Shown: positions 1 to 64,000 of the stretch, piece after piece
Position numbering within the stretch: the stretch's first letter is position 1
Layout: every line of letters begins with the position of its first letter
Assembly (NCBI RefSeq): GCF_000011385.1
Contig: NC_005125.1
Coordinates: 806,001 to 870,000 of the forward strand
DNA from: Gloeobacter violaceus PCC 7421
GTDB taxonomy: Bacteria; Cyanobacteriota; Cyanobacteriia; Gloeobacterales; Gloeobacteraceae
Length of the DNA stretch: 64,000 bases
Direction of reading: 5' to 3'
Position numbers and translations under genes: made by a program
The notes under the pieces: model-generated
Told to the model about the DNA's origin: nothing
Seen by the model: the letters and a program-made list of their open reading frames with translations, nothing else
The model's database searches: none

Positions 1-1427
1 AGACCCTCGCTCTCGATCAAAATAAACGGCACCGGGTTGGTGGTGTGGGCGGTCCAGGGATTGCCCTGTTCGTCCCACATCAGTTCGGCGTTGCCGTGGT
101 CGGCGGTGAGCAGCATTGTGCCCCCGGCGCGCACGCACGCCTCCACCAGGCGGCCGATACAGGCGTCCACCGTCTCGACCGCCTTAACCGTAGCGTCGAA
201 GTTGCCGGTATGGCCCACCATGTCCGGGTTGGCGTAGTTGATCACAATCAGCGAGTACTGGCGCGTTTCGATGGCGGCGACGGCGTGGTCGGTGACCTCG
301 CGGGCGGCCATCTCGGGCTTCAGATCGTAAGTGGGCACCAGGGGGCTCTGGATCATCGAGCGCTCCTCGCCGGGCAGGGGCGTCTCGATGCCGCCGTTAA
401 AGAAATAGGTGACGTGGGCGTACTTCTCGGTCTCGGCGATGCGGAACTGCCGCAGGCCATGGTGGGCAATCACCTGACCCAGGAGGTTGTCGAGGCTCTG
501 GGGCGCAAAAGCCACTGCCACCGGCAAGGTTGCGTCGTACTGGGTGAAGGTGAGAAAGGCGAGCGGGTCGAGGTAGGGGCGCACGAAACCGTCGAAGTCC
601 GCCTGCACGAAGGCGCGGGTGAGCTGGCGCGCCCGGTCGGGGCGGAAGTTGAAGTAGATCACCCCATCACCGGGTTCGACCGCACCGGCAGCCAGGCGCA
701 CCGGCAATACGAATTCGTCGGTCTTGCCGGCGGCGTGGCTCTCGCGCAAGGTCTCGGAGGCGCGTTTACCCGTGCCGGGGCCGGTCTCGGTCATCACCCG
801 GTACATCGCCTCGGTGCGATCCCAGCGGCGATCGCGGTCCATCCCAAAGTAACGGCCACCCAGAGTAGCAATCGTGCCGAAGCCCGTTTCGGCGATGCGG
901 GCTTCGAGCTTCTCGAAGTACGCAACACCCGAAGTGGGAGGAGTGTCACGACCGTCACTCATCCCGTGGATAAACAGCGTTTCAAAACCCTCCCGCTTGG
1001 CAAGGTCCAATAGCCCAAACAGATGCTCGATGTGGGAGTGGACACCGCCGTCGGAGACGAGGCCCACCCCATGCAGCTTGCCGCCCCGCTCGCGCACCGT
1101 GCGGCAGAGACGCAGCAGTTCGGGGTTGGAAAGCAGCGTGCCTTCTTCGACCGCGTCGGAGATGCGCACGAGCTCCTGGGGGACCATCCGGCCCGCACCC
1201 AGGTTGAGGTGGCCGACTTCGGAGTTGCCCATCTGCCCGCGCGGCAGACCGACCGCCTTGCCGCTGGTGTGGATGAGTGTAAAAGGATAGCTGGCTTTGA
1301 GCGCGTCGAAGATCGGAGTTTTGGCGGCGGCGACGGCGTTGCCGTCGGTCTGCTCGCGGTAGCCCCAACCGTCGAGGATGACCAGAATCGCTGGATGGAC
1401 TGCGCTAGAAGTGCCCATAAATGCCAT
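1..1427 (-). CDS. gpmI: 2,3-bisphosphoglycerate-independent phosphoglycerate mutase (partial, C-terminus outside window)
   Basis: Cytosolic, metal-dependent enzyme that interconverts 3- and 2-phosphoglycerate in glycolysis. Translating the minus strand gives an uninterrupted frame of about 475 residues running off the window start. The N-terminal metal-binding segment VILDGWG is at residues 16-22. The phosphoserine motif GNSEVGHLNLGAG follows, with Ser69 as the expected nucleophile. MSDGRDTPP, GRYFGMDRD and TADHGNAE further on are all hallmark GpmI motifs. Two in-frame ATGs lie at 1427 and 1418 and neither has a good ribosome site; I took the longer. The family is usually 510-550 residues, so 40-70 are missing. 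Identification is secure. Confidence 0.96.
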   Translation of the reverse strand, partial: MAFMGTSSAVHPAILVILDGWGYREQTDGNAVAAAKTPIFDALKASYPFTLIHTSGKAVGLPRGQMGNSEVGHLNLGAGRMVPQELVRISDAVEEGTLLSNPELLRLCRTVRERGGKLHGVGLVSDGGVHSHIEHLFGLLDLAKREGFETLFIHGMSDGRDTPPTSGVAYFEKLEARIAETGFGTIATLGGRYFGMDRDRRWDRTEAMYRVMTETGPGTGKRASETLRESHAAGKTDEFVLPVRLAAGAVEPGDGVIYFNFRPDRARQLTRAFVQADFDGFVRPYLDPLAFLTFTQYDATLPVAVAFAPQSLDNLLGQVIAHHGLRQFRIAETEKYAHVTYFFNGGIETPLPGEERSMIQSPLVPTYDLKPEMAAREVTDHAVAAIETRQYSLIVINYANPDMVGHTGNFDATVKAVETVDACIGRLVEACVRAGGTMLLTADHGNAELMWDEQGNPWTAHTTNPVPFILIESEG

Positions 1428-1443
1428 GACCCTAAATGGTGCA

Positions 1444-1468
1444 GACTCCCTATTTTTTATAGGGAGTC
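1444..1468. promoter_or_regulatory. Perfect 10-bp inverted repeat upstream of gpmI
   Basis: The arms GACTCCCTAT (1444-1453) and its reverse complement (1459-1468) flank a T5 loop. The element lies 17 bp upstream of the gpmI start, in the gap before the next gene on the same strand (1567-2955). It could be a terminator for that upstream gene, since the minus-strand message reaches it after the 1567 stop, or an operator for gpmI. There is no long U-run after the stem, so the choice is open. Confidence 0.5.
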
Positions 1469-1566
1469 TTGCTGACTACATCGGTCCGTATGTACCCAGT
1501 AAAAAACATCGGGGGCGGTTTGGGTACATTTACTATGAATTTTTTTAGATCGATTTGCCGCTCAAC

Positions 1567-2955
1567 TTATCGACTGTCTCCCAGGGCTTTCCAGAGGGCT
1601 TTGGCCTTGGCGAGCGATTCGAGGTATTCGCCCTGGGGATCAGAATCGGCGACGATGCCCGCCCCGACTTGCCCCCAAATCCGGGAGCCGGACTTGAGCA
1701 GCGTGCGGATCAAAATGTTGAGATCCAGGTCACCGGTGCAGTCGAGGTAACCCGCCGAGCCGTAAAAAAGCGAGCGGCGCACCGGTTCGAGCCTCTCGAT
1801 AATTTCCATGCAGCGCACCTTCGGACAGCCGGTGATCGTGCCGCCGGGATAGACGGCGCGCACCGCGTCCAGGGCGTCGCATCCGGGCTGCAGGCGGCCG
1901 ACGACGTTGGAGACAATGTGCATGACGTGGGAGTAGCGCTCGATGACCATCAGTTCGTCCACCTGCACGCTGCCCGGTTGTGAGACCCGCCCGAGATCGT
2001 TGCGTTCGAGATCGACCAGCATGATGTGCTCGGCGCGTTCCTTGGGACTGATTAACAGTTCGCTTTCCAGGCGTTGATCGGCGGCAGCGGTGAACCCGCG
2101 CGGGCGCGTTCCCGCGATCGGGCGGGTGCTCAGCGCTTCGCCGCGCACTTCTAAAAGCCGCTCGGGCGAGCAGCTGACGATTTCGCCGAAGGGCGTGCGC
2201 CAGTAACAGGCGAAAGGCGAAGGATTGAGCCCGACCAGCCGTCGGTAGAGCCGCCAGCCATTGCCTTCCCAGTCGAGTTCGAAGCGAAGCGAGAGGTTGC
2301 ACTGAAAGATATCCCCGGCCGCAATGTGCTCCTTGACCTGATGGACAGCCTCCAAAAACCTGTCGCGCGACGTCAGGCGCGGCAACGCACCACTGTTGAT
2401 CTCCTCGTCGGTCAAAATCGGTCTGTCGAGCCGCTTGCACCAGTACGCCAGGCTTCCCCGGTCGGGACCGAGTCCCGACCGATTGTCGACGGCGAGCAAA
2501 AGCTTATCCTCGCGATGATCGGCGACGGCAAAGACGGCCGGCTCAAACCACCAGGCCGTCGGAAAAGGCAAGGGGTCGTTCCGCAGCCACGGCAGCCTTT
2601 CGATTTCCCAGGCCAGGTCGTAGCCGAACCAGCCCACAAGCCCGCCGCGAAAGGGCAGCCCCCTCCACTCGGGCGGCGGCAGCTGCCGCCGCGCGGCGGC
2701 AAGCCAAGCGCGCAGCGCGGGCAGAATCTCACCGACGGCGGGAGCAAGCACGCGCCGCGGACAGGCAGCCAAGATCGAGTAGCGGGCGGTACGCGGCGAG
2801 AGTTGGGGGCTTTCGAGCAGGACCGCCACCGCCTCCTCGCCGAACAGGCGCTCAAACAGGCACGAGCCGGTGCGTCCTTCGAGGGGAAGGTACAGCCAGT
2901 GCCAGGTGGGGGCAACCATCGACATCGACAGCAAAGCGTCAAGGACTGGGGTCAT
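1567..2955 (-). CDS. Chorismate-binding enzyme, anthranilate/aminodeoxychorismate synthase component I (TrpE/PabB family)
   Basis: 462 residues. Uses chorismate, with glutamine-derived ammonia, to make anthranilate or 4-amino-4-deoxychorismate. The C-terminal chorismate domain shows PIAGTRPRG (about residues 279-287), ERNDLGRV and PGGTITGCPKVRCMEII. PGG[ST]ITG is PabB-like. However, the residue after PI is Ala, as in TrpE, whereas classical PabB has a catalytic Lys (PIKGT). LLES at residues 46-49 resembles the Trp-feedback element of TrpE. The substrate assignment is therefore open; p-aminobenzoate synthesis is my slight preference on length and the PGG motif. A longer start at 2994 exists; ATG 2955 follows a GGCGGG tract and fits the family better. 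Confidence 0.85.
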   Translation of the reverse strand: MTPVLDALLSMSMVAPTWHWLYLPLEGRTGSCLFERLFGEEAVAVLLESPQLSPRTARYSILAACPRRVLAPAVGEILPALRAWLAAARRQLPPPEWRGLPFRGGLVGWFGYDLAWEIERLPWLRNDPLPFPTAWWFEPAVFAVADHREDKLLLAVDNRSGLGPDRGSLAYWCKRLDRPILTDEEINSGALPRLTSRDRFLEAVHQVKEHIAAGDIFQCNLSLRFELDWEGNGWRLYRRLVGLNPSPFACYWRTPFGEIVSCSPERLLEVRGEALSTRPIAGTRPRGFTAAADQRLESELLISPKERAEHIMLVDLERNDLGRVSQPGSVQVDELMVIERYSHVMHIVSNVVGRLQPGCDALDAVRAVYPGGTITGCPKVRCMEIIERLEPVRRSLFYGSAGYLDCTGDLDLNILIRTLLKSGSRIWGQVGAGIVADSDPQGEYLESLAKAKALWKALGDSR

Positions 2956-3046
2956 TTTCGCCCGCCTGCGATGGTGTGCCAAACCCAGGCGCATATGTCA
3001 AAGTGAGAGCAGTCTGCGATTGCGCCATTCGTCCGCATTGGTATAC

Positions 3047-3973
3047 ATGAACGTAACTCCGCCGTCTCCAATCGATCTCGATCACATTCAGATTCCCGAA
3101 GAAGATCCCAAAGCGCCCTTTCCTGCTCCGAGCGAACCTTTGCAGTACCGGGCCATCGGCATCGTGCGCGGCCGCTATGAACCGAGCGAGGAGCGCATCA
3201 CCCAGGGCAAACTGCTCACCCCCGACGGCGTCGAAATCGACGCGGTGCTCCTGGGCCGGGTGCTGAGCCTGGTGCGCAAGCACCTGGATCTCTCAACCGA
3301 TCACCCCTGGGTGGTCTACCCGCGCACCCGCGACGGCGGCGGCCTGCACACCCAGATTGTCGGGGTCTGGTCGCTCAACCCAGAAGGGCTTAAACCCGAC
3401 AGAGACAGCGCCTTCGACTCCGCCGAAGAAGACTCCAACGATGAAGAGGACGAAGAGGACGAAGAGGACGAAGAACTGGAGACGGAAACAGAAAGTGACG
3501 AATCGGTTGAAAAGTCCACTTTGCTGTTTTCGACCGCCAACGTCGAGGGTGTAGACGGTTTTTTCTCCATCCGCGGCGAAGTGAGCTTTCAGTCCCAGCA
3601 AGAAGGTTTTGTCCTGCTCAAGATCCGCCAGCAGAGCAAAAAGAAAAAACCCGGCCGGGCCTTTAAATTGCGTCTGGAGGGCTTTTTGCCCGAGGACGCC
3701 CGCGGCAAATTTTGGGATCTCGAGGTGCGCCGCACCAGCGAGGCATTGCGCATCGAGGACGGCACCCCCATTGCCGTGCTGCCCAAGCCCGTCGGCGACA
3801 AGCGCCGCGGCGGCCCCCGCCGTCCCACAGGCAAAGGCGGTCCCCCCCGTGGCCCCCGCGGCGAAGGCGGCGGCGGTCTACGGCCCCGATCGGCGGAGCG
3901 CAGCGAGGGCGGCACCGGATTGGTCAAACCCGAGCGCCCCTTCCGACCGGACCGCCAGCCCCGGCCGGAGTGA
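3047..3973 (+). CDS. Conserved protein of unknown function with acidic linker and Gly/Arg/Pro-rich tail
   Basis: 308 residues, no signal peptide. Three parts are visible. An N-terminal folded region (about 1-110) contains YRAIGIVRGRYEP and HPWVVYPRTR. A run of almost uninterrupted Asp/Glu follows (about 128-155). A second folded segment contains FSIRGEVSFQSQ and is followed by a Gly/Arg/Pro/Lys-rich basic tail. It looks like a cyanobacterial conserved hypothetical; I do not recognise a named domain. The oppositely charged tracts could mediate self-association or nucleic-acid contact (inference). ATG 3047 was chosen because the longer frame overlaps the divergent chorismate enzyme. The stop overlaps the GTG start of the cyclo-ligase, so the two are probably co-translated. 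Confidence 0.8.
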   Translation: MNVTPPSPIDLDHIQIPEEDPKAPFPAPSEPLQYRAIGIVRGRYEPSEERITQGKLLTPDGVEIDAVLLGRVLSLVRKHLDLSTDHPWVVYPRTRDGGGLHTQIVGVWSLNPEGLKPDRDSAFDSAEEDSNDEEDEEDEEDEELETETESDESVEKSTLLFSTANVEGVDGFFSIRGEVSFQSQQEGFVLLKIRQQSKKKKPGRAFKLRLEGFLPEDARGKFWDLEVRRTSEALRIEDGTPIAVLPKPVGDKRRGGPRRPTGKGGPPRGPRGEGGGGLRPRSAERSEGGTGLVKPERPFRPDRQPRPE

Positions 3974-4524
3974 ACAAAGCCGACCTGCGCGTCCAGTGCC
4001 TTGGAAGGCGCCGGGCGCTCAGCCCCGAAGCGTGCGAGCGGATGAGCGAGCGCATCCGCGCCTATCTAAGCGGCCGACTCGAATCCACAGACCGGTGCAT
4101 CCTCGCCTACCTGCCCTTTCGCAACGAACCGGACCTGCGGCCATTGTTCGCCGACAGCCGCACCTGGGCTGTGCCCCGGGTGGCGGGGACGGAACTCACC
4201 TGGCACCGCTATGAACCCGGCCGCGTCGGGCGCGGGGCCATGGGTCCGCCCGAACCGGAACCGGATTGCGAAGCGGTCGATCCTGCTGGAGCAGCCTGGG
4301 TGCTGGTGCCGGTGGTAGCCTGCGATCGGCGCGGCTACCGCATCGGGTACGGCGGCGGCTATTACGATCGTTTCCTCGCACGCTATGCGCTACCGGCCAT
4401 CGCCGTGGGTTACAGCGAATTTGTCTATGAGCAAGTTCCCACCGACCCCTGGGATCGGCCGATGGGCGGGATTGTCACCGAGGCCGGCTTCCTGTGGCCC
4501 GAAATTGCGCAGCCGGGAGCGTGA
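3970..4524 (+). CDS. 5-formyltetrahydrofolate cyclo-ligase
   Basis: 184 residues, the usual size. Converts 5-formyl-THF to 5,10-methenyl-THF using ATP, recycling an inhibitory folate. The family signature is clear: LVPVVACDRRGYRIGYGGG followed by YYDRFLA. The basic N-terminal segment (LGRRRALSPEA) matches the substrate/ATP region. The start is GTG 3970, whose last two bases begin the TGA of the previous gene (GTGA overlap), implying translational coupling. A much longer upstream frame only runs out-of-frame through that gene. metF (34.8 kb) and panB (9.4 kb), also folate C1 enzymes, are elsewhere in the window and not linked. Confidence 0.93.
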   Translation: MNKADLRVQCLGRRRALSPEACERMSERIRAYLSGRLESTDRCILAYLPFRNEPDLRPLFADSRTWAVPRVAGTELTWHRYEPGRVGRGAMGPPEPEPDCEAVDPAGAAWVLVPVVACDRRGYRIGYGGGYYDRFLARYALPAIAVGYSEFVYEQVPTDPWDRPMGGIVTEAGFLWPEIAQPGA

Positions 4525-4550
4525 GGCGCGTGCCACCCTCCCGGTACGAT

Positions 4551-7463
4551 TTAGCGGCCGGCGCTGCGCGCGCCCGGTTCGGCGGCCATCTGTACGGAAC
4601 TGGCCGTGCCGTAGTACAGGCCGTTGAAGAGGAACTTGAACGTGCCGTGGGGCTGGGCGCGGTTGACGATCTCGGGGCCGAACAAGAACAGCTTGCCCTG
4701 GCCCACCGGCGCCTGGGCGATCGGGACGCCGCCTTTGAGGTACCGCTGGCCCCAGGCCCAGCCGCTGCGCAAAGGTTCGTCGCTGTCGAAGACCGCCACC
4801 GTCTGCAGACCCGCACCCTGCGCCCCCGGCTTCATCTTGAAGACGGGGCTGTTGTTGAAGAAGACGTTCACCCGCTCGGGCAGACCGTGGGCAATGGGTA
4901 GGGTGTTGTCCACCTTCGCCTGCAGAATCGACCCCGGAATGTAATATTTCTCGGGCGGGAGCGGTTTGGCTTTGCCCTCGGCCGTCTGCTCTGTCAGGGC
5001 GTTCTCGATGGGCAGACCCAGGTGATAGCCGAGGTTGGTGGAACTGCCGACGGCGATCACCGTGCCGCCTGCCTCCAGATAGGTGCGCAGCTGCGGCACG
5101 GTCTTGGCCACCGAGACATAACCCAGCCGATCGCGAAACTCGGCGGGAATCTCCTCGGCTTTGGGCTGTTTATAAAAGCGGGCCTCGCGGCCGACCGGGG
5201 CTTTGTCGCTCATCGGGACAGCGCCGTCCACGAGGACGATGGCGTCGTACTTGCTCTTCAAGTTGCCGGCGTCGAGTTGCTGCGGATAGACCACTTCGAA
5301 GGGAAACTGGTACTGCTCGAACATCCAGCGCACCCAGCCGGAGGGCATCGAACCGCCGTAGCGATCCCACAGCGCGATGCGCAGGGGTTTCATCTTGAAG
5401 GCTTCGCCTTCCGGTTTGCTCGGGGTGCCCTCGAAGACCAGACCCACCTTCTGGGCCATCTCGGCGAGCATCGGCAGCACCGAAGGCTGCGCGGGGATGT
5501 AAAACGTCCCGGCCGGGTAGGTCTTGCCCGACGCGGCCAGCGGTGCTTGAAGCCAGTAGACGTCTTCTCCCGCGGCCAATAGGCGGTTGACCGCCACGAA
5601 GGCGTCGTTGACGCGGTGATCGAGCAAAAATCCTGCCGCCCCCGCCGCCCCGGTGATCTGGCCGGGGGGTGGGGCCAGCACATCCGCAATTTTGGCAAAC
5701 GGGCCGTCGAAACTTTCCAAGATGCGGTCGTACTGGATGCCCATCTGGTAGGCCAGAGTCCAGCCGGCGTTGTCGTAGGGCGGCTTGGGGGGACCACCCG
5801 GGTAAGCAAAGTCGTTCGGGTGATCCTGAGGCTCGAACATGTCGAGGACGTGGGGCCTGAACGCCTGGGCCGTCTTGATCACGTAGGAGCCCACCGGGTA
5901 GGTTTTGCCGCCGGCCTGAAACGGGGCAGTCGCCTTCTGGACGGTGATTCCCGATTCGATCAGGGCATTGACGAACTTGGTGGCCGTCAAAAAGTCGGTC
6001 TGGTCGGCGGGAAGGATGTAGCCTCTCGGGTCGCGCAACTCGGGGGTGCGCATCATCTGGTAGTACTTGTCGGGGTAGCCCTTGCTGAAGTAGCCGGCCC
6101 CGACGCCGCTCAATTCCGGCGTCTCCTCCGGGGGCATCTCCTTGGCGATTGCCGCTTTGACCATCGCCAGGCGCTTGGGATAGGTCGTCCAGTGATCGCG
6201 GCTGCCCTTGGCGATCGCATTGCGGCCCATCTGATAAATGTTGTACAAAAAATCCTTGCGGTACTTGGAGGCCAGGTCGAGGACAGCTTTGTTGGCGCTC
6301 AGCGAGTAATCGATCGACTGGCGGAAGCGCCAGACTTTTTGGGGCGGGATTGGGTAGGGCAGGCTGGCGCTGGGCAACTGCCGGTCGGGCACAAAGGGAA
6401 TTTCAATCGGGGTCGGGCTGCCGTTAATTTCGCTCAGCAAGCCGATCATGTTGTGGAAGTAGACCGTGGTGCGCAGACCCCCGTTCCACCAGGTCGAGAA
6501 GCCCGCGCCGTCGACCATCGTCGAGCCGGGTTTGCCTTCGGCGGCGAAGCGCGTGTGCATCGCTCCGCCCACTAGGTCGAGCTGCATCGGAATGAGCGGG
6601 TCGTAGACGTAGTTGAACGGGTCGCGAAAAGGCGGCGCAAAGAGGATCGTCCCCACCGGCCCGGTCTGGTGGTGGTTGTACATGATCTGTGGAAACCATT
6701 GCCGAAAGAGCACCCGGCTCATGTTCTTGGTCTCCGGCATGTTGTTCATGAACGAGTCGCGGTTGTTGTCGTGGCCGATGTATTTTTGGTAGAGCCGCGG
6801 AATGTCGTTGAAGGCCCGCTCCTTCGGTTCCGCTTTGCGCATGTACCAATCGGAGACCAGTTGCTGACCGTCCGGGTTGGCGTGCACGGCCAGCAAGATC
6901 ACATCGTCCAGAATGCGCTTGGTCTCCTCGTCGGTGGCGCTTGCCATCTGATAGACCGTTTCGATGAGCTGGTGGGTGCCCACCACCTCGGTGGCATGCA
7001 GGCCGCCGTCTATCCAGATCACCGCTTTGCCCTCGGCGGCCAGGGCCTTTGCCTGGGAATCGTTCAGGCCCTCGGCCAGGGCAAGTTTGCGGGCGATCTC
7101 TTGGTAGCGGCCCAGTTTTTTGTGGTTCTCGGGCGAGGTGAGGATCGCCATCAACTGCGGGCGGCCTTCGGCGGTCTTGCCGATCGTCACCAGTCGCATG
7201 CGGTCGGATTCTTGGTCGAGTTTGCGCCAGTAGACCGCGGTCTGATCGTAATTGGCCAGAAAGTAGTCGTCCCCAATGTTGTAGCCGAAGTGTTGCTTGG
7301 CAGTGGTCACTTTCAACGGAGCGGGACTCTGGGCGGTGCTGCCTTTAGTCGAACTGGAGGTGACTTCCGAGTCGAGATTGCTGATTTTGGTCTGGGCAAG
7401 GGCCGGTGTGGTACACAGCGTCAAAGTGAGCGCGACGAGCGCGTGGCGGGTAGGTTTCAGCAT
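4551..7463 (-). CDS. Secreted M14-family zinc carboxypeptidase
   Basis: 970 residues. An N-terminal signal peptide ends near ALA-Q (residues 21-24), so the protein is exported. The catalytic domain has the M14 zinc motif in GGLHATEVVG (His156, Glu159), then HANPDGQ (from His194) and YNHHQTGP as the region of the third ligand. Long C-terminal regions carry no motif I can name; a glutamine-amidotransferase-like fold is possible. The family removes C-terminal residues or acts on peptides and peptidoglycan stems; the substrate here is unknown. Start ATG 7463 was chosen because it immediately precedes the signal peptide; the frame extends to 7706 without a plausible protein. Convergent with the cyclo-ligase gene, 26 bp apart. 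Confidence 0.92.
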   Translation of the reverse strand: MLKPTRHALVALTLTLCTTPALAQTKISNLDSEVTSSSTKGSTAQSPAPLKVTTAKQHFGYNIGDDYFLANYDQTAVYWRKLDQESDRMRLVTIGKTAEGRPQLMAILTSPENHKKLGRYQEIARKLALAEGLNDSQAKALAAEGKAVIWIDGGLHATEVVGTHQLIETVYQMASATDEETKRILDDVILLAVHANPDGQQLVSDWYMRKAEPKERAFNDIPRLYQKYIGHDNNRDSFMNNMPETKNMSRVLFRQWFPQIMYNHHQTGPVGTILFAPPFRDPFNYVYDPLIPMQLDLVGGAMHTRFAAEGKPGSTMVDGAGFSTWWNGGLRTTVYFHNMIGLLSEINGSPTPIEIPFVPDRQLPSASLPYPIPPQKVWRFRQSIDYSLSANKAVLDLASKYRKDFLYNIYQMGRNAIAKGSRDHWTTYPKRLAMVKAAIAKEMPPEETPELSGVGAGYFSKGYPDKYYQMMRTPELRDPRGYILPADQTDFLTATKFVNALIESGITVQKATAPFQAGGKTYPVGSYVIKTAQAFRPHVLDMFEPQDHPNDFAYPGGPPKPPYDNAGWTLAYQMGIQYDRILESFDGPFAKIADVLAPPPGQITGAAGAAGFLLDHRVNDAFVAVNRLLAAGEDVYWLQAPLAASGKTYPAGTFYIPAQPSVLPMLAEMAQKVGLVFEGTPSKPEGEAFKMKPLRIALWDRYGGSMPSGWVRWMFEQYQFPFEVVYPQQLDAGNLKSKYDAIVLVDGAVPMSDKAPVGREARFYKQPKAEEIPAEFRDRLGYVSVAKTVPQLRTYLEAGGTVIAVGSSTNLGYHLGLPIENALTEQTAEGKAKPLPPEKYYIPGSILQAKVDNTLPIAHGLPERVNVFFNNSPVFKMKPGAQGAGLQTVAVFDSDEPLRSGWAWGQRYLKGGVPIAQAPVGQGKLFLFGPEIVNRAQPHGTFKFLFNGLYYGTASSVQMAAEPGARSAGR

Positions 7464-7599
7464 GGCGGCAAAGCTTCCGGTGGTGACACGAAATGACCAG
7501 CATCCTACGGGCTGTTGGATTCTATTTCCGATGCAAACGCAACTTTTCTGGGAAACGAACGGCGGTTTACTAATCTTGACGTCGCTTTTCGTGCCCCCC

Positions 7600-7683
7600 A
7601 TGGGTTGGAATCTTTCCGCCTGGTCCATCCGCAACCCGATCCCCACGATCGTGCTGTTTTTGGTGCTGACGATCGCCGGGTGC
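7600..7683 (+). pseudogene. N-terminal remnant of an RND efflux transporter
   Basis: The translation begins M-G-W-NLSAWSIRNPIPTIVLF and continues LVLTIAG. This is the conserved cytoplasmic edge and first transmembrane helix of HAE1-type RND pumps (compare NNLSAWSIRHPIVIAVLF in the intact pump at 51637). After Gly the frame reads unrelated residues and stops at 7731. About 28 of more than 1000 codons survive. The IS4-family element begins 52 bp downstream at 7735, so an insertion followed by deletion is the likely history. No further piece of the pump is visible after the element. Confidence 0.72.
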
Positions 7684-7734
7684 GGACTAGGTCCAGTTGC
7701 CCGCACCCGGCATCGGCACCTGTATATTTAATGG

Positions 7735-7748
7735 CAGAAGTGTTGAAT
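7735..7748 (+). repeat. Left terminal inverted repeat of the IS4-family element
   Basis: Fourteen bases, CAGAAGTGTTGAAT, exactly complementary to 8881-8894. Confidence 0.8.
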
Positions 7749-7825
7749 GTCAAGAATTGATCCTACAAAAACAGCCCGCAGTCGTGTAAACTTCGGGCTG
7801 TATTCAATTCCTTTTAATCGCCCCG

Positions 7826-8881
7826 ATGTTACTCGATTTTCCGCAACTTGTCAAAACCTTTCTGTCCGCTTTGCCCGATCGCGATTTCCCTGTCCTCGAC
7901 TCCAGGCTCTTTTTCAGTTGCTGGCTGGCCCTCATTATGGACAAGAGTACCGTCAGCATGCAGGACCTATTCAAACGCCTCAACCGCACCGGTATCCCCG
8001 TCGATATCTCCACTTTTTCCAAAGCCTGCAAGTCCCGTTCTCTGCAGATGTTTGAGCAGCTGTACCGGGATTTGCTTGCCCGGGTCAGGCGAGAGTTGCC
8101 CGTCAAACAACTGCATCCTTGCCCGATTGACTCGACGGTAGTCGGCTTGACAAGCAAGTTGCTATGGGCGCAAAGCTATCACCAGGTCAAACTGCTCGCC
8201 TGCCTTGAACACGGCAGCGGCGCCACCGAGGGTAGCCTGATCAATTTTGGCTACGACCACGATTCTAATTTTGTTAATGAAATGCTTCAAGCGATTCCTG
8301 AAAATGGCGTAGGTATCTTCGACCGGGGCTTTGCAGGACTGGAATATCTAAAAAATGCCCAGGCATCAAGCAAATATTTTTTAATGCGCATCCCGAGCAA
8401 TTACAAGTTCACCTTCGAGGGCAATGCTGGCCAGATGCGGGTGGGAACGGGCAAAGAGTCCGGGATGTATCGGGTGGTCAACTTCTGCGATATCGAGAAC
8501 CGGGCTGAGTATCGGTTGGTCACCAATTTACCTGCCGAAGGCGAATGTTTTGTCAGTGACGAAGAGGTGATGGAACTGTACCGTCAACGCTGGCAAATAG
8601 AGCTGTTATGGAAGTTTCTGAAAATGCATCTGAAGCTGAAGCGGCTGATGACAAAAAATGAGAATGGTATCCGGATGCAGCTCTACGTGACCCTGATTGC
8701 CCACCTGTTACTGGAACTGGTGGCAGTGCCGAAGATGTGGGGAAGTCAGCGGTTGGATAAGTTGCGCTACTTGCAATGTTGTATGTGCAAAGAAATCAGT
8801 TATGTGCATTGGCTGGGAAAATTACTGGGTAGCCGGAGGCGCAGGGTCTGGTCGCTCAAATTGTGTGCAAATGTCTACTGA
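7826..8881 (+). CDS. IS4-family DDE transposase
   Basis: 351 residues, full length for compact IS4 members. DDE catalytic residues are visible: first Asp in CPIDSTVVG, second in GIFDRGFAG, and Glu within the Y-(2)-R-(3)-E-(6)-K signature YRQRWQIELLWKFLK that defines IS4. The frame is intact, so the element may still be active. Codon use includes more A/T third positions than neighbouring genes, consistent with acquisition. Confidence 0.95.
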   Translation: MLLDFPQLVKTFLSALPDRDFPVLDSRLFFSCWLALIMDKSTVSMQDLFKRLNRTGIPVDISTFSKACKSRSLQMFEQLYRDLLARVRRELPVKQLHPCPIDSTVVGLTSKLLWAQSYHQVKLLACLEHGSGATEGSLINFGYDHDSNFVNEMLQAIPENGVGIFDRGFAGLEYLKNAQASSKYFLMRIPSNYKFTFEGNAGQMRVGTGKESGMYRVVNFCDIENRAEYRLVTNLPAEGECFVSDEEVMELYRQRWQIELLWKFLKMHLKLKRLMTKNENGIRMQLYVTLIAHLLLELVAVPKMWGSQRLDKLRYLQCCMCKEISYVHWLGKLLGSRRRRVWSLKLCANVY

Positions 8882-8894
8882 TTCAACACTTCTG
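8881..8894 (-). repeat. Right terminal inverted repeat of the IS4-family element
   Basis: The reverse complement of 7735-7748. It begins on the last base of the transposase stop codon. Confidence 0.8.
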
Positions 8895-9383
8895 AAGCGG
8901 TAGAGCCTCAGCAAGTCGTTCGAGGCACAGATATTGCTGAGATTGAAGAGTGTGCAGAAGGATCTGCAGGAATATAGCTTTGTCCGAACCGAGTTGTTGC
9001 TGGAGGAAGGACTGGTAGAGTGGAGGCCACATTTGATTTTTTGGGGGCTTGCCCACAGTGGCCAGCCCTTCTTTCTTAGAATAGGAGCACAGAAGCCGGA
9101 TGGGGCAAGCTTTCCAGGCCCTCTGTCACCCCGTCAAATACTGAGCACACGGACATATTTTTGTGTCGGCTATTCCACTTGGAGCCGACGACCGTAACGG
9201 CTATAGTTCGGCAGTAGGCAGCAGATTTGAAACGCCCTCCGGTCACGCCAGCCCGGTTGGTCGAACTTCTGGCTATTGCACTCCCGCGGTTTGGGACATT
9301 GCTGCGCAATACAGCTATATTTTCTTGATCCCAGACATTTGACAAAATTTACATGTAGCTCCGACTGACGCTTGAAGTGAGCA
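8895..9383. other. 489-bp gap with no supportable gene
   Basis: Lies between the IS right end and the panB stop. Open frames of about 85-90 codons occur on both strands (8934-9197 plus; 9076-9345 minus), but none has a ribosome site or recognisable motif. It may be debris of whatever the IS and its associated deletion removed. Confidence 0.5.
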
Positions 9384-10166
9384 TCACTCCTCACGGGAGC
9401 CATGGGCGCGCACATCCGCACTGTAGCGGCCGACCGCTTTGCTGATAAGCGCGCGCAAGTCGGCGTAAGGATTTACAAAAGGCGGCGGATTCTCAGTAAG
9501 GCCCAATAGATCGTGGGTGACGAGGATCTGGCCGTTGCAGTGCGGACCGGCGCCGATGCCGACAGTCGGGATGACCAGTTTGCCGCTAATTTCCCCCGCC
9601 AGATCGTAGGGAATGTGCTCCAGCACGAGCGCGAACGCCCCCGCCCCCTCCAGGGCGAGAGCCTGATCGATGAGCCGTTCGGCCGCCTGGGCGGTCTTGC
9701 CCTGGACGCGGTAGCCCCCCAACTGGTGAACCGCCTGGGGGGTGAGGCCGAGATGCCCGAGCACCGGGATGCCGCTTTCGGTCAAAAAAGCGACCGTCTC
9801 GGTCATGCGCGGGTAACCGCCTTCGAGCTTGACCGCCTGCACTCCCGCTTCTTTGAGAAATCGGGTCGCGGTGGAAAAAGCTTGCTGGGGGCTCTGCTCG
9901 TAGGAACCGAAGGGCAAATCGGCTACCAGCAAAGCGCGCTCGACCCCCCGGCGCACTGCCCGGCAGTGGTGCAACAACTCGTCCACTGTCACCGGCAGGG
10001 TGCTCGTATGGCCCAGGGCGACCATCGAAAGCGAGTCGCCCACCAGCAGCAGATCGACCCCCGCTTGATCGAGAATGCGGGCCATCGCGTACTCGGTGGC
10101 GGTAAGGGCGACAATCGGTTGGGCGCGCTCTTTGAGCTTTCTGAGACTGTGGATGGATAACCCCAT
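9384..10166 (-). CDS. panB: 3-methyl-2-oxobutanoate hydroxymethyltransferase
   Basis: 260 residues, typical. Transfers a hydroxymethyl group from 5,10-methylene-THF to alpha-ketoisovalerate, giving ketopantoate, the first committed step of pantothenate/CoA synthesis. Conserved blocks are [51 protein letters not shown] and [13 protein letters not shown] (metal and substrate binding). ATG 10166 is used; a GTG two codons upstream (10172) is also possible. It lies 31 bp after gmd on the same strand and could be the last gene of a run that starts with the cysteine synthase. Confidence 0.95.
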
Positions 10167-10197
10167 GCCCACAGTGTGCCACAGCCGGGTGGCGCGA

Positions 10198-11247
10198 TTA
10201 TCGGGCCGGGCGCAGCAGCTTGAAACCCGGCGCGGCGTACAGACCGATATCTTCGACTTCGGGCCAGTCGAACTCGGGCATCACCCCGTTGGCCACCAGG
10301 TCCGCCGCGAGCATCAGCCGTACCAATCCGTCAAAGCGCACCCGCGGCTGCCAGCCGAGCTGCTCGCGGGCTTTAGCCGGGTTGCCGATCAGTTCGTCCA
10401 CCTCCGCCGGGCGGAAGTAGCGCGGGTCGGTGCGCACGTACTGGCGCCAGTCGAGGTCCACTAATTCGAAGGCGCGCTCGACAAATTGCTGCACGCTCCA
10501 CTGTTCGTTGGTGGCCACCACGTAGTCGTCGGGCTTCTCCTGCTGGAGCATCCGCCACATCAATTCGACGTAATCCCCCGCGTAGCCCCAGTCGCGCCGC
10601 GCTTCGGTATTGCCCAGCACCAGTTCGCGCTGCTTGCCCGCCGCAATGCGCGCCACCGCACAGGTGATCTTGCGCGTTACAAAATCCTCTCCACGTCTTG
10701 GGGATTCGTGGTTGAACAGGATGCCGTTGCAGGCGAACAGGCCGTGGGCTTCGCGGTAGTTGACCGTCGCCCAATAGCCGTAGACTTTGGCCACCGCGTA
10801 GGGCGAGCGCGGATGGAAAGGGGTCAATTCGGTCTGGGGCACCTCGCGCACTTTGCCGAACATCTCGGAGGAAGACGCCTGGTAGAAGCGCGCCTCCGGC
10901 ACGATCATCCGCACAGCTTCCAGTAGTCTGGTCACCCCGAGAGCCGTCGCATCGCCGGTGTAGATGGGCTGGTCGAAGGAAACTTTGACGTGCGACTGGG
11001 CGGCCAGGTTGTAGACTTCGTGCGGTTCGCACAGCTGCAGAACACGCTGCAAACTCATCGAATCGGTCAAATCCGAATAGTGCAACTGGATGCGCTCCTG
11101 CAGGTGCGAGACCCGACCGACGTTGAGGGTGCTGCTGCGCCGCAGCAAACCGTGCACTTCGTAGCCGCAGCCAAGCAGATATTCAGCCAGGTAAGATCCG
11201 TCCTGACCGGTGATCCCAGTGATCAAGGCGCGCTTGGATTCGCTCAT
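10198..11247 (-). CDS. gmd: GDP-mannose 4,6-dehydratase
   Basis: 349 residues. Makes GDP-4-keto-6-deoxy-D-mannose, precursor of GDP-fucose, GDP-rhamnose and related sugars for surface polysaccharide. SDR Rossmann glycine motif [15 protein letters not shown] at the N-terminus. Catalytic elements are SSSEMFG and the YAVAK Tyr/Lys pair, plus the family-specific [15 protein letters not shown] and [20 protein letters not shown] 11247 is preceded by an AGGAGA ribosome site. A closely related gene lies 10 bp upstream on the same strand. Confidence 0.94.
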
Positions 11248-11257
11248 GTTTCTCCTG

Positions 11258-12250
11258 TCAGTGTTCTCTGGAAGCGGCGGCACTCAAGGTGGCGGCCTTC
11301 ACCTGTTCAATGGCCGAGTCTACCATCAATCGCACCAGCGCTTGAAATCCCAGGCGCGGCTGCCATCCGAGCCGCGCCCGGGCGCGCCCGGCGTTGCCCA
11401 ACAGCACGTGCGCCTCGCTCGCCCGCAACAGCTGCTCGTCGATAACGACGTGTTTTCGCCAATCGAGACGGGCGTAGCCAAAGGCTTCCTCGACGAATTC
11501 TCCGACGCTGTGCCCCTCACCCGAGGCAATCACATAATCGTCCGGCTCCGCCTGGGCCATCATCGCTACCATCGCCTCGACGTAATCACCCGCGAAGCCC
11601 CAATCGCGCCGCGCTTCGAGGTTGCCCAGCGCCAGCGTCTGCTGCTGGCCCACCAGAATGCGGGCCAGGGAGCGCACGACTTTGCCCGACAAAAAACTCT
11701 CGTCGCGCAGGGGCGACTCGTGGTTGTAGAGAATGGCGTTGCAGGCAAACAGACCGCTGGAGCGCCGGTAACTGTTCACCAGCCAGTAGGCGCTCGCTTT
11801 GGCAATGGCGTAGGGGCTCACCGGCGCAAAAGGCGTCGATTCGTCCTGGGGCGCTCGGGGGCATTCGCCGAACACCTCAGCGGAGCAGGCCTGGAAAAAG
11901 CGAATGCGCGGATTGAGTTCGCGGATGATTTCAAGCAGGTACAGCGGCGCCAGGGCATTGACCTCGAAGGTGCGCTCGGCCATCGCAAAACTCTGGCCCA
12001 CGCGGCTCTGGGCCGCCAGGTTGTAGATCTGCTCGGGTGCCGCTTCGCCCACCACCCGCCGCAAAAAAGCGCGGTCGGTGACATCGCCTGTTAGTAGCTG
12101 CAAATCCCCACCGGCGGGCAGCAGCGTTGCCAGCGGCTCACCCGGCGGATCCCGGCGGTGAATCCCAAAGACACGGTGGCCCCGGCGCAACAGCGCCAGG
12201 CTCAAGTAAAACCCGTCCTGCCCGCCGATTCCCGTGATCAAGACGCGCAC
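11258..12250 (-). CDS. GDP-mannose 4,6-dehydratase-like SDR (tandem paralogue of gmd)
   Basis: 330 residues. Shares the gmd blueprint: [64 protein letters not shown]. The catalytic SSEMFG of the neighbour is CSAEVFG here, and the [15 protein letters not shown] block reads [15 protein letters not shown]. It could be a second dehydratase or the partner reductase acting on the 4-keto-6-deoxy product (inference). The start is GTG 12250, which gives VRVLITG directly before the Rossmann motif; the frame upstream of it is antisense shadow. Translation is likely coupled to gmd. Confidence 0.85.
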
Positions 12251-12377
12251 CTGCTGCCCCCCAGCGCCGACGAAGCTCCCACACGACCGCCGGGGACCGT
12301 CGCTTCCCGGTGCGGTGGATAGGATAGGCACCCTTATCTTCGGCGCTCGGAGGCCGGCGGTCAACGCTTCGGGCGGA

Positions 12378-13340
12378 TTATAGATTCGGGTCGTCCCAGA
12401 AGCGCTCCGAAAGGTACTTGTCGGCACTGTCGCACAAAATGGTGACCACCACGCCGCGGTCGAGTTCGCGCGCCAGGCGTAAAGCCGCCGCCACGTTGCC
12501 CCCTGCGGAGATGCCCACCAGCATGCCCTCCTCACGGGCGAGGCGCTTGACGGTGCGTTGGGCTTCCTCGGTGGACACTTCGACCTGCCGGTCGGGCAAA
12601 GCAGGGTTGTAGATCGCCGGGACGATCGCCGTCTCCATGTGTTTGAGCCCTTCGAGCCCATGGAAGGGCGAGTCGGGCTGCATGGCAATCACCCGAACGG
12701 CCGGGTCGAACTCCTTGAGGCGCCGTCCCACCCCCATGCAGGTGCCCGAGGTGCCGAGCCCCGCCACAAAATGGGTGACCCGCCCACCGGTCTGCTGGTA
12801 GATTTCGACGCCCGTCGTCAGATAGTGCGCCTGCCAGTTGGCGTTGTTGCTGTACTGGTCGGGATAGAAGTACCGTTCGGGATCCGCTGCGTAGAGCCGG
12901 CGTGCCTCCTGGATGGCACCGTCGGAACCGAGGGTCGGATCGGTGAGGATGAGATCGACGCCGTAGGCCTTGAGGATGCGCTTGCGCTCTTCGCTCGCGT
13001 TCAGGGGCAGGGCCAGTTTGACGCGATAGCCCCGGCGCGCGGCGATCCAGGCGTAGGCGATGCCGGTGTTGCCGGAGGTGGCATCGAGAATAATTTTCTC
13101 GCGGGTCAGCCGGCCGCTGCGCTCGCCTTCGAGAATCATATTGAGCGCCGGGCGATCTTTGACGGAGCCGCCCGGGTTGAACCACTCCGCCTTGCCGTAC
13201 ACTTCGACGTCCGGGGAAAGCCCCGCCGTCACCCGCTCCAGGCGCAGCAAAGGCGTGTTGCCCACCCACTGCAGCAGGTCCGTCTCGGCGGGAGGCTGGA
13301 CGCTTCCCAGGGCGCTCGGGCCAATCTCGGTGCTCACCAC
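12378..13340 (-). CDS. cysM: PLP-dependent cysteine synthase (CysM type)
   Basis: 320 residues. Condenses O-acetylserine (or O-phosphoserine) with sulfide or thiosulfate to give cysteine. WVGNTPLLRL, NPGGSVKDRP (PLP-binding Lys), [10 protein letters not shown] (phosphate loop), GLGTSGTCMG and GISAGGNVAAALRLA are the standard blocks. The C-terminal ILCDSADKYLSERFWDD is usual for CysM-like enzymes. GTG 13340 has an AGGA tract about 11 bases upstream. A second synthase, cysK, is at 44.3 kb with its own regulator. Alternative roles such as cystathionine beta-synthase cannot be excluded from sequence alone. Confidence 0.88.
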   Translation of the reverse strand: MVSTEIGPSALGSVQPPAETDLLQWVGNTPLLRLERVTAGLSPDVEVYGKAEWFNPGGSVKDRPALNMILEGERSGRLTREKIILDATSGNTGIAYAWIAARRGYRVKLALPLNASEERKRILKAYGVDLILTDPTLGSDGAIQEARRLYAADPERYFYPDQYSNNANWQAHYLTTGVEIYQQTGGRVTHFVAGLGTSGTCMGVGRRLKEFDPAVRVIAMQPDSPFHGLEGLKHMETAIVPAIYNPALPDRQVEVSTEEAQRTVKRLAREEGMLVGISAGGNVAAALRLARELDRGVVVTILCDSADKYLSERFWDDPNL

Positions 13341-13440
13341 GGCACAGATCCTCGCAACGGGCGGTCTTTCTCCAATTCTATCGCCGCTGCTTCGGCAAAA
13401 CCCAACCATGCCGGTCGGAATTGAGGAGTAAGCGATTCTG

Positions 13441-13469
13441 TTGACAGCTATTCTCAATTGCTCTAGAGT
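13441..13469 (+). promoter_or_regulatory. Strong sigma70-type promoter candidate reading away from cysM
   Basis: Consensus -35 TTGACA at 13441-13446, a 17-bp spacer, and -10 TAGAGT at 13464-13469. No protein-coding gene follows on this strand. The transcript would begin near 13476. Confidence 0.6.
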
Positions 13470-13475
13470 ATTTTC

Positions 13476-13580
13476 AGTGGATAGCAAAACTTTGGCATTG
13501 TCATCCACAGGTCGGGCCGGCGGGTTGTTCTCTCTTACGTCTCGCGGAAGACTCTAGCTGGCCCGACTTTTTCTTATTTT
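13476..13580 (+). ncRNA. Candidate small RNA ending in an intrinsic terminator
   Basis: About 105 nt between the promoter candidate at 13441-13469 and a terminator. Two nested structures are visible: GTGGAT/ATCCAC near the 5' end, then GTCGGGCC (13511-13518) pairing with GGCCCGAC (13560-13567). The second stem extends through G-U and A-U pairs and is followed directly by a T-rich run (13568-13580). No open reading frame with a ribosome site fits. It does not match any cyanobacterial sRNA motif I know. Inference from structure and promoter only. Confidence 0.5.
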
Positions 13581-13585
13581 GTCCC

Positions 13586-13620
13586 GATGCTCTCCGCAGC
13601 GAGCCGCTGCGGAGAGCATC
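13586..13620. terminator. 15-bp perfect stem-loop between the sRNA candidate and the M56 gene
   Basis: GATGCTCTCCGCAGC (13586-13600), loop GAGCC, and the complement (13606-13620). It lies 35 bp after the M56 protease stop on the minus strand. No strong U-tract follows on either strand. It may block read-through in both directions. Confidence 0.55.
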
Positions 13621-13654
13621 AGCTTTAATTGATTTGCAGTTTCAATAAGCTCGG

Positions 13655-14515
13655 TCAGGGGCACAGGTGCCGGGCGAGGCCGTGCAGGGGCCAGGTGAGC
13701 AGGGGCAGCAAGCCCACCGGCAGCCATCCCCACACCCCCCCTCTTTGCGCCTGCCGCTCGTCCTTGGGGGCGATCAGGGCTTCGACCCGTTCGCTCAACC
13801 GTTCGCCTCTGGAGTAGACGGCCGCCGCAAACGCCGTGGCCGCGGGGAGCCGACAGGACCCCGCCAGGGCGACGAGCGCTTCGGCGAGCAATAGACCATC
13901 GACGCTGCGGGCCGCATGGCGATCGGCGCGCAGTTCGCGCAGGGCCAGCAATTCTTGCCAGAGCGCCTCGGAGTGGGGCAAAAAGGCGGTGGCCCGGTGC
14001 GTCCATCCCAGCCAGAAAAACCAGAACGTGTCGCGGTAGTGGCGATGGGCCTGCTCGTGGGCCAGCACCGCGCCAAGCTGCGCCCCACCCATCGATGCGA
14101 CAAGGCCGCTGGTGAAGACCAGTTGCGGCTGCCAGAAGCCCACCAGGGCAATGTACGGTGTCCCTTCATCCAGCAGCCGGGCGCGATGGCCGGCCACAGA
14201 AGCGACGGGCAGCGCGCGAGCGGCGCGAATGGCGCGGGCGCACGACCAGCTGTTCCCGGCACCGACCGCCAGGGCGTACACCCACCAGGCGGCGCTCAAC
14301 CAGTAAGCCGCTACCCCATCCCAACGCCAGGAGGCCACCCCCGGCGTTCCCATCCAGAGGATGGTCGCTGCGGTGGTGGCAAACAGCAAACCCGGCACCA
14401 GCAACTGCACCAGGGCCGCATTCCAGCGCCAGCACCACCCCCCGGCCCGCCGGGGACGTCCCCGCAGCCCGCCGCCCACCAGTACCGCCAACAGCACCAG
14501 AGCCAGATGGATCAT
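13655..14515 (-). CDS. BlaR1/MecR1-like M56 family membrane metalloprotease
   Basis: 286 residues. N-terminal hydrophobic helices come first, then a zinc-protease core with HEQAH (HExxH-type) followed by a downstream acidic ELRADRHAA segment, as in M56 peptidases. It lacks the C-terminal penicillin-binding sensor of true BlaR1, so the inducing signal is unknown. ATG 14515 overlaps the stop of the BlaI-family gene by four bases (ATGA). In this family the protease responds to a signal by inactivating the adjacent repressor; that pairing is inferred here from context. Confidence 0.9.
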   Translation of the reverse strand: MIHLALVLLAVLVGGGLRGRPRRAGGWCWRWNAALVQLLVPGLLFATTAATILWMGTPGVASWRWDGVAAYWLSAAWWVYALAVGAGNSWSCARAIRAARALPVASVAGHRARLLDEGTPYIALVGFWQPQLVFTSGLVASMGGAQLGAVLAHEQAHRHYRDTFWFFWLGWTHRATAFLPHSEALWQELLALRELRADRHAARSVDGLLLAEALVALAGSCRLPAATAFAAAVYSRGERLSERVEALIAPKDERQAQRGGVWGWLPVGLLPLLTWPLHGLARHLCP

Positions 14516-14922
14516 CGTTCCCCCCGCGCCTGGCGGATACGCTCGGCGATGGCACCCAGTTGTTCGACGCTCGCTTCATCGAGGCTGTCGGCGAAGGCCG
14601 CCACCACCTCCGGTGTGCCCACCGACAAAAACGCCTGCAGACGGCTGTGGGCGGTGAGGGTGCGCGCCTGCTCGCGGCTGATCCGGGGGGTAAAGCAAAA
14701 GGCCCGCTGGCTGGTGTCGCAGCTGAGCCAGCCTTTTTGGACCAGACGGCGCAGTACGGTGGTCACCGAAGCGTAAGCAAGTTCGCGGTCCGGATCGCTG
14801 AGCAGCTCGTCGTGCACGTCTTTGACCGCGAGCGCTCCACGCTTCCAAACAATTTCCATAATTTCCGCTTCGAGCGGGCCGAGGGAAAGACGTTCAGGAC
14901 GGTAATCCGGTAGTGGGGGCAT
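14512..14922 (-). CDS. BlaI/MecI/CopY-family repressor
   Basis: 136 residues. N-terminal winged helix: LGPLEAEIMEIVWKRG, then YASVTTVLRRLVQKGWL (recognition helix and wing), then a dimerisation tail. It represses its own operon in known systems and is cleaved after activation of the M56 partner. It is the first gene of a two-gene operon with the protease. An inverted repeat 58 bp upstream (14980-14998) is the best operator candidate. There is no clear Shine-Dalgarno before ATG 14922. Confidence 0.93.
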   Translation of the reverse strand: MPPLPDYRPERLSLGPLEAEIMEIVWKRGALAVKDVHDELLSDPDRELAYASVTTVLRRLVQKGWLSCDTSQRAFCFTPRISREQARTLTAHSRLQAFLSVGTPEVVAAFADSLDEASVEQLGAIAERIRQARGER

Positions 14923-14979
14923 CTTCGTTGGGGCGCAGAGGGGACAGGTGCCATCCTATCCAAAAATGCCCCGCAGTCG

Positions 14980-14998
14980 GTTTGACAGCCTGTCAAAC
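14980..14998. promoter_or_regulatory. Palindromic operator candidate for the BlaI-family repressor
   Basis: GTTTGACA, spacer GCC, then TGTCAAAC: a perfect 8-bp inverted repeat. The GACA...TGTC core resembles the TACA...TGTA dyads bound by BlaI/MecI. Its minus-strand arm contains TTGACA, which could double as a -35 box. It sits between the DUF29 remnant and the repressor start. Confidence 0.6.
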
Positions 14999-15034
14999 TT
15001 GCACCCCCGCCGGGGGCAGTCTACAGGCCATAGA

Positions 15035-15211
15035 TTACCCGTTCTCGATGGAAAGAAGCTCGTTGCTCAGCATCTGTTCCAGGCTATAAGGGCAGACAAC
15101 CGGAAATACTTTATAGGACAAGTTCGTTTCCTGCACGGCCAGGTTCAAACCCCTGCGGTAGGCTTTGGGCAGGACTTCTTCGAGATAGGGCTGCAAACTG
15201 GGGTTCTCCAT
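15035..15211 (-). pseudogene. C-terminal fragment of a DUF29-family protein
   Basis: A 58-codon frame beginning MENPSLQPYLEEVLPKAYRR and ending with FPVVCPYSLEQML. This matches the C-terminal part of DUF29 proteins, which are common in cyanobacteria and usually 130-160 residues. The N-terminal half is absent: three bases before the ATG is the hisB TAG stop. It is either a relic or a minimal expressed domain co-transcribed with hisB. The function of DUF29 is unknown. Confidence 0.7.
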
Positions 15212-15214
15212 CGG

Positions 15215-15808
15215 CTAGAGCGCCCCCTTGCTGCTGGGTAGGCTGCCGGCGCGGCGGGGATCGATCTCGACCGCCAAGCGCAAAGCGCGGGCAAACGCCT
15301 TGAAAGACGCCTCGATGATGTGGTGGGAGTTGATCCCGGCCCACTGGCGCAGGTGCAGGGTCATAGAGCTGTTGTTGACCACCGCCTGGTAAAACTCGCG
15401 CACCAGTTGGGTGTCGTAGCTGCCGACGCGCTGGGTGGGGATCTCCAGGCCGTAGCTCAGGTGCGGGCGACCGGAAAGATCAAGCACCACCTGCACGAGC
15501 GCTTCGTCGAGGGGGGCGGCAAAATGCCCGAAGCGCGAGATACCCCGCTTGTCGCCCAGGGCCTTGGCCAGGCATTGCCCGAAGGCGATGCCGACATCCT
15601 CATTGGTGTGGTGATCGTCGATGTGCAAGTCGCCCTGGGCGCTCACGTCGATGTCGATCAGGCCATGGGTGGCAATCTGGGCGAGCATGTGGTCGAGAAA
15701 AGGGACACCCGTCTCAGCCTGGACCCGGCCGGTGCCGTCGAGGTCGAGGCGAATCTGGATGTCGGTTTCGCGCGTCGTGCGTACTGTCGAAGCAATGCGT
15801 GGTTCCAT
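15215..15808 (-). CDS. hisB: Imidazoleglycerol-phosphate dehydratase
   Basis: 197 residues, the monofunctional form. Dehydrates imidazoleglycerol phosphate to imidazole-acetol phosphate in histidine synthesis; Mn-dependent. Motifs: [32 protein letters not shown] (metal ligands), RPHLSYG, and [17 protein letters not shown] near the C-terminus. ATG 15808 starts at [12 protein letters not shown]; the longer frame to 15892 shows no conserved sequence. No other his gene is nearby. Confidence 0.96.
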
Positions 15809-15903
15809 GCTTTTCAGTCTAACGAGCGCCGATAAATTCCGTCGCTCAAATCCGCGTCCGTGGAGCCTCCTTGGGGGTGGAGCATCAGGCAAACCTGGTT
15901 TCG

Positions 15904-17247
15904 TTACCTGCCGACACCTGGGGCGGAGGCGGTCTCGCGGGGACGGGTGGGAGAAAGTTTGCGCGCTTTGAGAATGGCCGCCATCAAAAAGGCAAAGGCG
16001 AGCACCCCGGCGATGGCCAGCACCGGTTCACCCAGCACGCCGGCGGCGTTCCAGAGGGCGTGGATGGAGGCGGCGCTCAAGTAGCCGATCAAAAATATCC
16101 ACCAGCGCCGGGCGGGGGTGCGCTTGAGGGCCCCCAGCCCGATGAAGTAGCCCAGATAGCCGCTGTAGGCCATGTGGCCCGAGACGTTGCCGATGATCCG
16201 GGGAATCAATAGCTGCAGCCCGGTGGCCTCGCCGATGCCGAGCGCCCCGGTCTGCACGGTGAATTGCTCGACTGTGGCAGGCAGGTAGTGCGAAAAGGTC
16301 TCAAACAAGGTGAAGCCGACCCCGCAGGCGGCCCCCAGCAAGATGCCGTCGAGCGGCTCAAGCACGCCCAGGCGGGAGCGCCAGGGCTGGCTGAGGCGGC
16401 GGCCGATCAGGTAGGCCGCGAGCACCGGCAGGGCTTTGACCAGTTCTTCGAGCAACCCCGCCCCAAAAAAGAAGGTCACCAGCTGCTCGACGAAGCCCAC
16501 CGTCTCCCCCTGGGCGGCGCGCAGAAGCATGGCGTCGGTGTCGCCGGGCAACCACTGGCGAAAGACCACAAAAAACCCGGCCATCAGGGGGCTGGCCAGC
16601 AACAAAGCCGTCGCCAGAGCAGCGCCGATGAGCACCCACCAGGGTTTGGATTTGCCGCACAGCCGGTAGACGAAAAAGTAACCCGCCCCCGCCAGGTACA
16701 GCGCCAGGATCGAGTTGAACAGCAGGGCGTTGCCGATACTGCTGAATAGGGCGACCACGAACAGCACCGTACTCACCCCCGGAATCAAGAAGTCCCGCTC
16801 GAGCAGGTCGCTCACCGTCGAGGTGATCGGCAACAATTGCGTGATACTGACGGTGTCGGTCTGGGAATCGGCGACGTTGAGCGGCTCGGGCGGCGGGGCA
16901 AGGGCGCACTCGCACTCGAAGCAAAATTCCGGTCCGTTGGGACCCAGCAAAATCCGGTCGCCCGGCTGCAGGATGTGGCTGCCTTCGAGGCGGGTGCCGT
17001 TGATGAAGGTGCCGTTGGCACTATTGAGGTCATAAATTTGCCAGCCCGTGCTCCCCGGCAAGGGCAGCACCTGGGCATGGTTGCGCGAGACACCGCTGTA
17101 GCGGCCCGCGTCCAGGACGATTTCGCAGTTGGCGGCGCGGCCCAGGGTGATCGCCTCGGACTCGGAGAGGGGATGGCGCTCGGCGGCGGGCTGATCGCCT
17201 ACCGCCACGCGCTTGAGAAATCCTTTGCTGCGCCGGTTGAGCACCAT
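15904..17247 (-). CDS. FHA domain fused to a PrsW-type intramembrane protease
   Basis: 447 residues. The N-terminal FHA phosphothreonine-binding domain (about residues 25-105) has the key LGR, SRNH and [10 protein letters not shown] residues intact. After an acidic/proline linker come seven or eight hydrophobic helices with PrsW motifs: [11 protein letters not shown] (EExxK), [31 protein letters not shown] and IHALWNAAG. PrsW proteases cleave membrane anti-sigma factors and relatives; the substrate here is unknown. The fusion suggests proteolysis controlled by Ser/Thr phosphorylation (inference). ATG 17247 was chosen; the frame is open to 17304. Confidence 0.88.
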
Positions 17248-17368
17248 CCTCGGATCCCTGGCCACCTGCTTTTCACCTTTACGCCCGAGGGCTGCGGATA
17301 GCACCGTTCGGTTCCACCCGTTTCTTATTGTCCCTTACAAACCGAAGCGCCCCACCGACGATTAAAGC

Positions 17369-18652
17369 CTAGAGCGCTCCGGCGGCGGTGCAGTCGAACA
17401 CTCCGCCCAGGTGGGAGGTGATATTGACGGCACTCAATTGGGGGCGACCCTCGGGACCGTCCGGGTAGTCGATCACCGTCACCGAACCGTTGCCCTGCTT
17501 GAAGCGCCAGAAATCCTCCGGACCGGCCCCGACCGCCGCTGCGACGATCGCCTTGTTGATGGCGTCGTGGGCCACCACCAGCACCACCCCGCTATCCACC
17601 CCGCGGACGATCCCGCTCCAAGCGTCGGTGGCGCGCTCCCAGACCTGGGTAAGATTTTCGCCCTCCGGCATCTGCACGCTGTGGGGTTCGCGCTGCCAGC
17701 GCTCGAGTTCACCCGGAAAAAGCAGGTCGATCTCCGCGCGGAACTTGCCCTCCCACTGGCCGTGGCAGATTTCCTGCAGCGCCGGGACGAACTCGAGCGC
17801 CACCTCCGGGTGAAAGCGCAGAATGGCTTCGGCGGTGGCCTTTGGCCGCAATAGCGGGCTGCTGAAGGCGCGGGTAATGGGCATTTCTTTAAGAAAGGTC
17901 GCTGCCTGCTCGGCCTGGGCGCGGCCCTGGTCGTTGAGGGGGACGTCGATCTGCCCCTGGAAGCGCTCCATCCGGTTCCATTCGGTCTCGCCGTGGCGCA
18001 CCAGCAACAGCCGGGTGCCCTGCTTGTACTTGGGCAGAGCCGCACCGGTGTGGGCGGTCAGGTTCAACGATTCGAGCTGGGCGTAACCGGCGGCGTCAAA
18101 ATTGAGCACGCTGATGCCGGTGTTCGACTGCAGCAGGCGGGCGTAGGCACTCGGGGGCAGGCCGAGGGCGGTCGAGATTAGGGCTTTGTTGATCGCGTTG
18201 TGGGCCACCACCAGCACCGTTGCGGTCGCAGGGCGCGCGAGCAGCATGCGCCAGAAGTCACGGGCCTGCTCCCACAAAGCGGCAAGCGGCACAAAGCCGC
18301 CCAAATCGAGCTTCTCGGGTGCCCGGCGCCAGAGGGCGTGCTCCTCAGGAAAGCGCTCGGCCAGTTGGGCGTGATTGAGCCCCTCCCAACCCGGCAGGTC
18401 AATTTCCATCAACGATTCGCAGTATTCGACCACGACCGGCGAGCGCCCCGCAAGCAACAGATCCACGGTCTGGCGGGCGCGCTGCAGGGGACTGCAAAAG
18501 GCCGCCCCAAAAGCAACCGTTTCAAGAACGGCGGCGGTGGCGCGCGCCTGGGCGACACCGGCTTCGCTCAGCACCGACCGATCCGTGCGCCCCTGGACAA
18601 GACCCTGGGCATTCCAGGTACTCTGGCCATGGCGAACCAGCACAACGCGCAT
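17369..18652 (-). CDS. Two-domain histidine phosphatase (phosphoglycerate mutase-like), cyanobacterial type
   Basis: 427 residues made of two tandem phosphoglycerate-mutase folds. Domain 1 begins VVLVRHGQSTWN and has LVVAHNAINKAL. Domain 2 begins LLLVRHGETEWN (about residue 215) and has LVVAHDAINKAI. Both keep the phosphohistidine RHG and the second catalytic His, so both may be active. This layout is found in cyanobacteria and plant 2-carboxyarabinitol-1-phosphatase relatives. The substrate is not predictable here, and it is not the main glycolytic mutase, since gpmI is present. Divergent from the TPR gene with only 17 bp between start codons. Confidence 0.9.
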   Translation of the reverse strand: MRVVLVRHGQSTWNAQGLVQGRTDRSVLSEAGVAQARATAAVLETVAFGAAFCSPLQRARQTVDLLLAGRSPVVVEYCESLMEIDLPGWEGLNHAQLAERFPEEHALWRRAPEKLDLGGFVPLAALWEQARDFWRMLLARPATATVLVVAHNAINKALISTALGLPPSAYARLLQSNTGISVLNFDAAGYAQLESLNLTAHTGAALPKYKQGTRLLLVRHGETEWNRMERFQGQIDVPLNDQGRAQAEQAATFLKEMPITRAFSSPLLRPKATAEAILRFHPEVALEFVPALQEICHGQWEGKFRAEIDLLFPGELERWQREPHSVQMPEGENLTQVWERATDAWSGIVRGVDSGVVLVVAHDAINKAIVAAAVGAGPEDFWRFKQGNGSVTVIDYPDGPEGRPQLSAVNITSHLGGVFDCTAAGAL

Positions 18653-18669
18653 CCGGGTGCTACTCCTCT

Positions 18670-19371
18670 ATGGGTGCAAACGCAACCATACTATCTTTGC
18701 GGCGCAACGCAAAACTGGCCCAGACCGCTCTCGGCCGCTATCTGCCGGCCGGATTGGCGCTTTTGCTGTTGGCCCTGCCCGCCACCGCCCAGAGTCTGGC
18801 GGAGCGCGAGCGCAACTGCACCGTCCAGAAGCGCGGGCTCACCGCCGGGCGCAACCGTCATCTCAACGCCTGCACCAACTACGGCTGGACATTGCACCTG
18901 GCGGGCCGCGAGGGCGAGGCGATCGCGGTACTCGCCGAGACCGCCCGCCTGGTGCCCAACGACGAGAAACCCCTCAACGCCCTGGGCGTGATTTACCTGT
19001 TTACCGAAGCATATCCCCAGGCCGTGGCGGTCAATCGCCAGGCCATCCGGCTAAAAGCCGACAACGAAATCGCCTACTACAACCTCAGCCTCGGCCTCTG
19101 GGAACTGGGGCGCTACGAGGAGGCCGCCCGCGCCGCCCGCGAAGCCGCCCGCCTCGATCCGCGAAATCCCCATCCAAAAGTGGCCGTTGCCATCGCCGAG
19201 GCGCGGGCCGGCCGCTTCGAGCTCGCCCGGCAAGCCTACCGCGAAGCTATCGGCCTCGACCGCCGCTACCGTCGCCCCGCCTACCTTGAGCAGCTCAGGC
19301 GCTCGGACTTTAGCGTCCGGCAGGTGACAGCGGCCCGCGCCGTTCTCAAGTCCCTCGGCAATTCCGGTTAG
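18670..19371 (+). CDS. Secreted or periplasmic TPR-repeat protein
   Basis: 233 residues. The N-terminal hydrophobic stretch LPAGLALLLLALPATAQS is a signal peptide with a likely cut after ATA. At least three tetratricopeptide repeats follow (for example NALGVIYLFTEAYPQAVAVNRQAI and YNLSLGLWELGRYEEAARAAR), so it is a protein-protein interaction scaffold. The partner is unknown. The start at 18670 leaves a rather long positively charged n-region before the hydrophobic core; a later non-ATG start is possible. Confidence 0.85.
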   Translation: MGANATILSLRRNAKLAQTALGRYLPAGLALLLLALPATAQSLAERERNCTVQKRGLTAGRNRHLNACTNYGWTLHLAGREGEAIAVLAETARLVPNDEKPLNALGVIYLFTEAYPQAVAVNRQAIRLKADNEIAYYNLSLGLWELGRYEEAARAAREAARLDPRNPHPKVAVAIAEARAGRFELARQAYREAIGLDRRYRRPAYLEQLRRSDFSVRQVTAARAVLKSLGNSG

Positions 19372-19968
19372 CAAAGTTGGGCAGTACACCGCTTTTGTGA
19401 CAATGGAATGTATCAAACGTGTCAACGGAAAAGTATCATCGACCAGAGCGTTTGACTCTCGCAGGAGCGAGTCCGGCGATGTACGTGGTTTTACGGGATA
19501 TTGATTGACGCTTGCGTAGGTGTACCCAAGAAAAGCAGTGAAACACCACTTCTTCAACCATCCTGTTTCTCCGCAATTTAGTACTTTTCACTATTGCCTC
19601 ATCTTTCAGGCAGCAGCATACTGTTAGCAAGAACAAGCTGATAAACTGCATATTTGATTGATGACAGGAGAAGCACAAGGTGTTTCAGTCCCAATCGGGC
19701 AGGCACTACCTAGTGATTATCCCTGAGCTTTCCTGGGAACGTTTTCTCTCTGTATCGGGTGCATTCTAGGGCCAGTAGGAGATTTGTGCCGGTTGCGAGT
19801 TGGTCGCCATCCCACAGCGAAGCTGCGGCACATACCGGGTTGTCACTCCTCTCAAGTCGATACCCTTCCGTCGTTGCGTGGTTTTCACACCGCCGCCACT
19901 GCGGAGGTGCGATGCCGATCGGGCATTCGAACCTTCGAGCGGCCGTCAAAACCGAGGTCAGGTGCACA
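19372..19968. other. 597-bp intergenic region without a supportable gene
   Basis: Between the TPR gene and the response regulator. It is AT-richer than its surroundings, with frames of up to 80 codons on the minus strand (19436-19678) that have no recognisable motif. A small hairpin (GACTC...GAGTC) is near 19450. It probably holds the regulator's promoter and leader. Confidence 0.5.
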
Positions 19969-20664
19969 GTGACAAACAACACATCTGTTCAGACCCGTAT
20001 TCTGGTCGTCGACGACCAGGCTGTGATGCGCCGGGGCTTTTGCAGCATGCTGCGCCTGGCGGATCACCCATTTGCCGTCGAGGAAGCGGCCGACGGCATC
20101 CAGGCGTTGCAGCAGTTCGAGCAACTGCGGCCCGACTTGGTGCTGCTGGACGTCGGATTGCCTGGGGTGAGCGGCATCGAGGTGGCTCGCCGCATCCACA
20201 GCCTCGAGCCGCTGGCCAAAATTTTGATGGTGAGCGAACTGGAGGAGGATTTCCTGCAGGCATTTCGGGTCGATGCCCGCGGTTGTCTGCTCAAGAGCGT
20301 CGAGGCGCAGGAATTGCTCAATGCCGTGGGTCTGGTGCTCTCCGGGTACCTGGTTTTCGGCAAGGCGATTGTGCGGCTGATCTTTGAGCACGCCTACTTG
20401 CCCGAAGAACCGCGCAAGCCGGGAAAACTCGCCATCAGCCTTACCAAAAGGGAGCAGGAGATCCTGGGGCTGATTGCCCAGGAATATACCAACTCCGAAA
20501 TTGCCAAGCACCTCTACATCAGCCCCCGCACGGTCGATTCCCACCGTGCCCGGTTGATGCAGAAGTTGGGCACGCGCAACACCGCGGGCCTGGTGCGCAT
20601 CGCCGTTCAGCAGGGTTTGCTGCAGGAGCCGACTGCGGAGTTGCGGGCCTACTACGGCACTTAA
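19969..20664 (+). CDS. NarL/FixJ-family response regulator
   Basis: 231 residues. Receiver domain: ILVVDDQAVMRRGF (acidic pocket), DLVLLDVGLPGVSG (phospho-acceptor Asp) and LLKS (conserved Lys). C-terminal LuxR-type helix-turn-helix: LTKREQEILGLIAQEYTNSEIA then KHLYISPRTVDSHRARLMQKLG. It is a DNA-binding output; the cognate kinase is not adjacent. GTG 19969 gives a start just before the receiver; a longer frame from 19759 or ATG 19912 has no conserved residues. Its stop overlaps the convergent permease stop by four bases. Confidence 0.88.
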   Translation: MTNNTSVQTRILVVDDQAVMRRGFCSMLRLADHPFAVEEAADGIQALQQFEQLRPDLVLLDVGLPGVSGIEVARRIHSLEPLAKILMVSELEEDFLQAFRVDARGCLLKSVEAQELLNAVGLVLSGYLVFGKAIVRLIFEHAYLPEEPRKPGKLAISLTKREQEILGLIAQEYTNSEIAKHLYISPRTVDSHRARLMQKLGTRNTAGLVRIAVQQGLLQEPTAELRAYYGT

Positions 20665-21974
20665 TCGGCGCGCAGGGCGGCGATCGGGTCGAGCCGGGCC
20701 GCCTGCCGGGCCGGGTAGACCCCAAAAAAGACGCCGATGGCCACGCACACCCCCAGCGAAAGCGCGATCGACTCGGCGGCGACGCTCGTCTGCCAGCCGA
20801 GCGTGGCGCTCACCGCCCAGGCGGCGGCCACCCCGAGGCCGATCCCCAACAGGCCGCCGCTCGCCGCAAGCACCACCGCTTCGATCAAAAACTGCCGGAG
20901 GATATCGCCCGAGCGCGCGCCGATCGCCTTGCGGATGCCGATTTCGCGGGTGCGCTCGCTGACTGAGACGAGCATGATGTTCATGATCCCGATGCCGCCC
21001 ACCACCAACGAGATGGCCGCGGTGACTCCAAGCAGGATCGTGAAGATGCCAGTGACGCTGTTGGAGGCTTCGACCAGGTCGGCCTGGGTGCGGATGAAAA
21101 AGTCGTCCACCCGTGGCGGCACGATCTTGTGGCGCAATCGCAGCAAGTTGGTGATCTGAAACTGGGCGGCGTCGATCTGATCGCCGCTTTCGGCCGAAAC
21201 GGCGACGTTGTTCAGCGCTATGCCGCTCAGGGAGTTGACCCCCACGATGCGGCCGGCCATGGTCGTCAGCGGCAGCACGATCTGATCGTCTTGATCGCGA
21301 AACTGGGTGGCGCCCTTGTATTCGAGGGTGCCAATCACCAGAAAATCTTCGCCGCGGATGCGGATGCTCTTGCCCAGGGCACTCCGGGAATCGAGGCCCA
21401 ACTCGTCGACGACCGTCTGGCCGAGGACGGCCACTTTTGCCGATTGATCCAGTTCGATCTGGTTAAAGAAGCGGCCGGTGAGCGGCAGAAAGTCGCGGAC
21501 TTTGACGTAGGAAGGTGTGGTGCCCACCAGGTTGGTGTTGGTGTTGGCCCCGGCGAAGGTGGCCTGGGCGCGGCCGTTGAGCTGTGGTGCCACATCCTCG
21601 ACCGCCTGGGCGGTGGCGGCGATCGCTTTCGCGTCATCCCAGGTGAGGGTGGTGGCCGTGCCTGCCCCCTGGGAGGCGCCGGGGGTACCGCCGAAGCTGG
21701 CCGCACCGTTTTGGACGAAGATCAAGTTGGAGCCCAGGGATTTGAGCTGGGCCTCCGTCTGGGCCTGGGCGCCCCGGCCGATGGCCACCATCGCGATCAC
21801 CGCCGCAATGCCGATAATCACCCCGAGCATCGTGAGGGCCGAGCGCAACTTGTTGGCGAGCAGCGATCCCCAGGCCAGCTGGATGGTCTCGATGAGGTCG
21901 AGGCCGCCCCGGCGGGCGGGGGGCGAACCGTTGCCCAAAGACAGGGTGACGGGCGTTTGCTGTTTGAGTTCCAT
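20661..21974 (-). CDS. MacB-type ABC transporter permease (FtsX family)
   Basis: 437 residues. N-terminal transmembrane helix LRSALTMLGVIIGIAAVIAMVAIG, a large extracytoplasmic domain (about 65-310), then three helices with MNIMLVSVSERTREIGIRKAIGA, the conserved FtsX/MacB coupling segment. Unlike E. coli MacB it carries no nucleotide-binding domain, and no ATPase gene is next to it. It probably works with the adaptor encoded 13 bp upstream and an ATPase encoded elsewhere to move substrates across the envelope. ATG 21974 was preferred over 22001. Confidence 0.9.
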   Translation of the reverse strand: MELKQQTPVTLSLGNGSPPARRGGLDLIETIQLAWGSLLANKLRSALTMLGVIIGIAAVIAMVAIGRGAQAQTEAQLKSLGSNLIFVQNGAASFGGTPGASQGAGTATTLTWDDAKAIAATAQAVEDVAPQLNGRAQATFAGANTNTNLVGTTPSYVKVRDFLPLTGRFFNQIELDQSAKVAVLGQTVVDELGLDSRSALGKSIRIRGEDFLVIGTLEYKGATQFRDQDDQIVLPLTTMAGRIVGVNSLSGIALNNVAVSAESGDQIDAAQFQITNLLRLRHKIVPPRVDDFFIRTQADLVEASNSVTGIFTILLGVTAAISLVVGGIGIMNIMLVSVSERTREIGIRKAIGARSGDILRQFLIEAVVLAASGGLLGIGLGVAAAWAVSATLGWQTSVAAESIALSLGVCVAIGVFFGVYPARQAARLDPIAALRAD

Positions 21975-21987
21975 GGCGGAATCGGTC

Positions 21988-23334
21988 CTATCGGGGGGCA
22001 CGGGTAGAACGGCCGGCGCCGGGGCCGCCCAGGGGGGAGCTGTTGCTCACGGGCCGGTCGTTGGGTTTGCGGCCGCCCGGGAAGGTGATGTAGACCCGGT
22101 CCCCTTCGGCGAGGCCGCCGATCACCTGGGTCTGGGTGCCGACGGTGGCACCGATTTCGATGGGCTTGAAGCGCGGCTTCTCACCGCCGGGCAGGTAGAC
22201 GCCGTTGCGCCCCGCCTCACTGACCACCGCCGTGGTCGGGATGAGCAGGGCGTCCTTGCGCTCGCCGACTCTAAAGACCGCCGTCAGGTTCATGCCCGAC
22301 TTGAGCAGGCGGCGGTCGGGATCGGTGATCCGCACGCGCACCTCGAAGCTGGTGACGTTCTGGACGACGACCGCTTCGGGGGCCACCAGGCGGACCTGGC
22401 CTTTGAAGCTGCGTCCCGGGTAAGCGTCCACCTGCAGCGTCACGGACTGGCCGGGGTAGATATTGCGCACGTCCGATTCGGCGACGCTCGCCACCGCCTC
22501 CAGTTCGCCCGCCATCGCCAGGATCGACGAGGAGGTGGCGGAGGAGGTGGCGCTCGCCGAGGTGGTCGGGGTAACAAACGAGCCGGGGTTGGCAAATTTT
22601 TGGGTGATCACGCCGGCAAAGGGCGCCCGGATGGCCGTGTCGTTCACCTGGGTCTGGATCGTTTTGAGGGCGCCCTCGGCCTGGAGCACCTGGGCGCGGG
22701 CGGTGTCGATATCCTCCGGGCGAAACCCCGCCTTCGACAGGTCCGCCTGCTGGCGCAGCGCACCGATGCGCGCCTGGAGCGATTCGTATTGCGAGCGGCT
22801 GACGTCGAGGGCATTGCGGCTCACCGCGCCGGAGGCGAACAACTGCGCGTTGCTCTCGTAGGTGGAGCGGGCGCCGATCAGCTGCGCCTCGGCGTCGCGC
22901 AGGTTCTGCTCGGCCTGGCGAATTTCCTGGGTGCGGTTGCCCGCCTGCAACTTGCGCAAGTTGGCCTGGGCGGCGGCGAGGGTGCCCTGGGCCTGCAACA
23001 GCTGCCCCTGCAGGTCGGTATTGTCCATGCGGGCGAGAACCTGGCCTTTTTTGACCGCCTGACCCTGATCGACGTACAGCGCCGCGAGCCGGCCCGGTTG
23101 CTTGGGGGAGATGTTGACTGGGGTGAGGGGCTTGACGATCCCCGCCGCCGAGACCGAGAGGACGACATCTTCGCGCACCACCGGAGCGGTCTGACGGGCG
23201 AGTTCCTGGGCGCGCTCGGCGGGTTGTTCGGCGCGGCCGAAGAGCAACCAGGCGGTAGTCAGGGCCGCAAGGACCACCCCGGCGATAATCAGCCAGTTGA
23301 GGCGCCGGTCGCGTTTTTTGGAGATGACTGCCAT
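21988..23334 (-). CDS. Periplasmic adaptor (MacA/HlyD membrane-fusion family)
   Basis: 448 residues. One N-terminal membrane anchor (LNWLIIAGVVLAALTTAWLLF), a biotinyl-lipoyl-like half motif (GRLAALYVDQGQAVKKGQVLARMDN), a long alpha-hairpin (about 105-225), the second lipoyl half (DTAIRAPFAGVITQKFANPGSFV), beta-barrel and membrane-proximal domains. It links the inner-membrane permease encoded directly downstream to an outer-membrane channel, neither TolC nor an ATPase being encoded here. Transcribed away from cofH. Confidence 0.9.
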   Translation of the reverse strand: MAVISKKRDRRLNWLIIAGVVLAALTTAWLLFGRAEQPAERAQELARQTAPVVREDVVLSVSAAGIVKPLTPVNISPKQPGRLAALYVDQGQAVKKGQVLARMDNTDLQGQLLQAQGTLAAAQANLRKLQAGNRTQEIRQAEQNLRDAEAQLIGARSTYESNAQLFASGAVSRNALDVSRSQYESLQARIGALRQQADLSKAGFRPEDIDTARAQVLQAEGALKTIQTQVNDTAIRAPFAGVITQKFANPGSFVTPTTSASATSSATSSSILAMAGELEAVASVAESDVRNIYPGQSVTLQVDAYPGRSFKGQVRLVAPEAVVVQNVTSFEVRVRITDPDRRLLKSGMNLTAVFRVGERKDALLIPTTAVVSEAGRNGVYLPGGEKPRFKPIEIGATVGTQTQVIGGLAEGDRVYITFPGGRKPNDRPVSNSSPLGGPGAGRSTRAPR

Positions 23335-23476
23335 GCAATGCGCTGGGGGAATGGATTAAAGATCAAGACACCCCGAGTCCTTCGGGGGTTCGTCCGACGA
23401 TCCCATCTTGGCAGTTTTCGCCCGGCCGCCGCTGCTCGCCCGTAACATGGTTTTGATCCGCCTTCGCTTGAGATCT

Positions 23477-24646
23477 ATGCGCGATTGGAAACGGTTGCAC
23501 GCCACCCTCGATGCTGCCCGGGAAGGCCGGGAGATGACGGTGCCCGAGGCGGCCTTCTTGCTCGGCCAGACCGACCCGGCGGCCCGCGAGCTTGTCCGCT
23601 CGGCCGCCGACCGCCTGCGCGCCGAGCTGGTGGGTGAGCGGGTGAGCTACGTGATCAACCGCAACATCAACTTCTCGAACATCTGTGTTCAGCACTGTTC
23701 GTTTTGCGCCTTCCGGCGCGACGCGCAGGAAGCGGGAGCCTACAGCCTCGACTTTGCCCACATCCTGCAGAAGACTGCCGAAGCGGTCGCCTCGGGCGCC
23801 ACCGAGATCTGCATGCAGGGCGGTCTCAACCCGGCGGTGCGCGGTGCGGGCGGCCGGGTGCTCGACTATTATCTGCAACTGGTAGATGCGATCAAAGCGC
23901 CTTTTCCCCGCATTCACCTGCACGCCTTTTCGCCGCAGGAGTCGTTTTTTATCGCCCGCGAGGACCGGCTGCCCATCGAGACGGTGCTCGCCGAACTGCG
24001 CGCCGCCGGGGTCGATTCGATGCCCGGCACGGCGGCGGAGGTGCTCCACGAGCCGGTGCGCCGCCGCCTCTGCCCGGAAAAGCTCAGTACCCTCGCCTGG
24101 GTGCGCACGGTCGAAGCCGCCCACCGCACCGGTTTGCCGATGACCAGCACGATGCTGTCGGGCCACATCGAGACGGCTATGCACCGGGCCATTCACCTCG
24201 GCGTGCTGCGCACCATCCAGAAGCGTACCGGTGGGTTCACCGAATTTGTGCTCCTGCCCTACGTCGGACTTGCCGCCCCCCGCGCCCTGCGCGCCCGCGT
24301 CGGGCGCGATCAGCCGGAACTGGCGGACGCGCTGCTCACCCAGGCGGTGGCGCGCCTATTTTTTGGGCGCTCACTCGTCAATCACCAACCCAGTTGGGTG
24401 AAGCTCGGCCTGGAGGGGGCGGGCGAAGCGCTGCGCTGGGGGTGCAACGACATCGGCGGCACCCTGATGGAGGAGCACATCACCTCGATGGCCGGAGCCC
24501 GGGGCGGCACCTGTCAGACGCCCGAGGCTTTACGCGCAGCCGTCTTTCAGGCCGAACGCACCGCGTACCAGCGAGACACGCTCTACCAGGAAGTGGCCGC
24601 AGAAAGTATCCAGCCGGCCGCATCGCTCAAGTCCGCCGCCAGATAA
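23477..24646 (+). CDS. cofH: FO synthase subunit 2, radical SAM enzyme
   Basis: 389 residues. With CofG it joins tyrosine and a flavin precursor to form FO (7,8-didemethyl-8-hydroxy-5-deazariboflavin). The radical SAM cluster motif CVQHCSFC (Cys70, 74, 77) is followed by MQGGLNP, typical of CofH. The C-terminal GGTLMEEHITSMAGA is also characteristic. In cyanobacteria FO serves as the antenna of DNA photolyases, and a photolyase gene lies at 29.96 kb. ATG 23477 was chosen; ATGs at 23447 and 23408 are alternatives. The last 64 bp overlap the convergent HAD gene. cofG is not in this window. Confidence 0.93.
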   Translation: MRDWKRLHATLDAAREGREMTVPEAAFLLGQTDPAARELVRSAADRLRAELVGERVSYVINRNINFSNICVQHCSFCAFRRDAQEAGAYSLDFAHILQKTAEAVASGATEICMQGGLNPAVRGAGGRVLDYYLQLVDAIKAPFPRIHLHAFSPQESFFIAREDRLPIETVLAELRAAGVDSMPGTAAEVLHEPVRRRLCPEKLSTLAWVRTVEAAHRTGLPMTSTMLSGHIETAMHRAIHLGVLRTIQKRTGGFTEFVLLPYVGLAAPRALRARVGRDQPELADALLTQAVARLFFGRSLVNHQPSWVKLGLEGAGEALRWGCNDIGGTLMEEHITSMAGARGGTCQTPEALRAAVFQAERTAYQRDTLYQEVAAESIQPAASLKSAAR

Positions 24647-25173
24647 TCCGGCTCGACGGTGTACTGGTAGCTGCCCGAACGCACTTGCTCCCCAAAGCCT
24701 GTCTGCACCAGAATGCCCCGGCAGCCGGCGTTGCGGGCCAGGTCGATATCGGTGGCTTTATCGCCGACCATGAAACTGGCCGAGAGATCCAGACCGAATC
24801 GCCAGGCCGCCGCCACGAGCATGCCCGTATTCGGCTTGCGCCAGGTGGACCAGTGGCTGTAACCCGCGTGGGTGCCGCCCTCGGTTGGGCTGAGGGTCGG
24901 CGCATAGAGCATCCGCTCGAGAGCGGCCCCCGCCTCCGCCGCGAGCAACGTCGCGAGTCGCTCGTGCAGGGCATCGACGTGGCTTGGCGGGTAGTACCCG
25001 CGCGCCGGTCCCGACTGATTGGAGACCAGCACCGTGAACATACCTGCGTCGTTGAGCCTGCGCACCGCCTTTGCCACACCGGGGATCAACTCCAGATCCG
25101 CAAGCCGGTGCAGATAGCCCCGCTCCTGGTTGAGCACACCGTCGCGATCGAGAAAAACCGCCTGCCTAAGCAC
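24583..25173 (-). CDS. HAD-IIIA phosphatase, GmhB-like
   Basis: 196 residues. HAD motifs: FLDRDGVLN (nucleophile and acid/base Asp), SNQSGPARG (motif II), and KPNTGM / VGDKATDID (motifs III-IV). The closest family is D-glycero-D-manno-heptose-1,7-bisphosphate 7-phosphatase, which also includes histidinol-phosphate phosphatases. The zinc-finger cysteines of classical GmhB are not evident, so the substrate is uncertain. Its C-terminal 64 bp lie antisense to the end of cofH; its start overlaps the stop of the hydrolase gene by eight bases. Confidence 0.85.
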   Translation of the reverse strand: MLRQAVFLDRDGVLNQERGYLHRLADLELIPGVAKAVRRLNDAGMFTVLVSNQSGPARGYYPPSHVDALHERLATLLAAEAGAALERMLYAPTLSPTEGGTHAGYSHWSTWRKPNTGMLVAAAWRFGLDLSASFMVGDKATDIDLARNAGCRGILVQTGFGEQVRSGSYQYTVEPDYLAADLSDAAGWILSAATSW

Positions 25174-26011
25174 CCGGCCATCTCTCCCGCAGCCAACCGG
25201 TAATCTCGCCCGTCACCTCGGCACTGCGCCGCTCGTGCAACAGATCGTGCAGTTGATCGTCGTACCAGTGGAGGGTTCGATCGCCCGGGAGGCGGTCGTA
25301 AAAAGCCTGTGCCCCCCGCGCATCGACGATGCGATCAAAAGCAGTGGCAAGAATGAGCGTTGGAATAGCCAACCGGGGAGCCAGGCGCAGGCATTGTGCC
25401 CCCGCCTTGTGCAATTCCACCACCAGACGGGGCCGGGTGGTACCGTCGATGAGCGGATCGGCGGCAATCTGCTGCTGCTCAAGGGGGCAGTTGGTCACCG
25501 CGGCCGGATTGTAGCCCGATGCGACGATTCGCTGTGGAAACAGCCAGCTTCCCAGGTACGCAAAAACCTTCGCAAGACCCCGCAGGCGATTGTCGATCAC
25601 AAAAGCCGGTGAGACGCAGATGAGTCCCTGGATGCGTTCGGGCCACCGCAGGGCTGCCAGTACTCCTGTCACCGCTCCCATGCTGTATCCGAGCACGACC
25701 GCGGGCCGACCGGGAAACTCCCGCCCGAGTGCTTCCAGGGCTGCTGCGATATCGGTCAGAAATTCGTCATAGGAACCGATCCGGGAGCGCGCTCCGTCGG
25801 AAAGCCCCTGACCGCGAGGATCCAGTCCCCAGGTCTGCCAGCCGCAGGCGGCCAGCCCGGCGGCCAGTTGGCCGTAGCGACCGCCGTGTTCACCCTTGCC
25901 GGGCAACACCAATAACGTCCCAAAAGGCTCGTTCACATCCCAGCGAGTGATGTGCAGGCGCAGGCCATCGGCAGACTTCAGATACTCGCTGGCAACGATT
26001 GAACCGGTCAT
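25166..26011 (-). CDS. Alpha/beta hydrolase, monoacylglycerol lipase/lysophospholipase type
   Basis: 281 residues. LVLPGKGEHGGRY oxyanion region, nucleophile elbow GYSMGA (GxSxG), acid in TAFDRIVD and catalytic His in DQLHDLLHE. This pattern (serine lipase or esterase, cytosolic) resembles monoacylglycerol lipases. ATG 26011 was taken rather than 26032 because the conserved sequence begins at MTGSIVASEYLKSADG. It overlaps the downstream HAD gene by eight bases, so they form a pair. Substrate unknown. Confidence 0.88.
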   Translation of the reverse strand: MTGSIVASEYLKSADGLRLHITRWDVNEPFGTLLVLPGKGEHGGRYGQLAAGLAACGWQTWGLDPRGQGLSDGARSRIGSYDEFLTDIAAALEALGREFPGRPAVVLGYSMGAVTGVLAALRWPERIQGLICVSPAFVIDNRLRGLAKVFAYLGSWLFPQRIVASGYNPAAVTNCPLEQQQIAADPLIDGTTRPRLVVELHKAGAQCLRLAPRLAIPTLILATAFDRIVDARGAQAFYDRLPGDRTLHWYDDQLHDLLHERRSAEVTGEITGWLRERWPGA

Positions 26012-26183
26012 CGATTGCGTTCCATAACACATGCATTATCCCATCGCCTGAGACCGGCATCATAGATAAGCGATACTGATTTGAGATATAAGCAAAAGCA
26101 AATCCGAGTGAACAATTAGAGCCTCATGAACTAATATATCGTTGTAAGGTAATAAGCCTTTGCATTATGGATTTGTCAGAACA

Positions 26184-27266
26184 ATGACTGCAACTCTTGA
26201 ACGTCGTTCTTCACAAGGGCTGTGGGACCGCTTCGCCGATTGGGTGACCTCCACCAACAACCGCTTCTACGTTGGTTGGTTCGGCGTCCTGATGATCCCC
26301 ACCCTGCTTTCTGCGACGATTTGCTTCGTCGTCGCTTTTGTCGCCGCCCCGCCGGTGGACATGGACGGCATCCGCGAACCGATTTCCGGTTCGCTGCTGT
26401 ACGGCAACAACATCATCACCGGGGCGGTGATCCCGTCTTCCAACGCCATCGGCCTGCACTTCTACCCAATTTGGGAAGCGGCTTCGATGGACGAGTGGCT
26501 CTACAACGGCGGCCCCTACCAGCTGGTGGTCTTCCATTTTCTCATTGGGGTGTTTTGCTACCTGGGCCGCGAGTGGGAGCTCAGCTACCGTTTGGGCCTG
26601 CGTCCGTGGATCTGCATCGCCTACAGTGCTCCTGTGGCGGCGGCGGCGGCGGTCTTCTTGATTTACCCGATTGGCCAGGGCAGCTTCAGTGACGGTATGC
26701 CGTTGGGTATTTCGGGCACGTTCAACTTCATGTTTGTTTTTCAGGCGGAGCACAACATTCTGAACCATCCTTTCCACATGCTGGGGGTGGCGGGTGTGTT
26801 CGGCGGTTCGCTGTTCAGTGCGATGCACGGTTCGCTGGTGACTTCTTCATTGATTCGTGAGACGTCGATGGAAGAGTCCCAGAACTACGGATACAAGTTT
26901 GGCCAGGAAGAGGAGACGTACAACATCATTGCGGCGCATGGTTACTTTGGCCGTTTGATTTTCCAGTACGCCAGCTTCAACAACAGCCGCAGTTTGCACT
27001 TTTTCTTGGCGGCGTGGCCGGTGATTGGGATTTGGTTCACGGCGCTGGGCATCAGTGTGATGGCGTTCAACCTGAACGGCTTCAACTTCAACAGCAGCAT
27101 CGTGGATTCTCAGGGTCGTGCGATATACACGTGGGCGGACATCGTCAACCGAGCGAATTTGGGAATGGAAGTGATGCACGAGCGCAATGCTCACAACTTC
27201 CCCTTGGATTTGGCTGGAACGGAGTCGGCTCCGGTGGCGGTGGGCAACGCCGACCTCAACGGCTAA
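26184..27266 (+). CDS. psbA: Photosystem II reaction-centre protein D1 (Glu130 form)
   Basis: 360 residues. Core PSII subunit in the membrane, binding P680 chlorophylls, pheophytin, the Mn4Ca cluster and QB. Counting residues, all functional positions are present: Tyr161 (YZ), Asp170, Glu189, His190, His198, His215, Ser264, His272, His332, Glu333, His337, Asp342, with the CtpA cleavage after Ala344 leaving a 16-residue tail. Residue 130 is Glu, the form linked to high-light D1 isoforms, rather than Gln. ATG 26184 is the conserved MTATLERR start. The upstream 170 bp are AT-rich, as expected for a strong promoter, but I cannot fix the boxes. Confidence 0.98.
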
Positions 27267-27287
27267 TTGCTGAGCCAATTCGGACAT

Positions 27288-27315
27288 GAAAGGGGCCCCT
27301 TCGGGGGCCTCTTTT
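27288..27315 (+). terminator. Intrinsic terminator of psbA
   Basis: The GAAAGGGGCCCC arm, a TTCG tetraloop, then GGGGCCTCTTTTTC: about 11 pairs with one G-U wobble ending in a T5 run. It starts 21 bp after the psbA stop, a textbook rho-independent terminator. Confidence 0.9.
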
Positions 27316-27345
27316 TCGTGCCAGAATCGACCAGGACGCAGTGGA

Positions 27346-27846
27346 ATGGTACGGATGATGCGAATTTTGGGGAAGTATTTGTGGGTGGCGGCATTGCTGG
27401 CAGCAGGAAGCGCCGTTGCGCTCGCAGATACGTACACGGACAAACTGGCGAAAGTTCAAGTGACAATCCCAGGCGATTTCAACACAACCCGGAACGGTCA
27501 GACCCTGACGGTAAGTGCCCCGGATGAAACGGTTTCGATGGTGATCGACTCGCTGGCCGAGACGGATCTCGAGGCCGCGGGCAAAGCCATCGACAAGCGT
27601 GCAGCTGAACAAGTCAGTGATCTGAAGTTCAAAGGCAGTCCCAGGAAGGTAAAGATTAACGGCCTGGCAGGAGTGACGCTCACCGGGTCGGGCACCGTGA
27701 AGACCAAAGCCGTGCGGGTCAACACCATGGCGCTGATCACACCGGCCAACCGGGTGTTCTTCGTGATCACGACTGTGAACGATGACGCCACCAAGGCGGC
27801 GGCGCCGGTGGTTCAGCAAATCCTCTCCAGCATCAAGGCGGTTTAG
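27346..27846 (+). CDS. Small secreted protein, possibly PsbP/DcrB-like fold
   Basis: 166 residues. Signal peptide LWVAALLAAGSAVALADT, cut near ALA. The mature part, about 140 residues, alternates beta-prone and helical stretches (VQVTIPGDFNTTRNGQTLTV, RVFFVITTVNDDATKAAAPVVQQIL). That recalls the DUF1795/PsbP-like fold, but this is a structural guess from pattern. ATG 27346 is preceded by AGGA; ATGs at 27355 and 27358 are also possible. It lies just after the psbA terminator, so it has its own promoter. Its stop overlaps the convergent kinase stop by four bases. Confidence 0.72.
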   Translation: MVRMMRILGKYLWVAALLAAGSAVALADTYTDKLAKVQVTIPGDFNTTRNGQTLTVSAPDETVSMVIDSLAETDLEAAGKAIDKRAAEQVSDLKFKGSPRKVKINGLAGVTLTGSGTVKTKAVRVNTMALITPANRVFFVITTVNDDATKAAAPVVQQILSSIKAV

Positions 27847-29231
27847 CCGGCCCCGCCCCAGCGCTCCAGAAACCGGCGATAGACAGCTTCGTAGGCAGCA
27901 GCCAGGGCTGCGTCCGGCAGGATCTGCCGATCCAGGCGCACCATTCGGGCCGCAGCCTGGGCGACACCCACCCCCCAGACACCGGCGGCAGCCAGGATTG
28001 CCGCTCCGAGAGCGGGCTGCACCTGGGCAGGCAGTTGCAGCTCCCGGCCCAGGACGGCGGCGCGAATGCGTAGCCAGACTTCGCTGTGGGTACCGCCCCC
28101 CACGCACAGTAAAGCCCCCTGGACCGGCATACCCAGAGCCATCAGACGCTCAAGCCCCAGGCGCTCGACAAAAGCCACTCCTTCGAGCAGTCCGGCGTAA
28201 AAGTGCGGATCTTCGGTTGGAACATCCGGTAATCCCCCGGCAAAATCGGCACCCGAGCGCGGAAAACGCTCGCCCGGTGTGGCCAGAGGATAAGCGGTCT
28301 GGCCGGTGGGGCGGTTCAAAGCTTCCGCACACCCGTTCAACTCTTCCCATTGCTCCCGGGGATAGAACTTTTCCAGAATCGCCCCACCGCAGGCGGAGGC
28401 GGCCCCGGGCAGCCACAAGCGCCCATCGGGATGGAGGTGACTGTAGACAGCACCGTCCGCACTGGCAATCTTCGCTTCGCTGACTCCCTTGAAAATGAGC
28501 GTGCTCCCGAGGCTGAGGCAGACCTGCCCGACGGCGAGGGCGCCGCTTGCGATCTGTCCCGCCACGCCGTCGGTGCAACCGGCCACCAGCTTCACGCCGC
28601 TCCCCAGACCCCATTCGGGGGCGAGGGTGCCCACCACCGTGCCGGGCCGCACGACCGCGGGCAACTGTGCGGCCGGAACACCGGCCGCCAGTGCCAGGCT
28701 CCACTTTCCTGCCGCGGGATCGTAGCCGCTTTTAAGCGCGCAGGTGTGGTCCGTCCAACCCACTTTGGCCCCGAGAGCCGTCAGCAAGTAATCGCTTGGA
28801 TGGGTAAGCCGGCAATCTGTGCTCCCCTGCAATTGCCACCACAGCCAGCGGCTGAGGCCCCAACCGGCCGGGATGCCGAAGCGCGCCCCCAGCTCTGAGC
28901 CCCGCCGGTCGCTGTAGAGCCAGGCGGAGGCGATGGGGCGGCCTTTGCAGTCCGTGGGCAGGACCGTTCCGGAGGTGCTCGTGGCGCTGACGGCCAGTAC
29001 CGGCCCGGGTAATTCCCTGATCAACGGCTTCCACAACTTTTCGAGCGAGGCGAGCCATTGGGCGGGATCTTGTTCACTCGCGGCCACCGGCCAGGTTTGC
29101 GAAGCCGTGGCGACAGCCAGGCCACTTCCGTCGACGGCAACCAGCCTCAAACCCGAGGTACCCAGGTCGATCCCGACGAACAACCCAGGTGCGGTAGCAT
29201 GGAAGTGTGCCGATGACCCGAGAACTACCAT
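27843..29231 (-). CDS. FGGY-family carbohydrate kinase
   Basis: 462 residues. Two actin-like ATPase domains: FVGIDLGTSGLRLVAVD (phosphate 1), ATSTSGTVLPTD, CTDGVAGQIASGAL and the adenosine loop LCVGGGTHSEVW near the C-terminus. In cyanobacteria this branch is linked with xylulose/ribulose kinase activity, but the sugar cannot be read from the sequence. ATG 29231 puts its start codon on top of the ATG of the divergent DUF1825 gene. A TTG at 29183, directly before FVGIDLG, would give a more typical N-terminus and avoid the clash. Confidence 0.88.
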   Translation of the reverse strand: MVVLGSSAHFHATAPGLFVGIDLGTSGLRLVAVDGSGLAVATASQTWPVAASEQDPAQWLASLEKLWKPLIRELPGPVLAVSATSTSGTVLPTDCKGRPIASAWLYSDRRGSELGARFGIPAGWGLSRWLWWQLQGSTDCRLTHPSDYLLTALGAKVGWTDHTCALKSGYDPAAGKWSLALAAGVPAAQLPAVVRPGTVVGTLAPEWGLGSGVKLVAGCTDGVAGQIASGALAVGQVCLSLGSTLIFKGVSEAKIASADGAVYSHLHPDGRLWLPGAASACGGAILEKFYPREQWEELNGCAEALNRPTGQTAYPLATPGERFPRSGADFAGGLPDVPTEDPHFYAGLLEGVAFVERLGLERLMALGMPVQGALLCVGGGTHSEVWLRIRAAVLGRELQLPAQVQPALGAAILAAAGVWGVGVAQAAARMVRLDRQILPDAALAAAYEAVYRRFLERWGGAG

Positions 29232-29547
29232 GGGATTTTTCGATTCTGAGATCGTCCAACAAGAGGCTCGAGAATTCTATCAGGAGTACCAGGAGCTGAT
29301 GCAGGTCGGCAGCAACTACGGCAAGTTCGACCGGGAAGGCAAGAAGATATTCATCGAAAAAATGGAAGAACTGCTCGACCGCCAGCGCATTATGCTCAAG
29401 CGCATGGAGTTGTCCGATGACTTCATGGCGCAGATGGCGATGAAGCAGATGTCCGATCAGCTCAACACCTTCGGCATGACGCCCCAACAGATGTTCCAGC
29501 AGATGGAATCAACCCTCGAACAGATGAAAGCCCAGATTAAGGAATGA
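29230..29547 (+). CDS. DUF1825 family cyanobacterial protein
   Basis: 105 residues. Almost entirely helical and coiled-coil-like: begins MGFFDSEIVQQEAREFYQEY, with conserved GSNYGKFDREGKK and FMAQMAMKQM...GMTPQQMF. This is the DUF1825 family, found through cyanobacteria and plastid-like genomes, of unknown function. The long upstream frame (from 28933) is antisense to the kinase and not used. Its stop is one base before the Fur-family gene, so they are probably one operon. Confidence 0.92.
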   Translation: MGFFDSEIVQQEAREFYQEYQELMQVGSNYGKFDREGKKIFIEKMEELLDRQRIMLKRMELSDDFMAQMAMKQMSDQLNTFGMTPQQMFQQMESTLEQMKAQIKE

Positions 29548-29548
29548 C

Positions 29549-29950
29549 ATGCCCGCGAGAAAGCTGACCAAAGGGCAGCAGGCGGTGCTCGAAGCCCTTG
29601 CCAGTTCAAAGCGCCCCCTTTGTGCTCAAGATATCTACCTGCAACTGCGCGGGACCGAGCAGGAAGTGGGTCTTGCCACGGTTTACCGCTCGCTCGAAGC
29701 GTTGCTCGCGGACGACCGCATTCAGATCATCGACGTGCGCGACAACCAGGCCCATTATTTGATGGGGCGCGCCAACCATAGCCAGCACCATCTTATTTGT
29801 CTGAGCTGCAAACGGGTGGTTCCCCTCGATCACTGCCCGGTGAGTGCTCTCGAACAACACCTTTCCCAGGATCACGAGTTTCAGATTGCTTACCATGTGC
29901 TCGATTTTTACGGCACCTGCGGCGAGTGCCGTCAGGCTGTGGGAGCCTGA
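29549..29950 (+). CDS. Fur-family metalloregulator (Fur/Zur/PerR type)
   Basis: 133 residues. Winged-helix DNA-binding half: VLEALASSKRPLCAQDIYLQL and VGLATVYRSLEALLAD. Regulatory half with His-rich NHSQHHLICLSCKRV, plus a second CxxC in YGTCGECRQ. The two CxxC pairs hold a structural zinc. The regulatory metal is not certain; the DHCPVSALEQHL region resembles Zur-like members. It follows DUF1825 by one base and photolyase follows eight bases after its stop, suggesting a three-gene transcript. Confidence 0.9.
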   Translation: MPARKLTKGQQAVLEALASSKRPLCAQDIYLQLRGTEQEVGLATVYRSLEALLADDRIQIIDVRDNQAHYLMGRANHSQHHLICLSCKRVVPLDHCPVSALEQHLSQDHEFQIAYHVLDFYGTCGECRQAVGA

Positions 29951-29958
29951 AGCGCACG

Positions 29959-31398
29959 ATGTCTTCTATTGCGATTGTCTGGCACCGTCGGGATCTCAGA
30001 GTGCACGACAACCCTGCTCTCTGGCAGGCAAGCCGCACGGGCGGGCAGGTGCTCGCCGTTTTCATCGTCGATCCGACCATTGTCGAGCGCGATGACACCG
30101 CCCCGGCACGGATCTATTTTCTGCGCGAATCGGTGCTGGAATTGCAAAAGGCCTACCGCACCATCGGCGGCCGTCTGGCGGTGCGCGTGGGCGAGCCGGT
30201 GCAGCAACTGGTGGCCCTGGCCCAAGCCGTGGGAGCCGGGGCGGTCTATTTTAACGACGACATCGAGCCCTACGCCCGCGAGCGCGACGCACGGGCGGCA
30301 GAAGCACTCCGGGCCGCCGGGATCACCGTCCATGCCTGTGCCGAGATCTTGTTGCACCCGGCCGGGGAGGTGCTCACCGCCGCGGGGGGCAAGCCCTACA
30401 CGGTCTACACGCCCTTCTGGCGGCAATGGTCCGCCAAGCCGAAGCCCAAGCCCTTCCCGACGCCTGAACGTCTCGAAGCGCCCACCGTTGAGGAGCAGTC
30501 TTTTCCGGAATTGGCGCAACTGGGCAGACCCTTCGCGGGCGAGCTGCTGGTCAGCCCGGGTGAGCAATCGGGGCTTGAGCAACTCGAAGCTTTTGCCCGC
30601 GAAGGGCTCTACCGCTACGGCGAAAGGCGGGATCTGCCCGGTTGCGACGGCACTTCCCGCTTAAGTGCACACCTCAAATTCGGGACCGTTGGCATCCGGG
30701 CGGTCTGGGCGCGCACGATGGACGCCTGGAAGCAGGCCGAGCACGATCGCGACCGGGCGGGACTGGCGGTCTGGCAGCAGGAACTGGGCTGGCGTGAATT
30801 TTACAAGTACGAGCTGTTTCACCTTCCGCAACTGGCCGGTCGTCCCTTCCGGCGCGAGTTTGAGAATTTTCAGTGGGATGAGGACCAGGAGCGCTTCGAG
30901 CGCTGGTGCCAAGGAGAGACAGGCTATCCGATCGTCGATGCGGCGATGCGTCAGCTCAATACCGTCAGTTGGATGCACAACCGCCTGCGGATGATTGTGG
31001 CCAGTTTTCTGACCAAAGATTTGCTGCTGCCCTACGGCTGGGGCGAGCGCTACTTCATGCAAAAACTGGTGGACGGCGATCTGTCGGCCAACAACGGCGG
31101 CTGGCAGTGGGCGGCCTCGGTGGGTACCGATCCCAAGCCTCTGCGGATTTTCAATCCGAGTACCCAGGCGGGCCGCTACGACCCCAAAGCCGTTTTCATC
31201 CGCCGCTGGCTGCCTGAACTGGAGGGTGTCGACACGGCGCTGTTGGTCACCTCCGAGCGCCTGCCGCCCCTGATGCGCGCCCAGCACCGCTACGCCCAGC
31301 CCATCGTCGAGCACAAGCGCCAGCAGCAAGTTTTCAAGGAGCGCTACCGCGCCGTGCGCGCCCAGCAGGCGGATCCCGGCGCAAGGGACAGCGAGTGA
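29959..31398 (+). CDS. phr: Deoxyribodipyrimidine photolyase (class I CPD type)
   Basis: 479 residues. Light-driven repair of cyclobutane pyrimidine dimers with FADH-. N-terminal antenna domain begins IVWHRRDLRVHDNPAL. C-terminal FAD domain has WQQELGWREFYKYELFH, TGYPIVDAAMRQLNTVSWMHNR, NNGGWQWAASVGTDPKP and RIFNPSTQAGRYDP. Cyanobacterial enzymes of this class use 8-hydroxy-5-deazaflavin as antenna, consistent with cofH 5 kb away. ATG 29959 is the standard start; the frame extends to 29797 inside the Fur gene. Confidence 0.95.
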   Translation: MSSIAIVWHRRDLRVHDNPALWQASRTGGQVLAVFIVDPTIVERDDTAPARIYFLRESVLELQKAYRTIGGRLAVRVGEPVQQLVALAQAVGAGAVYFNDDIEPYARERDARAAEALRAAGITVHACAEILLHPAGEVLTAAGGKPYTVYTPFWRQWSAKPKPKPFPTPERLEAPTVEEQSFPELAQLGRPFAGELLVSPGEQSGLEQLEAFAREGLYRYGERRDLPGCDGTSRLSAHLKFGTVGIRAVWARTMDAWKQAEHDRDRAGLAVWQQELGWREFYKYELFHLPQLAGRPFRREFENFQWDEDQERFERWCQGETGYPIVDAAMRQLNTVSWMHNRLRMIVASFLTKDLLLPYGWGERYFMQKLVDGDLSANNGGWQWAASVGTDPKPLRIFNPSTQAGRYDPKAVFIRRWLPELEGVDTALLVTSERLPPLMRAQHRYAQPIVEHKRQQQVFKERYRAVRAQQADPGARDSE

Positions 31399-31492
31399 CG
31401 GCTCACAAACGTTGGCGAATCTGCTACAACTGAAGCTAGTAGCAAGGAATATGTGCCATGGCGACCGCGTCGCCTGAGCAGCACCAGCTTTT

Positions 31493-32926
31493 ATGGCGGA
31501 ACCCCCTTTATTGTTGATGGCCGCGACGGCGGGCGAGTTGTTGCTGTCGTGGCCTGAAATGCTCTTGCGGCTGGCTGCGGTCGTCCTGCTTGTTCTGCTG
31601 AACGGGTTTTTCGTAGCCACCGAATTTTCGTTGGTCTCGGTGCGCCGCACCCGCATCGAACAGCTGGTCGAGGAGGGCGACCGCGGCGCGCTCTCGGTGC
31701 AGCGCTCCCAAAAGGACCTCGATCGCTATTTATCGGCCACCCAACTCGGGATCACGATCGCCTCGCTGGCTCTGGGCTGGATCGGCGAAGGCACGATCGC
31801 CGCCTTGATCGAGCCCATCTTGAGCGGTTTCTCGATCGCGGCCGGTTCGGCCCTCGCCCACACGATCAGCACGATTGTCGCCTTTTTGTTGATCACCTAC
31901 ATGCACATCGTGCTGGGGGAACTGGCTCCCAAGTCGGTGGCCATCCTCTACCCGGAGCGCACGGCACTGCTCTTCGCTTGGCCCAACGAGATTTTTTTTA
32001 AACTCTTCGCGCCGTTTTTGAGCTTTCTCAACTGGTCGTCGTGGTTGGTGCTGCGCGCCTTTGGGGTAAAGGCCAACGTCAACACCCACACCAACCCGAT
32101 TGGCCCCGAGGAGTTGCAGTTGCTGATCTCTTCCTCGAGCGCGTCGGGTCTCGATAAAGGCGAGCAGGAACTGCTCGAAAATGTCTTCGAGTTCGGAGAC
32201 GCGGTGGCCATCGATGTGATGGTGCCGCGCACCTCCATCGACGCGCTGCCTTTCACCGCCACCATCCAGGAGGTGCTCTTCGAGGTCTCCCGCACCGGCC
32301 ACTCGCGCTACCCGCTCTACGAGGACTCCCTCGACACAATCAAGGGCCAGGTCTCGATCAAGGATGTGATCACTCCCCTGGCCAAAGGCGAAGTGCAGCC
32401 CACGGACACCGTGGGCGGTCTGGCCCGGCCGATTCTGTTTGTGCCCGAAAATAAGCGCATCAGCGAACTGCTCACCCAGATGCAGCGCGAGCGCCAGGCG
32501 ATGGTGATCGTGGTGGACGAATTCGGCGGGACCGCCGGACTGCTGACGATGGAGAACCTGCTCGAAGAACTGGTGGGCAACATCACCGACGAAAGCGATC
32601 AGGCGACTCCCGACATCGTCAAACTCGACGAGCGTACCGCGATCATCCAGGCGCAGATCAACCTGGAGGAACTGAACGATTTTCTGGACCTCCAACTGCC
32701 CATCTCCGACGAGTACAAGACCCTGGGCGGCTTTGTCATGTACCAGTTGCACAAAGTCCCCGAAGCGGGCGAGCAGTTCTTCTACAACGAACTCGAATTT
32801 ACGGTCCTGGAGATGGAGGGACCGCGCCTGGAGCGGGTGCGCTTGGTGTGGCGCACCCGCGAAGAGGTCGAGGCGGCGGAGCGCTCGATTGCGCGCGAAG
32901 CGCAGGCCAACGAAATCGGCAGATAA
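31493..32926 (+). CDS. CorC/HlyC (UPF0053) family membrane protein with CNNM and CBS domains
   Basis: 477 residues. N-terminal CNNM/DUF21 region of about four hydrophobic helices (LLRLAAVVLLVLLNGFFVATEF onward), two CBS domains (VMVPRTSIDALPF and PILFVPENKRISELL...IVVDEFGGTAGLLTMENLLEELVG), and a C-terminal CorC_HlyC domain (ALL but the last 20 residues of ERTAIIQAQIN...GPRLERVRLV). Members act in Mg2+/Co2+ efflux or as hemolysin-like proteins; ion specificity is unknown. ATG 31493 has a weak ribosome site. Confidence 0.92.
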   Translation: MAEPPLLLMAATAGELLLSWPEMLLRLAAVVLLVLLNGFFVATEFSLVSVRRTRIEQLVEEGDRGALSVQRSQKDLDRYLSATQLGITIASLALGWIGEGTIAALIEPILSGFSIAAGSALAHTISTIVAFLLITYMHIVLGELAPKSVAILYPERTALLFAWPNEIFFKLFAPFLSFLNWSSWLVLRAFGVKANVNTHTNPIGPEELQLLISSSSASGLDKGEQELLENVFEFGDAVAIDVMVPRTSIDALPFTATIQEVLFEVSRTGHSRYPLYEDSLDTIKGQVSIKDVITPLAKGEVQPTDTVGGLARPILFVPENKRISELLTQMQRERQAMVIVVDEFGGTAGLLTMENLLEELVGNITDESDQATPDIVKLDERTAIIQAQINLEELNDFLDLQLPISDEYKTLGGFVMYQLHKVPEAGEQFFYNELEFTVLEMEGPRLERVRLVWRTREEVEAAERSIAREAQANEIGR

Positions 32927-33101
32927 GCCTGCATATCTATTTCTTTTGCCCGCAGCAAAAATTTACCTGGGCTGTCTGTATTCGTCCAGTGGGCGAGGGT
33001 GGCGGATGCTAACGTAAATGGAACATCTCAACGTCCCGGAAACCGCGGCTCAGGAGAAAGTCGGCCGCTTCCGGGGCCTCGTGTCACCACAGGAGGCGTT
33101 T

Positions 33102-33665
33102 ATGCAATTTGCCATCCACGGAAAGAATATCGAAGTCACCGAACCGATTCGTGACTACGTCAGTTCCAAACTGGATAAAGTGTTCGCCCACTTTGATCAG
33201 TTGACGATGGGTGTCGATGTCTATCTTTCTGTGGCACGCAATCCGCGCATTTCCCGCAGCCATTCGGCGGAGGTGACCGTCCAGGCCAGCGGTACGATCA
33301 TCCGTGCCGAGGAAGAAACCGAAAATTTGTACGCCAGCATCGACCTGGTCGCCGACAAATTGCACCGGCAAATGCGCAAGTACAAAGAACGAATGCAAAA
33401 AAAACCGAAGCCCAAGACCGGTCTGGCGGTGGCCAACCAGGCGCCGATTAGTCTTCCCAATGGCGATGAGAAGGCGACGGCGCTGCCCAAAGAAGTCGTG
33501 CGCACCAAGTACTTCGCCATGCCGCCGATGAGCCCCGAGGAGGCCCTCGATCACCTGGCGCTGGTGGATCACGATTTTTTTGTCTTCCGCAACGCCGAGA
33601 GCGGTGAAATCAATGTGCTCTACGCGCGCAACCACGGCGGCTACGGCCTGATTGTGCCCAGGTAG
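33102..33665 (+). CDS. hpf: Ribosome hibernation promoting factor, long form (LrtA)
   Basis: 187 residues. N-terminal HPF/YfiA domain (MQFAIHGKNIEVTEPIRDYV ... KLHRQMRKYKERMQKK) binds the 30S decoding centre. A linker and a C-terminal dimerisation domain (VVRTKYFAMPPMSPEEALDHL) drive 100S ribosome formation. ATG 33102 follows a perfect AGGAGG at spacing 5, better than the upstream in-frame ATG 33018. The 175-bp gap since the previous gene fits the long untranslated leader known for cyanobacterial lrtA, which is light/dark regulated at RNA level in other species. Confidence 0.95.
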   Translation: MQFAIHGKNIEVTEPIRDYVSSKLDKVFAHFDQLTMGVDVYLSVARNPRISRSHSAEVTVQASGTIIRAEEETENLYASIDLVADKLHRQMRKYKERMQKKPKPKTGLAVANQAPISLPNGDEKATALPKEVVRTKYFAMPPMSPEEALDHLALVDHDFFVFRNAESGEINVLYARNHGGYGLIVPR

Positions 33666-33673
33666 ATTCCCCC

Positions 33674-33703
33674 GTCGGCCCCCTCAAGGTTTGAGGGGGG
33701 CCG
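33674..33703. terminator. Hairpin shared by the convergent hpf and rsfS 3' ends
   Basis: CGGCCCCCTCAA, loop GGT, then TTGAGGGGGGCCG: about 11 pairs with a single-base bulge. The stem covers the rsfS stop region, and hpf ends 8 bp before it. It could terminate in both directions, though U-runs are lacking. Confidence 0.55.
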
Positions 33704-34061
33704 GGGGGAGCGCCACATCGACGCGCGGGGCGTGGCCCCAGAAAGCTTCGAGCTGATAAAATTCGCGCTCGGAGCGCAGCAGGACATGCACGATCACATC
33801 GCCGTAGTCGGCGAGCACCCAGCTGCCCTCCCCAAGCCCTTCGATGCGCACGGGCTTGCGGGCGAACTCGGTTTTGATTTTTTCTTCGACGGCGTTGCCG
33901 ATGGCGCGCACTTGGGCGCGGGAGTTGCCGGTGGCAATCACAAAATAATCCGCAAGGATGGTCACCTGGCCTACTTCCAGAACGACGATATCTTCGCCTT
34001 TTCTGTCGTCGGCAGCCTGGACGGCAGCTAGAGCCAGCGGCAGGGCGCTTTGATCGATCAA
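33684..34061 (-). CDS. rsfS: Ribosome silencing factor RsfS (Iojap family)
   Basis: 125 residues. Binds uL14 on the 50S subunit and blocks subunit joining in slow growth. Motifs: EDIVVLEVGQVTILADYFVIATGNSRAQV, KPVRIEGLGEGSWVLADYGDVIVHV, and FYQLEAFW. The frame has no ATG at its start. TTG 34061 is two bases past the yqeK stop, with GAGGAG 11 bases upstream inside the yqeK tail, so translation is probably re-initiated. It is convergent with hpf: two ribosome-dormancy factors from opposite strands. Confidence 0.93.
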   Translation of the reverse strand: MIDQSALPLALAAVQAADDRKGEDIVVLEVGQVTILADYFVIATGNSRAQVRAIGNAVEEKIKTEFARKPVRIEGLGEGSWVLADYGDVIVHVLLRSEREFYQLEAFWGHAPRVDVALPPAPLKP

Positions 34062-34063
34062 CG

Positions 34064-34663
34064 TTATAAATGCTCCTCTAAGGTGGACAACGCCCAGTTG
34101 CGGGTCAGCAGCGTGCGCGGATGAACGGCCCGACGGCTTTCGATCAGATCTAGGATAGTCTGCTCCGCCCCCAGCAGGACCGCTTCCATCAGGTTGGCTT
34201 GGGCGGCCTGGCGCACCCGGGCCACATCCTCGCCCTTGCGGGTCGGTTCGATCCAATCGGCCACGTACAGAATCTGGCTGAGCAGATCCATCTCGGCGTC
34301 GCCCAGGGTATGGTTGGCGATCGCCATGAGCACCTGGGGATCTGCTTCGCCGAAGATTTCGCGGGCGAGCCCGGCGCTGACGTCGGCGTGCAGCAGGTGG
34401 GGGGTGCGCCGCTGGATCCCATCGACGGCGATGCCGAGGCGGTCGGCTTCGAGCAAAAGCTTCTCGGGCGGAAAATATTTGGCCAGATCGTGCAGCAGCC
34501 CGGCCCGGCCGGCCCGTTCGGGCGACGCGCCGTAGCGTTCGGCCAGTGCGACGGCGGTCGATTCGACCCCGAGGATGTGTTCGATGCGCTTGGGCGGCAC
34601 ATGGCGGGCCAGCCATTCGAGCACCGACACCCGCCAGCTCACTTCTAACGCCGGAGTTTGCAT
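34064..34663 (-). CDS. yqeK: YqeK-family HD-domain phosphohydrolase
   Basis: 199 residues. HD motif in RIEHILGVESTAVALAERYG...AGLLHDLAKYFPPEKL, with HLLHADVSA and ANHTLGDAEMDLLSQILYVADWIEP completing the metal site. Family members hydrolyse diadenosine tetraphosphate symmetrically. ATG 34663 precedes MQTPALEVSWRVSVLEWL; starts at 34693 or 34789 have no conserved sequence. It is directly upstream of rsfS, a pairing seen widely in bacteria. Confidence 0.9.
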   Translation of the reverse strand: MQTPALEVSWRVSVLEWLARHVPPKRIEHILGVESTAVALAERYGASPERAGRAGLLHDLAKYFPPEKLLLEADRLGIAVDGIQRRTPHLLHADVSAGLAREIFGEADPQVLMAIANHTLGDAEMDLLSQILYVADWIEPTRKGEDVARVRQAAQANLMEAVLLGAEQTILDLIESRRAVHPRTLLTRNWALSTLEEHL

Positions 34664-34818
34664 CGCGTCGCTCTCGTCCAAAACACACCCCATTTTACCA
34701 GTCCGGCCGATGGGTGAAAAAATCGCCGGCTCCTGCGGTGGCCGGTCGGTCTGGGACGGCTCGGCGGGTCGCCCGAATATAGGTACCATGCATAGATACC
34801 CAGGACAACCCTCGACCC

Positions 34819-35712
34819 ATGGTGAAGTCAGCCCGCCTCGAGACGGCCGCCGAGCGCAAGGAATTTTTGATCACCGCCGAGGTGATGCCTCCCAAAGGGC
34901 CGGACATAGAAGCCTTTCTAGAAAAAGCCACTCTGCTCAAAAACCGGGTGCATGCCGTCAATGTCACCGATTCCAACCGGGCGGTGATGCGCATGAGCCC
35001 GCTTGCCGCCTCGGCATTGCTGGTGCAGCGGGGGATCGAGCCTATCTGCCAGCTGGCCTGCCGCGACCGCAACCGCATCGCTCTGCAGGGCGATCTGCTC
35101 GGGGCGGAGGCGCTGGGTATCCACAATATCCTGGCGCTCACCGGCGATCCGGTCGGTTGCGGCGATCACCCCCAGGCACGGGCGGTCTGCGACCTCGAAT
35201 CGGTGCGGCTGCTCAGGGTGATCGGCGGGCTCAACCGGGGCTTCGACAGCGCCGGCAACGCCCTGAGCAGCCCCACGCGCCTGTTTGCCGGGGCGGCCAT
35301 CGATCCGCAGTGCACCAGCGAAGCGGGGCTGCGCTCCCGCTTTCGGCGCAAGGTGGAGTCGGGGGCGCGCTTTTTTCAAAGCCAGCTGGTCACCGATTTT
35401 GAGCGTCTGGCCTGGTTCATGGACGCAATTGCCCACGAGAGCGCCCGGCCGGTGCTCGCCGGGATATTCTTGCTCAAATCCGCCAAGAATGCCGAATTCA
35501 TCAACCGCAATCTGCCCGGGGTCACCATTCCGGAGGGGATCATCCGGCGGCTCGCCGGGGCGTGCGATCCCCTCAAAGAAGGCACGGCGATCGCCGCCGA
35601 GCAGGTGGCCAAGGCCCGGCAGATCTGCGACGGCGTCCATCTGATGGCCATCCGCAAGGAGGAGTTGATTCCCGAAATTCTCGACCTGGCCGGTATCGCG
35701 CCTGTGCAATAG
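34819..35712 (+). CDS. metF: Methylenetetrahydrofolate reductase family protein
   Basis: 297 residues. FAD-dependent TIM barrel reducing 5,10-methylene-THF to 5-methyl-THF for methionine synthesis. Visible: LITAEVMPPKGPDIEAFLEKA (substrate Glu), VTDSNRAVMRMSPLAAS, CRDRNRIALQGDLLGAEALGIHNILALTGDP and ARFFQSQLVTD. This size and motif set fits the cyanobacterial/actinobacterial single-domain form. ATG 34819 starts the conserved sequence. Divergent from yqeK across 155 bp. Confidence 0.92.
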   Translation: MVKSARLETAAERKEFLITAEVMPPKGPDIEAFLEKATLLKNRVHAVNVTDSNRAVMRMSPLAASALLVQRGIEPICQLACRDRNRIALQGDLLGAEALGIHNILALTGDPVGCGDHPQARAVCDLESVRLLRVIGGLNRGFDSAGNALSSPTRLFAGAAIDPQCTSEAGLRSRFRRKVESGARFFQSQLVTDFERLAWFMDAIAHESARPVLAGIFLLKSAKNAEFINRNLPGVTIPEGIIRRLAGACDPLKEGTAIAAEQVAKARQICDGVHLMAIRKEELIPEILDLAGIAPVQ

Positions 35713-35777
35713 ACAATTTGCCGCCGGGTGGGGCATCCGGGCGTGGTAGGATGACCCCAACTTTTGACGGGGTGTTC

Positions 35778-36920
35778 ATGGCAGGTCTCCTGCGGCGGCT
35801 GGGTGCGGCGGCGATCTTGACGATCGGGCTGACGGCATCGCAAAGTGTCGCTGCTTCTCCGACCATCCAGAATCTCCAGGTACGCCAGCAGCAGTTGCAG
35901 GAGAAGTTGCAGTCGACCCGCAGGCAGGCTGTGCAGTTGCGCCTCAAAGAAAAAGTGGCCCGCAGCCGGCTTGGCGCCATCCGCCAGAACCTGACGGTCA
36001 CCACCAACAAGCTGCAGGACTCGCGCTATCGGCTGTCGGTGGCCCAGCAGCGGCTGGTGGCCCTCAAGCGCGATCTCGGTCGCCTGCAGACCGAATTTTC
36101 GTCGCTGCAGCGCGCCGCCGCCGAGCGGCTGCGCTTTTTGCAGAAGCAGCGCCCCGAGCAGTGGTGGGCGTTGCTTCTGGCAAGCCGCGATCTCAACACC
36201 TTGATGGATCGGCGCCAACAGCTGGGCAAAGTCTTCGAGCGCGATCAGCAATTGCTTGAGGCCCTCGATACCCGGCGCGAGCAGGTCACCCGCAAGCGCA
36301 GCGCCGTCGAGAACCAGAAAAACGACATCGCTCTGATTGCCCAGCAATTGGCCGGCCGCCGCTCGCAGTTTGCCCGGCAAGCCTCGATCCAATCGGAACT
36401 GGTCCAGCGCCTGAGCACCCAGCGTGCCGCCTACGAAGCGGCCCAACGGCGGCTGGCTGCCGATTCGAAGCGCGTCTCGGCGATGATCCGCACGATTATC
36501 GCGAGCGAGCGCCGCTACAACAGTGTCCAGGGCAGCGGCCGGATGATCCTGCCCACCGAGGGCCGCCTGAGCAGCCAGTTCGGTATGCGCCACCATCCCA
36601 TCTTCAAAGTGCGCAAGATGCACACGGGCATCGATGTCGCGGCCCGCTCGGGTACTCCCATCCGGGCTGCCGACGACGGCACGGTGCTCTACGCCGGCTG
36701 GTACGGCGGCTACGGCCGCTGTGTGATCGTCAGCCACGGCGGCACGCTCTCGACGCTCTATGCCCATGCGAGCCGTCTGTTTGTCACCGTCGGCCAGACA
36801 GTCAAAAAAGGCGACCCGCTCGCCGCGGTCGGCTCCACCGGCTTTTCGACCGGACCGCATCTGCACTTTGAAGTGCGCGTCAACGGTTCACCCGTCAATC
36901 CCCTCGATTACCTGCGCTGA
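35778..36920 (+). CDS. Secreted EnvC-like M23 peptidoglycan endopeptidase
   Basis: 380 residues. Signal peptide (LLRRLGAAAILTIGLTASQSVAA), then a long charged coiled coil (about 30-240, rich in Gln/Arg/Leu heptads), then a C-terminal LytM/M23 domain: FGMRHHPIFKVRKMHTGIDVAARSGTPI and HLHFEVRVNG. The zinc residues HxxxD and HxH are intact, so it may be catalytically active, unlike the activator EnvC. Role: cell-wall remodelling or division. ATG 35778; ATG 35751 is possible. Its TGA shares a base with the next gene's ATG. Confidence 0.92.
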   Translation: MAGLLRRLGAAAILTIGLTASQSVAASPTIQNLQVRQQQLQEKLQSTRRQAVQLRLKEKVARSRLGAIRQNLTVTTNKLQDSRYRLSVAQQRLVALKRDLGRLQTEFSSLQRAAAERLRFLQKQRPEQWWALLLASRDLNTLMDRRQQLGKVFERDQQLLEALDTRREQVTRKRSAVENQKNDIALIAQQLAGRRSQFARQASIQSELVQRLSTQRAAYEAAQRRLAADSKRVSAMIRTIIASERRYNSVQGSGRMILPTEGRLSSQFGMRHHPIFKVRKMHTGIDVAARSGTPIRAADDGTVLYAGWYGGYGRCVIVSHGGTLSTLYAHASRLFVTVGQTVKKGDPLAAVGSTGFSTGPHLHFEVRVNGSPVNPLDYLR

Positions 36921-37909
36921 TGAGCACCTTCGACGTTTTTGCCCTGTGCAATCCGCTTTACGACCTGCAGGTGCAGGTCTCCGACGCCCTGCTGGTGAGC
37001 TTCGGCTTTCCCAAAGGCGGGGTCTGCCTGATCGACCGCGAGCAGTACGACGAGCTGATCCCCAAACTGGCGGGTCTGCCTATTCACGCCACCCCGGGCG
37101 GTTCGGCCGCCAACACGGTGATCGGCATCCAGCAGCTGGGGGGGACCACCTGCTACACCGGCAAAGTCGGCGCCGACAGCTACGGCGCCGCCTACCGCAA
37201 CGGCATGATTTCCCGGGGGGTGCAGGCCAACCTGGGGGTCGGCTCCCAACCTACCGGGCTGAGTGTGATCTTGATCACCCCCGACGCCCAGCGCACGATG
37301 TTCACTTATTTGGGCGCCTGCCGCGAACTGGGGCTGTTTGACATCGACCCCGATGCGATTGCCCAGAGCCGCTATCTCTACATCACGGGCTACTGCTGGG
37401 ATACCCAAAATCAAAAAGACGCGGTGCTCTTTGCCATGGAGCAGGCCCGCGCCGCCGGGGTGCCCATCGCTTTGAGTCTTTCCGACCCGTTCGTGGTGCG
37501 CCGCCACAAAGAAGAACTGCGGCGCGTGGTCAATGACCATGTCGATGTGCTCTTCGGCAACCAGGAGGAGGCGGAGGTCTTCACCGAGACCAGTTCCCCG
37601 GAAGCGGCGGTCGATGTTCTGCGTTCTTACTGCAACACGGCGGTAGTCACCATGAGTGCCGCCGGTTCCTACATCGCCCACGGCAGCCATGTGTACCGCA
37701 TCGAACCGTTTGCGGTGGCGGCCGTCGACGCGACGGGCGCGGGCGACATGTACGCAGCGGGGTTGCTCTACGGCCTCACCCACGATCTGGCCGTCCCGGC
37801 CACCGGCCGGTTGGCTTCGTATCTGGCGGCCAGGGTGGTGGCCCAACTTGGCCCGCGCCTCGATGCCATTGATCCCCAGGTGGTCGCAGAACTGCTCGCC
37901 GAAGCCTGA
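36920..37909 (+). CDS. PfkB-family sugar/nucleoside kinase
   Basis: 329 residues. Ribokinase-like fold: PGGSAANTVIGIQQLGG at the N-terminal substrate loop, and VDATGAGDMYAAGLLYGL with the catalytic Asp and anion hole. Resembles the adenosine kinase subgroup, which also takes fructose and other sugars; the substrate is not decidable. The ATG shares its first base with the stop of the upstream peptidase (TGATG), so the two are co-translated. Confidence 0.92.
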   Translation: MSTFDVFALCNPLYDLQVQVSDALLVSFGFPKGGVCLIDREQYDELIPKLAGLPIHATPGGSAANTVIGIQQLGGTTCYTGKVGADSYGAAYRNGMISRGVQANLGVGSQPTGLSVILITPDAQRTMFTYLGACRELGLFDIDPDAIAQSRYLYITGYCWDTQNQKDAVLFAMEQARAAGVPIALSLSDPFVVRRHKEELRRVVNDHVDVLFGNQEEAEVFTETSSPEAAVDVLRSYCNTAVVTMSAAGSYIAHGSHVYRIEPFAVAAVDATGAGDMYAAGLLYGLTHDLAVPATGRLASYLAARVVAQLGPRLDAIDPQVVAELLAEA

Positions 37910-37924
37910 AAACCCACAACATAA

Positions 37925-37948
37925 GGGGCAGCCCTGGAGGGCTGCCCC
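37925..37948. terminator. Perfect 11-bp stem between convergent pfkB-type and rpmF genes
   Basis: GGGGCAGCCCT, GG, AGGGCTGCCCC. It lies 15 bp after the kinase stop and 34 bp past the rpmF stop. A strong stem with no U-run, likely a bidirectional terminator. Confidence 0.65.
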
Positions 37949-37982
37949 GAGCGGAGAGTCGATTGTCGGAGGTCGTCGTCGA

Positions 37983-38168
37983 CTACTCTTCTGCTTGCTC
38001 TTCTTCCTCTGCTTCGAGCTGCGGGTAGTAGAAACCCGTGTTGTTGCCCGAGAGGATCGACTTGCCGAGGGCAAGGGCTTTTTCAGCCTGCACACGCGCT
38101 TTGCGCTTCCAGGTGGCGCGGCGCTGATCCCGCTTGGCGTTGGAGGTCTTTTTCTTTGGCTGAGCCAT
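37983..38168 (-). CDS. rpmF: 50S ribosomal protein bL32
   Basis: 61 residues. Begins MAQPKKKTSNAKRDQRRATW, the canonical bL32 N-terminus, then AEKALALGKSILSG, and an acidic tail (EAEEEEQAEE) typical of cyanobacterial forms. It lacks the zinc-binding CxxC of some bL32s. A large inverted repeat sits in its leader (38185-38219). Confidence 0.96.
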   Translation of the reverse strand: MAQPKKKTSNAKRDQRRATWKRKARVQAEKALALGKSILSGNNTGFYYPQLEAEEEEQAEE

Positions 38169-38184
38169 GGCTAGTAAATTCCGA

Positions 38185-38219
38185 GGTGCGCTAAAAAAGC
38201 TTTCTTATGATAGCGCACC
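38185..38219 (-). promoter_or_regulatory. 9-bp inverted repeat in the rpmF leader
   Basis: GGTGCGCTA (38185-38193) and TAGCGCACC (38211-38219) are exact complements with a 17-nt loop. The stop codon of the upstream small gene lies inside the loop, and rpmF begins 17 bases after the stem on the minus strand. It could be an attenuator or autoregulatory hairpin, or simply the upstream gene's terminator. Confidence 0.6.
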
Positions 38220-38429
38220 GCTGATCGCCCGTAAACTCACCAAACACCACTGCCCCCGACCAGGAGCATAAACGACCAATCCCCGGCGGTTGAGGTTGTG
38301 CATCGCCCGGAACACCACCCAGGGCGGTTGGCCCAACTCGTAGGTCAGCTGTACAATCGAACGCGGTTGGCGGCCTAGTTCGGACAGGATCCGCTCCTGA
38401 AGTTCCGACTCCACCATGACGCTAGTCAT
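38205..38429 (-). CDS. Small protein, winged-helix-like, unknown function
   Basis: 74 residues: ELQERILSELGRQPRSIVQL, then a possible wing PPWVVFRAMHNLNRRGLVVYAPGRGQW. The helix-turn-helix-wing pattern (LTYELGQPPWVVFRAMHNL) suggests a compact DNA-binding protein, but no family is recognised. Start ATG 38429, with a second in-frame ATG at 38417. It is encoded just upstream of rpmF on the same strand. Confidence 0.65.
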   Translation of the reverse strand: MTSVMVESELQERILSELGRQPRSIVQLTYELGQPPWVVFRAMHNLNRRGLVVYAPGRGQWCLVSLRAISGALS

Positions 38430-38623
38430 ATATATCGGCCTCCTAATTGCCTTTCACAAAGGAACTTGAAACTGCGTACTGATCGGGTCTCTCCCTTATA
38501 CCCGGCCTAACGAATCGGGGATCACGCATCTGTGCGAATTTTTGTTGCATAAACTTTTGGGGATAGCTGTCCCGCACTTTTCTAAACCAGAGATATGCTG
38601 AGCTAAAGGGTAATGCGAATCCA

Positions 38624-39169
38624 ATGAACAAGCCAATCGCTTCAAAACCTTCTCTCGCTCTCACAGCAGGACTTTTAGCCGTTGGCTCATCGCTTTTGGC
38701 GGCGGGGATCACTTTTGCTGCGATCGATGATGATACTTACGAGGGCAGTGTTTTCTCACTCTACGGAAACAACGGCGCCCTTGTGCCGCCGCGTATCACG
38801 CTGGCCGAATCGATCCGCCGCCGTCAGCCTGCCCTGGTCATTCTCTATATCAACGACTCCCGCGATTGCAAAAAGCAGGCCTTCGACATCACCCAGCTGC
38901 AGTCCCGCTTCGGCTCGCAGGTCAATTTCATCGCTGTAAATGTCGACACCTTCCCACAGGATCAGCCCGACCTCCAAACCTACTTCCAGGGCGAGGTGCC
39001 CAAGCTGCTGCTCTTCGACCCGCGCGGCAAGCTCCTGTACGAGTCCACCGGCTACACTCCAGCCCGCACCGTCGAACCCTACTTCCGCAAACTCGTCATT
39101 GCCCTCCCCCCCCGTTCAACCCCAGCCCCCCTGGCACCGGCTCTACCGGCTCTACCAACTCAGCCATAG
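38624..39169 (+). CDS. Membrane-anchored thioredoxin-like protein with one active-site cysteine
   Basis: 181 residues. N-terminal membrane anchor (LALTAGLLAVGSSLLAAGITFAA), then a thioredoxin-like fold: LVILYINDSRDCKKQAFDITQL, FIAVNVDTF and the cis-Pro region GEVPKLLLFDPRGKLLYESTGYTP. The CxxC is reduced to DxxC (RDCK), so a classical dithiol reaction is unlikely. A proline-rich tail ends the protein. It is probably a periplasmic or lumenal redox or scaffold protein of photosynthetic membranes (inference). Confidence 0.8.
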   Translation: MNKPIASKPSLALTAGLLAVGSSLLAAGITFAAIDDDTYEGSVFSLYGNNGALVPPRITLAESIRRRQPALVILYINDSRDCKKQAFDITQLQSRFGSQVNFIAVNVDTFPQDQPDLQTYFQGEVPKLLLFDPRGKLLYESTGYTPARTVEPYFRKLVIALPPRSTPAPLAPALPALPTQP

Positions 39170-39649
39170 GTACCAGATACCAAATCCGGGTAAGGGTGAA
39201 GCGGCATGGCTCGAATGACGCTCTTTTCCTGGGTCTTTTTGGGTGGATTCGGCGGCTTTTGCTTGGCACGACGGTCTGTGGGGCGAGAGGCGGAACCCCC
39301 TTCGGGTTCCCCTCTCGCGCTCTCCAACCTCCCCGCGTCGGGGGGCTGCCAGCCCCCCGACACCCCCCGGACTTAGCGGCGCGGTTGGGAACGAGCATTG
39401 GCGGGTTGGGTAGGCTCACTCTTCCAGTGCGTGCACGACGCGTGTCGACTGCGGCAAACCCCTGCGTAAGCGTGGGTGCAGAAATTATTCCTCTACACTC
39501 GATTCAAAACTGTTCAAGACACGAAAATTTTGAAACCTGCTCAGGGCAAGGCTTTCAGCCCATTACAATATTACGAAATCCTTGCTTAACAATTATCCTC
39601 ACAAGAACAACGCCCTGCTACCACCTCTGAACCCAGCCTTGCCCACGAC
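39170..39649. other. 480-bp gene-free stretch containing repeat copy 1
   Basis: Apart from the repeat at 39255-39453 I see no gene here. The ORF in the repeat region (39160-39363 minus) is translated repeat, matched in copy 2, and not a gene. From about 39480 base composition becomes AT-rich. Confidence 0.6.
39255..39453 (+). repeat. Structured ~200-bp repeat, copy 1
   Basis: Nearly identical to the reverse complement of 42628-42827. Two blocks match: about 125 bp, starting GCTTTTGCTTGGCACGACGG in this copy and extending through a hairpin (GTCGGGGGGCT, GCC, AGCCCCCCGAC at 39337-39361), and the final 35-bp block ending GTCGACTGCG, which is identical. About 40 bp between them have diverged. 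A second stem-loop, GGAACCC/GGGTTCC, sits in the first half. It carries no protein of its own. Confidence 0.85.
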
Positions 39650-40789
39650 TCAACCCAGCTTGCGCTTACGAAATTGCCACGCCATCAAGCCAAACGCACT
39701 AAGCATTGGAACCATAAATCCAGGCACAGGCTCCGGTATCTCTTGAAAAAGGATGTCGTCAGGTGAACCCAGGTCGCCACTACCTGTAGGTACAAATATT
39801 CCTTCGTAAGCACCTGTGGAACCGTTGAACTCCAAAATGCTACTGGTGTCGCTATCTGCAACATACAAGTTGCCATCTGGACCAAAGGCGAGCCCTGTAG
39901 GATTGCTTAGGCCATTACCTGAAGCAAATGTCCCAATAAATGCTCCAGTAACACCGTCGTACTGATCGACACGACCCAGCTGAAAATCTCCAACTGTTAT
40001 GAACAAATTGCCATTCGGTCCAAATACAAAGTCAGCGGCACTGTCCAAATTGGAAACGAATACCCCCTGATAGGTTCCCTGACTGTCAAATCTTTGAACA
40101 GCTGAAGCAGCTTGATCTATTACAAACAGATTGCTATTGAAAAAAGCGATCTCTCCAGGAAGCATGCCTGACAGAAATGCAAAATCGCCCACATATGATC
40201 CATCAAAAACACTAAACTCTAGGATCTTGCTGCTGCTGGTATCAGCCACAAACAAATTGCCGCCATTCGGCCCAAACGCAAGGCCAGAGGGCCTACTCAA
40301 GCCACCTGATCCAGTGGCCACAAACTCTCCAATGAAGTCACCTGTAAGTAAATCGTACTCCCATACGCTCCCGCCTCCGTTTTGTGAAATAAATAGGTTG
40401 TTGTTTAGCCCCCCAAATACCATTGATGCAGGACTTAAACGAGAGAAACCCTCTACATAAGGCTCGAGAAAAACACCAGTTTGACCATCAAATTTCAAGA
40501 CATCATTTCCCTGAAAGGGGTCAAGCACAAAAAGCTCAGAATTAACACTAATATTTTGAGACCTGTTGCTCTCAGAAATTATTGAATCTGAACCCCATGA
40601 CCAATCTTCAGAAAATCTGGCAGTAATAGAGCTGCTCTGAAGTGAAAACAGCTTGAACGAGGTATTAGATAAAGTATTTGCAGTATCACTAAGGTCGTTT
40701 AACGTGAAAGCTTTTAAGTCCGAAGCAACCGCAGCCACTGCACACTCGACAAAAAGCAGGGAGGCAATAAGCACGACCAATTGTTGCAT
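39650..40789 (-). CDS. PEP-CTERM-anchored NHL/beta-propeller repeat protein
   Basis: 379 residues. Signal peptide (LVVLIASLLFVECAVA). Five or more repeats of the form GPNG-NLFVADTSSSKILEF / SGLAFGPDGNLYVADS, as in NHL or SMP-30-like six-bladed propellers. The C-terminus EIPEPVPGFMVPMLSAFGLM then RKRK is a PEP-CTERM sorting signal (PEP, helix, basic end), which exosortase cleaves in species that have it. It is probably an extracellular surface protein. Distinctly AT-rich compared with the rest of the window. ATG 40789 starts MQQLVVLIAS. Confidence 0.85.
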   Translation of the reverse strand: MQQLVVLIASLLFVECAVAAVASDLKAFTLNDLSDTANTLSNTSFKLFSLQSSSITARFSEDWSWGSDSIISESNRSQNISVNSELFVLDPFQGNDVLKFDGQTGVFLEPYVEGFSRLSPASMVFGGLNNNLFISQNGGGSVWEYDLLTGDFIGEFVATGSGGLSRPSGLAFGPNGGNLFVADTSSSKILEFSVFDGSYVGDFAFLSGMLPGEIAFFNSNLFVIDQAASAVQRFDSQGTYQGVFVSNLDSAADFVFGPNGNLFITVGDFQLGRVDQYDGVTGAFIGTFASGNGLSNPTGLAFGPDGNLYVADSDTSSILEFNGSTGAYEGIFVPTGSGDLGSPDDILFQEIPEPVPGFMVPMLSAFGLMAWQFRKRKLG

Positions 40790-40861
40790 GATGTACTGAC
40801 CTCGTAACACTTCCTTCGCAATCTGCCTTTGTAATGTACAGCATTTGGGCGAAAAATAAAA

Positions 40862-41479
40862 TTACTGCTCTAAAAAACCTCCCTCAATGGAGAGCCACTC
40901 ATCACCGACTTTGTACCAAAACCGGTTCGCGCGGTTACCTACTCTAACGAGTTGCGCTTCGGACACATTTTTATAGGTGATTTTCCCTGTACGAATCAAA
41001 TCTGCAAAATCCCCTCCCAAGCAACCAACTAATTTTCCTTCTTCCATGTGTTTATAATCGATAGAAAGTGATTTGTTTTCACGATCAAAAATTACTGTTG
41101 TAATACGATCTTGTAAGCATACTCCACTATTTTGAGTAACTCCGTAAATGTGAGGATAAAGTTGTAGCATTGCAACCTCATCGTTGCTCCAATACCATCT
41201 TGCTGAAACAGTTGAATCTCTTGAAAATTCAAAATTTATGGGTCCATTTTGTTCAATTGTACCAGGCAAGTATTTTCTAAATAGCATTCCTTCAAGAGCT
41301 GGTGCTAGATTGTATTTAATTTGATGTCCTTTTTCGGAACTATCTCTGTCTGCAGAAGTGCTCACTAATTCTCTGTTAAACATGATGTAAATAGTTGTAG
41401 AAGCTGTGACAGCAAGGGCTAGCAATGCTGTTCCAACCACTGACTCAATAAAGCTTGTCCCCCTCACATTTCTCTTCAT
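40862..41479 (-). CDS. Prepilin-like protein with intact Glu5
   Basis: 205 residues. Short basic leader then G-TSFIESVVGTALLALAV: a type IV prepilin peptidase site with Gly at -1 and Glu at +5, followed by the hydrophobic helix (to about residue 30). The rest is a soluble domain with four Cys (for example GVCLQD and VGCLGGDF), possibly forming disulfides. Low GC. The ATG at 41479 shares a base with the stop of the upstream gene (TGATG), so it is coupled. Probably a minor pilin or pseudopilin. Confidence 0.78.
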   Translation of the reverse strand: MKRNVRGTSFIESVVGTALLALAVTASTTIYIMFNRELVSTSADRDSSEKGHQIKYNLAPALEGMLFRKYLPGTIEQNGPINFEFSRDSTVSARWYWSNDEVAMLQLYPHIYGVTQNSGVCLQDRITTVIFDRENKSLSIDYKHMEEGKLVGCLGGDFADLIRTGKITYKNVSEAQLVRVGNRANRFWYKVGDEWLSIEGGFLEQ

Positions 41480-41901
41480 CACTGCGCTCCAGGCCTCGGT
41501 CCTATTACTGTTCTACTCCTAGTTGCTATTTTGATAAATGGATCATATGCGCCAGTCACAACTGCGTTGTTGTTGGTAGAACGGTTCCCTAATGCTTGGT
41601 CTTGGGGGCGTGCAGTTGTCCAAAAGCGAATAATCGAATATTCGTCTCGAACCTCAGGTTTGCTGAGCACGAAGACACTAAGACCTGAGGGTGAAAACTC
41701 CTGCTGTAATTGCTCACCACCAATGTTGTCAGCTGCTGCAACCATGGCTGTTCGTAAGGCACTTTTGAGTACAGACTTCTCAATGATCTGATCCGCAAAA
41801 GCTCTGGCATCGTTGTAATGATTTTGACTATTGATGCTGGTGGCGGTCATCATTGGAATGACAAGTATTAACAACAAGAGGCAGATGATTACGGAGGGCA
41901 C
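41479..41901 (-). CDS. Small single-TM protein in the pilin-like operon
   Basis: 140 residues from GTG 41901, which lies 13 bases before the stop of the preceding gene. N-terminal helix VIICLLLLILVIPMMTATS, then a soluble part (SQNHYNDARAFADQIIEKSVL...). It has no Gly/Glu prepilin site, but its size and position between two prepilin-like genes suggest a pilus-associated membrane protein. Alternative starts further upstream read out-of-frame through the neighbour. AT-rich. Family not recognised. Confidence 0.62.
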   Translation of the reverse strand: MPSVIICLLLLILVIPMMTATSINSQNHYNDARAFADQIIEKSVLKSALRTAMVAAADNIGGEQLQQEFSPSGLSVFVLSKPEVRDEYSIIRFWTTARPQDQALGNRSTNNNAVVTGAYDPFIKIATRSRTVIGPRPGAQ

Positions 41902-42452
41902 TGGCGCGAATCTCCAATGATGTACATAAGATGTGAACCGCTCTCTTTGGGGCCTGTTAATAGATAGCTGAAAAGCACTGGCGAGTCGCTGAGTTTGCGG
42001 TCGTAAGGCTCGTTGATGAGGATGCCGCCTGTCTGGCCGCTGCCTTCGTAAATGGATAGCGCGGGTGTCTCGACAGCAGCCTGCGCGAATAGTGCCTGGA
42101 CCTCCTCGGGTGAGCGATTGTTCACAGCCAGCAAGGTCGCGGGCTTCACGCATCCTTGAAAATCAACGTTGACAAACTCTTTGGTGCTCTCAGGCGTGAG
42201 CGGATAGCTCCCGGCGAGGCTGGTGGCCTGGAAGGCCGGGTCGTCCCAGTGATTTGCTGTCTGCTCGCCCGCCAACTGGTCGAAGTAATCGATAAATTCG
42301 GCGAAGCGCATGATGGTCTGGCCCTTGAGCACACTCTCGCGCGTGGACACCGTCACCGCCGTCAGTCCGCCAACACCCGCCAGAATAGCCGTCGCCACCA
42401 GGATGCCGACCAAGGATTCGCCGCGGGTTGTGCGTACAGAGGAAGTGGCCAC
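41889..42452 (-). CDS. Prepilin-like protein lacking Glu5
   Basis: 187 residues from GTG 42452. The leader ends TTRG, then ESLVGILVATAILAGVGGLTAV. This aligns with the prepilin consensus G-FTLVE, but the usual Glu at +5 is Gly (the +1 residue is Glu). Known Glu5-less pilins are tip or initiation subunits (GspK-like). The remaining domain shows DQLAGEQTANHWDD and a C-terminal MYIIGDSRQCPP. TTG 42506 gives a longer start. First gene of a three-gene translationally coupled run. Confidence 0.7.
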   Translation of the reverse strand: MATSSVRTTRGESLVGILVATAILAGVGGLTAVTVSTRESVLKGQTIMRFAEFIDYFDQLAGEQTANHWDDPAFQATSLAGSYPLTPESTKEFVNVDFQGCVKPATLLAVNNRSPEEVQALFAQAAVETPALSIYEGSGQTGGILINEPYDRKLSDSPVLFSYLLTGPKESGSHLMYIIGDSRQCPP

Positions 42453-42928
42453 TGTGCCCAGGAACAAGGACAACCCGATTAAATTCCATTCTTGGGAAAT
42501 TTGCAAGTGATAGTGCCAGATTTCAGGTGCCCGAGGAAACTATTGACCATCTATGTCTTGTACCCTTTGTCTACACCGCCTTACTCTCCGAGATATCCGC
42601 ACCCCAGCGGCGAGCAAGCCTTTGTGGCGCAGTCGACACGCGTCGTGCACGCACTGGAAGAGTAAACCCAGCCCACCCGCAGATTCTCGTGCTTCTCCGT
42701 GCCTTGAAGTCCGGGGGGTGTCGGGGGGCTGGCAGCCCCTCGACGCGGGGAGGTTGGAGAGCGCGAGAGGGGAACCCGAAGGGGGTTCCGCCTCTCGCTC
42801 CACAAACCGTCGTGCCAAGCCAAAAGCAGGTCTCAGAATGGATGCAAACGTCCACGAGGTTGTAGGTGGCCTGCAGTGTACGCGAAACCTTAACCGCTTT
42901 AAGCTGAGAAAAAAACTCGACCAAACCA
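42453..42928. other. Gene-free stretch containing repeat copy 2
   Basis: Holds copy 2 of the repeat and the promoter region of the next hydrolase. The open frames on either strand are repeat translations. Confidence 0.6.
42628..42827 (-). repeat. Structured ~200-bp repeat, copy 2, inverted relative to copy 1
   Basis: The reverse complement aligns with 39255-39453 over its full length: about 125 bp with only a handful of differences (for example GTCGAGGGGCT for GTCGGGGGGCT in the hairpin), about 40 diverged bp, and an exact 35-bp end block. The two copies face each other around a 3.2-kb island. Confidence 0.85.
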
Positions 42929-43771
42929 ATGGCTTATCTGGACATCGACGGCACCAAGCACTTTTACACCCTGAGCGGCAAACCCAAGCCGGAGCAGGTG
43001 CCGCTGGTGCTGGTGCACGGCTGGTGCGGTTCGTCGCGCTACTGGGAACCGGTTGCTGAGACCTGGGCAGAGAGGACCGTGTGTCTGCGCTACGACCTGC
43101 GCGGGTTCGGGCAATCTCCCCTGACCCCTGATTCGAACCAGAATTTTTCACTGGAAGCCTATAGCCGCGAACTGCTGGCCCTCATCGACCGGCTCGGGTT
43201 CGAGCGCATCGACCTCAACGCCCACTCGATGGGAGCCTCGATCGGTCTGGCCTTTGCCAATTTGTTTCCTGAGCGCGTGCGCAAGCTGGTGCTCACCTGC
43301 ACCGGCGTGTTTCAGTACGAAGCTCTGCTGTTCGAGACGTTTTATCTGGCAAGCAACGTGGTGATCGCGGTGCGGCCTGCCTGGATGGTGAATTTTGCCG
43401 TCGCCCGCAAAGCCTTTCAGCGCAGGTTCGTCTACAAGTTGCTCGAAGATCGCTGGGCACGGTTGTTTATCGAAGACTACGTCGTCGCTCACCAGGCAGC
43501 CGCACGGGGGACACTCTATAGTTCGATCGGCAAACACGCCACCTACGAAATGCCCGACGCCTTTCGCAAACTCGCAGTGCCGACTTTGCTGATTAGCGGC
43601 GAGTACGACCAGATTATTCCCGCAGCAGGAGCGAAGCGGGCGGTGAAAGTCAATCCCGGTCTGACGCTGAAGATCATTCCCCAGACGGGACATTTTCCGA
43701 TGCTCGAAGCGCCCGGCGCCTACCTGGAGTCGATGAACAGCTTCCTGGAGTCCCCCGGATCCGGGGCTTAA
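42929..43771 (+). CDS. Alpha/beta hydrolase
   Basis: 280 residues. HGW oxyanion region (LVLVHGWCGSSRYW), nucleophile NAHSMGAS (GxSxG with Ala at the first Gly), acid in SGEYDQIIP, and His in PQTGHFPML. Probable esterase or C-C hydrolase acting in the cytosol; the substrate is unknown. ATG 42929 follows an AAACTCG tract and lacks a strong ribosome site. Confidence 0.88.
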   Translation: MAYLDIDGTKHFYTLSGKPKPEQVPLVLVHGWCGSSRYWEPVAETWAERTVCLRYDLRGFGQSPLTPDSNQNFSLEAYSRELLALIDRLGFERIDLNAHSMGASIGLAFANLFPERVRKLVLTCTGVFQYEALLFETFYLASNVVIAVRPAWMVNFAVARKAFQRRFVYKLLEDRWARLFIEDYVVAHQAAARGTLYSSIGKHATYEMPDAFRKLAVPTLLISGEYDQIIPAAGAKRAVKVNPGLTLKIIPQTGHFPMLEAPGAYLESMNSFLESPGSGA

Positions 43772-43830
43772 TCCCCACTAACTTGGTGGAGATTTAGTAT
43801 CATAGGAGAGTCGTCGCGCGAGGTGCGGCC

Positions 43831-44253
43831 GTGGAACTTTCCGCTAAAAGTGAATACGCCCTGCTTGCCATGCTGCAGCTGGCCCTCGGCCACGGCAAGG
43901 GCGAACCGATGCAGATCAAAGAAATTGCCCAGTGCCAGTCGATACCCGACCGCTATCTGGAGCAGTTGCTGGCAGACCTGCGCCGCCACGGGCTGGTCAA
44001 ATCCCAACGCGGGGCGCGGGGGGGGTATCTGCTTGCGCGCGAACCTTTTGCCATCCACCTGCTTGAAATTGTCCAGTGCATCGAAGGGCAAGACGAAACC
44101 GAAACGCCCCCCAACACCCTCGAAGCGAGCATCGTCCGCGAGGCGTGGGACGAATCGCGCCGGGCGGCCGAGCAAGTGCTCAAAGGCCATACGCTCCAAA
44201 AGCTCTGCGAACTGCACGATCGCCGCCAGAGCACCGTCATGTACTACATCTAA
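43831..44253 (+). CDS. Rrf2-family regulator (CymR-like)
   Basis: 140 residues. Winged helix: LSAKSEYALLAMLQLALGHG, KEIAQCQSIPDRYLEQLLADLRRHGLV, and SQRGARGGYLLAREP, all standard Rrf2 features. IscR's three clustered cysteines for a [2Fe-2S] cluster are absent, as in CymR, which controls cysteine metabolism. It lies 15 bp upstream of cysK on the same strand, supporting that role. GTG 43831 is preceded by GAGG. Confidence 0.9.
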   Translation: MELSAKSEYALLAMLQLALGHGKGEPMQIKEIAQCQSIPDRYLEQLLADLRRHGLVKSQRGARGGYLLAREPFAIHLLEIVQCIEGQDETETPPNTLEASIVREAWDESRRAAEQVLKGHTLQKLCELHDRRQSTVMYYI

Positions 44254-44268
44254 GCGAACCTGCCACCC

Positions 44269-45231
44269 ATGCATATCGCTCACGACATCACCGAACTGAT
44301 CGGCCGCACTCCGCTGGTGCAGCTCAACCGTATTCCGGCCGCCGAGGGTGCCCTTGCCCGCATCGTGGTCAAACTCGAAAGTTTCAACCCGGCCGCCTCC
44401 GTCAAAGACCGCATCGGCGTCTCGATGATCAACGAAGCCGAAAAGTCGGGCTTTATCCTGCCGGGCAAAACGACCCTGGTCGAACCCACCTCCGGCAACA
44501 CCGGCATCGCCCTGGCCATGGTGGCGGCGGCGCGCGGCTACCGGCTCATCCTCACGATGCCCGAGACGATGAGCAGCGAGCGGCGGGCGCTCCTGCGGGC
44601 CTACGGCGCCCAACTCGAATTGACCCCCGGTTCAGAAGGGATGCGCGGGGCCATCCGCCGCGCTGAGGAGATTACCCGCGAAGTGCCCGACGCGTTTATA
44701 CTCCAGCAGTTTCGCAACCCCGCCAATCCCAAGATCCACCGCGAGACGACCGCCGAAGAACTCTGGCGCGACACCGACGGGCAGATGGATATTTTTGTCT
44801 CCGGGGTGGGTACCGGCGGCACCGTGACCGGGGTGGGCGAAGTCTGGAAGGTGCGCAAGCCCGGCGTGCAGATCGTGGCAGTGGAACCGGCGGCAAGCCC
44901 GGTGCTCTCCGGCGGTAAACCCGGCTCGCACCTCATCCAGGGCATTGGCGCGGGCTTTGTACCGGATGTACTGCGGCGCGACGTGATCGACGAAGTGATC
45001 GCCGTAGCCGATGAGAAAGCGATCGAATACAGCCGCAGGCTTGCCAAAGAAGAAGGGCTTCTCTCGGGCATCTCCACCGGGGCGGCTCTGTGGGCGGCTC
45101 TGCAGCTGGCCAAGCGCCCCGAGAACACCGGCAAGCTCATTGTCTTTATCCAACCCAGCTTCGGCGAGCGCTACTTGAGCACGGCCCTTTTCCAGAACGA
45201 AGGGCAATCGCCCACCGCCGTCGCCCGCTAG
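44269..45231 (+). CDS. cysK: Cysteine synthase A (O-acetylserine sulfhydrylase)
   Basis: 320 residues. PLP enzyme making cysteine from O-acetylserine and sulfide. [22 protein letters not shown] (PLP Lys), [36 protein letters not shown] and [13 protein letters not shown]. Transcribed with the Rrf2 regulator. Distinguished from the paralogue at 12.4 kb by [12 protein letters not shown] rather than EWFNPGGSVKDR. Confidence 0.96.
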
Positions 45232-45373
45232 GAGCGGGCGGTAAGCCGCCGGTTGCGTTGCAAAAAATAGCGGCTATCCCTACTGGAAAATGCAGGCAAT
45301 AGTCGATGCGTAATCCTGCGGTAGTAAGGTTCGTTTCGGCTGTGCTTCGTGCACACCACCCCAGAGACGAAAA

Positions 45374-45946
45374 ATGCCAAACAACAACAACGACAACGAC
45401 GACAAGGGCGGTAGCGACGATACCACCGGGAATCTGTCCCATGAGGAAAACGGCCACGAGCCGGATCCCAAACCCGCCGGGGGGACACCGACGGACGACG
45501 AGTTGGGAGGCGAGACCGAGAACCCCCAAAATTTCAGCGAAGAACCCCTTCCCGAGGATGTGCCAGGCTTTCAGATGCCGGACTGGCTAGATCCTGCCGA
45601 CGGTGACATCTTCGGCATGGACAACGACACCGCTATGTTGGTCGGCGGCATTGCGACCGCTGGAGTGCTGGCGCTTTCTGGTGCCGGCGCGCTGGCGGCC
45701 GGTGGAGCGCTGGCTACCGGCCTCGTGTTGGGTTTAGGGGACGACCTACTGTTTGACCAGGGTAACGAGACCGTCGAGGCGTCGGCCGACAGCAGCGAGG
45801 GCGCAGAAGGGGAAACGGAGGTCGGCTTTGTCGCCGACACCGATGACACCTTCGCGCAGGACGACAGCTTCCATGAGGACGCCAATTTCTATTCCGAAGA
45901 CCCCGAATTCTACGCTGAGGAGCGGCAGTACGGAGACACCGCTTAG
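45374..45946 (+). CDS. Very acidic protein with a central glycine-zipper helix, unknown function
   Basis: 190 residues. The first 85 are almost all Asp/Glu/Asn/Gly/Pro (for example NNNNDNDDKGGSDDTTGN). Then a hydrophobic Gly/Ala segment, MLVGGIATAGVLALSGAGAL followed by AAGGALATGLVLGLG. Then a second acidic region ending with aromatic-acidic repeats (FYSEDPEFYAEERQYGD). The pattern recalls membrane-active or phage/effector proteins with glycine zippers, but I recognise no family. No signal peptide. Follows cysK by 142 bp. Confidence 0.7.
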   Translation: MPNNNNDNDDKGGSDDTTGNLSHEENGHEPDPKPAGGTPTDDELGGETENPQNFSEEPLPEDVPGFQMPDWLDPADGDIFGMDNDTAMLVGGIATAGVLALSGAGALAAGGALATGLVLGLGDDLLFDQGNETVEASADSSEGAEGETEVGFVADTDDTFAQDDSFHEDANFYSEDPEFYAEERQYGDTA

Positions 45947-46014
45947 TACCGTTTGCGCTTGGAGGGTGGTCGTTCGGTCATCCTCCCCGGCGGTTTAGGC
46001 ATCCGGGCACGGAG

Positions 46015-46044
46015 TTGCCACTACGACCGGGGCACTGTTATATT
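46015..46044 (+). promoter_or_regulatory. Promoter candidate for the small ORF at 46092
   Basis: -35 TTGCCA (46015-46020), an 18-bp spacer, and -10 TATATT (46039-46044). Transcription would begin near 46051. Confidence 0.5.
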
Positions 46045-46091
46045 CATGAGGAACATCAACATTACCAAATAGGGAAAGGGAGGTGGTGCCG

Positions 46092-46166
46092 ATGAGTATA
46101 CCTGGTACTAGCTTGAATCTTCGGACCGCGAACGGTCGGCTGTGCGCCGGAGCTGTGGCTCTCTAA
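46092..46166 (+). CDS. Candidate 24-residue small protein with a near-consensus Shine-Dalgarno
   Basis: ATG 46092 is preceded by AAGGGAGGTGG with the GGAGG core 8 bases away, one of the best ribosome sites in the window. The peptide reads MSIPGTSLNLRTANGRLCAGAVAL. The coding part overlaps stable RNA structure (GACCG CGAA CGGTC within it), and tandem hairpins follow at 46216-46262. It could be a leader peptide or a small functional protein. It has no membrane helix and no match I know of. Confidence 0.45.
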   Translation: MSIPGTSLNLRTANGRLCAGAVAL

Positions 46167-46215
46167 GAGTTTCCTTTCGGCAGTCAAGACTGCGGAATAT
46201 CCAGATTCGCCGGGA

Positions 46216-46262
46216 CGCCCCCTTAGCAACTGCTGAGGGGGCGACTGGTTTTAAGACCAGTC
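46216..46262. terminator. Tandem stem-loops between the small ORF and plsX
   Basis: Stem 1: CGCCCCCTTAGC (46216-46227) with GCTGAGGGGGCG (46232-46243), 12 pairs. Stem 2: GACTGGT (46243-46249) with ACCAGTC (46256-46262), 7 pairs, loop TTTAAG. Stem 2 overlaps the plsX stop by two bases. Likely the shared 3' end for the converging transcripts. Confidence 0.6.
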
Positions 46263-47256
46263 ACATCGGCAAAATCAATTGCTGCTGGATGCGCTCGAGC
46301 ACCCGGTTATCCAGGGCTTCTTTGGCCAGGCGGATGGCGCTCAAGATGCCCTGGGCCTTCGAGGAGCCGTGGGCAATGATGCAGACACCGTTGACCCCGA
46401 GAAGCAGCCCGCCGCCGTAGGCCGCGTAGTCCATGCGCTGCTTGACCTGGCCCAGGTTGTTGCGCATCAGGGCGATGCCGATCTTGCCGGGGATGCCCCG
46501 CGGCAACTCTTCGCGCAGGATCTGCAGGGCCACCAGCCCGACGCCCTCGGCAAATTTGAGCAGCACGTTGCCCATGAAGCCGTCGCAGACGACGACATCG
46601 AAGCGACCGGTCATCACGTCGCGCCCTTCGCAGTTGCCTGCAAACGGCACGTGGGGGTTTTTGACGAGCATCTCGTAGGCGTCGGCGACCAGTTCGTTGC
46701 CCTTGCCGCGCTCCTCGCCGATGTTGAGCAGGCCGACTTTGGGCTCGGCCACCCCGAGCACGTAGCGGCTGTAGAGCGCTCCCATCAGGGCGAACTGCTC
46801 CAAAAAGCGCGGCCTGCTGTCGGTGTTGGCCCCAACATCGAGCAGCAGCACCCGCTTGCCCAGTTTGAGCGTCGGCAGCATCGCACCGATGGCGGGCCGC
46901 TCGATGCCCGGAAGCCTGCCGATGCGAAAGAGGGCTGCCGCCATCGCCGCCCCGGTGTTGCCAGCGGCCACCGCCGCCTCCGCCCGGCCCTGTTTGACTA
47001 GATCCATCGTCACCATGATCGAGGAGTTCGGTTTGCGGCGGACGATCGTGGGCTCCTCGCCCATACCGACTTGCTCTGGTGCATCGACAATTTCGACCGA
47101 TTGGGCGGCATTGTGCCTGCGCAGTTCGGGCAAGACGGCCTCGGCGCTACCGACCAGCACGATATCGACTCCCAACTGTGCCCGGGCCAAAAGGGCACCC
47201 TGCACGATTTCCTGCGGGGCGTAATCGCCGCCCATGGCATCAATTGCGATGCGCAC
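46261..47256 (-). CDS. plsX: Phosphate acyltransferase PlsX
   Basis: 331 residues. Converts acyl-ACP to acyl-phosphate for phospholipid synthesis. MRIAIDAMGGDYAP start (GTG 47256), AAGNTGAAMAAALF, LLDVGANTDSRP, VGLLNIGEERGKG, VVCDGFMGNVLLKFAEG, GGLLLGVNGVCIIAHGSSK. The longer frame to 47343 is not conserved. It is not in the usual plsX-fabH pair here. Confidence 0.95.
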   Translation of the reverse strand: MRIAIDAMGGDYAPQEIVQGALLARAQLGVDIVLVGSAEAVLPELRRHNAAQSVEIVDAPEQVGMGEEPTIVRRKPNSSIMVTMDLVKQGRAEAAVAAGNTGAAMAAALFRIGRLPGIERPAIGAMLPTLKLGKRVLLLDVGANTDSRPRFLEQFALMGALYSRYVLGVAEPKVGLLNIGEERGKGNELVADAYEMLVKNPHVPFAGNCEGRDVMTGRFDVVVCDGFMGNVLLKFAEGVGLVALQILREELPRGIPGKIGIALMRNNLGQVKQRMDYAAYGGGLLLGVNGVCIIAHGSSKAQGILSAIRLAKEALDNRVLERIQQQLILPM

Positions 47257-47480
47257 GGTCTTTTCCCATCCATTCACTCCCGCTGCCCGACGAGGGTATT
47301 CAGCACCGTTGTCTCTGTAAACCACTGTATCGGACGGGGGCAAGTCTTACTGCTGCCGACTTCGAAAAGTTCGCGCTCACTTGTCATTTTCCGGTGGCCA
47401 CTGGATATACTGAGCAGTATGGCAAGCTCAGACCGCTGGCACTGCGGGCGGTGATCCTCCTGAGGCATGAGGCACGATGA

Positions 47481-49080
<1,600 letters not shown>

Positions 49081-49180
49081 ATCAAACTCATAATGTCCAT
49101 AAGCAACGATTATCTAAAAAAGAAAGATCTTCAGAGCTTAAAAACTCAGTAAAATAGAGCGGGATAAGTGCAACCCTGCC

Positions 49181-49205
49181 GGGAAGTAGTTAGAGACTGC
49201 TTCCC
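49181..49205 (+). terminator. Stem-loop after tgt
   Basis: GGGAAGTAG (49181-49189) with CTGCTTCCC (49197-49205), nine pairs with one wobble, about 100 bp after the tgt stop, followed by TCTCT. Plausible terminator. Confidence 0.5.
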
Positions 49206-49347
49206 TCTCTAATTAACAATTCAATCGCCTGTCCGCTGCAGATGTGTTTCCTGCCGGCCAATGTTCTGGTATACCTACGCCGTCCGTCTTGGGTGATTTT
49301 TTAATTTGGCTAGACTGGAGGCGGTTCTACCGCAGGGAGACTCCACA

Positions 49348-49554
49348 ATGGCAGGGCAGGGAAGTGCAGGCAATGTGATCGCAGCGGCGCTCAGTTTCTT
49401 TATTCCGGGTTTGGGGCAGCTCACCCAGGGACGCCTGCTCACGGCCGCCTTGCATTTGCTGTTTAGCGGCATCCTCTGGGTGGTGAGTTTCGGCACCCTC
49501 GGCTGGATCGTGCATATCTGGTCGGCCTATAGCGCCGCTGTCTGGCGCGCTTAG
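49348..49554 (+). CDS. Small TM2-like membrane protein
   Basis: 68 residues, two transmembrane stretches (VIAAALSFFIPGLGQLTQGR and LLFSGILWVVSFGTLGWIVHIW). The FIPGLGQLTQGR turn is typical of small TM2/DUF5683-type proteins. ATG 49348 has a GGGAG site nine bases upstream; the longer frame from 49306 does not. Its stop overlaps the convergent tetR-type stop. Function unknown. Confidence 0.8.
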   Translation: MAGQGSAGNVIAAALSFFIPGLGQLTQGRLLTAALHLLFSGILWVVSFGTLGWIVHIWSAYSAAVWRA

Positions 49555-50189
49555 GGCCTTGGGGCATCGTAGGGCCGCAGGTAAGCGACGAGTATATTTT
49601 TGGTCTGTTCGAGCATTTGGCGATGATATTTTTCGTCGCCTAGAACCCCGGCAGTGAGCAGCGTGCAGCCGGTGCGTACGCACACGTCGGCGAGCAGTTC
49701 GCAGCGCTCGGGCTCCAGGGCCGGATTGCGCATCGAAAGCAACGTCGCCAGCACCTTGACCAGTTCGCGATCGAGACTTTCGTCCTCTGCTTCGCACAGA
49801 TGGGGAGTGAGCTGGTGCTGGAGCATCACCGCCCGAAAGCCCGGCTGCGACTGAAAATCGCCGTAGGCGTCGATCACATCGCCGACCATGCGCTCGAGCG
49901 CTACCGCGGCCATCGCCGGGGTGAGCACCTGCGCGCCCAGCGCGTGCAATTGCAGGCAGTAGCGCGCGTCGAGGGCGCGGAAGATCGCCTGCTTATCGGG
50001 GAAAAACTGGTAGAGCGAACCGATCGAGGTCTTGGCGCGCGCGGCAATCGCATTGGTCGTTGCCGCCTCGTAACCGACCTCGGCAAAAATCTCGGCCGCC
50101 GCATCGAGAATGCTGTCGACGCGCTGCCGACCGCGCTCCTGCTGGGGGGCACGGCGCATCGAAACGGCTTTGGCTGGGGTGCTGGTCAT
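49551..50189 (-). CDS. TetR-family repressor
   Basis: 212 residues. N-terminal helix-turn-helix: RVDSILDAAAEIFAEVGYEAATTNAIAARAKTSIGSLYQFFPDKQAIF, the standard TetR block with the YxFF anchor. The ligand-binding C-terminal domain is not conserved, as usual. Divergent from the RND adaptor at 50375; a local repressor role for the pump is inferred. A near-duplicate pair of 11-bp sequences lies between them. Confidence 0.93.
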   Translation of the reverse strand: MTSTPAKAVSMRRAPQQERGRQRVDSILDAAAEIFAEVGYEAATTNAIAARAKTSIGSLYQFFPDKQAIFRALDARYCLQLHALGAQVLTPAMAAVALERMVGDVIDAYGDFQSQPGFRAVMLQHQLTPHLCEAEDESLDRELVKVLATLLSMRNPALEPERCELLADVCVRTGCTLLTAGVLGDEKYHRQMLEQTKNILVAYLRPYDAPRP

Positions 50190-50207
50190 GACAACAGATT
50201 AACAAGC

Positions 50208-50237
50208 TTGACAGATGCGAGCAATAACTCATATTCT
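50208..50237 (+). promoter_or_regulatory. Promoter candidate for the RND efflux operon
   Basis: TTGACA (50208-50213), an 18-bp spacer, and TATTCT (50232-50237). The start site would be about 50244, some 130 bp before the adaptor ATG. Confidence 0.5.
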
Positions 50238-50265
50238 GCAAATACGAGCTTTCACTTATATTCTG
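50228..50265 (+). promoter_or_regulatory. Direct repeat CTCATATTCTG / CTTATATTCTG, operator candidate
   Basis: Two 11-bp copies with one mismatch at 50228-50238 and 50255-50265, spaced by 27 bp. One overlaps the -10 box. TetR regulators usually use inverted repeats, so this may instead be a binding site for another factor. Confidence 0.35.
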
Positions 50266-50374
50266 TTCCGGTTGCGGCACTCCTGCCCCTGGTGGGGGCG
50301 GCTTGCACGTAGAGAATGAGTAGCCATCCGCAGGCCCTGGGCTTGGCGGCCACTTTCCCATGGGAGGAGCAATC

Positions 50375-51640
50375 ATGCGTCCATCTCTCGAAGGCATCGA
50401 GAACCCGCCCCCAACCGCGCACGGTGGAGCGATCGCCTCCCCGGCGAAGCGCTCGGGATTGGCAGTCCGCCTGCTGGTGTTGGCCGGGATTGGGCTTGCC
50501 GGGGTGCTCGTCTTTGTCCTCACCCGGCCGGCGCCCGAAGCGAGTGAGGCGGCCCGGCCGCCCGCGGCTTTGAGCGTTACCGTCGAGCCTGTCCAGAAAC
50601 GCCTATTAGCCAGGACGCTCATGGTCACCGGTTCGATCGCCGCCTGGGACGAGTTGCCCATCGGGGCCGAGCTGACCGGACTGCGCATCGAGGGTGTCTA
50701 CGTCGAAGAAGGCGAGCGGGTGCAGCGCGGTCAGTTGCTCGCCCGCCTTAACGACCGGCCCCTGCGCGCCCAGATCCGGCAGGTCGAGGCGGAGATTGCC
50801 CGCGGCCGGGCGCTGATTGCCCAGAGCCGCGCGAACTTTGCGGAGGCGAGGGCGCTGCGCGGCGAGGCGGAGGCCAACCGGCACCGCTTCGACGACCTGC
50901 AGCGCCAGGGGGCGATTAGCGAAGTGGAGGCGACCGCGCGGCGCACCAGCGCCGACACGTATGGGGCGCGCTTGGGAGGCGCTTCGCAGGCGATTGCCGT
51001 GGCCGAGAGCGATCTGGCCCGCGCCGAGGCGCGGCGCGAAGAGTTGCTCGCCATGCTCGCCCAGACGCGGATCACCGCTCCTGCGGAGGGACTGATCAGC
51101 AAACGCCAGGCAAAACTCGGCAGTGTGGTCAGTCCCCTGAGCGCCCAGGCGCTCTTCACCCTCGTGCGCGACCGGCGCCTGGAGTTGCAGGCGGAGGTGA
51201 GCGAAGTGCGCCTGGGGGCGATTGCCCCGGGGCAGGCGGTCGCTGTGCAGACCGATGCGCTCCCGGAACGCCGCTTCGCAGGGCGCGTGCGCGAAATTGC
51301 CCCGGCCGTGGACGCGGGCAGCCGCAACGCCCTGGTGAAAATCGATCTCCCGCTCGATCCGGCTTTGCGGCCGGGCATGTTCGCCCGCGGCGAGTTGCGC
51401 TTCGGTGCCGGCCCGGCGCTCGCGGTCCCCGAGGGAGCCCTGATCTTCGACAACGGCCGCGCCCACCTCTTTGTCGTCCAGGGTGAGAAGGCCGTGCGCC
51501 GCGCAGTCGAGACCGGGGCGCGCTCCGGCGGACAGGTGGAGATCACCGGCGGGCTTGCAGCCGGGGAGCAAATCGTGCTCGCCGGGGCGGGATATCTCAA
51601 AGACGGCGCGCGCGTGCGCACAGCGGGAGGCGCGTCATGA
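50375..51640 (+). CDS. RND efflux periplasmic adaptor (membrane-fusion protein)
   Basis: 421 residues. N-terminal anchor LAVRLLVLAGIGLAGVLVFVL, lipoyl half motifs (LTGLRIEGVYVEEGERVQRGQLLARLND and RITAPAEGLISKRQAKLGSVVSP), alpha-hairpin, barrel and membrane-proximal domain. Links the RND pump to an outer-membrane channel, which is not encoded here. ATG 50375 has AGGAG six bases before; ATG 50360 is upstream of that site. Overlaps the pump start by four bases (ATGA). Confidence 0.93.
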   Translation: MRPSLEGIENPPPTAHGGAIASPAKRSGLAVRLLVLAGIGLAGVLVFVLTRPAPEASEAARPPAALSVTVEPVQKRLLARTLMVTGSIAAWDELPIGAELTGLRIEGVYVEEGERVQRGQLLARLNDRPLRAQIRQVEAEIARGRALIAQSRANFAEARALRGEAEANRHRFDDLQRQGAISEVEATARRTSADTYGARLGGASQAIAVAESDLARAEARREELLAMLAQTRITAPAEGLISKRQAKLGSVVSPLSAQALFTLVRDRRLELQAEVSEVRLGAIAPGQAVAVQTDALPERRFAGRVREIAPAVDAGSRNALVKIDLPLDPALRPGMFARGELRFGAGPALAVPEGALIFDNGRAHLFVVQGEKAVRRAVETGARSGGQVEITGGLAAGEQIVLAGAGYLKDGARVRTAGGAS

Positions 51641-54600
51641 ACAACCTCTCGGCCTGGTCGATTCGCCATCCGATCGTGATTGCGGTGCTGTTTATCGCCC
51701 TGGTGATTGCAGGAGTGGTGGGCTTTGTGCAACTGCCCATCAACGAAAACCCGAACGTCGATGTGCCCACCGTCTCGGTGAACATCACCCAGTCCGGGGC
51801 CGCCCCGCCCGAACTCGAAAGCCAGGTGACCCGCAAAATCGAAGACGCCCTGGCGGGCATTGAGAACGTCGAGCACCTGCGCTCGACTATCAAGGACGGC
51901 ATCTCGGCCACGACGGTCGAATTTGTGCTGGGTACGGACACCGACCGGGCGGTCAACGACGTGCGCGACGCGGTCACCAAGATCCGCCAGGAACTTCCCC
52001 AGGACATCGACGAGCCGGTGATTGCGCGGGTCGATTTTGTGGGCGGCGCCCTGATGATCTACGCGGTCGGATCGCCTACCCGCAGCACCGAGCAGCTGAG
52101 CTGGTTTGTCGATCACGACGTGAGCCGGGCGCTGCTCACCGTCGAGGGCGTCTCGCGGGTGCAGCGCTTCGGTGGGGTGAGCCGGGAGGTGCGCATCGAC
52201 CTCGACCCGAATCGTCTGTTTGCCCTGGGGATCACCGCCGAGGAAGTGAACCGCCAGGTGCGCGCCCTCAACCGGGATCTGCCGGGGGGACGGGGTGAAT
52301 TGGGCGGCCGCGAACAGGCCATCCGCACCCTGGGCAGCGCCGCCACCGTCGAGAACCTGCGCGCCACGCAGATTGCCCTGTCGGGTGGGCGGCGCGTGGC
52401 CCTCGCGGATCTGGGGAGCGTCAGCGACGGCGCCTCCGAAGCGCGCCAGCTGGCGCGCCTGGACGGCAAACCGGTGGTCGGCTTCTCGGTGATCCGCTCC
52501 ACCGGCAGCTCCGAAGTCGCGATCGAAAAGGGAGTCGAAGCGCAGATTGCCCAACTGGAGAAGCGCTTCGCCGATGTGCACTTCGACCTGGTCAACACCT
52601 CGGTGCGCTACGTCCACGAAAATTACGACGCCTCGATCGAAGCGCTCTGGTTGGGGGCGGCCCTCGCGGTCGTGGTGGTCTATCTGTTCTTGCGCGACGG
52701 GCGGGCGACCTTGATTGCCGGGGTGGCGATGCCCCTCTCGACCATCCCCACCTTCGCGATCATGAAGCTGTTGGGCTACAGCCTCAACAGCTTGAGCCTG
52801 CTGGCGCTGGCGCTGGTGGTGGGGGTGTTGGTGGACGATGCGATCGTCGAAATCGAAAATATCGACCGCCACATCAAGATGGGCAAGCCGCCCTTTCAGG
52901 CCGCCCTCGATGCCGCCGACGAAATCGGCCTGGCGGTGGTGGCGACCACGATGACGATCGTGGCGGTCTTCGTGCCGGTGGGATTCATGGGCGGGGTGCC
53001 GGGTCAGTTTTTTGGCCAGTTCGGTTTCACGGTGGTGGCGGCGGTGCTCTTTTCGCTCTTCGTGGCGCGCATGGTCACCCCGCTGATGGCCGCCTACTGG
53101 CTGGCGGCCAAGCCTGCTCCCGTCCGGTTGCCCTGGTACACCCGCACCTACCGCACCGTCCTCGCCTGGGCGCTCTCCAACCGCGCCGCCACGATCGCGG
53201 CCGCCGTCGCCTTTTTTGTCCTCTCGCTGCTATTGGCCCCGCTCATCCCTTCGGGGTTTCTCGCCAACACCGACCGCGGCCAGTCGATAGTGCAACTGGA
53301 GTTGCCGCCCGGCTCGACCCTCGCCCAGACCGACGCGGTGGCGCGCGGACTGAGTGCCCAATTGCAAAAGTGGCCCGAGATCAAAAATGTCTTTGTCTCG
53401 ATGGGGGATCAAGGCGAGGTGCGCCTGGCCACGCTCTTCATCAACCTCAAGCCCCGCGAAGAGCGCACCATCGCTCAGCAAGATTTTGAAAAAGCGATCC
53501 AACCGGTGCTGGCCGCTGTGCCGGGGGCGCGCCTCGGCTTCTCGGTGGGCTTTCGGGGAGGCAAAGAAGTCTCGATTATCCTGACGGGCGAAGATACCGC
53601 CGAACTGGCGCGCACAGCCGAGCGGCTGAGCACCCAGATGCAGGCGCTATCGGGGCTTGCCAATGTCAGCAACACCGCCAGCCTCTCGCGCCCCGAACTG
53701 CTCATCCGGCCGCGCTTCGAGCGGGCGGCGGACCTGGGCGTTTCGGTGGAGCGCATCGGAGCGACCGCCAAGATCGCCACGCTGGGCGACATCGACGCGA
53801 ACCTGGCCAAGTTCAACCTCGAAGATCGTCAGATTCCGATCCGCGTGCAGATCGCCCCGCGCCACCGCACGGATCTGGAGGTGATCCGCAACCTGCGCGT
53901 CACCGCCGACGACGGGCGGGCCATCCCCCTGGAGACGGTGGCCGAGCTGGCCGTCGGTAGCGGCGCCGCCCAGATCGATCGCTACGACCGCGCCCGCCAG
54001 ATTTCGGTGGAGGCCAACTTGAACGGCGTGCAGCTCGGCCCCGCCCTGGAGCAAATCTACGCCCTTCCCGCCATGGGCGATTTGCCCGAATCGATCCGCC
54101 TGGTGCGCTCGGGCGATGTGGACCTGCAAGATCAAGTTTCAGAACGCTTCGGGACGGCCCTGCTGTTGGGGGTGTTGCTCATCTACGGCGTGCTGGTACT
54201 GCTGTTTGGGGATTTTTTCCATCCCCTCACGATCATGGCGGCATTGCCTCTGTCCATCGGCGGGGCGCTCGCGGGGCTGCTGGTCACAGGCAAACCCCTG
54301 GTGCTGCCGGCCCTGATCGGCATCTTGATGCTGATGGGCATCGTCACCAAAAACTCGATATTGCTAGTCGAGTACGCGACGGTGCTGATCGAAAAGGCGC
54401 GCCTGCCCCGGCGCGAGGCGCTGATGGAGGCGGGGATCGACCGGCTGCAGCCGATCTTGATGACCACGATCGCCATGATCGCGGGCATGATGCCCATTGC
54501 CTTGGGGATCGGCGCGGGTTCGGAGTTTCGCTCGCCCATGGCCGTAGCGGTGGTGGGGGGACTCTTGAGTTCGACCTTGCTCACCCTGGTGGTGATACCG

Positions 54601-54705
54601 GTGCTGTTTACCTACGTGGACGACTTCAAAAACCGGCTGGCCCGGCTTGGGCGCCGCCGGACGATCGAGACGGCCCAGGCGGTGCAAACCCCGGCCCAAC
54701 AGTAG
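51637..54705 (+). CDS. RND-family (HAE1) efflux transporter, AcrB-like
   Basis: 1022 residues, full length. Twelve transmembrane helices and two large periplasmic loops. N-terminal LSAWSIRHPIVIAVLF; proton-relay VGVLVDDAIVEIEN (both Asp present) in the fourth helix and GIVTKNSILLVEYA (Lys) later. Sequence features such as FMGGVPGQFFGQFGFTV belong to the HAE1 group, so drugs or hydrophobic solutes are likely substrates. Operon with the adaptor; TetR regulator divergent. Confidence 0.95.
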   Translation: MNNLSAWSIRHPIVIAVLFIALVIAGVVGFVQLPINENPNVDVPTVSVNITQSGAAPPELESQVTRKIEDALAGIENVEHLRSTIKDGISATTVEFVLGTDTDRAVNDVRDAVTKIRQELPQDIDEPVIARVDFVGGALMIYAVGSPTRSTEQLSWFVDHDVSRALLTVEGVSRVQRFGGVSREVRIDLDPNRLFALGITAEEVNRQVRALNRDLPGGRGELGGREQAIRTLGSAATVENLRATQIALSGGRRVALADLGSVSDGASEARQLARLDGKPVVGFSVIRSTGSSEVAIEKGVEAQIAQLEKRFADVHFDLVNTSVRYVHENYDASIEALWLGAALAVVVVYLFLRDGRATLIAGVAMPLSTIPTFAIMKLLGYSLNSLSLLALALVVGVLVDDAIVEIENIDRHIKMGKPPFQAALDAADEIGLAVVATTMTIVAVFVPVGFMGGVPGQFFGQFGFTVVAAVLFSLFVARMVTPLMAAYWLAAKPAPVRLPWYTRTYRTVLAWALSNRAATIAAAVAFFVLSLLLAPLIPSGFLANTDRGQSIVQLELPPGSTLAQTDAVARGLSAQLQKWPEIKNVFVSMGDQGEVRLATLFINLKPREERTIAQQDFEKAIQPVLAAVPGARLGFSVGFRGGKEVSIILTGEDTAELARTAERLSTQMQALSGLANVSNTASLSRPELLIRPRFERAADLGVSVERIGATAKIATLGDIDANLAKFNLEDRQIPIRVQIAPRHRTDLEVIRNLRVTADDGRAIPLETVAELAVGSGAAQIDRYDRARQISVEANLNGVQLGPALEQIYALPAMGDLPESIRLVRSGDVDLQDQVSERFGTALLLGVLLIYGVLVLLFGDFFHPLTIMAALPLSIGGALAGLLVTGKPLVLPALIGILMLMGIVTKNSILLVEYATVLIEKARLPRREALMEAGIDRLQPILMTTIAMIAGMMPIALGIGAGSEFRSPMAVAVVGGLLSSTLLTLVVIPVLFTYVDDFKNRLARLGRRRTIETAQAVQTPAQQ

Positions 54706-54781
54706 GCGGCAACAATAATTCGCCCCGGACCGGGCGGCTTGCTGGTACATTTGACCTGAAATTGTGCGGGATGGGTCCGGG

Positions 54782-55717
54782 GTGCGAAGGTTCTGGTGGT
54801 TGGCGGCGCTGTGTGCACTGGTGCTCGGGGCCTGTGCCCAGAACGGGTCGGAGGGTGGCAATCGGCCGGTGGTGGGGGTGTCGCTGCTCACCCGTCAGGA
54901 CGCCTTCTACCGCGAACTGGAGCGTGGTCTCAAAGAAGAAGCGGCCAAGCAGAAGCTCACTGTGCGACTCGATGCGGGCGAATTCGATCTGGCCCGCCAG
55001 CAGGGACAGCTCGAAAATTACACCGTCCAGAAAGTGGCGGCAATCGTGGTTTGCCCGACCGATTCCCAGGGGATCGGCCCTGCCATCGCCCGCGCCAATC
55101 AGGCCGATATCCCGGTCTTCACCGCCGACATCCGCGCCAAAGAAGGCGCAGTTGTCTCCCACATCGCCTCGGACAACGTCGCAGGCGGGCGGCTCGCGGG
55201 CGAGTACGCCGCCAAGCGCCTGAACGGCCGGGGCCAGGTGGCAATTATCGATCAGCCCTACATCCAGTCGGTGATCGAGCGGGTGCGCGGTTTCGAGGAA
55301 GCCCTCAAGCCCTACCCCAATATCCGGGTGGTGGCCCGCCTCACCGGCGACGGCGTGCGCGACCGCTCCTTAAAAGCCGCCGAAGATCTGCTCCAGTCCC
55401 AGCGCAAGCTCGACGCCGTCTTCGCCGTCAACGACGAATCGGCCTTCGGCGTCGTCTCGGCCATCGAGGCCGCCGGGCGCAAAGGCATCTTCGTCATGGG
55501 CTACGACGCCTCCGAAGAAGCGCGCAAGCTCATCGCCGGGGGCAAGTCGCCCCTGCAGGCCGATATCGCCCAGGATCCGTACCGCATTGGCCAGGAGACG
55601 ATCCGGGCGGTGGCTACCCACCTCGCGGGCCAACCGGTGGAACCGGTGATCCCCGTGCCCGTGCGCCTGGTGGACAAAGCCGCCCTGGGCAACGAAACCC
55701 TTACCCCCGCCCCCTGA
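54782..55717 (+). CDS. Sugar ABC transporter substrate-binding lipoprotein (RbsB-like)
   Basis: 311 residues. Signal ends LVLGAC with lipobox Cys18, so it is membrane-anchored. Periplasmic-binding fold: VVGVSLLTRQDAFYRELERG, AIVVCPTDSQGIGPAIARANQADIPV, VAGGRLAGEYAAK, AVFAVNDESAFGVVSAIEAAG. Closest to the ribose/galactose cluster. GTG 54782 gives a compact signal; GTG 54764 is six codons upstream. Five bases before the ATPase gene. Confidence 0.92.
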   Translation: MRRFWWLAALCALVLGACAQNGSEGGNRPVVGVSLLTRQDAFYRELERGLKEEAAKQKLTVRLDAGEFDLARQQGQLENYTVQKVAAIVVCPTDSQGIGPAIARANQADIPVFTADIRAKEGAVVSHIASDNVAGGRLAGEYAAKRLNGRGQVAIIDQPYIQSVIERVRGFEEALKPYPNIRVVARLTGDGVRDRSLKAAEDLLQSQRKLDAVFAVNDESAFGVVSAIEAAGRKGIFVMGYDASEEARKLIAGGKSPLQADIAQDPYRIGQETIRAVATHLAGQPVEPVIPVPVRLVDKAALGNETLTPAP

Positions 55718-55722
55718 GACCG

Positions 55723-57210
55723 ATGCCTCTCCTTGCTCTCGAAAAGATCACCCGCCGCTTCGGGCCGGTCACGGTGCTCGACGGGGTGGATTTCACCGTC
55801 GAGGCGGGGGAGGTGCACGCATTGGTCGGTGAAAACGGCGCCGGTAAATCGACGCTGATGAAAATTCTCTCGGGCGCCCTTGCTCCCGACGCGGGTACCG
55901 TCCGCTGGCAGGGTGCCGCCGTCCGGTTCGATTCGCCCCGCGCCGCCCGCGCCGCCGGCATCGCCATGATCCACCAGGAACTGGCGCTGGTGCCGGCGTT
56001 GTCGGTGGCCGAAAATATCTGCCTGGGGGAGGCGCAGAGCTGGTGGCGGCCGGTGGACTATAGGAACTTCGAAAATTCGGCCCGCGCGGTACTGGAGCGG
56101 TTGGGCCAACCGATCGACCCGCGCACGCCGGTCGGACGGCTTAATTTGCCCGAACAGCAGATGGTCGAGACCGCCCGCGCCCTCAGGCAAAAGGCGCGCC
56201 TGCTTATCCTCGATGAACCCACGGCCAGCCTGAGCGCCCAGCAGAGCGAGCAGCTGTTTGCCGTGCTCAGGCGGATTCGCACGGAGGGCACGGCAATTAT
56301 CTACATCTCCCACCGCCTGGAGGAAATCTTTGCCCTTTGCGATCGGGTGACGATTCTGCGCAACGGCAGGCGCGTCCACTGCGCTGCGGTGGGCGAACTG
56401 TCGATGGCGGCGGTGGTGCGCCACATGGTGGGCCGCACCCTCGAACCCACCGGCACCCCGGCCGCTTCGCAAACCGGCCGACCCGTCCTCACCGTGCACA
56501 ATCTGTGCTGCGGCCGGCTCAGGAATTTGCACCTGGAACTGCGCGCAGGTGAGGTGGTGGGGCTGATGGGGGTGGCCGGGGCGGGCCGCTCCCGGTTGGT
56601 GCGCACGCTGTTCGGTGCCCAAAGGCCCGAGGCGGGAGAGATTGTGCTGGATGGACGACCGGTGGTCTGGCGCTCGCCCCGCGACGCCATCGCCCGCGGC
56701 ATCGGCCTGTTGGGGGAGGACCGCAAGCGCCACAGCCTGCTGCCCGAGCGCTGCGTGCGCGAAAATATGGCCCTGGTGAGCCTGCTCGGCCGCGCCCGCT
56801 GGGGAGTCGTCGAGCAGTACCGCGAGCGGAGTGCCTGCCGCGCACTGGGGGGGCAACTGCGCCTGGCGCCGCGCACCCAGGAGATGGCCATCCGCGCCCT
56901 GAGCGGCGGCAACCAGCAAAAGGCGCTATTGGGGCGCTGGCTGCTCGCCGGGTGCCGGGTGCTGCTGCTCGACGAACCGACCCGCGGCGTCGATGTCGAG
57001 GCCAAAGCCGAGATCTACGGACTCATTCGCGCCCTCGCCGCGGGCGGCACCGCCGTGCTGGTGGTCTCTTCGGATCTGCCCGAATTGACCTTGCTGGCCG
57101 AGCGCCTGCTGGTGCTCCAGGGCGGGCGCATCGTGGGCGAGCAGCGGCCTCCCTACGACCCTCGGGCGCTGTTGGCCCAGGCGTTGGGGGTGGCAGCCGA
57201 GGACGGCTGA
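55723..57210 (+). CDS. Sugar ABC transporter ATPase, double-domain (RbsA/MglA type)
   Basis: 495 residues. Domain 1: Walker A GENGAGKST, Walker B LLILDEPTASLS, but the signature reads LNLPEQQ rather than LSxGxQQ. Domain 2: degenerate Walker A GVAGAGRSRL, signature LSGGNQQKALLGR, Walker B LLLDEPTRGVD. Such asymmetry is normal for this family. No permease gene is present: the next gene is on the opposite strand. Its last 58 bp overlap the convergent radical SAM gene. The upstream frame from 54796 runs through the binding protein gene. Confidence 0.95.
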   Translation: MPLLALEKITRRFGPVTVLDGVDFTVEAGEVHALVGENGAGKSTLMKILSGALAPDAGTVRWQGAAVRFDSPRAARAAGIAMIHQELALVPALSVAENICLGEAQSWWRPVDYRNFENSARAVLERLGQPIDPRTPVGRLNLPEQQMVETARALRQKARLLILDEPTASLSAQQSEQLFAVLRRIRTEGTAIIYISHRLEEIFALCDRVTILRNGRRVHCAAVGELSMAAVVRHMVGRTLEPTGTPAASQTGRPVLTVHNLCCGRLRNLHLELRAGEVVGLMGVAGAGRSRLVRTLFGAQRPEAGEIVLDGRPVVWRSPRDAIARGIGLLGEDRKRHSLLPERCVRENMALVSLLGRARWGVVEQYRERSACRALGGQLRLAPRTQEMAIRALSGGNQQKALLGRWLLAGCRVLLLDEPTRGVDVEAKAEIYGLIRALAAGGTAVLVVSSDLPELTLLAERLLVLQGGRIVGEQRPPYDPRALLAQALGVAAEDG

Positions 57211-58751
57211 TTTTCTGGGTGCTCCCTCAGCCGCCGCATCGCCGCGAGCTGGGTGTGCAGTTGTTCGCGCACCTCGTAGCGGTAGGCAAAAAAGTGTTCC
57301 CCGGCGGCGAGGGCCACAAAATAATCGAACAGCAGCTGCGATTTAGTGAGGGCGATCGCTGCAAGCTGCCACCAGAAGCGCCAGCGCGTCGAGCGGACGA
57401 TCCCCTGATGCCAGCAGACGGCCGTAAACATCCGCAAAGCCGCCCAATCGAAGCGCCTGCGGCTATCGGCCCGCCAGGCTCCCATGCGTCTGAAGTGGGT
57501 GAAGGTGCGTTTGAGGTAGGGCATAGGTTCATAAATCCGCCAGAAAGCGTCGATATATTCTTCGACAATCTCCTCCACCGGCCGGGTGGGCACGAAGTTC
57601 ATCAAGGCCCCCTGGTGAAAGGTACCCAGACCGTCGATGAGCCGTCCCTCGCGCTCCAATCGCTGCCAGAGCGCCGTGTTCTGCAGCGCCTGCAGCAGGC
57701 TGAACTGGGCCTGGGGGATGCCGGTCAGTTCGATAAAGGCGCGGATGCGCTCCCCCGCTCCGGGCCGCTCGTGGTCGAAGCCCATGATGAACCCGGACAT
57801 AATCTGCAGACCCGCCCGGGTGACCTTCTCGCACGACTCGGCGAGCGAACGGCGGGTGTTCTGGAGCTTGTGCACCTCCAGCAGGCTGTCGGTATCGGGG
57901 GTCTCGATGCCCATGAAGACGGTGGTAAAACCCGCCTTCACCATCAGTTCCACCAGTTCGGGGTCTTCAGCCAGATTGAGCGACGCTTCGGTGAGCAGAA
58001 TAAACGGGTACCGGCGCGCTTCCATCCAGGGGATGAGCGCCCGCAAGAAGATCTTGGCATTGCGGGCGTTGCCGATGAAGTTGTCGTCCACCACGAACAC
58101 GTAGCGGTTCCAGCCCATCCGGTAGAGCACCTCCAGTTCGGCGAGCATCTGCTCGGGATGCTTGGTGCGCGGCTTGCGGCCGTAGAGGTTGATGATGTCG
58201 CAAAATTCGCACTGAAACGGACAGCCACGCGAGAACTGCACCGTCATCGCCAGATATGCCCGCATATCCAGCAGATCAAAGCGCGGGACGGGGGTGCGGG
58301 TGACGTCGGGTTTGTCGGCGGAGCGGAAGACGCCCCGCTCCTCACCGCGTTCGAGCGCTTCGAGAAACAGCGGTACCGTGCACTCGCCCTCGTCGAGGAT
58401 CAAGTAGTGCGCCCCGGCAGCGAGAGCAAAGTCCGGCACCGAGGTAGGAAACGGTCCACCCACGGCCACTTTTTTGCCCAGGGCGACGCCCTTCTGGATG
58501 AGTGTCCGAAAGTCTTCTTTCTGGACGATCATCGCCGAGATGATCACCAGGTCGCACCAGGCCCAATCTTCTTCGATCTCAGCTCGCACGTTACGATCAG
58601 CAAAGCGGATCTGCCAGTCGGCAGGCAACAGGGCCGCCACGGTGATCAGCCCCAAAGGCGGGTTTGTCGAGCACAGACCTGCCAGCGAGAGCGTCTTGCG
58701 GTAGGACCAGAAAGAGTTGGGCATATGGGGCCAAAGCAGCAACGCCTTCAT
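57153..58751 (-). CDS. B12-binding radical SAM protein with DUF4070-like C-terminus
   Basis: 532 residues. N-terminal cobalamin-binding Rossmann domain (LLWPHMPNSFWSY..., VGGPFPTSVPDF), radical SAM core with SRGCPFQCEFCDIINLYGRKPRTK (CxxxCxxC), TVFMGIETPDTDSL, and a C-terminal region consistent with DUF4070. This architecture includes HpnP, which methylates hopanoids at C-2, and several uncharacterised relatives; assignment as HpnP is possible but unproven. Convergent with, and overlapping by 58 bp, the ABC ATPase. Confidence 0.88.
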   Translation of the reverse strand: MKALLLWPHMPNSFWSYRKTLSLAGLCSTNPPLGLITVAALLPADWQIRFADRNVRAEIEEDWAWCDLVIISAMIVQKEDFRTLIQKGVALGKKVAVGGPFPTSVPDFALAAGAHYLILDEGECTVPLFLEALERGEERGVFRSADKPDVTRTPVPRFDLLDMRAYLAMTVQFSRGCPFQCEFCDIINLYGRKPRTKHPEQMLAELEVLYRMGWNRYVFVVDDNFIGNARNAKIFLRALIPWMEARRYPFILLTEASLNLAEDPELVELMVKAGFTTVFMGIETPDTDSLLEVHKLQNTRRSLAESCEKVTRAGLQIMSGFIMGFDHERPGAGERIRAFIELTGIPQAQFSLLQALQNTALWQRLEREGRLIDGLGTFHQGALMNFVPTRPVEEIVEEYIDAFWRIYEPMPYLKRTFTHFRRMGAWRADSRRRFDWAALRMFTAVCWHQGIVRSTRWRFWWQLAAIALTKSQLLFDYFVALAAGEHFFAYRYEVREQLHTQLAAMRRLREHPENQPSSAATPNAWANSARGS

Positions 58752-58922
58752 CGGCTGTACCCCGAAATGCTTTAGGCTTTCAGCCTACTGCGCAGCCTGG
58801 ATCCCGAGCGTGAAGTTTCTGCGCGGATGCTGAAGAAGCATCTCTTTTGGGAATGCAAAAGCGGTACAACTACATCCTTGATAGGAGCGCGTCGATGCGC
58901 TCATCCGCACGCCGATGCAACA

Positions 58923-59210
58923 TCAAGCTTGATCTTCCGGCATCTCCCTCGCGCTGTGGATCACCGAAATGATCTCCAGACGTTCATCAACTATTCGGTA
59001 AATGAGCCGGTAAGGCGTGCGGGGTACCACCAGCTCGCGAGTTTCCTCGACATGACCAGTCTTGCCCAGATAAGGCATGACCGCCAGCCGCCGCGTTGCT
59101 TCCTCGATGCGATCAATTACTCGTCTGGCGGCTGCCGGATTGCGCGACTGCAGATATTCTCGGGCAACATCGAGATCCTCGATAGCCGAGCGCCGCCACA
59201 GAACCTTCAC
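58923..59210 (-). CDS. RelE/ParE-family toxin, antitoxin not evident
   Basis: 95 residues. VLWRRSAIEDLDVAREYLQSRNPAAARRVIDRIEEATRRLAVMPYLGK, TRELVVPRTPYRLIYRIVDERLEIISVIH: the RelE/ParE fold with the typical RELVVPRTPY-YRI strand region. Usually these inhibit translation or gyrase and sit downstream of their antitoxin. Here GTG 59210 has no recognisable antitoxin frame upstream: minus-strand frames before it are short and broken. Confidence 0.85.
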   Translation of the reverse strand: MKVLWRRSAIEDLDVAREYLQSRNPAAARRVIDRIEEATRRLAVMPYLGKTGHVEETRELVVPRTPYRLIYRIVDERLEIISVIHSAREMPEDQA

Positions 59211-59373
59211 CGACGCCAGGTGTCAAAGGCCGCTTGGACTTATGGCAGTTGCAGAAGACGAACCGCAGGGTGGAATAATCCATCTTCGATTGCCAGGCTA
59301 CCGACGGAGTTGGTCGAACGGTTGGCCGGTGCCTCGCAATTCCCCTGCTTGCTGTTGCGGGTAAGGCAGGGTA

Positions 59374-59826
59374 CTACTCACTTTTGCGCTGGCCGGTCAG
59401 GGAGCTTGCCTGGCCGGCCAGCCGGATCTCACCCTGCAGCAGGCCATCGGTTACTGCCCCTTCAAGGGCAAGGGTCTGCGGCGCCTTGCAAGTACCAAGC
59501 GCCGCTTTACCCTCAAGGCGCATCCGCCCCCCGTCGATCTGACCGTGCAGCAGGCCGTTGCCCTTGAGCGCCCGGGTCAGGAGATTTTTCTTGGCGTCGG
59601 CGGGCACGATGTCGGCTCCCAGATAACTGCCGGATTGGCCCACCACCAAAAGCGGCGGTTCGGCAAAGCAGCGATCGACAAGCGGGCCTGCCAGGATGTA
59701 GCGGCCGTCGATGGCCTGGGGGGCGCGCAGGTTGGTGGTGCCGTAGCTGGAGATGGCCGCGAAGCTCAGCACGATGAACCCAATCATGCCGAGGTAGAGA
59801 ACAACGGTCTTGGGATTGGCTTTCAT
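59374..59826 (-). CDS. Small membrane-anchored protein downstream of the antiporter
   Basis: 150 residues. One N-terminal transmembrane anchor (TVVLYLGMIGFIVLSFAAI), then an extracytoplasmic domain rich in beta strands (GRYILAGPLVDRC, GADIVPADAKKNLLTRALKGNGLLHGQIDG). Starts five bases after the antiporter stop, on the same strand, so they are co-transcribed. The longer frame lies inside the antiporter. Family not recognised. Confidence 0.75.
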   Translation of the reverse strand: MKANPKTVVLYLGMIGFIVLSFAAISSYGTTNLRAPQAIDGRYILAGPLVDRCFAEPPLLVVGQSGSYLGADIVPADAKKNLLTRALKGNGLLHGQIDGGRMRLEGKAALGTCKAPQTLALEGAVTDGLLQGEIRLAGQASSLTGQRKSE

Positions 59827-59831
59827 AGCGG

Positions 59832-62042
59832 TCACTCCTGGGCAGGTAGGGCAATCGGCGCGCGAGCCTGGGCGGTGAGCAGATCCTCCAGGTGAGGAGT
59901 CGTGCCTTTGTGGTGCTTGACGATGAGCAGCGAGGTCTGGCAGCGGGTGGCCAGTTCGTCGGTGCTTTTGCCGAAGATGTGGCGATCCAGACCCCACTGG
60001 GCGCTGGTGCCCACGACCAACAAATCTTGTTTGCGGCTCGCTTCGACAATGTCCCCCAGCGGGTCGTTTAACAGGGGGGAGGTCTCGATGGCAACCGACT
60101 GCTCAAATAGAGCAACCAGATCCCGCGTCTCGCGGCTAATCGGGGATGCCTGCAAGATCTTGACCGTTGCTCCATGGCCCACGGCCAGCCGCAGGGCAAT
60201 TTCGACCGCGAGCCGGTCGTGGATGGTGCCGGAGTAGGGTACGGCAATGCGCGTGCCGGCTCCTACGACCAGTCCCTTGTCGATGTAGACGGCCACATCC
60301 GCGCAGGCGGCCTCCAGAATCGGGCGGACGTTGCCCCCCAGCAGATCCTGGCTGAAGGTCGGCCGGTGCCAGCCCAGCAAGACCAGGTCGGCGCTGTGCA
60401 GTTGGGCGAGCCGGCAGATGTCGGCGGGCACGTCGTCTGAGACCTGGCTCATCGGCTGCACGTAGCGGGCGTCCTCGAAGACGCGGGCGACCAGCGCTTC
60501 GAGGCGGGTGCGGCTCTGGTCCACCAGTTGCTCGGCCTGCTCGGGAAGACTGTCGTAGCTGTACTCGTCCCCCAGGCGCACCAGGTTGACCGGATAGATG
60601 CGCGCCGCCGGCACCGCCGGACTTGCCAGCGCCTGGGCCATGCGCAACAGCCCCTGTTGGGAGTTGGGATTGGCCACCGGCACGACGATGGTGTAGGTCG
60701 TTTCGGGGTCCGGCAACGCTGCGGCTTCCTCTGGAGTGCCAGGTTCGGTGGCGGGGGTGCCGAAGCGGTTGAGCGGATAAATCCACTCCAGAATCGGCGT
60801 GGTGGCAAAGGTCGTCACCAGCGCCATGATCACCATCATCGCGAACAGGGCCGGCGAAATCACCCCAAGGTCCAGGCCGATGTTGAGAATAATCAGTTCC
60901 ATCAGCCCGCGGGTGTTCATCAGCACCCCCAAGGCCGACGCCTCGCGCCACTCCAGACCCGAGAGCTTTGCCGAGAGGGTCGTGCCGCCGAACTTGCCCA
61001 GGGTCGCAGCGAGGATCACCAGGGCGCAATCGAGCCAGAGCGCTTCGTTGTTGAGCAGGCCGAACTGGGTGCGCAGGCCCGTGTAGGCAAAGAAAATCGG
61101 CAGCAAAAAGACGACCGTAAAATCCTCGGTCTTCTCCGCCAGATCCCGCACGAAGATGCGGCGCTGGGGCATCACCGCCCCGAACAAAAAGGCGCCGAAG
61201 ATGTTGTGGATACCGATCAGTTCGGTGATCGTGGCCGAAACGATCAATCCAATAAAGATCACCGCCACCCACAGTTGGGTGAGCCGCCCGTCGCTGCTTT
61301 TCTCGACGTAATCGGCCAGGCGCGCCAGCAGCATCCGGCCCACGGTGAGCATGAAGCCGATATAGACCACCGCGAGCAGCGTCGTGGGCACCGCCCCCAG
61401 CATGTCGCCCGAGCGCACCACCGAAATCACGAAAGCGAGCAGACACCAGGCCGTCACATCGTCCACGGCGGCACAGGTGATGGCGATCGCCCCCAGGTAA
61501 GTCCTGTGCAAATTGCGCTCAGTCAGAATGCGCGCCAGCACCGGAAAGGCCGTCACCGACATCGCCGCCCCCATAAACAGGGCAAAGGACGTAAACGGCA
61601 CGGCGCTGGTGGAGAGCGACTGGTAGAGATAGAGCGCCAAGAGCGCCCCCAAAAAGAACGGCGCGATGATGCTCACGTGGGAGACGACCACCGCTGCGTG
61701 CCCCTTGCCTTTGAGGTTGTCGGCGTTAAATTCCAGCCCCACCAGAAACATAAAAAACACCAGCCCCACCTGGGCCAGGATGTTCAGGTAAGGCAGCGTC
61801 TCCGGCGGAAAGAGCATCGCCGACCACTCCGGGGCGATCATGCCGAAAAACGAGGGGCCGAGCATGATCCCGGCCACGATTTCGCCGATCACCAGCGGTT
61901 GGCTGATTTTCTTGAACAGCAGGCCCATCGCCCTGGAAAGGGCAATGATGACGCCAATCTGAATCAGGAGCAGCATGACGATCTGGCCGTCCGCCGGTCC
62001 CGCCGCCGCCGCGGCCAGAAGGGGTGAGCTGGCGATCCCCAT
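59832..62042 (-). CDS. CPA2 cation/H+ antiporter with C-terminal universal-stress-protein-like domains
   Basis: 736 residues. N-terminal Na+/H+ exchanger domain with about 12 helices (PLVIGEIVAGIMLGPSFFG, GLVFFMFLVGLEFN, VTAFPVLARILTERNL, ITCAAVDDVTAWCLLAF). It is followed by about 300 soluble residues with two UspA-like repeats (TIVVPVANPNSQQGLLRMAQAL and IAVPYSGTIHDRLAVEIALRLA ... LLVVGTSAQWGLDRHIFG). Exchanges Na+ or K+ for H+; the tail may sense nucleotide or stress. Precedes the small protein gene by five bases. Confidence 0.93.
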   Translation of the reverse strand: MGIASSPLLAAAAAGPADGQIVMLLLIQIGVIIALSRAMGLLFKKISQPLVIGEIVAGIMLGPSFFGMIAPEWSAMLFPPETLPYLNILAQVGLVFFMFLVGLEFNADNLKGKGHAAVVVSHVSIIAPFFLGALLALYLYQSLSTSAVPFTSFALFMGAAMSVTAFPVLARILTERNLHRTYLGAIAITCAAVDDVTAWCLLAFVISVVRSGDMLGAVPTTLLAVVYIGFMLTVGRMLLARLADYVEKSSDGRLTQLWVAVIFIGLIVSATITELIGIHNIFGAFLFGAVMPQRRIFVRDLAEKTEDFTVVFLLPIFFAYTGLRTQFGLLNNEALWLDCALVILAATLGKFGGTTLSAKLSGLEWREASALGVLMNTRGLMELIILNIGLDLGVISPALFAMMVIMALVTTFATTPILEWIYPLNRFGTPATEPGTPEEAAALPDPETTYTIVVPVANPNSQQGLLRMAQALASPAVPAARIYPVNLVRLGDEYSYDSLPEQAEQLVDQSRTRLEALVARVFEDARYVQPMSQVSDDVPADICRLAQLHSADLVLLGWHRPTFSQDLLGGNVRPILEAACADVAVYIDKGLVVGAGTRIAVPYSGTIHDRLAVEIALRLAVGHGATVKILQASPISRETRDLVALFEQSVAIETSPLLNDPLGDIVEASRKQDLLVVGTSAQWGLDRHIFGKSTDELATRCQTSLLIVKHHKGTTPHLEDLLTAQARAPIALPAQE

Positions 62043-62186
62043 AGACAGTTTCCGGGCGAATGTGGCACCCTCAGCCTAAGAGCGCCGCCTTCAATTCACC
62101 CATAGGCCGGGTGTCGTATTGTGCGGGCGACTATGTGTCCCAGGAGATAGGCCGATGATCGTATTTGCCGCTCAGTGGGATTGCGA

Positions 62187-62825
62187 CTAGCGGATCCAAC
62201 CTTCGCGCAGGGCGCGCACGGCGGCCTGCACCCGGTCGTTGACGCCGAGTTTGGCGATGATATTGCTGACGTGCACGCGCACGGTGCCGGAGGCGATGTA
62301 GAGCCGCCGGCCGATTTCGGCGTTGGTGAGGCCGTCGGCGATCAGCTTGAGCACTTCCATCTCGCGCTCCGAGAGCGGATTGTCCGCCCCGGCCTGGGGA
62401 ATGCGCCCCAGGTCCCGAAGCACCCGATCGGCAATGTCCGGGTCGAGCCAGGCCGCCCCGTCGCGCACCGAAGCGACGGCCGCCAGCAGGCGGCTGGCGA
62501 TCCCGGCGGTCGCCTTGAGGCAGTAGCCGTCCGCTCCGGCGGCCAGGGCGCCGAAGACGCTCTCGTCCTCGTCGTGGGAGGTGAGTGCGAGGACACGCAT
62601 CGCCGGGTATTCGCGCTTGAGGATGCGCGTCACCTCGGTGCCGCTCATCACCGGCAGCCCCAGATCCATCAGCACCAAATCGGGCTGCAACGAGCGGGCG
62701 AGGGCGAGGGCCTGCTCGCCATCCGCCGCTTCGCCCGCCACTTCGTACTCGGGAGTCTGCGAGAGCACCTGGCGCAATCCGATGCGCATCAGGGCGTGGT
62801 CTTCGACGATCAAGATCCGGGTCAT
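62187..62825 (-). CDS. NarL/LuxR-type response regulator
   Basis: 212 residues. Receiver ILIVEDHALMRIGLRQVL, DLVLMDLGLPVMSG (phospho-Asp), CLKA; output helix-turn-helix LSEREMEVLKLIADGLTNAEIGRRLYIASGTVRVHVSNIIAKLGV. ATG 62825 overlaps the stop of the upstream kinase gene by four bases, so this is its cognate regulator. Confidence 0.95.
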   Translation of the reverse strand: MTRILIVEDHALMRIGLRQVLSQTPEYEVAGEAADGEQALALARSLQPDLVLMDLGLPVMSGTEVTRILKREYPAMRVLALTSHDEDESVFGALAAGADGYCLKATAGIASRLLAAVASVRDGAAWLDPDIADRVLRDLGRIPQAGADNPLSEREMEVLKLIADGLTNAEIGRRLYIASGTVRVHVSNIIAKLGVNDRVQAAVRALREGWIR

Positions 62826-64000
62826 GGCCCCTCCGCAAGCGGCAGTGTGAAATAAAACGTGCTTCCGAGGCCCGGCTCGCTCTCAGCCCAGATCCGCCCG
62901 CCGTGCGCTTCGACCACCTGTCGGCACAGATACAGCCCCAGCCCCGTGCCGGTGGCGTAGCTTTCCGCCTGGGCAAAGCGCACGAACAACAGAACACTCT
63001 TTTCGGGCGGGATGCCCCGGCCGGTGTCGCGCACCGCCACGCGCACAGCACCCTCGAAAGGCTCCAGGCGCAGGTGCACCCGGCCGCCGGCGGGGGTGAA
63101 CTTGAGGGCGTTGTCCACCAGATTGACGAGCACCCGCCGCAGCTGCTGGCGGTCGCAGGGCACCGGCGGCAACGGTCCGCTCACTTCCACCAGCAATGTC
63201 TGATTGCGGCTTTGAGCCAGGGGGCGCAACTCCTCGATGCCCTGAGCGACAAAGGCGGCCAGATCCGTCGGTTCTTTGCGCAGCCGCATGCGCCCGGCTT
63301 CGTAGCGGTAGATGGTGAGCAGGCTTTCGACCAGACCCAACAGTTCGCGGTGACTCTCGATGACCGCCAGGAGAATTTGCTGCTGGCCGTCGCTCAGAGG
63401 ACCGTACTGGCCATCGAGGGTGAATCCCAGGGTCTGGACTGCCGCGAGTAGCGGCGTGCGCAGATCGTGGGTGAGGGTGGCGACAAAATCTTCGCGCAGC
63501 CGCTCGCTTTCTTTTTGGGCAGTGATGTCGCGCAGAACGGCGACACCACCCAACAGTTCGCCCTCCCCGGTACGCAGGGGGGCGGCAGTAATCTGCAACA
63601 CCCGCGGTTGGGCGCCGGAACCCTCCAGGCGGTACAGATCGCTGGCAAGATTGCCTTCGCGTACGGCGCGCTCAAAGACTGTCCGCTCCGGTGCGACCGG
63701 TTCGCCGAGGGCGTCGCGCAGCCGCAGCGTCCGCCAGTGCGCGAGCTCCCCCGGCGGACTGTCCAATAGCGACCAGAGCGCCCGGTTGGCAGTGCGCAGC
63801 CGCCCGGACGAATCGTAGACCAGTACCCCTTCGGCGATCGCTTCGATCACCAGTTCGAGCTTGTCTTTTTCGGCGGTGAGGTTGGCAAGCAAGCGGCGGT
63901 TGGCCTCCGCCTCCGCGCCGATGCGCTCGCGCATCGCCCCGAACGAGTCGATGAGCACCTGTAACTCCAGGGCCGGCGCCGTCGGCATCGGTGGTCCCAC
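62822..64000 (-). CDS. Sensor histidine kinase (N-terminus outside window)
   Basis: At least 392 residues and open past 64000. The end of a HAMP-like helix (LQVLIDSFGAMRERIG) is visible, followed by a PAS domain (LELVIEAIAEGVLVYDSSGRLRTANRAL...), a HisKA H-box (FVATLTHDLRTPLLAAVQTLGF), and ATP lid motifs NLVDNALKFT, DTGRGIPP and GTGLGLYLC. The GTG at 64000 is only the window edge; the real start is upstream. Coupled to the regulator by a four-base overlap. Confidence 0.95.
   Translation of the reverse strand: MGPPMPTAPALELQVLIDSFGAMRERIGAEAEANRRLLANLTAEKDKLELVIEAIAEGVLVYDSSGRLRTANRALWSLLDSPPGELAHWRTLRLRDALGEPVAPERTVFERAVREGNLASDLYRLEGSGAQPRVLQITAAPLRTGEGELLGGVAVLRDITAQKESERLREDFVATLTHDLRTPLLAAVQTLGFTLDGQYGPLSDGQQQILLAVIESHRELLGLVESLLTIYRYEAGRMRLRKEPTDLAAFVAQGIEELRPLAQSRNQTLLVEVSGPLPPVPCDRQQLRRVLVNLVDNALKFTPAGGRVHLRLEPFEGAVRVAVRDTGRGIPPEKSVLLFVRFAQAESYATGTGLGLYLCRQVVEAHGGRIWAESEPGLGSTFYFTLPLAEGP

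Follow-up and report, generated by a model that had tools for sequence, protein, structure and literature searches.

A dispersed two-hairpin repeat and a minor-pilin operon with a divergent distal half in Gloeobacter violaceus PCC 7421

A minor-pilin operon of Gloeobacter violaceus PCC 7421 lies between two inverted copies of a non-coding repeat that occurs about 45 times in the genome. The account that we favor, and consider likely as a whole, is that the repeat is a passively dispersed element, that two of its copies flank the operon by coincidence, and that the operon is an old one with a replaceable distal module. The window analyzed is the whole 64,000-nucleotide stretch at positions 806001-870000 of the single 4,659,019-bp contig of G. 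violaceus, and its features are listed in Table 1. Comparisons were made with G. kilaueensis (JS1), the Aphanocapsa lilacina HA4352-LM1 assembly/MAG, and a genome (G003; main contig 4,921,229 bp) that resembles, and is tentatively named as, G. morelensis.

Table 1. Features of the repeat-flanked operon and related sites (positions in the window)
Feature	Position	Strand	Remarks
Divergent block relative to G003	39150..41550		About 35-80% DNA identity (higher only over the repeat core); flanks 90-97%
Repeat copy 1	39257..39456	+	Between convergent genes (thioredoxin-like, + strand; NHL-PEP, - strand); family of about 45
Hairpin 1, GCGAGAGGCGGAACCCCCTTCGGGTTCCCCTCTCGC	39283..39318	+	Nearly invariant across the repeat family
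Hairpin 2, GTCGGGGGGCTGCCAGCCCCCCGAC	39337..39361	+	C-G to G-C compensatory changes across the repeat family
NHL beta-propeller with PEP-CTERM-like tail (IPEP...TM...RKRK)	39650..40789	-	GC 0.45; saturated divergence from G003
pilW-like minor pilin	40862..41479	-	RG^TSFIE; GC 0.39; saturated synonymous divergence from G003
pilX-like small single-TM protein	41479..41901	-	Overlaps both neighbors; GC 0.46
pilV-like minor pilin	41889..42452	-	RG^ESLVG (homologue in G005 has canonical RG^LSLIE); GC 0.59
Repeat copy 2	42625..42824	-	Between divergent genes (pilV-like, - strand; alpha/beta hydrolase, + strand); orthologous site occupied in A. lilacina and G003
Empty site	54704..54742		Repeat copy at the G003 orthologue (C1:171925-172121)

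The two copies form the sole inverted pair of their kind in the window, with arms of 200 nt each that are 89% complementary and separated by 3168 nt. A sequence-only reading of this DNA had described inverted copies of about 200 bp, both with hairpins, enclosing three coupled prepilin-like or single-TM genes and a PEP-CTERM beta-propeller gene, and all of this was borne out; the shared exact block that it gave as 35 bp exists, but is 36 bp by count (ACTCTTCCAGTGCGTGCACGACGCGTGTCGACTGCG). Both copies fold strongly relative to shuffled sequence (z-scores of -3.65 and -2.02). For copy 2, orthology holds across the three repeat-bearing species (its G003 counterpart ranks first), and copy 1 is orthologous in A. 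lilacina, where the match stops inside the repeat at window position 39,424. The G003 counterpart of copy 1 is 80% identical, ranks 18th of 38, belongs to a different subtype and has unalignable flanks; the idea that both copies are orthologous in G003 was rejected, as it holds for copy 2 only.

Similarity and pattern searches of G. violaceus found 40 and 44 copies, respectively (45 together), and a search with end patterns added three truncated or decayed pieces. A. lilacina and G003 have 41 matches each (some partial in A. lilacina), and similarity search of G. kilaueensis gave none. Across 370 cyanobacterial genomes the core hairpin was present in three (G. violaceus, A. lilacina, and G003), with the other 367, G. 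kilaueensis included, lacking it; no copy was found in the plasmids, phages, and viral contigs searched, and an Rfam search at E<=1 gave no match. The complete element exceeds 200 bp (roughly 200-330 bp) with variant right ends, and the 200-bp copies encode no gene. In an alignment of 33 copies the two hairpins are conserved, with 97% of pair cells paired, and they are supported by covariation: the score is 0.048 vs 0.019 in shuffles (0 of 500 as high) and falls near zero when the partners are slid. The commonest double change in hairpin 2 is C-G to G-C, and A-U to C-G is seen in hairpin 1. The default RNAalifold consensus mispaired hairpin 2, and a hand-specified two-hairpin structure performed better. 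In G003 a subfamily with a GGCACC...GGTGCC hairpin 1, changed on both sides, is common; none of its members was found in G. violaceus.

Gene contexts of the copies were called with a custom, simple codon-score gene finder rather than a standard annotator. No copy in G. violaceus overlaps a predicted gene, and the contexts (n=40) are 26 convergent, 11 tandem, and 3 divergent. The convergent context accounts for 23 of 39 repeat-bearing boundaries in G003 vs 50 of 351 repeat-free boundaries (odds ratio 8.7, p=2.8e-9), a bias that persists when only gaps >60 bp are considered. About 20 sites are common to G. violaceus and G003, and three hold a copy in one genome only, among them the empty site at window 54704-54742 (Table 1). 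At the cleanest of these, 245 bp directly 3' of an intrinsic terminator kept by both species are absent from the G003 orthologue, with no target-site duplication at this one clean occupied/empty pair; at a second, a 333-bp stretch corresponds to about 30 bp. The repeat family has probably moved, with the reservation that at any one site loss instead of insertion would look alike. Orthologous copies are often, not always, mutual closest matches, so strong homogenization by concerted evolution was rejected. A search for solo ends in G. violaceus, aimed at an autonomous partner, returned the known copies and the three truncated or decayed ones and no transposon, a search that decayed partners could escape. 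One copy of G. violaceus (locus L106, C1:385142-386833) is split by an insertion of about 1.5 kb that encodes an IS4/Tn5-like transposase (judged by eye), with a duplication of about 8 bp (CCGCGTCG) and inverted ends CTATCCGTTACCCACAT; the copy is unsplit in G003 and A. lilacina.

These features would describe a non-coding, two-hairpin, dispersed intergenic element of roughly 200-330 bp, ERIC- or MITE-like in behavior, that spread in the ancestor of the three Gloeobacter species, probably passively and via a transposition function no longer recognizable, and that survives mainly between convergent genes, where insertion would do least harm. Set against this account are the want of a transposase with matching ends and of a target duplication, and a clean loss from G003 may have left the same picture; hairpin conservation could also mean a functional element, a terminator or RNA, instead of a passive one. 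That the copies are selected functional elements, e.g. bidirectional terminators or 3'-end stabilizers between convergent genes, is possible though not likely. The strong bias to convergent gene pairs, the GC-rich hairpins, which have a CUUCGG loop and show compensatory changes, and the sites common to G. violaceus and G003 all agree with such a role, but selection against damage to promoters and genes explains the convergent bias equally well, the hairpins have no following T-run, copies also lie between divergent genes (copy 2 included), one polymorphic copy directly follows a normal intrinsic terminator kept in both species, and G. kilaueensis does without the repeat.

By its features, rather than by sequence identity, the repeat fits the ERIC-like intergenic class, being palindromic, present in many copies, and without coding capacity. 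Like ERIC (intergenic repeat units) and other MITE-like repeats, it is intergenic, occurs tens of times and in both orientations, is confined to a few related species and is missing at some orthologous sites; it differs in its length of 200-330 bp, its two separate hairpins, its lack of an Rfam match, and the absence of a target duplication at the cleanest site. REP/BIME elements mobilized by RAYT (Y1) are likewise extragenic hairpins in many copies near gene 3' ends, but the Gloeobacter unit is several times longer, and an origin by Y1/RAYT was rejected since G. violaceus has no match to the Y1 transposase (PF01797). A composite transposon was also rejected, as the flanking 200-bp copies hold no gene and so no transposase-encoding IS. 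No earlier account of a Gloeobacter repeat was found in the open-licence literature.

Neighboring pairs of copies within 5 kb number five in G. violaceus vs 2.1 expected under random placement of 45 (P=0.055), and five in G003 vs 1.9 expected (P=0.04). The pairing of copies around the operon is not clearly beyond chance given the family size, and the bracketing of 3.2 kb needs no special explanation. All ten close pairs in the two genomes are inverted (about eight independent, p=0.008, in a test picked post hoc). This counts against mere coincidence unless it is accounted for, most simply by loss of close direct copies via recombination. Rearrangements are also seen at copies. About 950 bp including a repeat is inverted between species at loci L008 and L130 (G. 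violaceus C1:445137 and G003 C1:4240035), with a repeat remnant of about 40 bp at the opposite end of the inversion. In A. lilacina (locus L141, contig C69, near 8703), a phosphopantetheinyl-transferase-like/polyketide-synthase-like region abuts trx and 175 bp of repeat copy 1, so that a rearrangement had its breakpoint inside the repeat.

The pilV-, pilX-, and pilW-like genes overlap by their starts and stops. The prepilin motif (G, with E at +5, before a hydrophobic helix) is present in the PilW-like protein, lacks E5 in the PilV-like protein and is absent from the PilX-like protein; the pilin-like proteins gave no Pfam match, and AlphaFold models of the PilV- and PilW-like proteins (mean pLDDT 51 and 47, respectively) were too poor for fold searches. 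The propeller carries a PEP-CTERM-like tail (PEP motif, TM segment, and basic end; IPEPVPGF...RKRK), read from the sequence with no match to the Pfam PEP-CTERM domain, and the genome encodes an exosortase (PF09721 match, C1:1258405-1259175). That the enclosed genes are AT-richer than their surroundings, as first read, holds for three of the four, but the pilV-like gene is near the regional average. Low GC is common to the relatives as well, at 0.44-0.49 for the propeller and 0.39-0.49 for pilW in four genomes.

A PilV-like profile matched each of the six Gloeobacteraceae genomes but no other cyanobacterium of the 236 searched. The four genes keep their order in G. kilaueensis, at a different location with no repeats, and pilin genes occur without the repeat in G. 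kilaueensis, G004, and G005. In G005, pilV-pilX is on one contig and pilW-propeller on another; in A. lilacina, an intact pilV-pilX adjoins repeat copy 2, and pilW-propeller lies with pilV/pilX remnants on a different contig, with no repeat nearby. Where pilW would be expected after pilX in A. lilacina (locus L077, contig C29, 5411-5740) there is a transposase-like fragment, ISL3-like at its N terminus by eye. The operon is a long-standing minor-pilin set of the Gloeobacteraceae with two separable halves, and it is not cargo of the repeats because the pilin genes span the Gloeobacteraceae, repeat-free genomes included.

Minor pilins and propeller are described, in two accounts of minor-pilin operons that end in or contain PilY1, as together forming the pilus tip (PMC7541494; PMC5979040), and a review of cyanobacterial type IV pili notes the difficulty of telling which minor pilins belong to a tip complex (PMC12288463). 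From gene order and motifs we infer that the three minor pilins may make up the tip or priming complex of a type IV pilus, with the beta-propeller as a PilY1-like adhesin. The arrangement resembles the Pseudomonas-type fimU-pilVWX-pilY1 cluster in that small PilV-, PilX-, and PilW-like pilins stand side by side and a beta-propeller protein comes next; it differs in its propeller, which is of the NHL type and ends in a PEP-CTERM-like tail, and in sequence families that do not match. Pfam and NCBIfam found no PilY1 domain in the propeller, only NHL/ScyF-like matches. Its NHL region is weakly similar, by NCBIfam, to that of ScyF/ScyE-type NHL PEP-CTERM proteins, and its C terminus is of their style, but the propeller scores far under the curated cut-off (38.6 of 350 bits) and is located in a pilin operon.

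The distal half of the operon is much more divergent than its surroundings. In the flanking genes, protein identity of G. violaceus and G003 is 94-98%, and 11-18% of four-fold sites are unlike; for pilW and the propeller, identity falls to 48% and 62%, respectively, with four-fold differences of 0.61 and 0.76, and pilV and pilX are somewhat raised (0.27 and 0.35). Across 90 ortholog pairs >80% identical the four-fold median is 0.13 and the maximum 0.34, in a control set with no gene of GC3 <0.55, so that weak codon constraint in AT-rich genes is only partly controlled. The left edge of the divergent block lies at about 39,150, some 100 bp beyond copy 1, and its right edge is abrupt, at about 41,550, near the pilX/pilW junction and 1.1 kb inside copy 2. 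This suggests that pilW-propeller is a pilus-tip module that was most likely replaced by recombination with divergent alleles. Because the edges of the block do not coincide with either repeat, the replacement is not attributed to the repeats. A neighboring predicted protein (window 45374-45946) is also fast-evolving (73% identity and four-fold difference of 0.38 relative to G003) beside well conserved genes.

Unusually fast divergence of pilW and the propeller in place, with no replacement, is an unlikely alternative that nevertheless carries some weight: gene order and position are kept in G. violaceus and G003, rapid evolution is frequent among surface proteins, pilV and pilX are raised too, and codon constraint may be weak in AT-rich genes. 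However, synonymous saturation is not caused by protein-level selection alone, divergence sets in abruptly at the pilX/pilW junction, and pilW-propeller is a separate unit in A. lilacina and G005. More doubtful is the idea that copies act as portable homology and that recombination between them swaps or rearranges the module. The synteny break of A. lilacina inside copy 1 at trx, the flanks of L012, L031, and L008, which map to different places in G003 or are inverted beside the copy, and the inverted orientation of every close pair would suit it, yet both edges of the divergent block miss the copies and the pilW-propeller cluster of A. lilacina has no nearby repeat.

Least probable by far is the mobile or invertible cassette proposed in the sequence-only reading on the strength of hairpin-bearing inverted arms of 200 bp that enclose AT-rich surface genes, given about 43 other copies in G. 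violaceus, no recombinase or transposase in any of eight ORFs scanned within and next to the interval, an unchanged orientation in G003, the one sister genome with the full interval, and the presence of the genes elsewhere without repeats. That reading's other suggestion, an island framed by repeats spread through the genome, was correct, and the dozens of unrelated copies that it said would count against a cassette are there. Of the normal GC and vertical phylogeny named alongside them, inheritance within the family was found, but the GC of three genes is low and the pilW-propeller half shows synonymous saturation between close species.

On the preferred account, in which a passive repeat flanks an old operon by coincidence and the distal pilW-propeller module has changed between species, by replacement or diversification, far more rapidly than the remainder, probably through recombination, the tempting "island" view of a repeat-flanked operon is corrected, and a dispersed repeat family limited to part of Gloeobacter is described. 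It is a rather improbable further suggestion, a shade more so than swapping between the copies, that this restricted repeat provides scattered homology for exchanging a hypervariable tip module of the type IV pilus, made up of the PilW-like pilin and the PEP-CTERM beta-propeller adhesin; if true, that exchange would give deeply divergent alleles at one conserved locus. Why this half of the operon is saturated between close species, and whether a PEP-CTERM beta-propeller serves as the pilus-tip adhesin, can be tested here in a deeply branching cyanobacterium.
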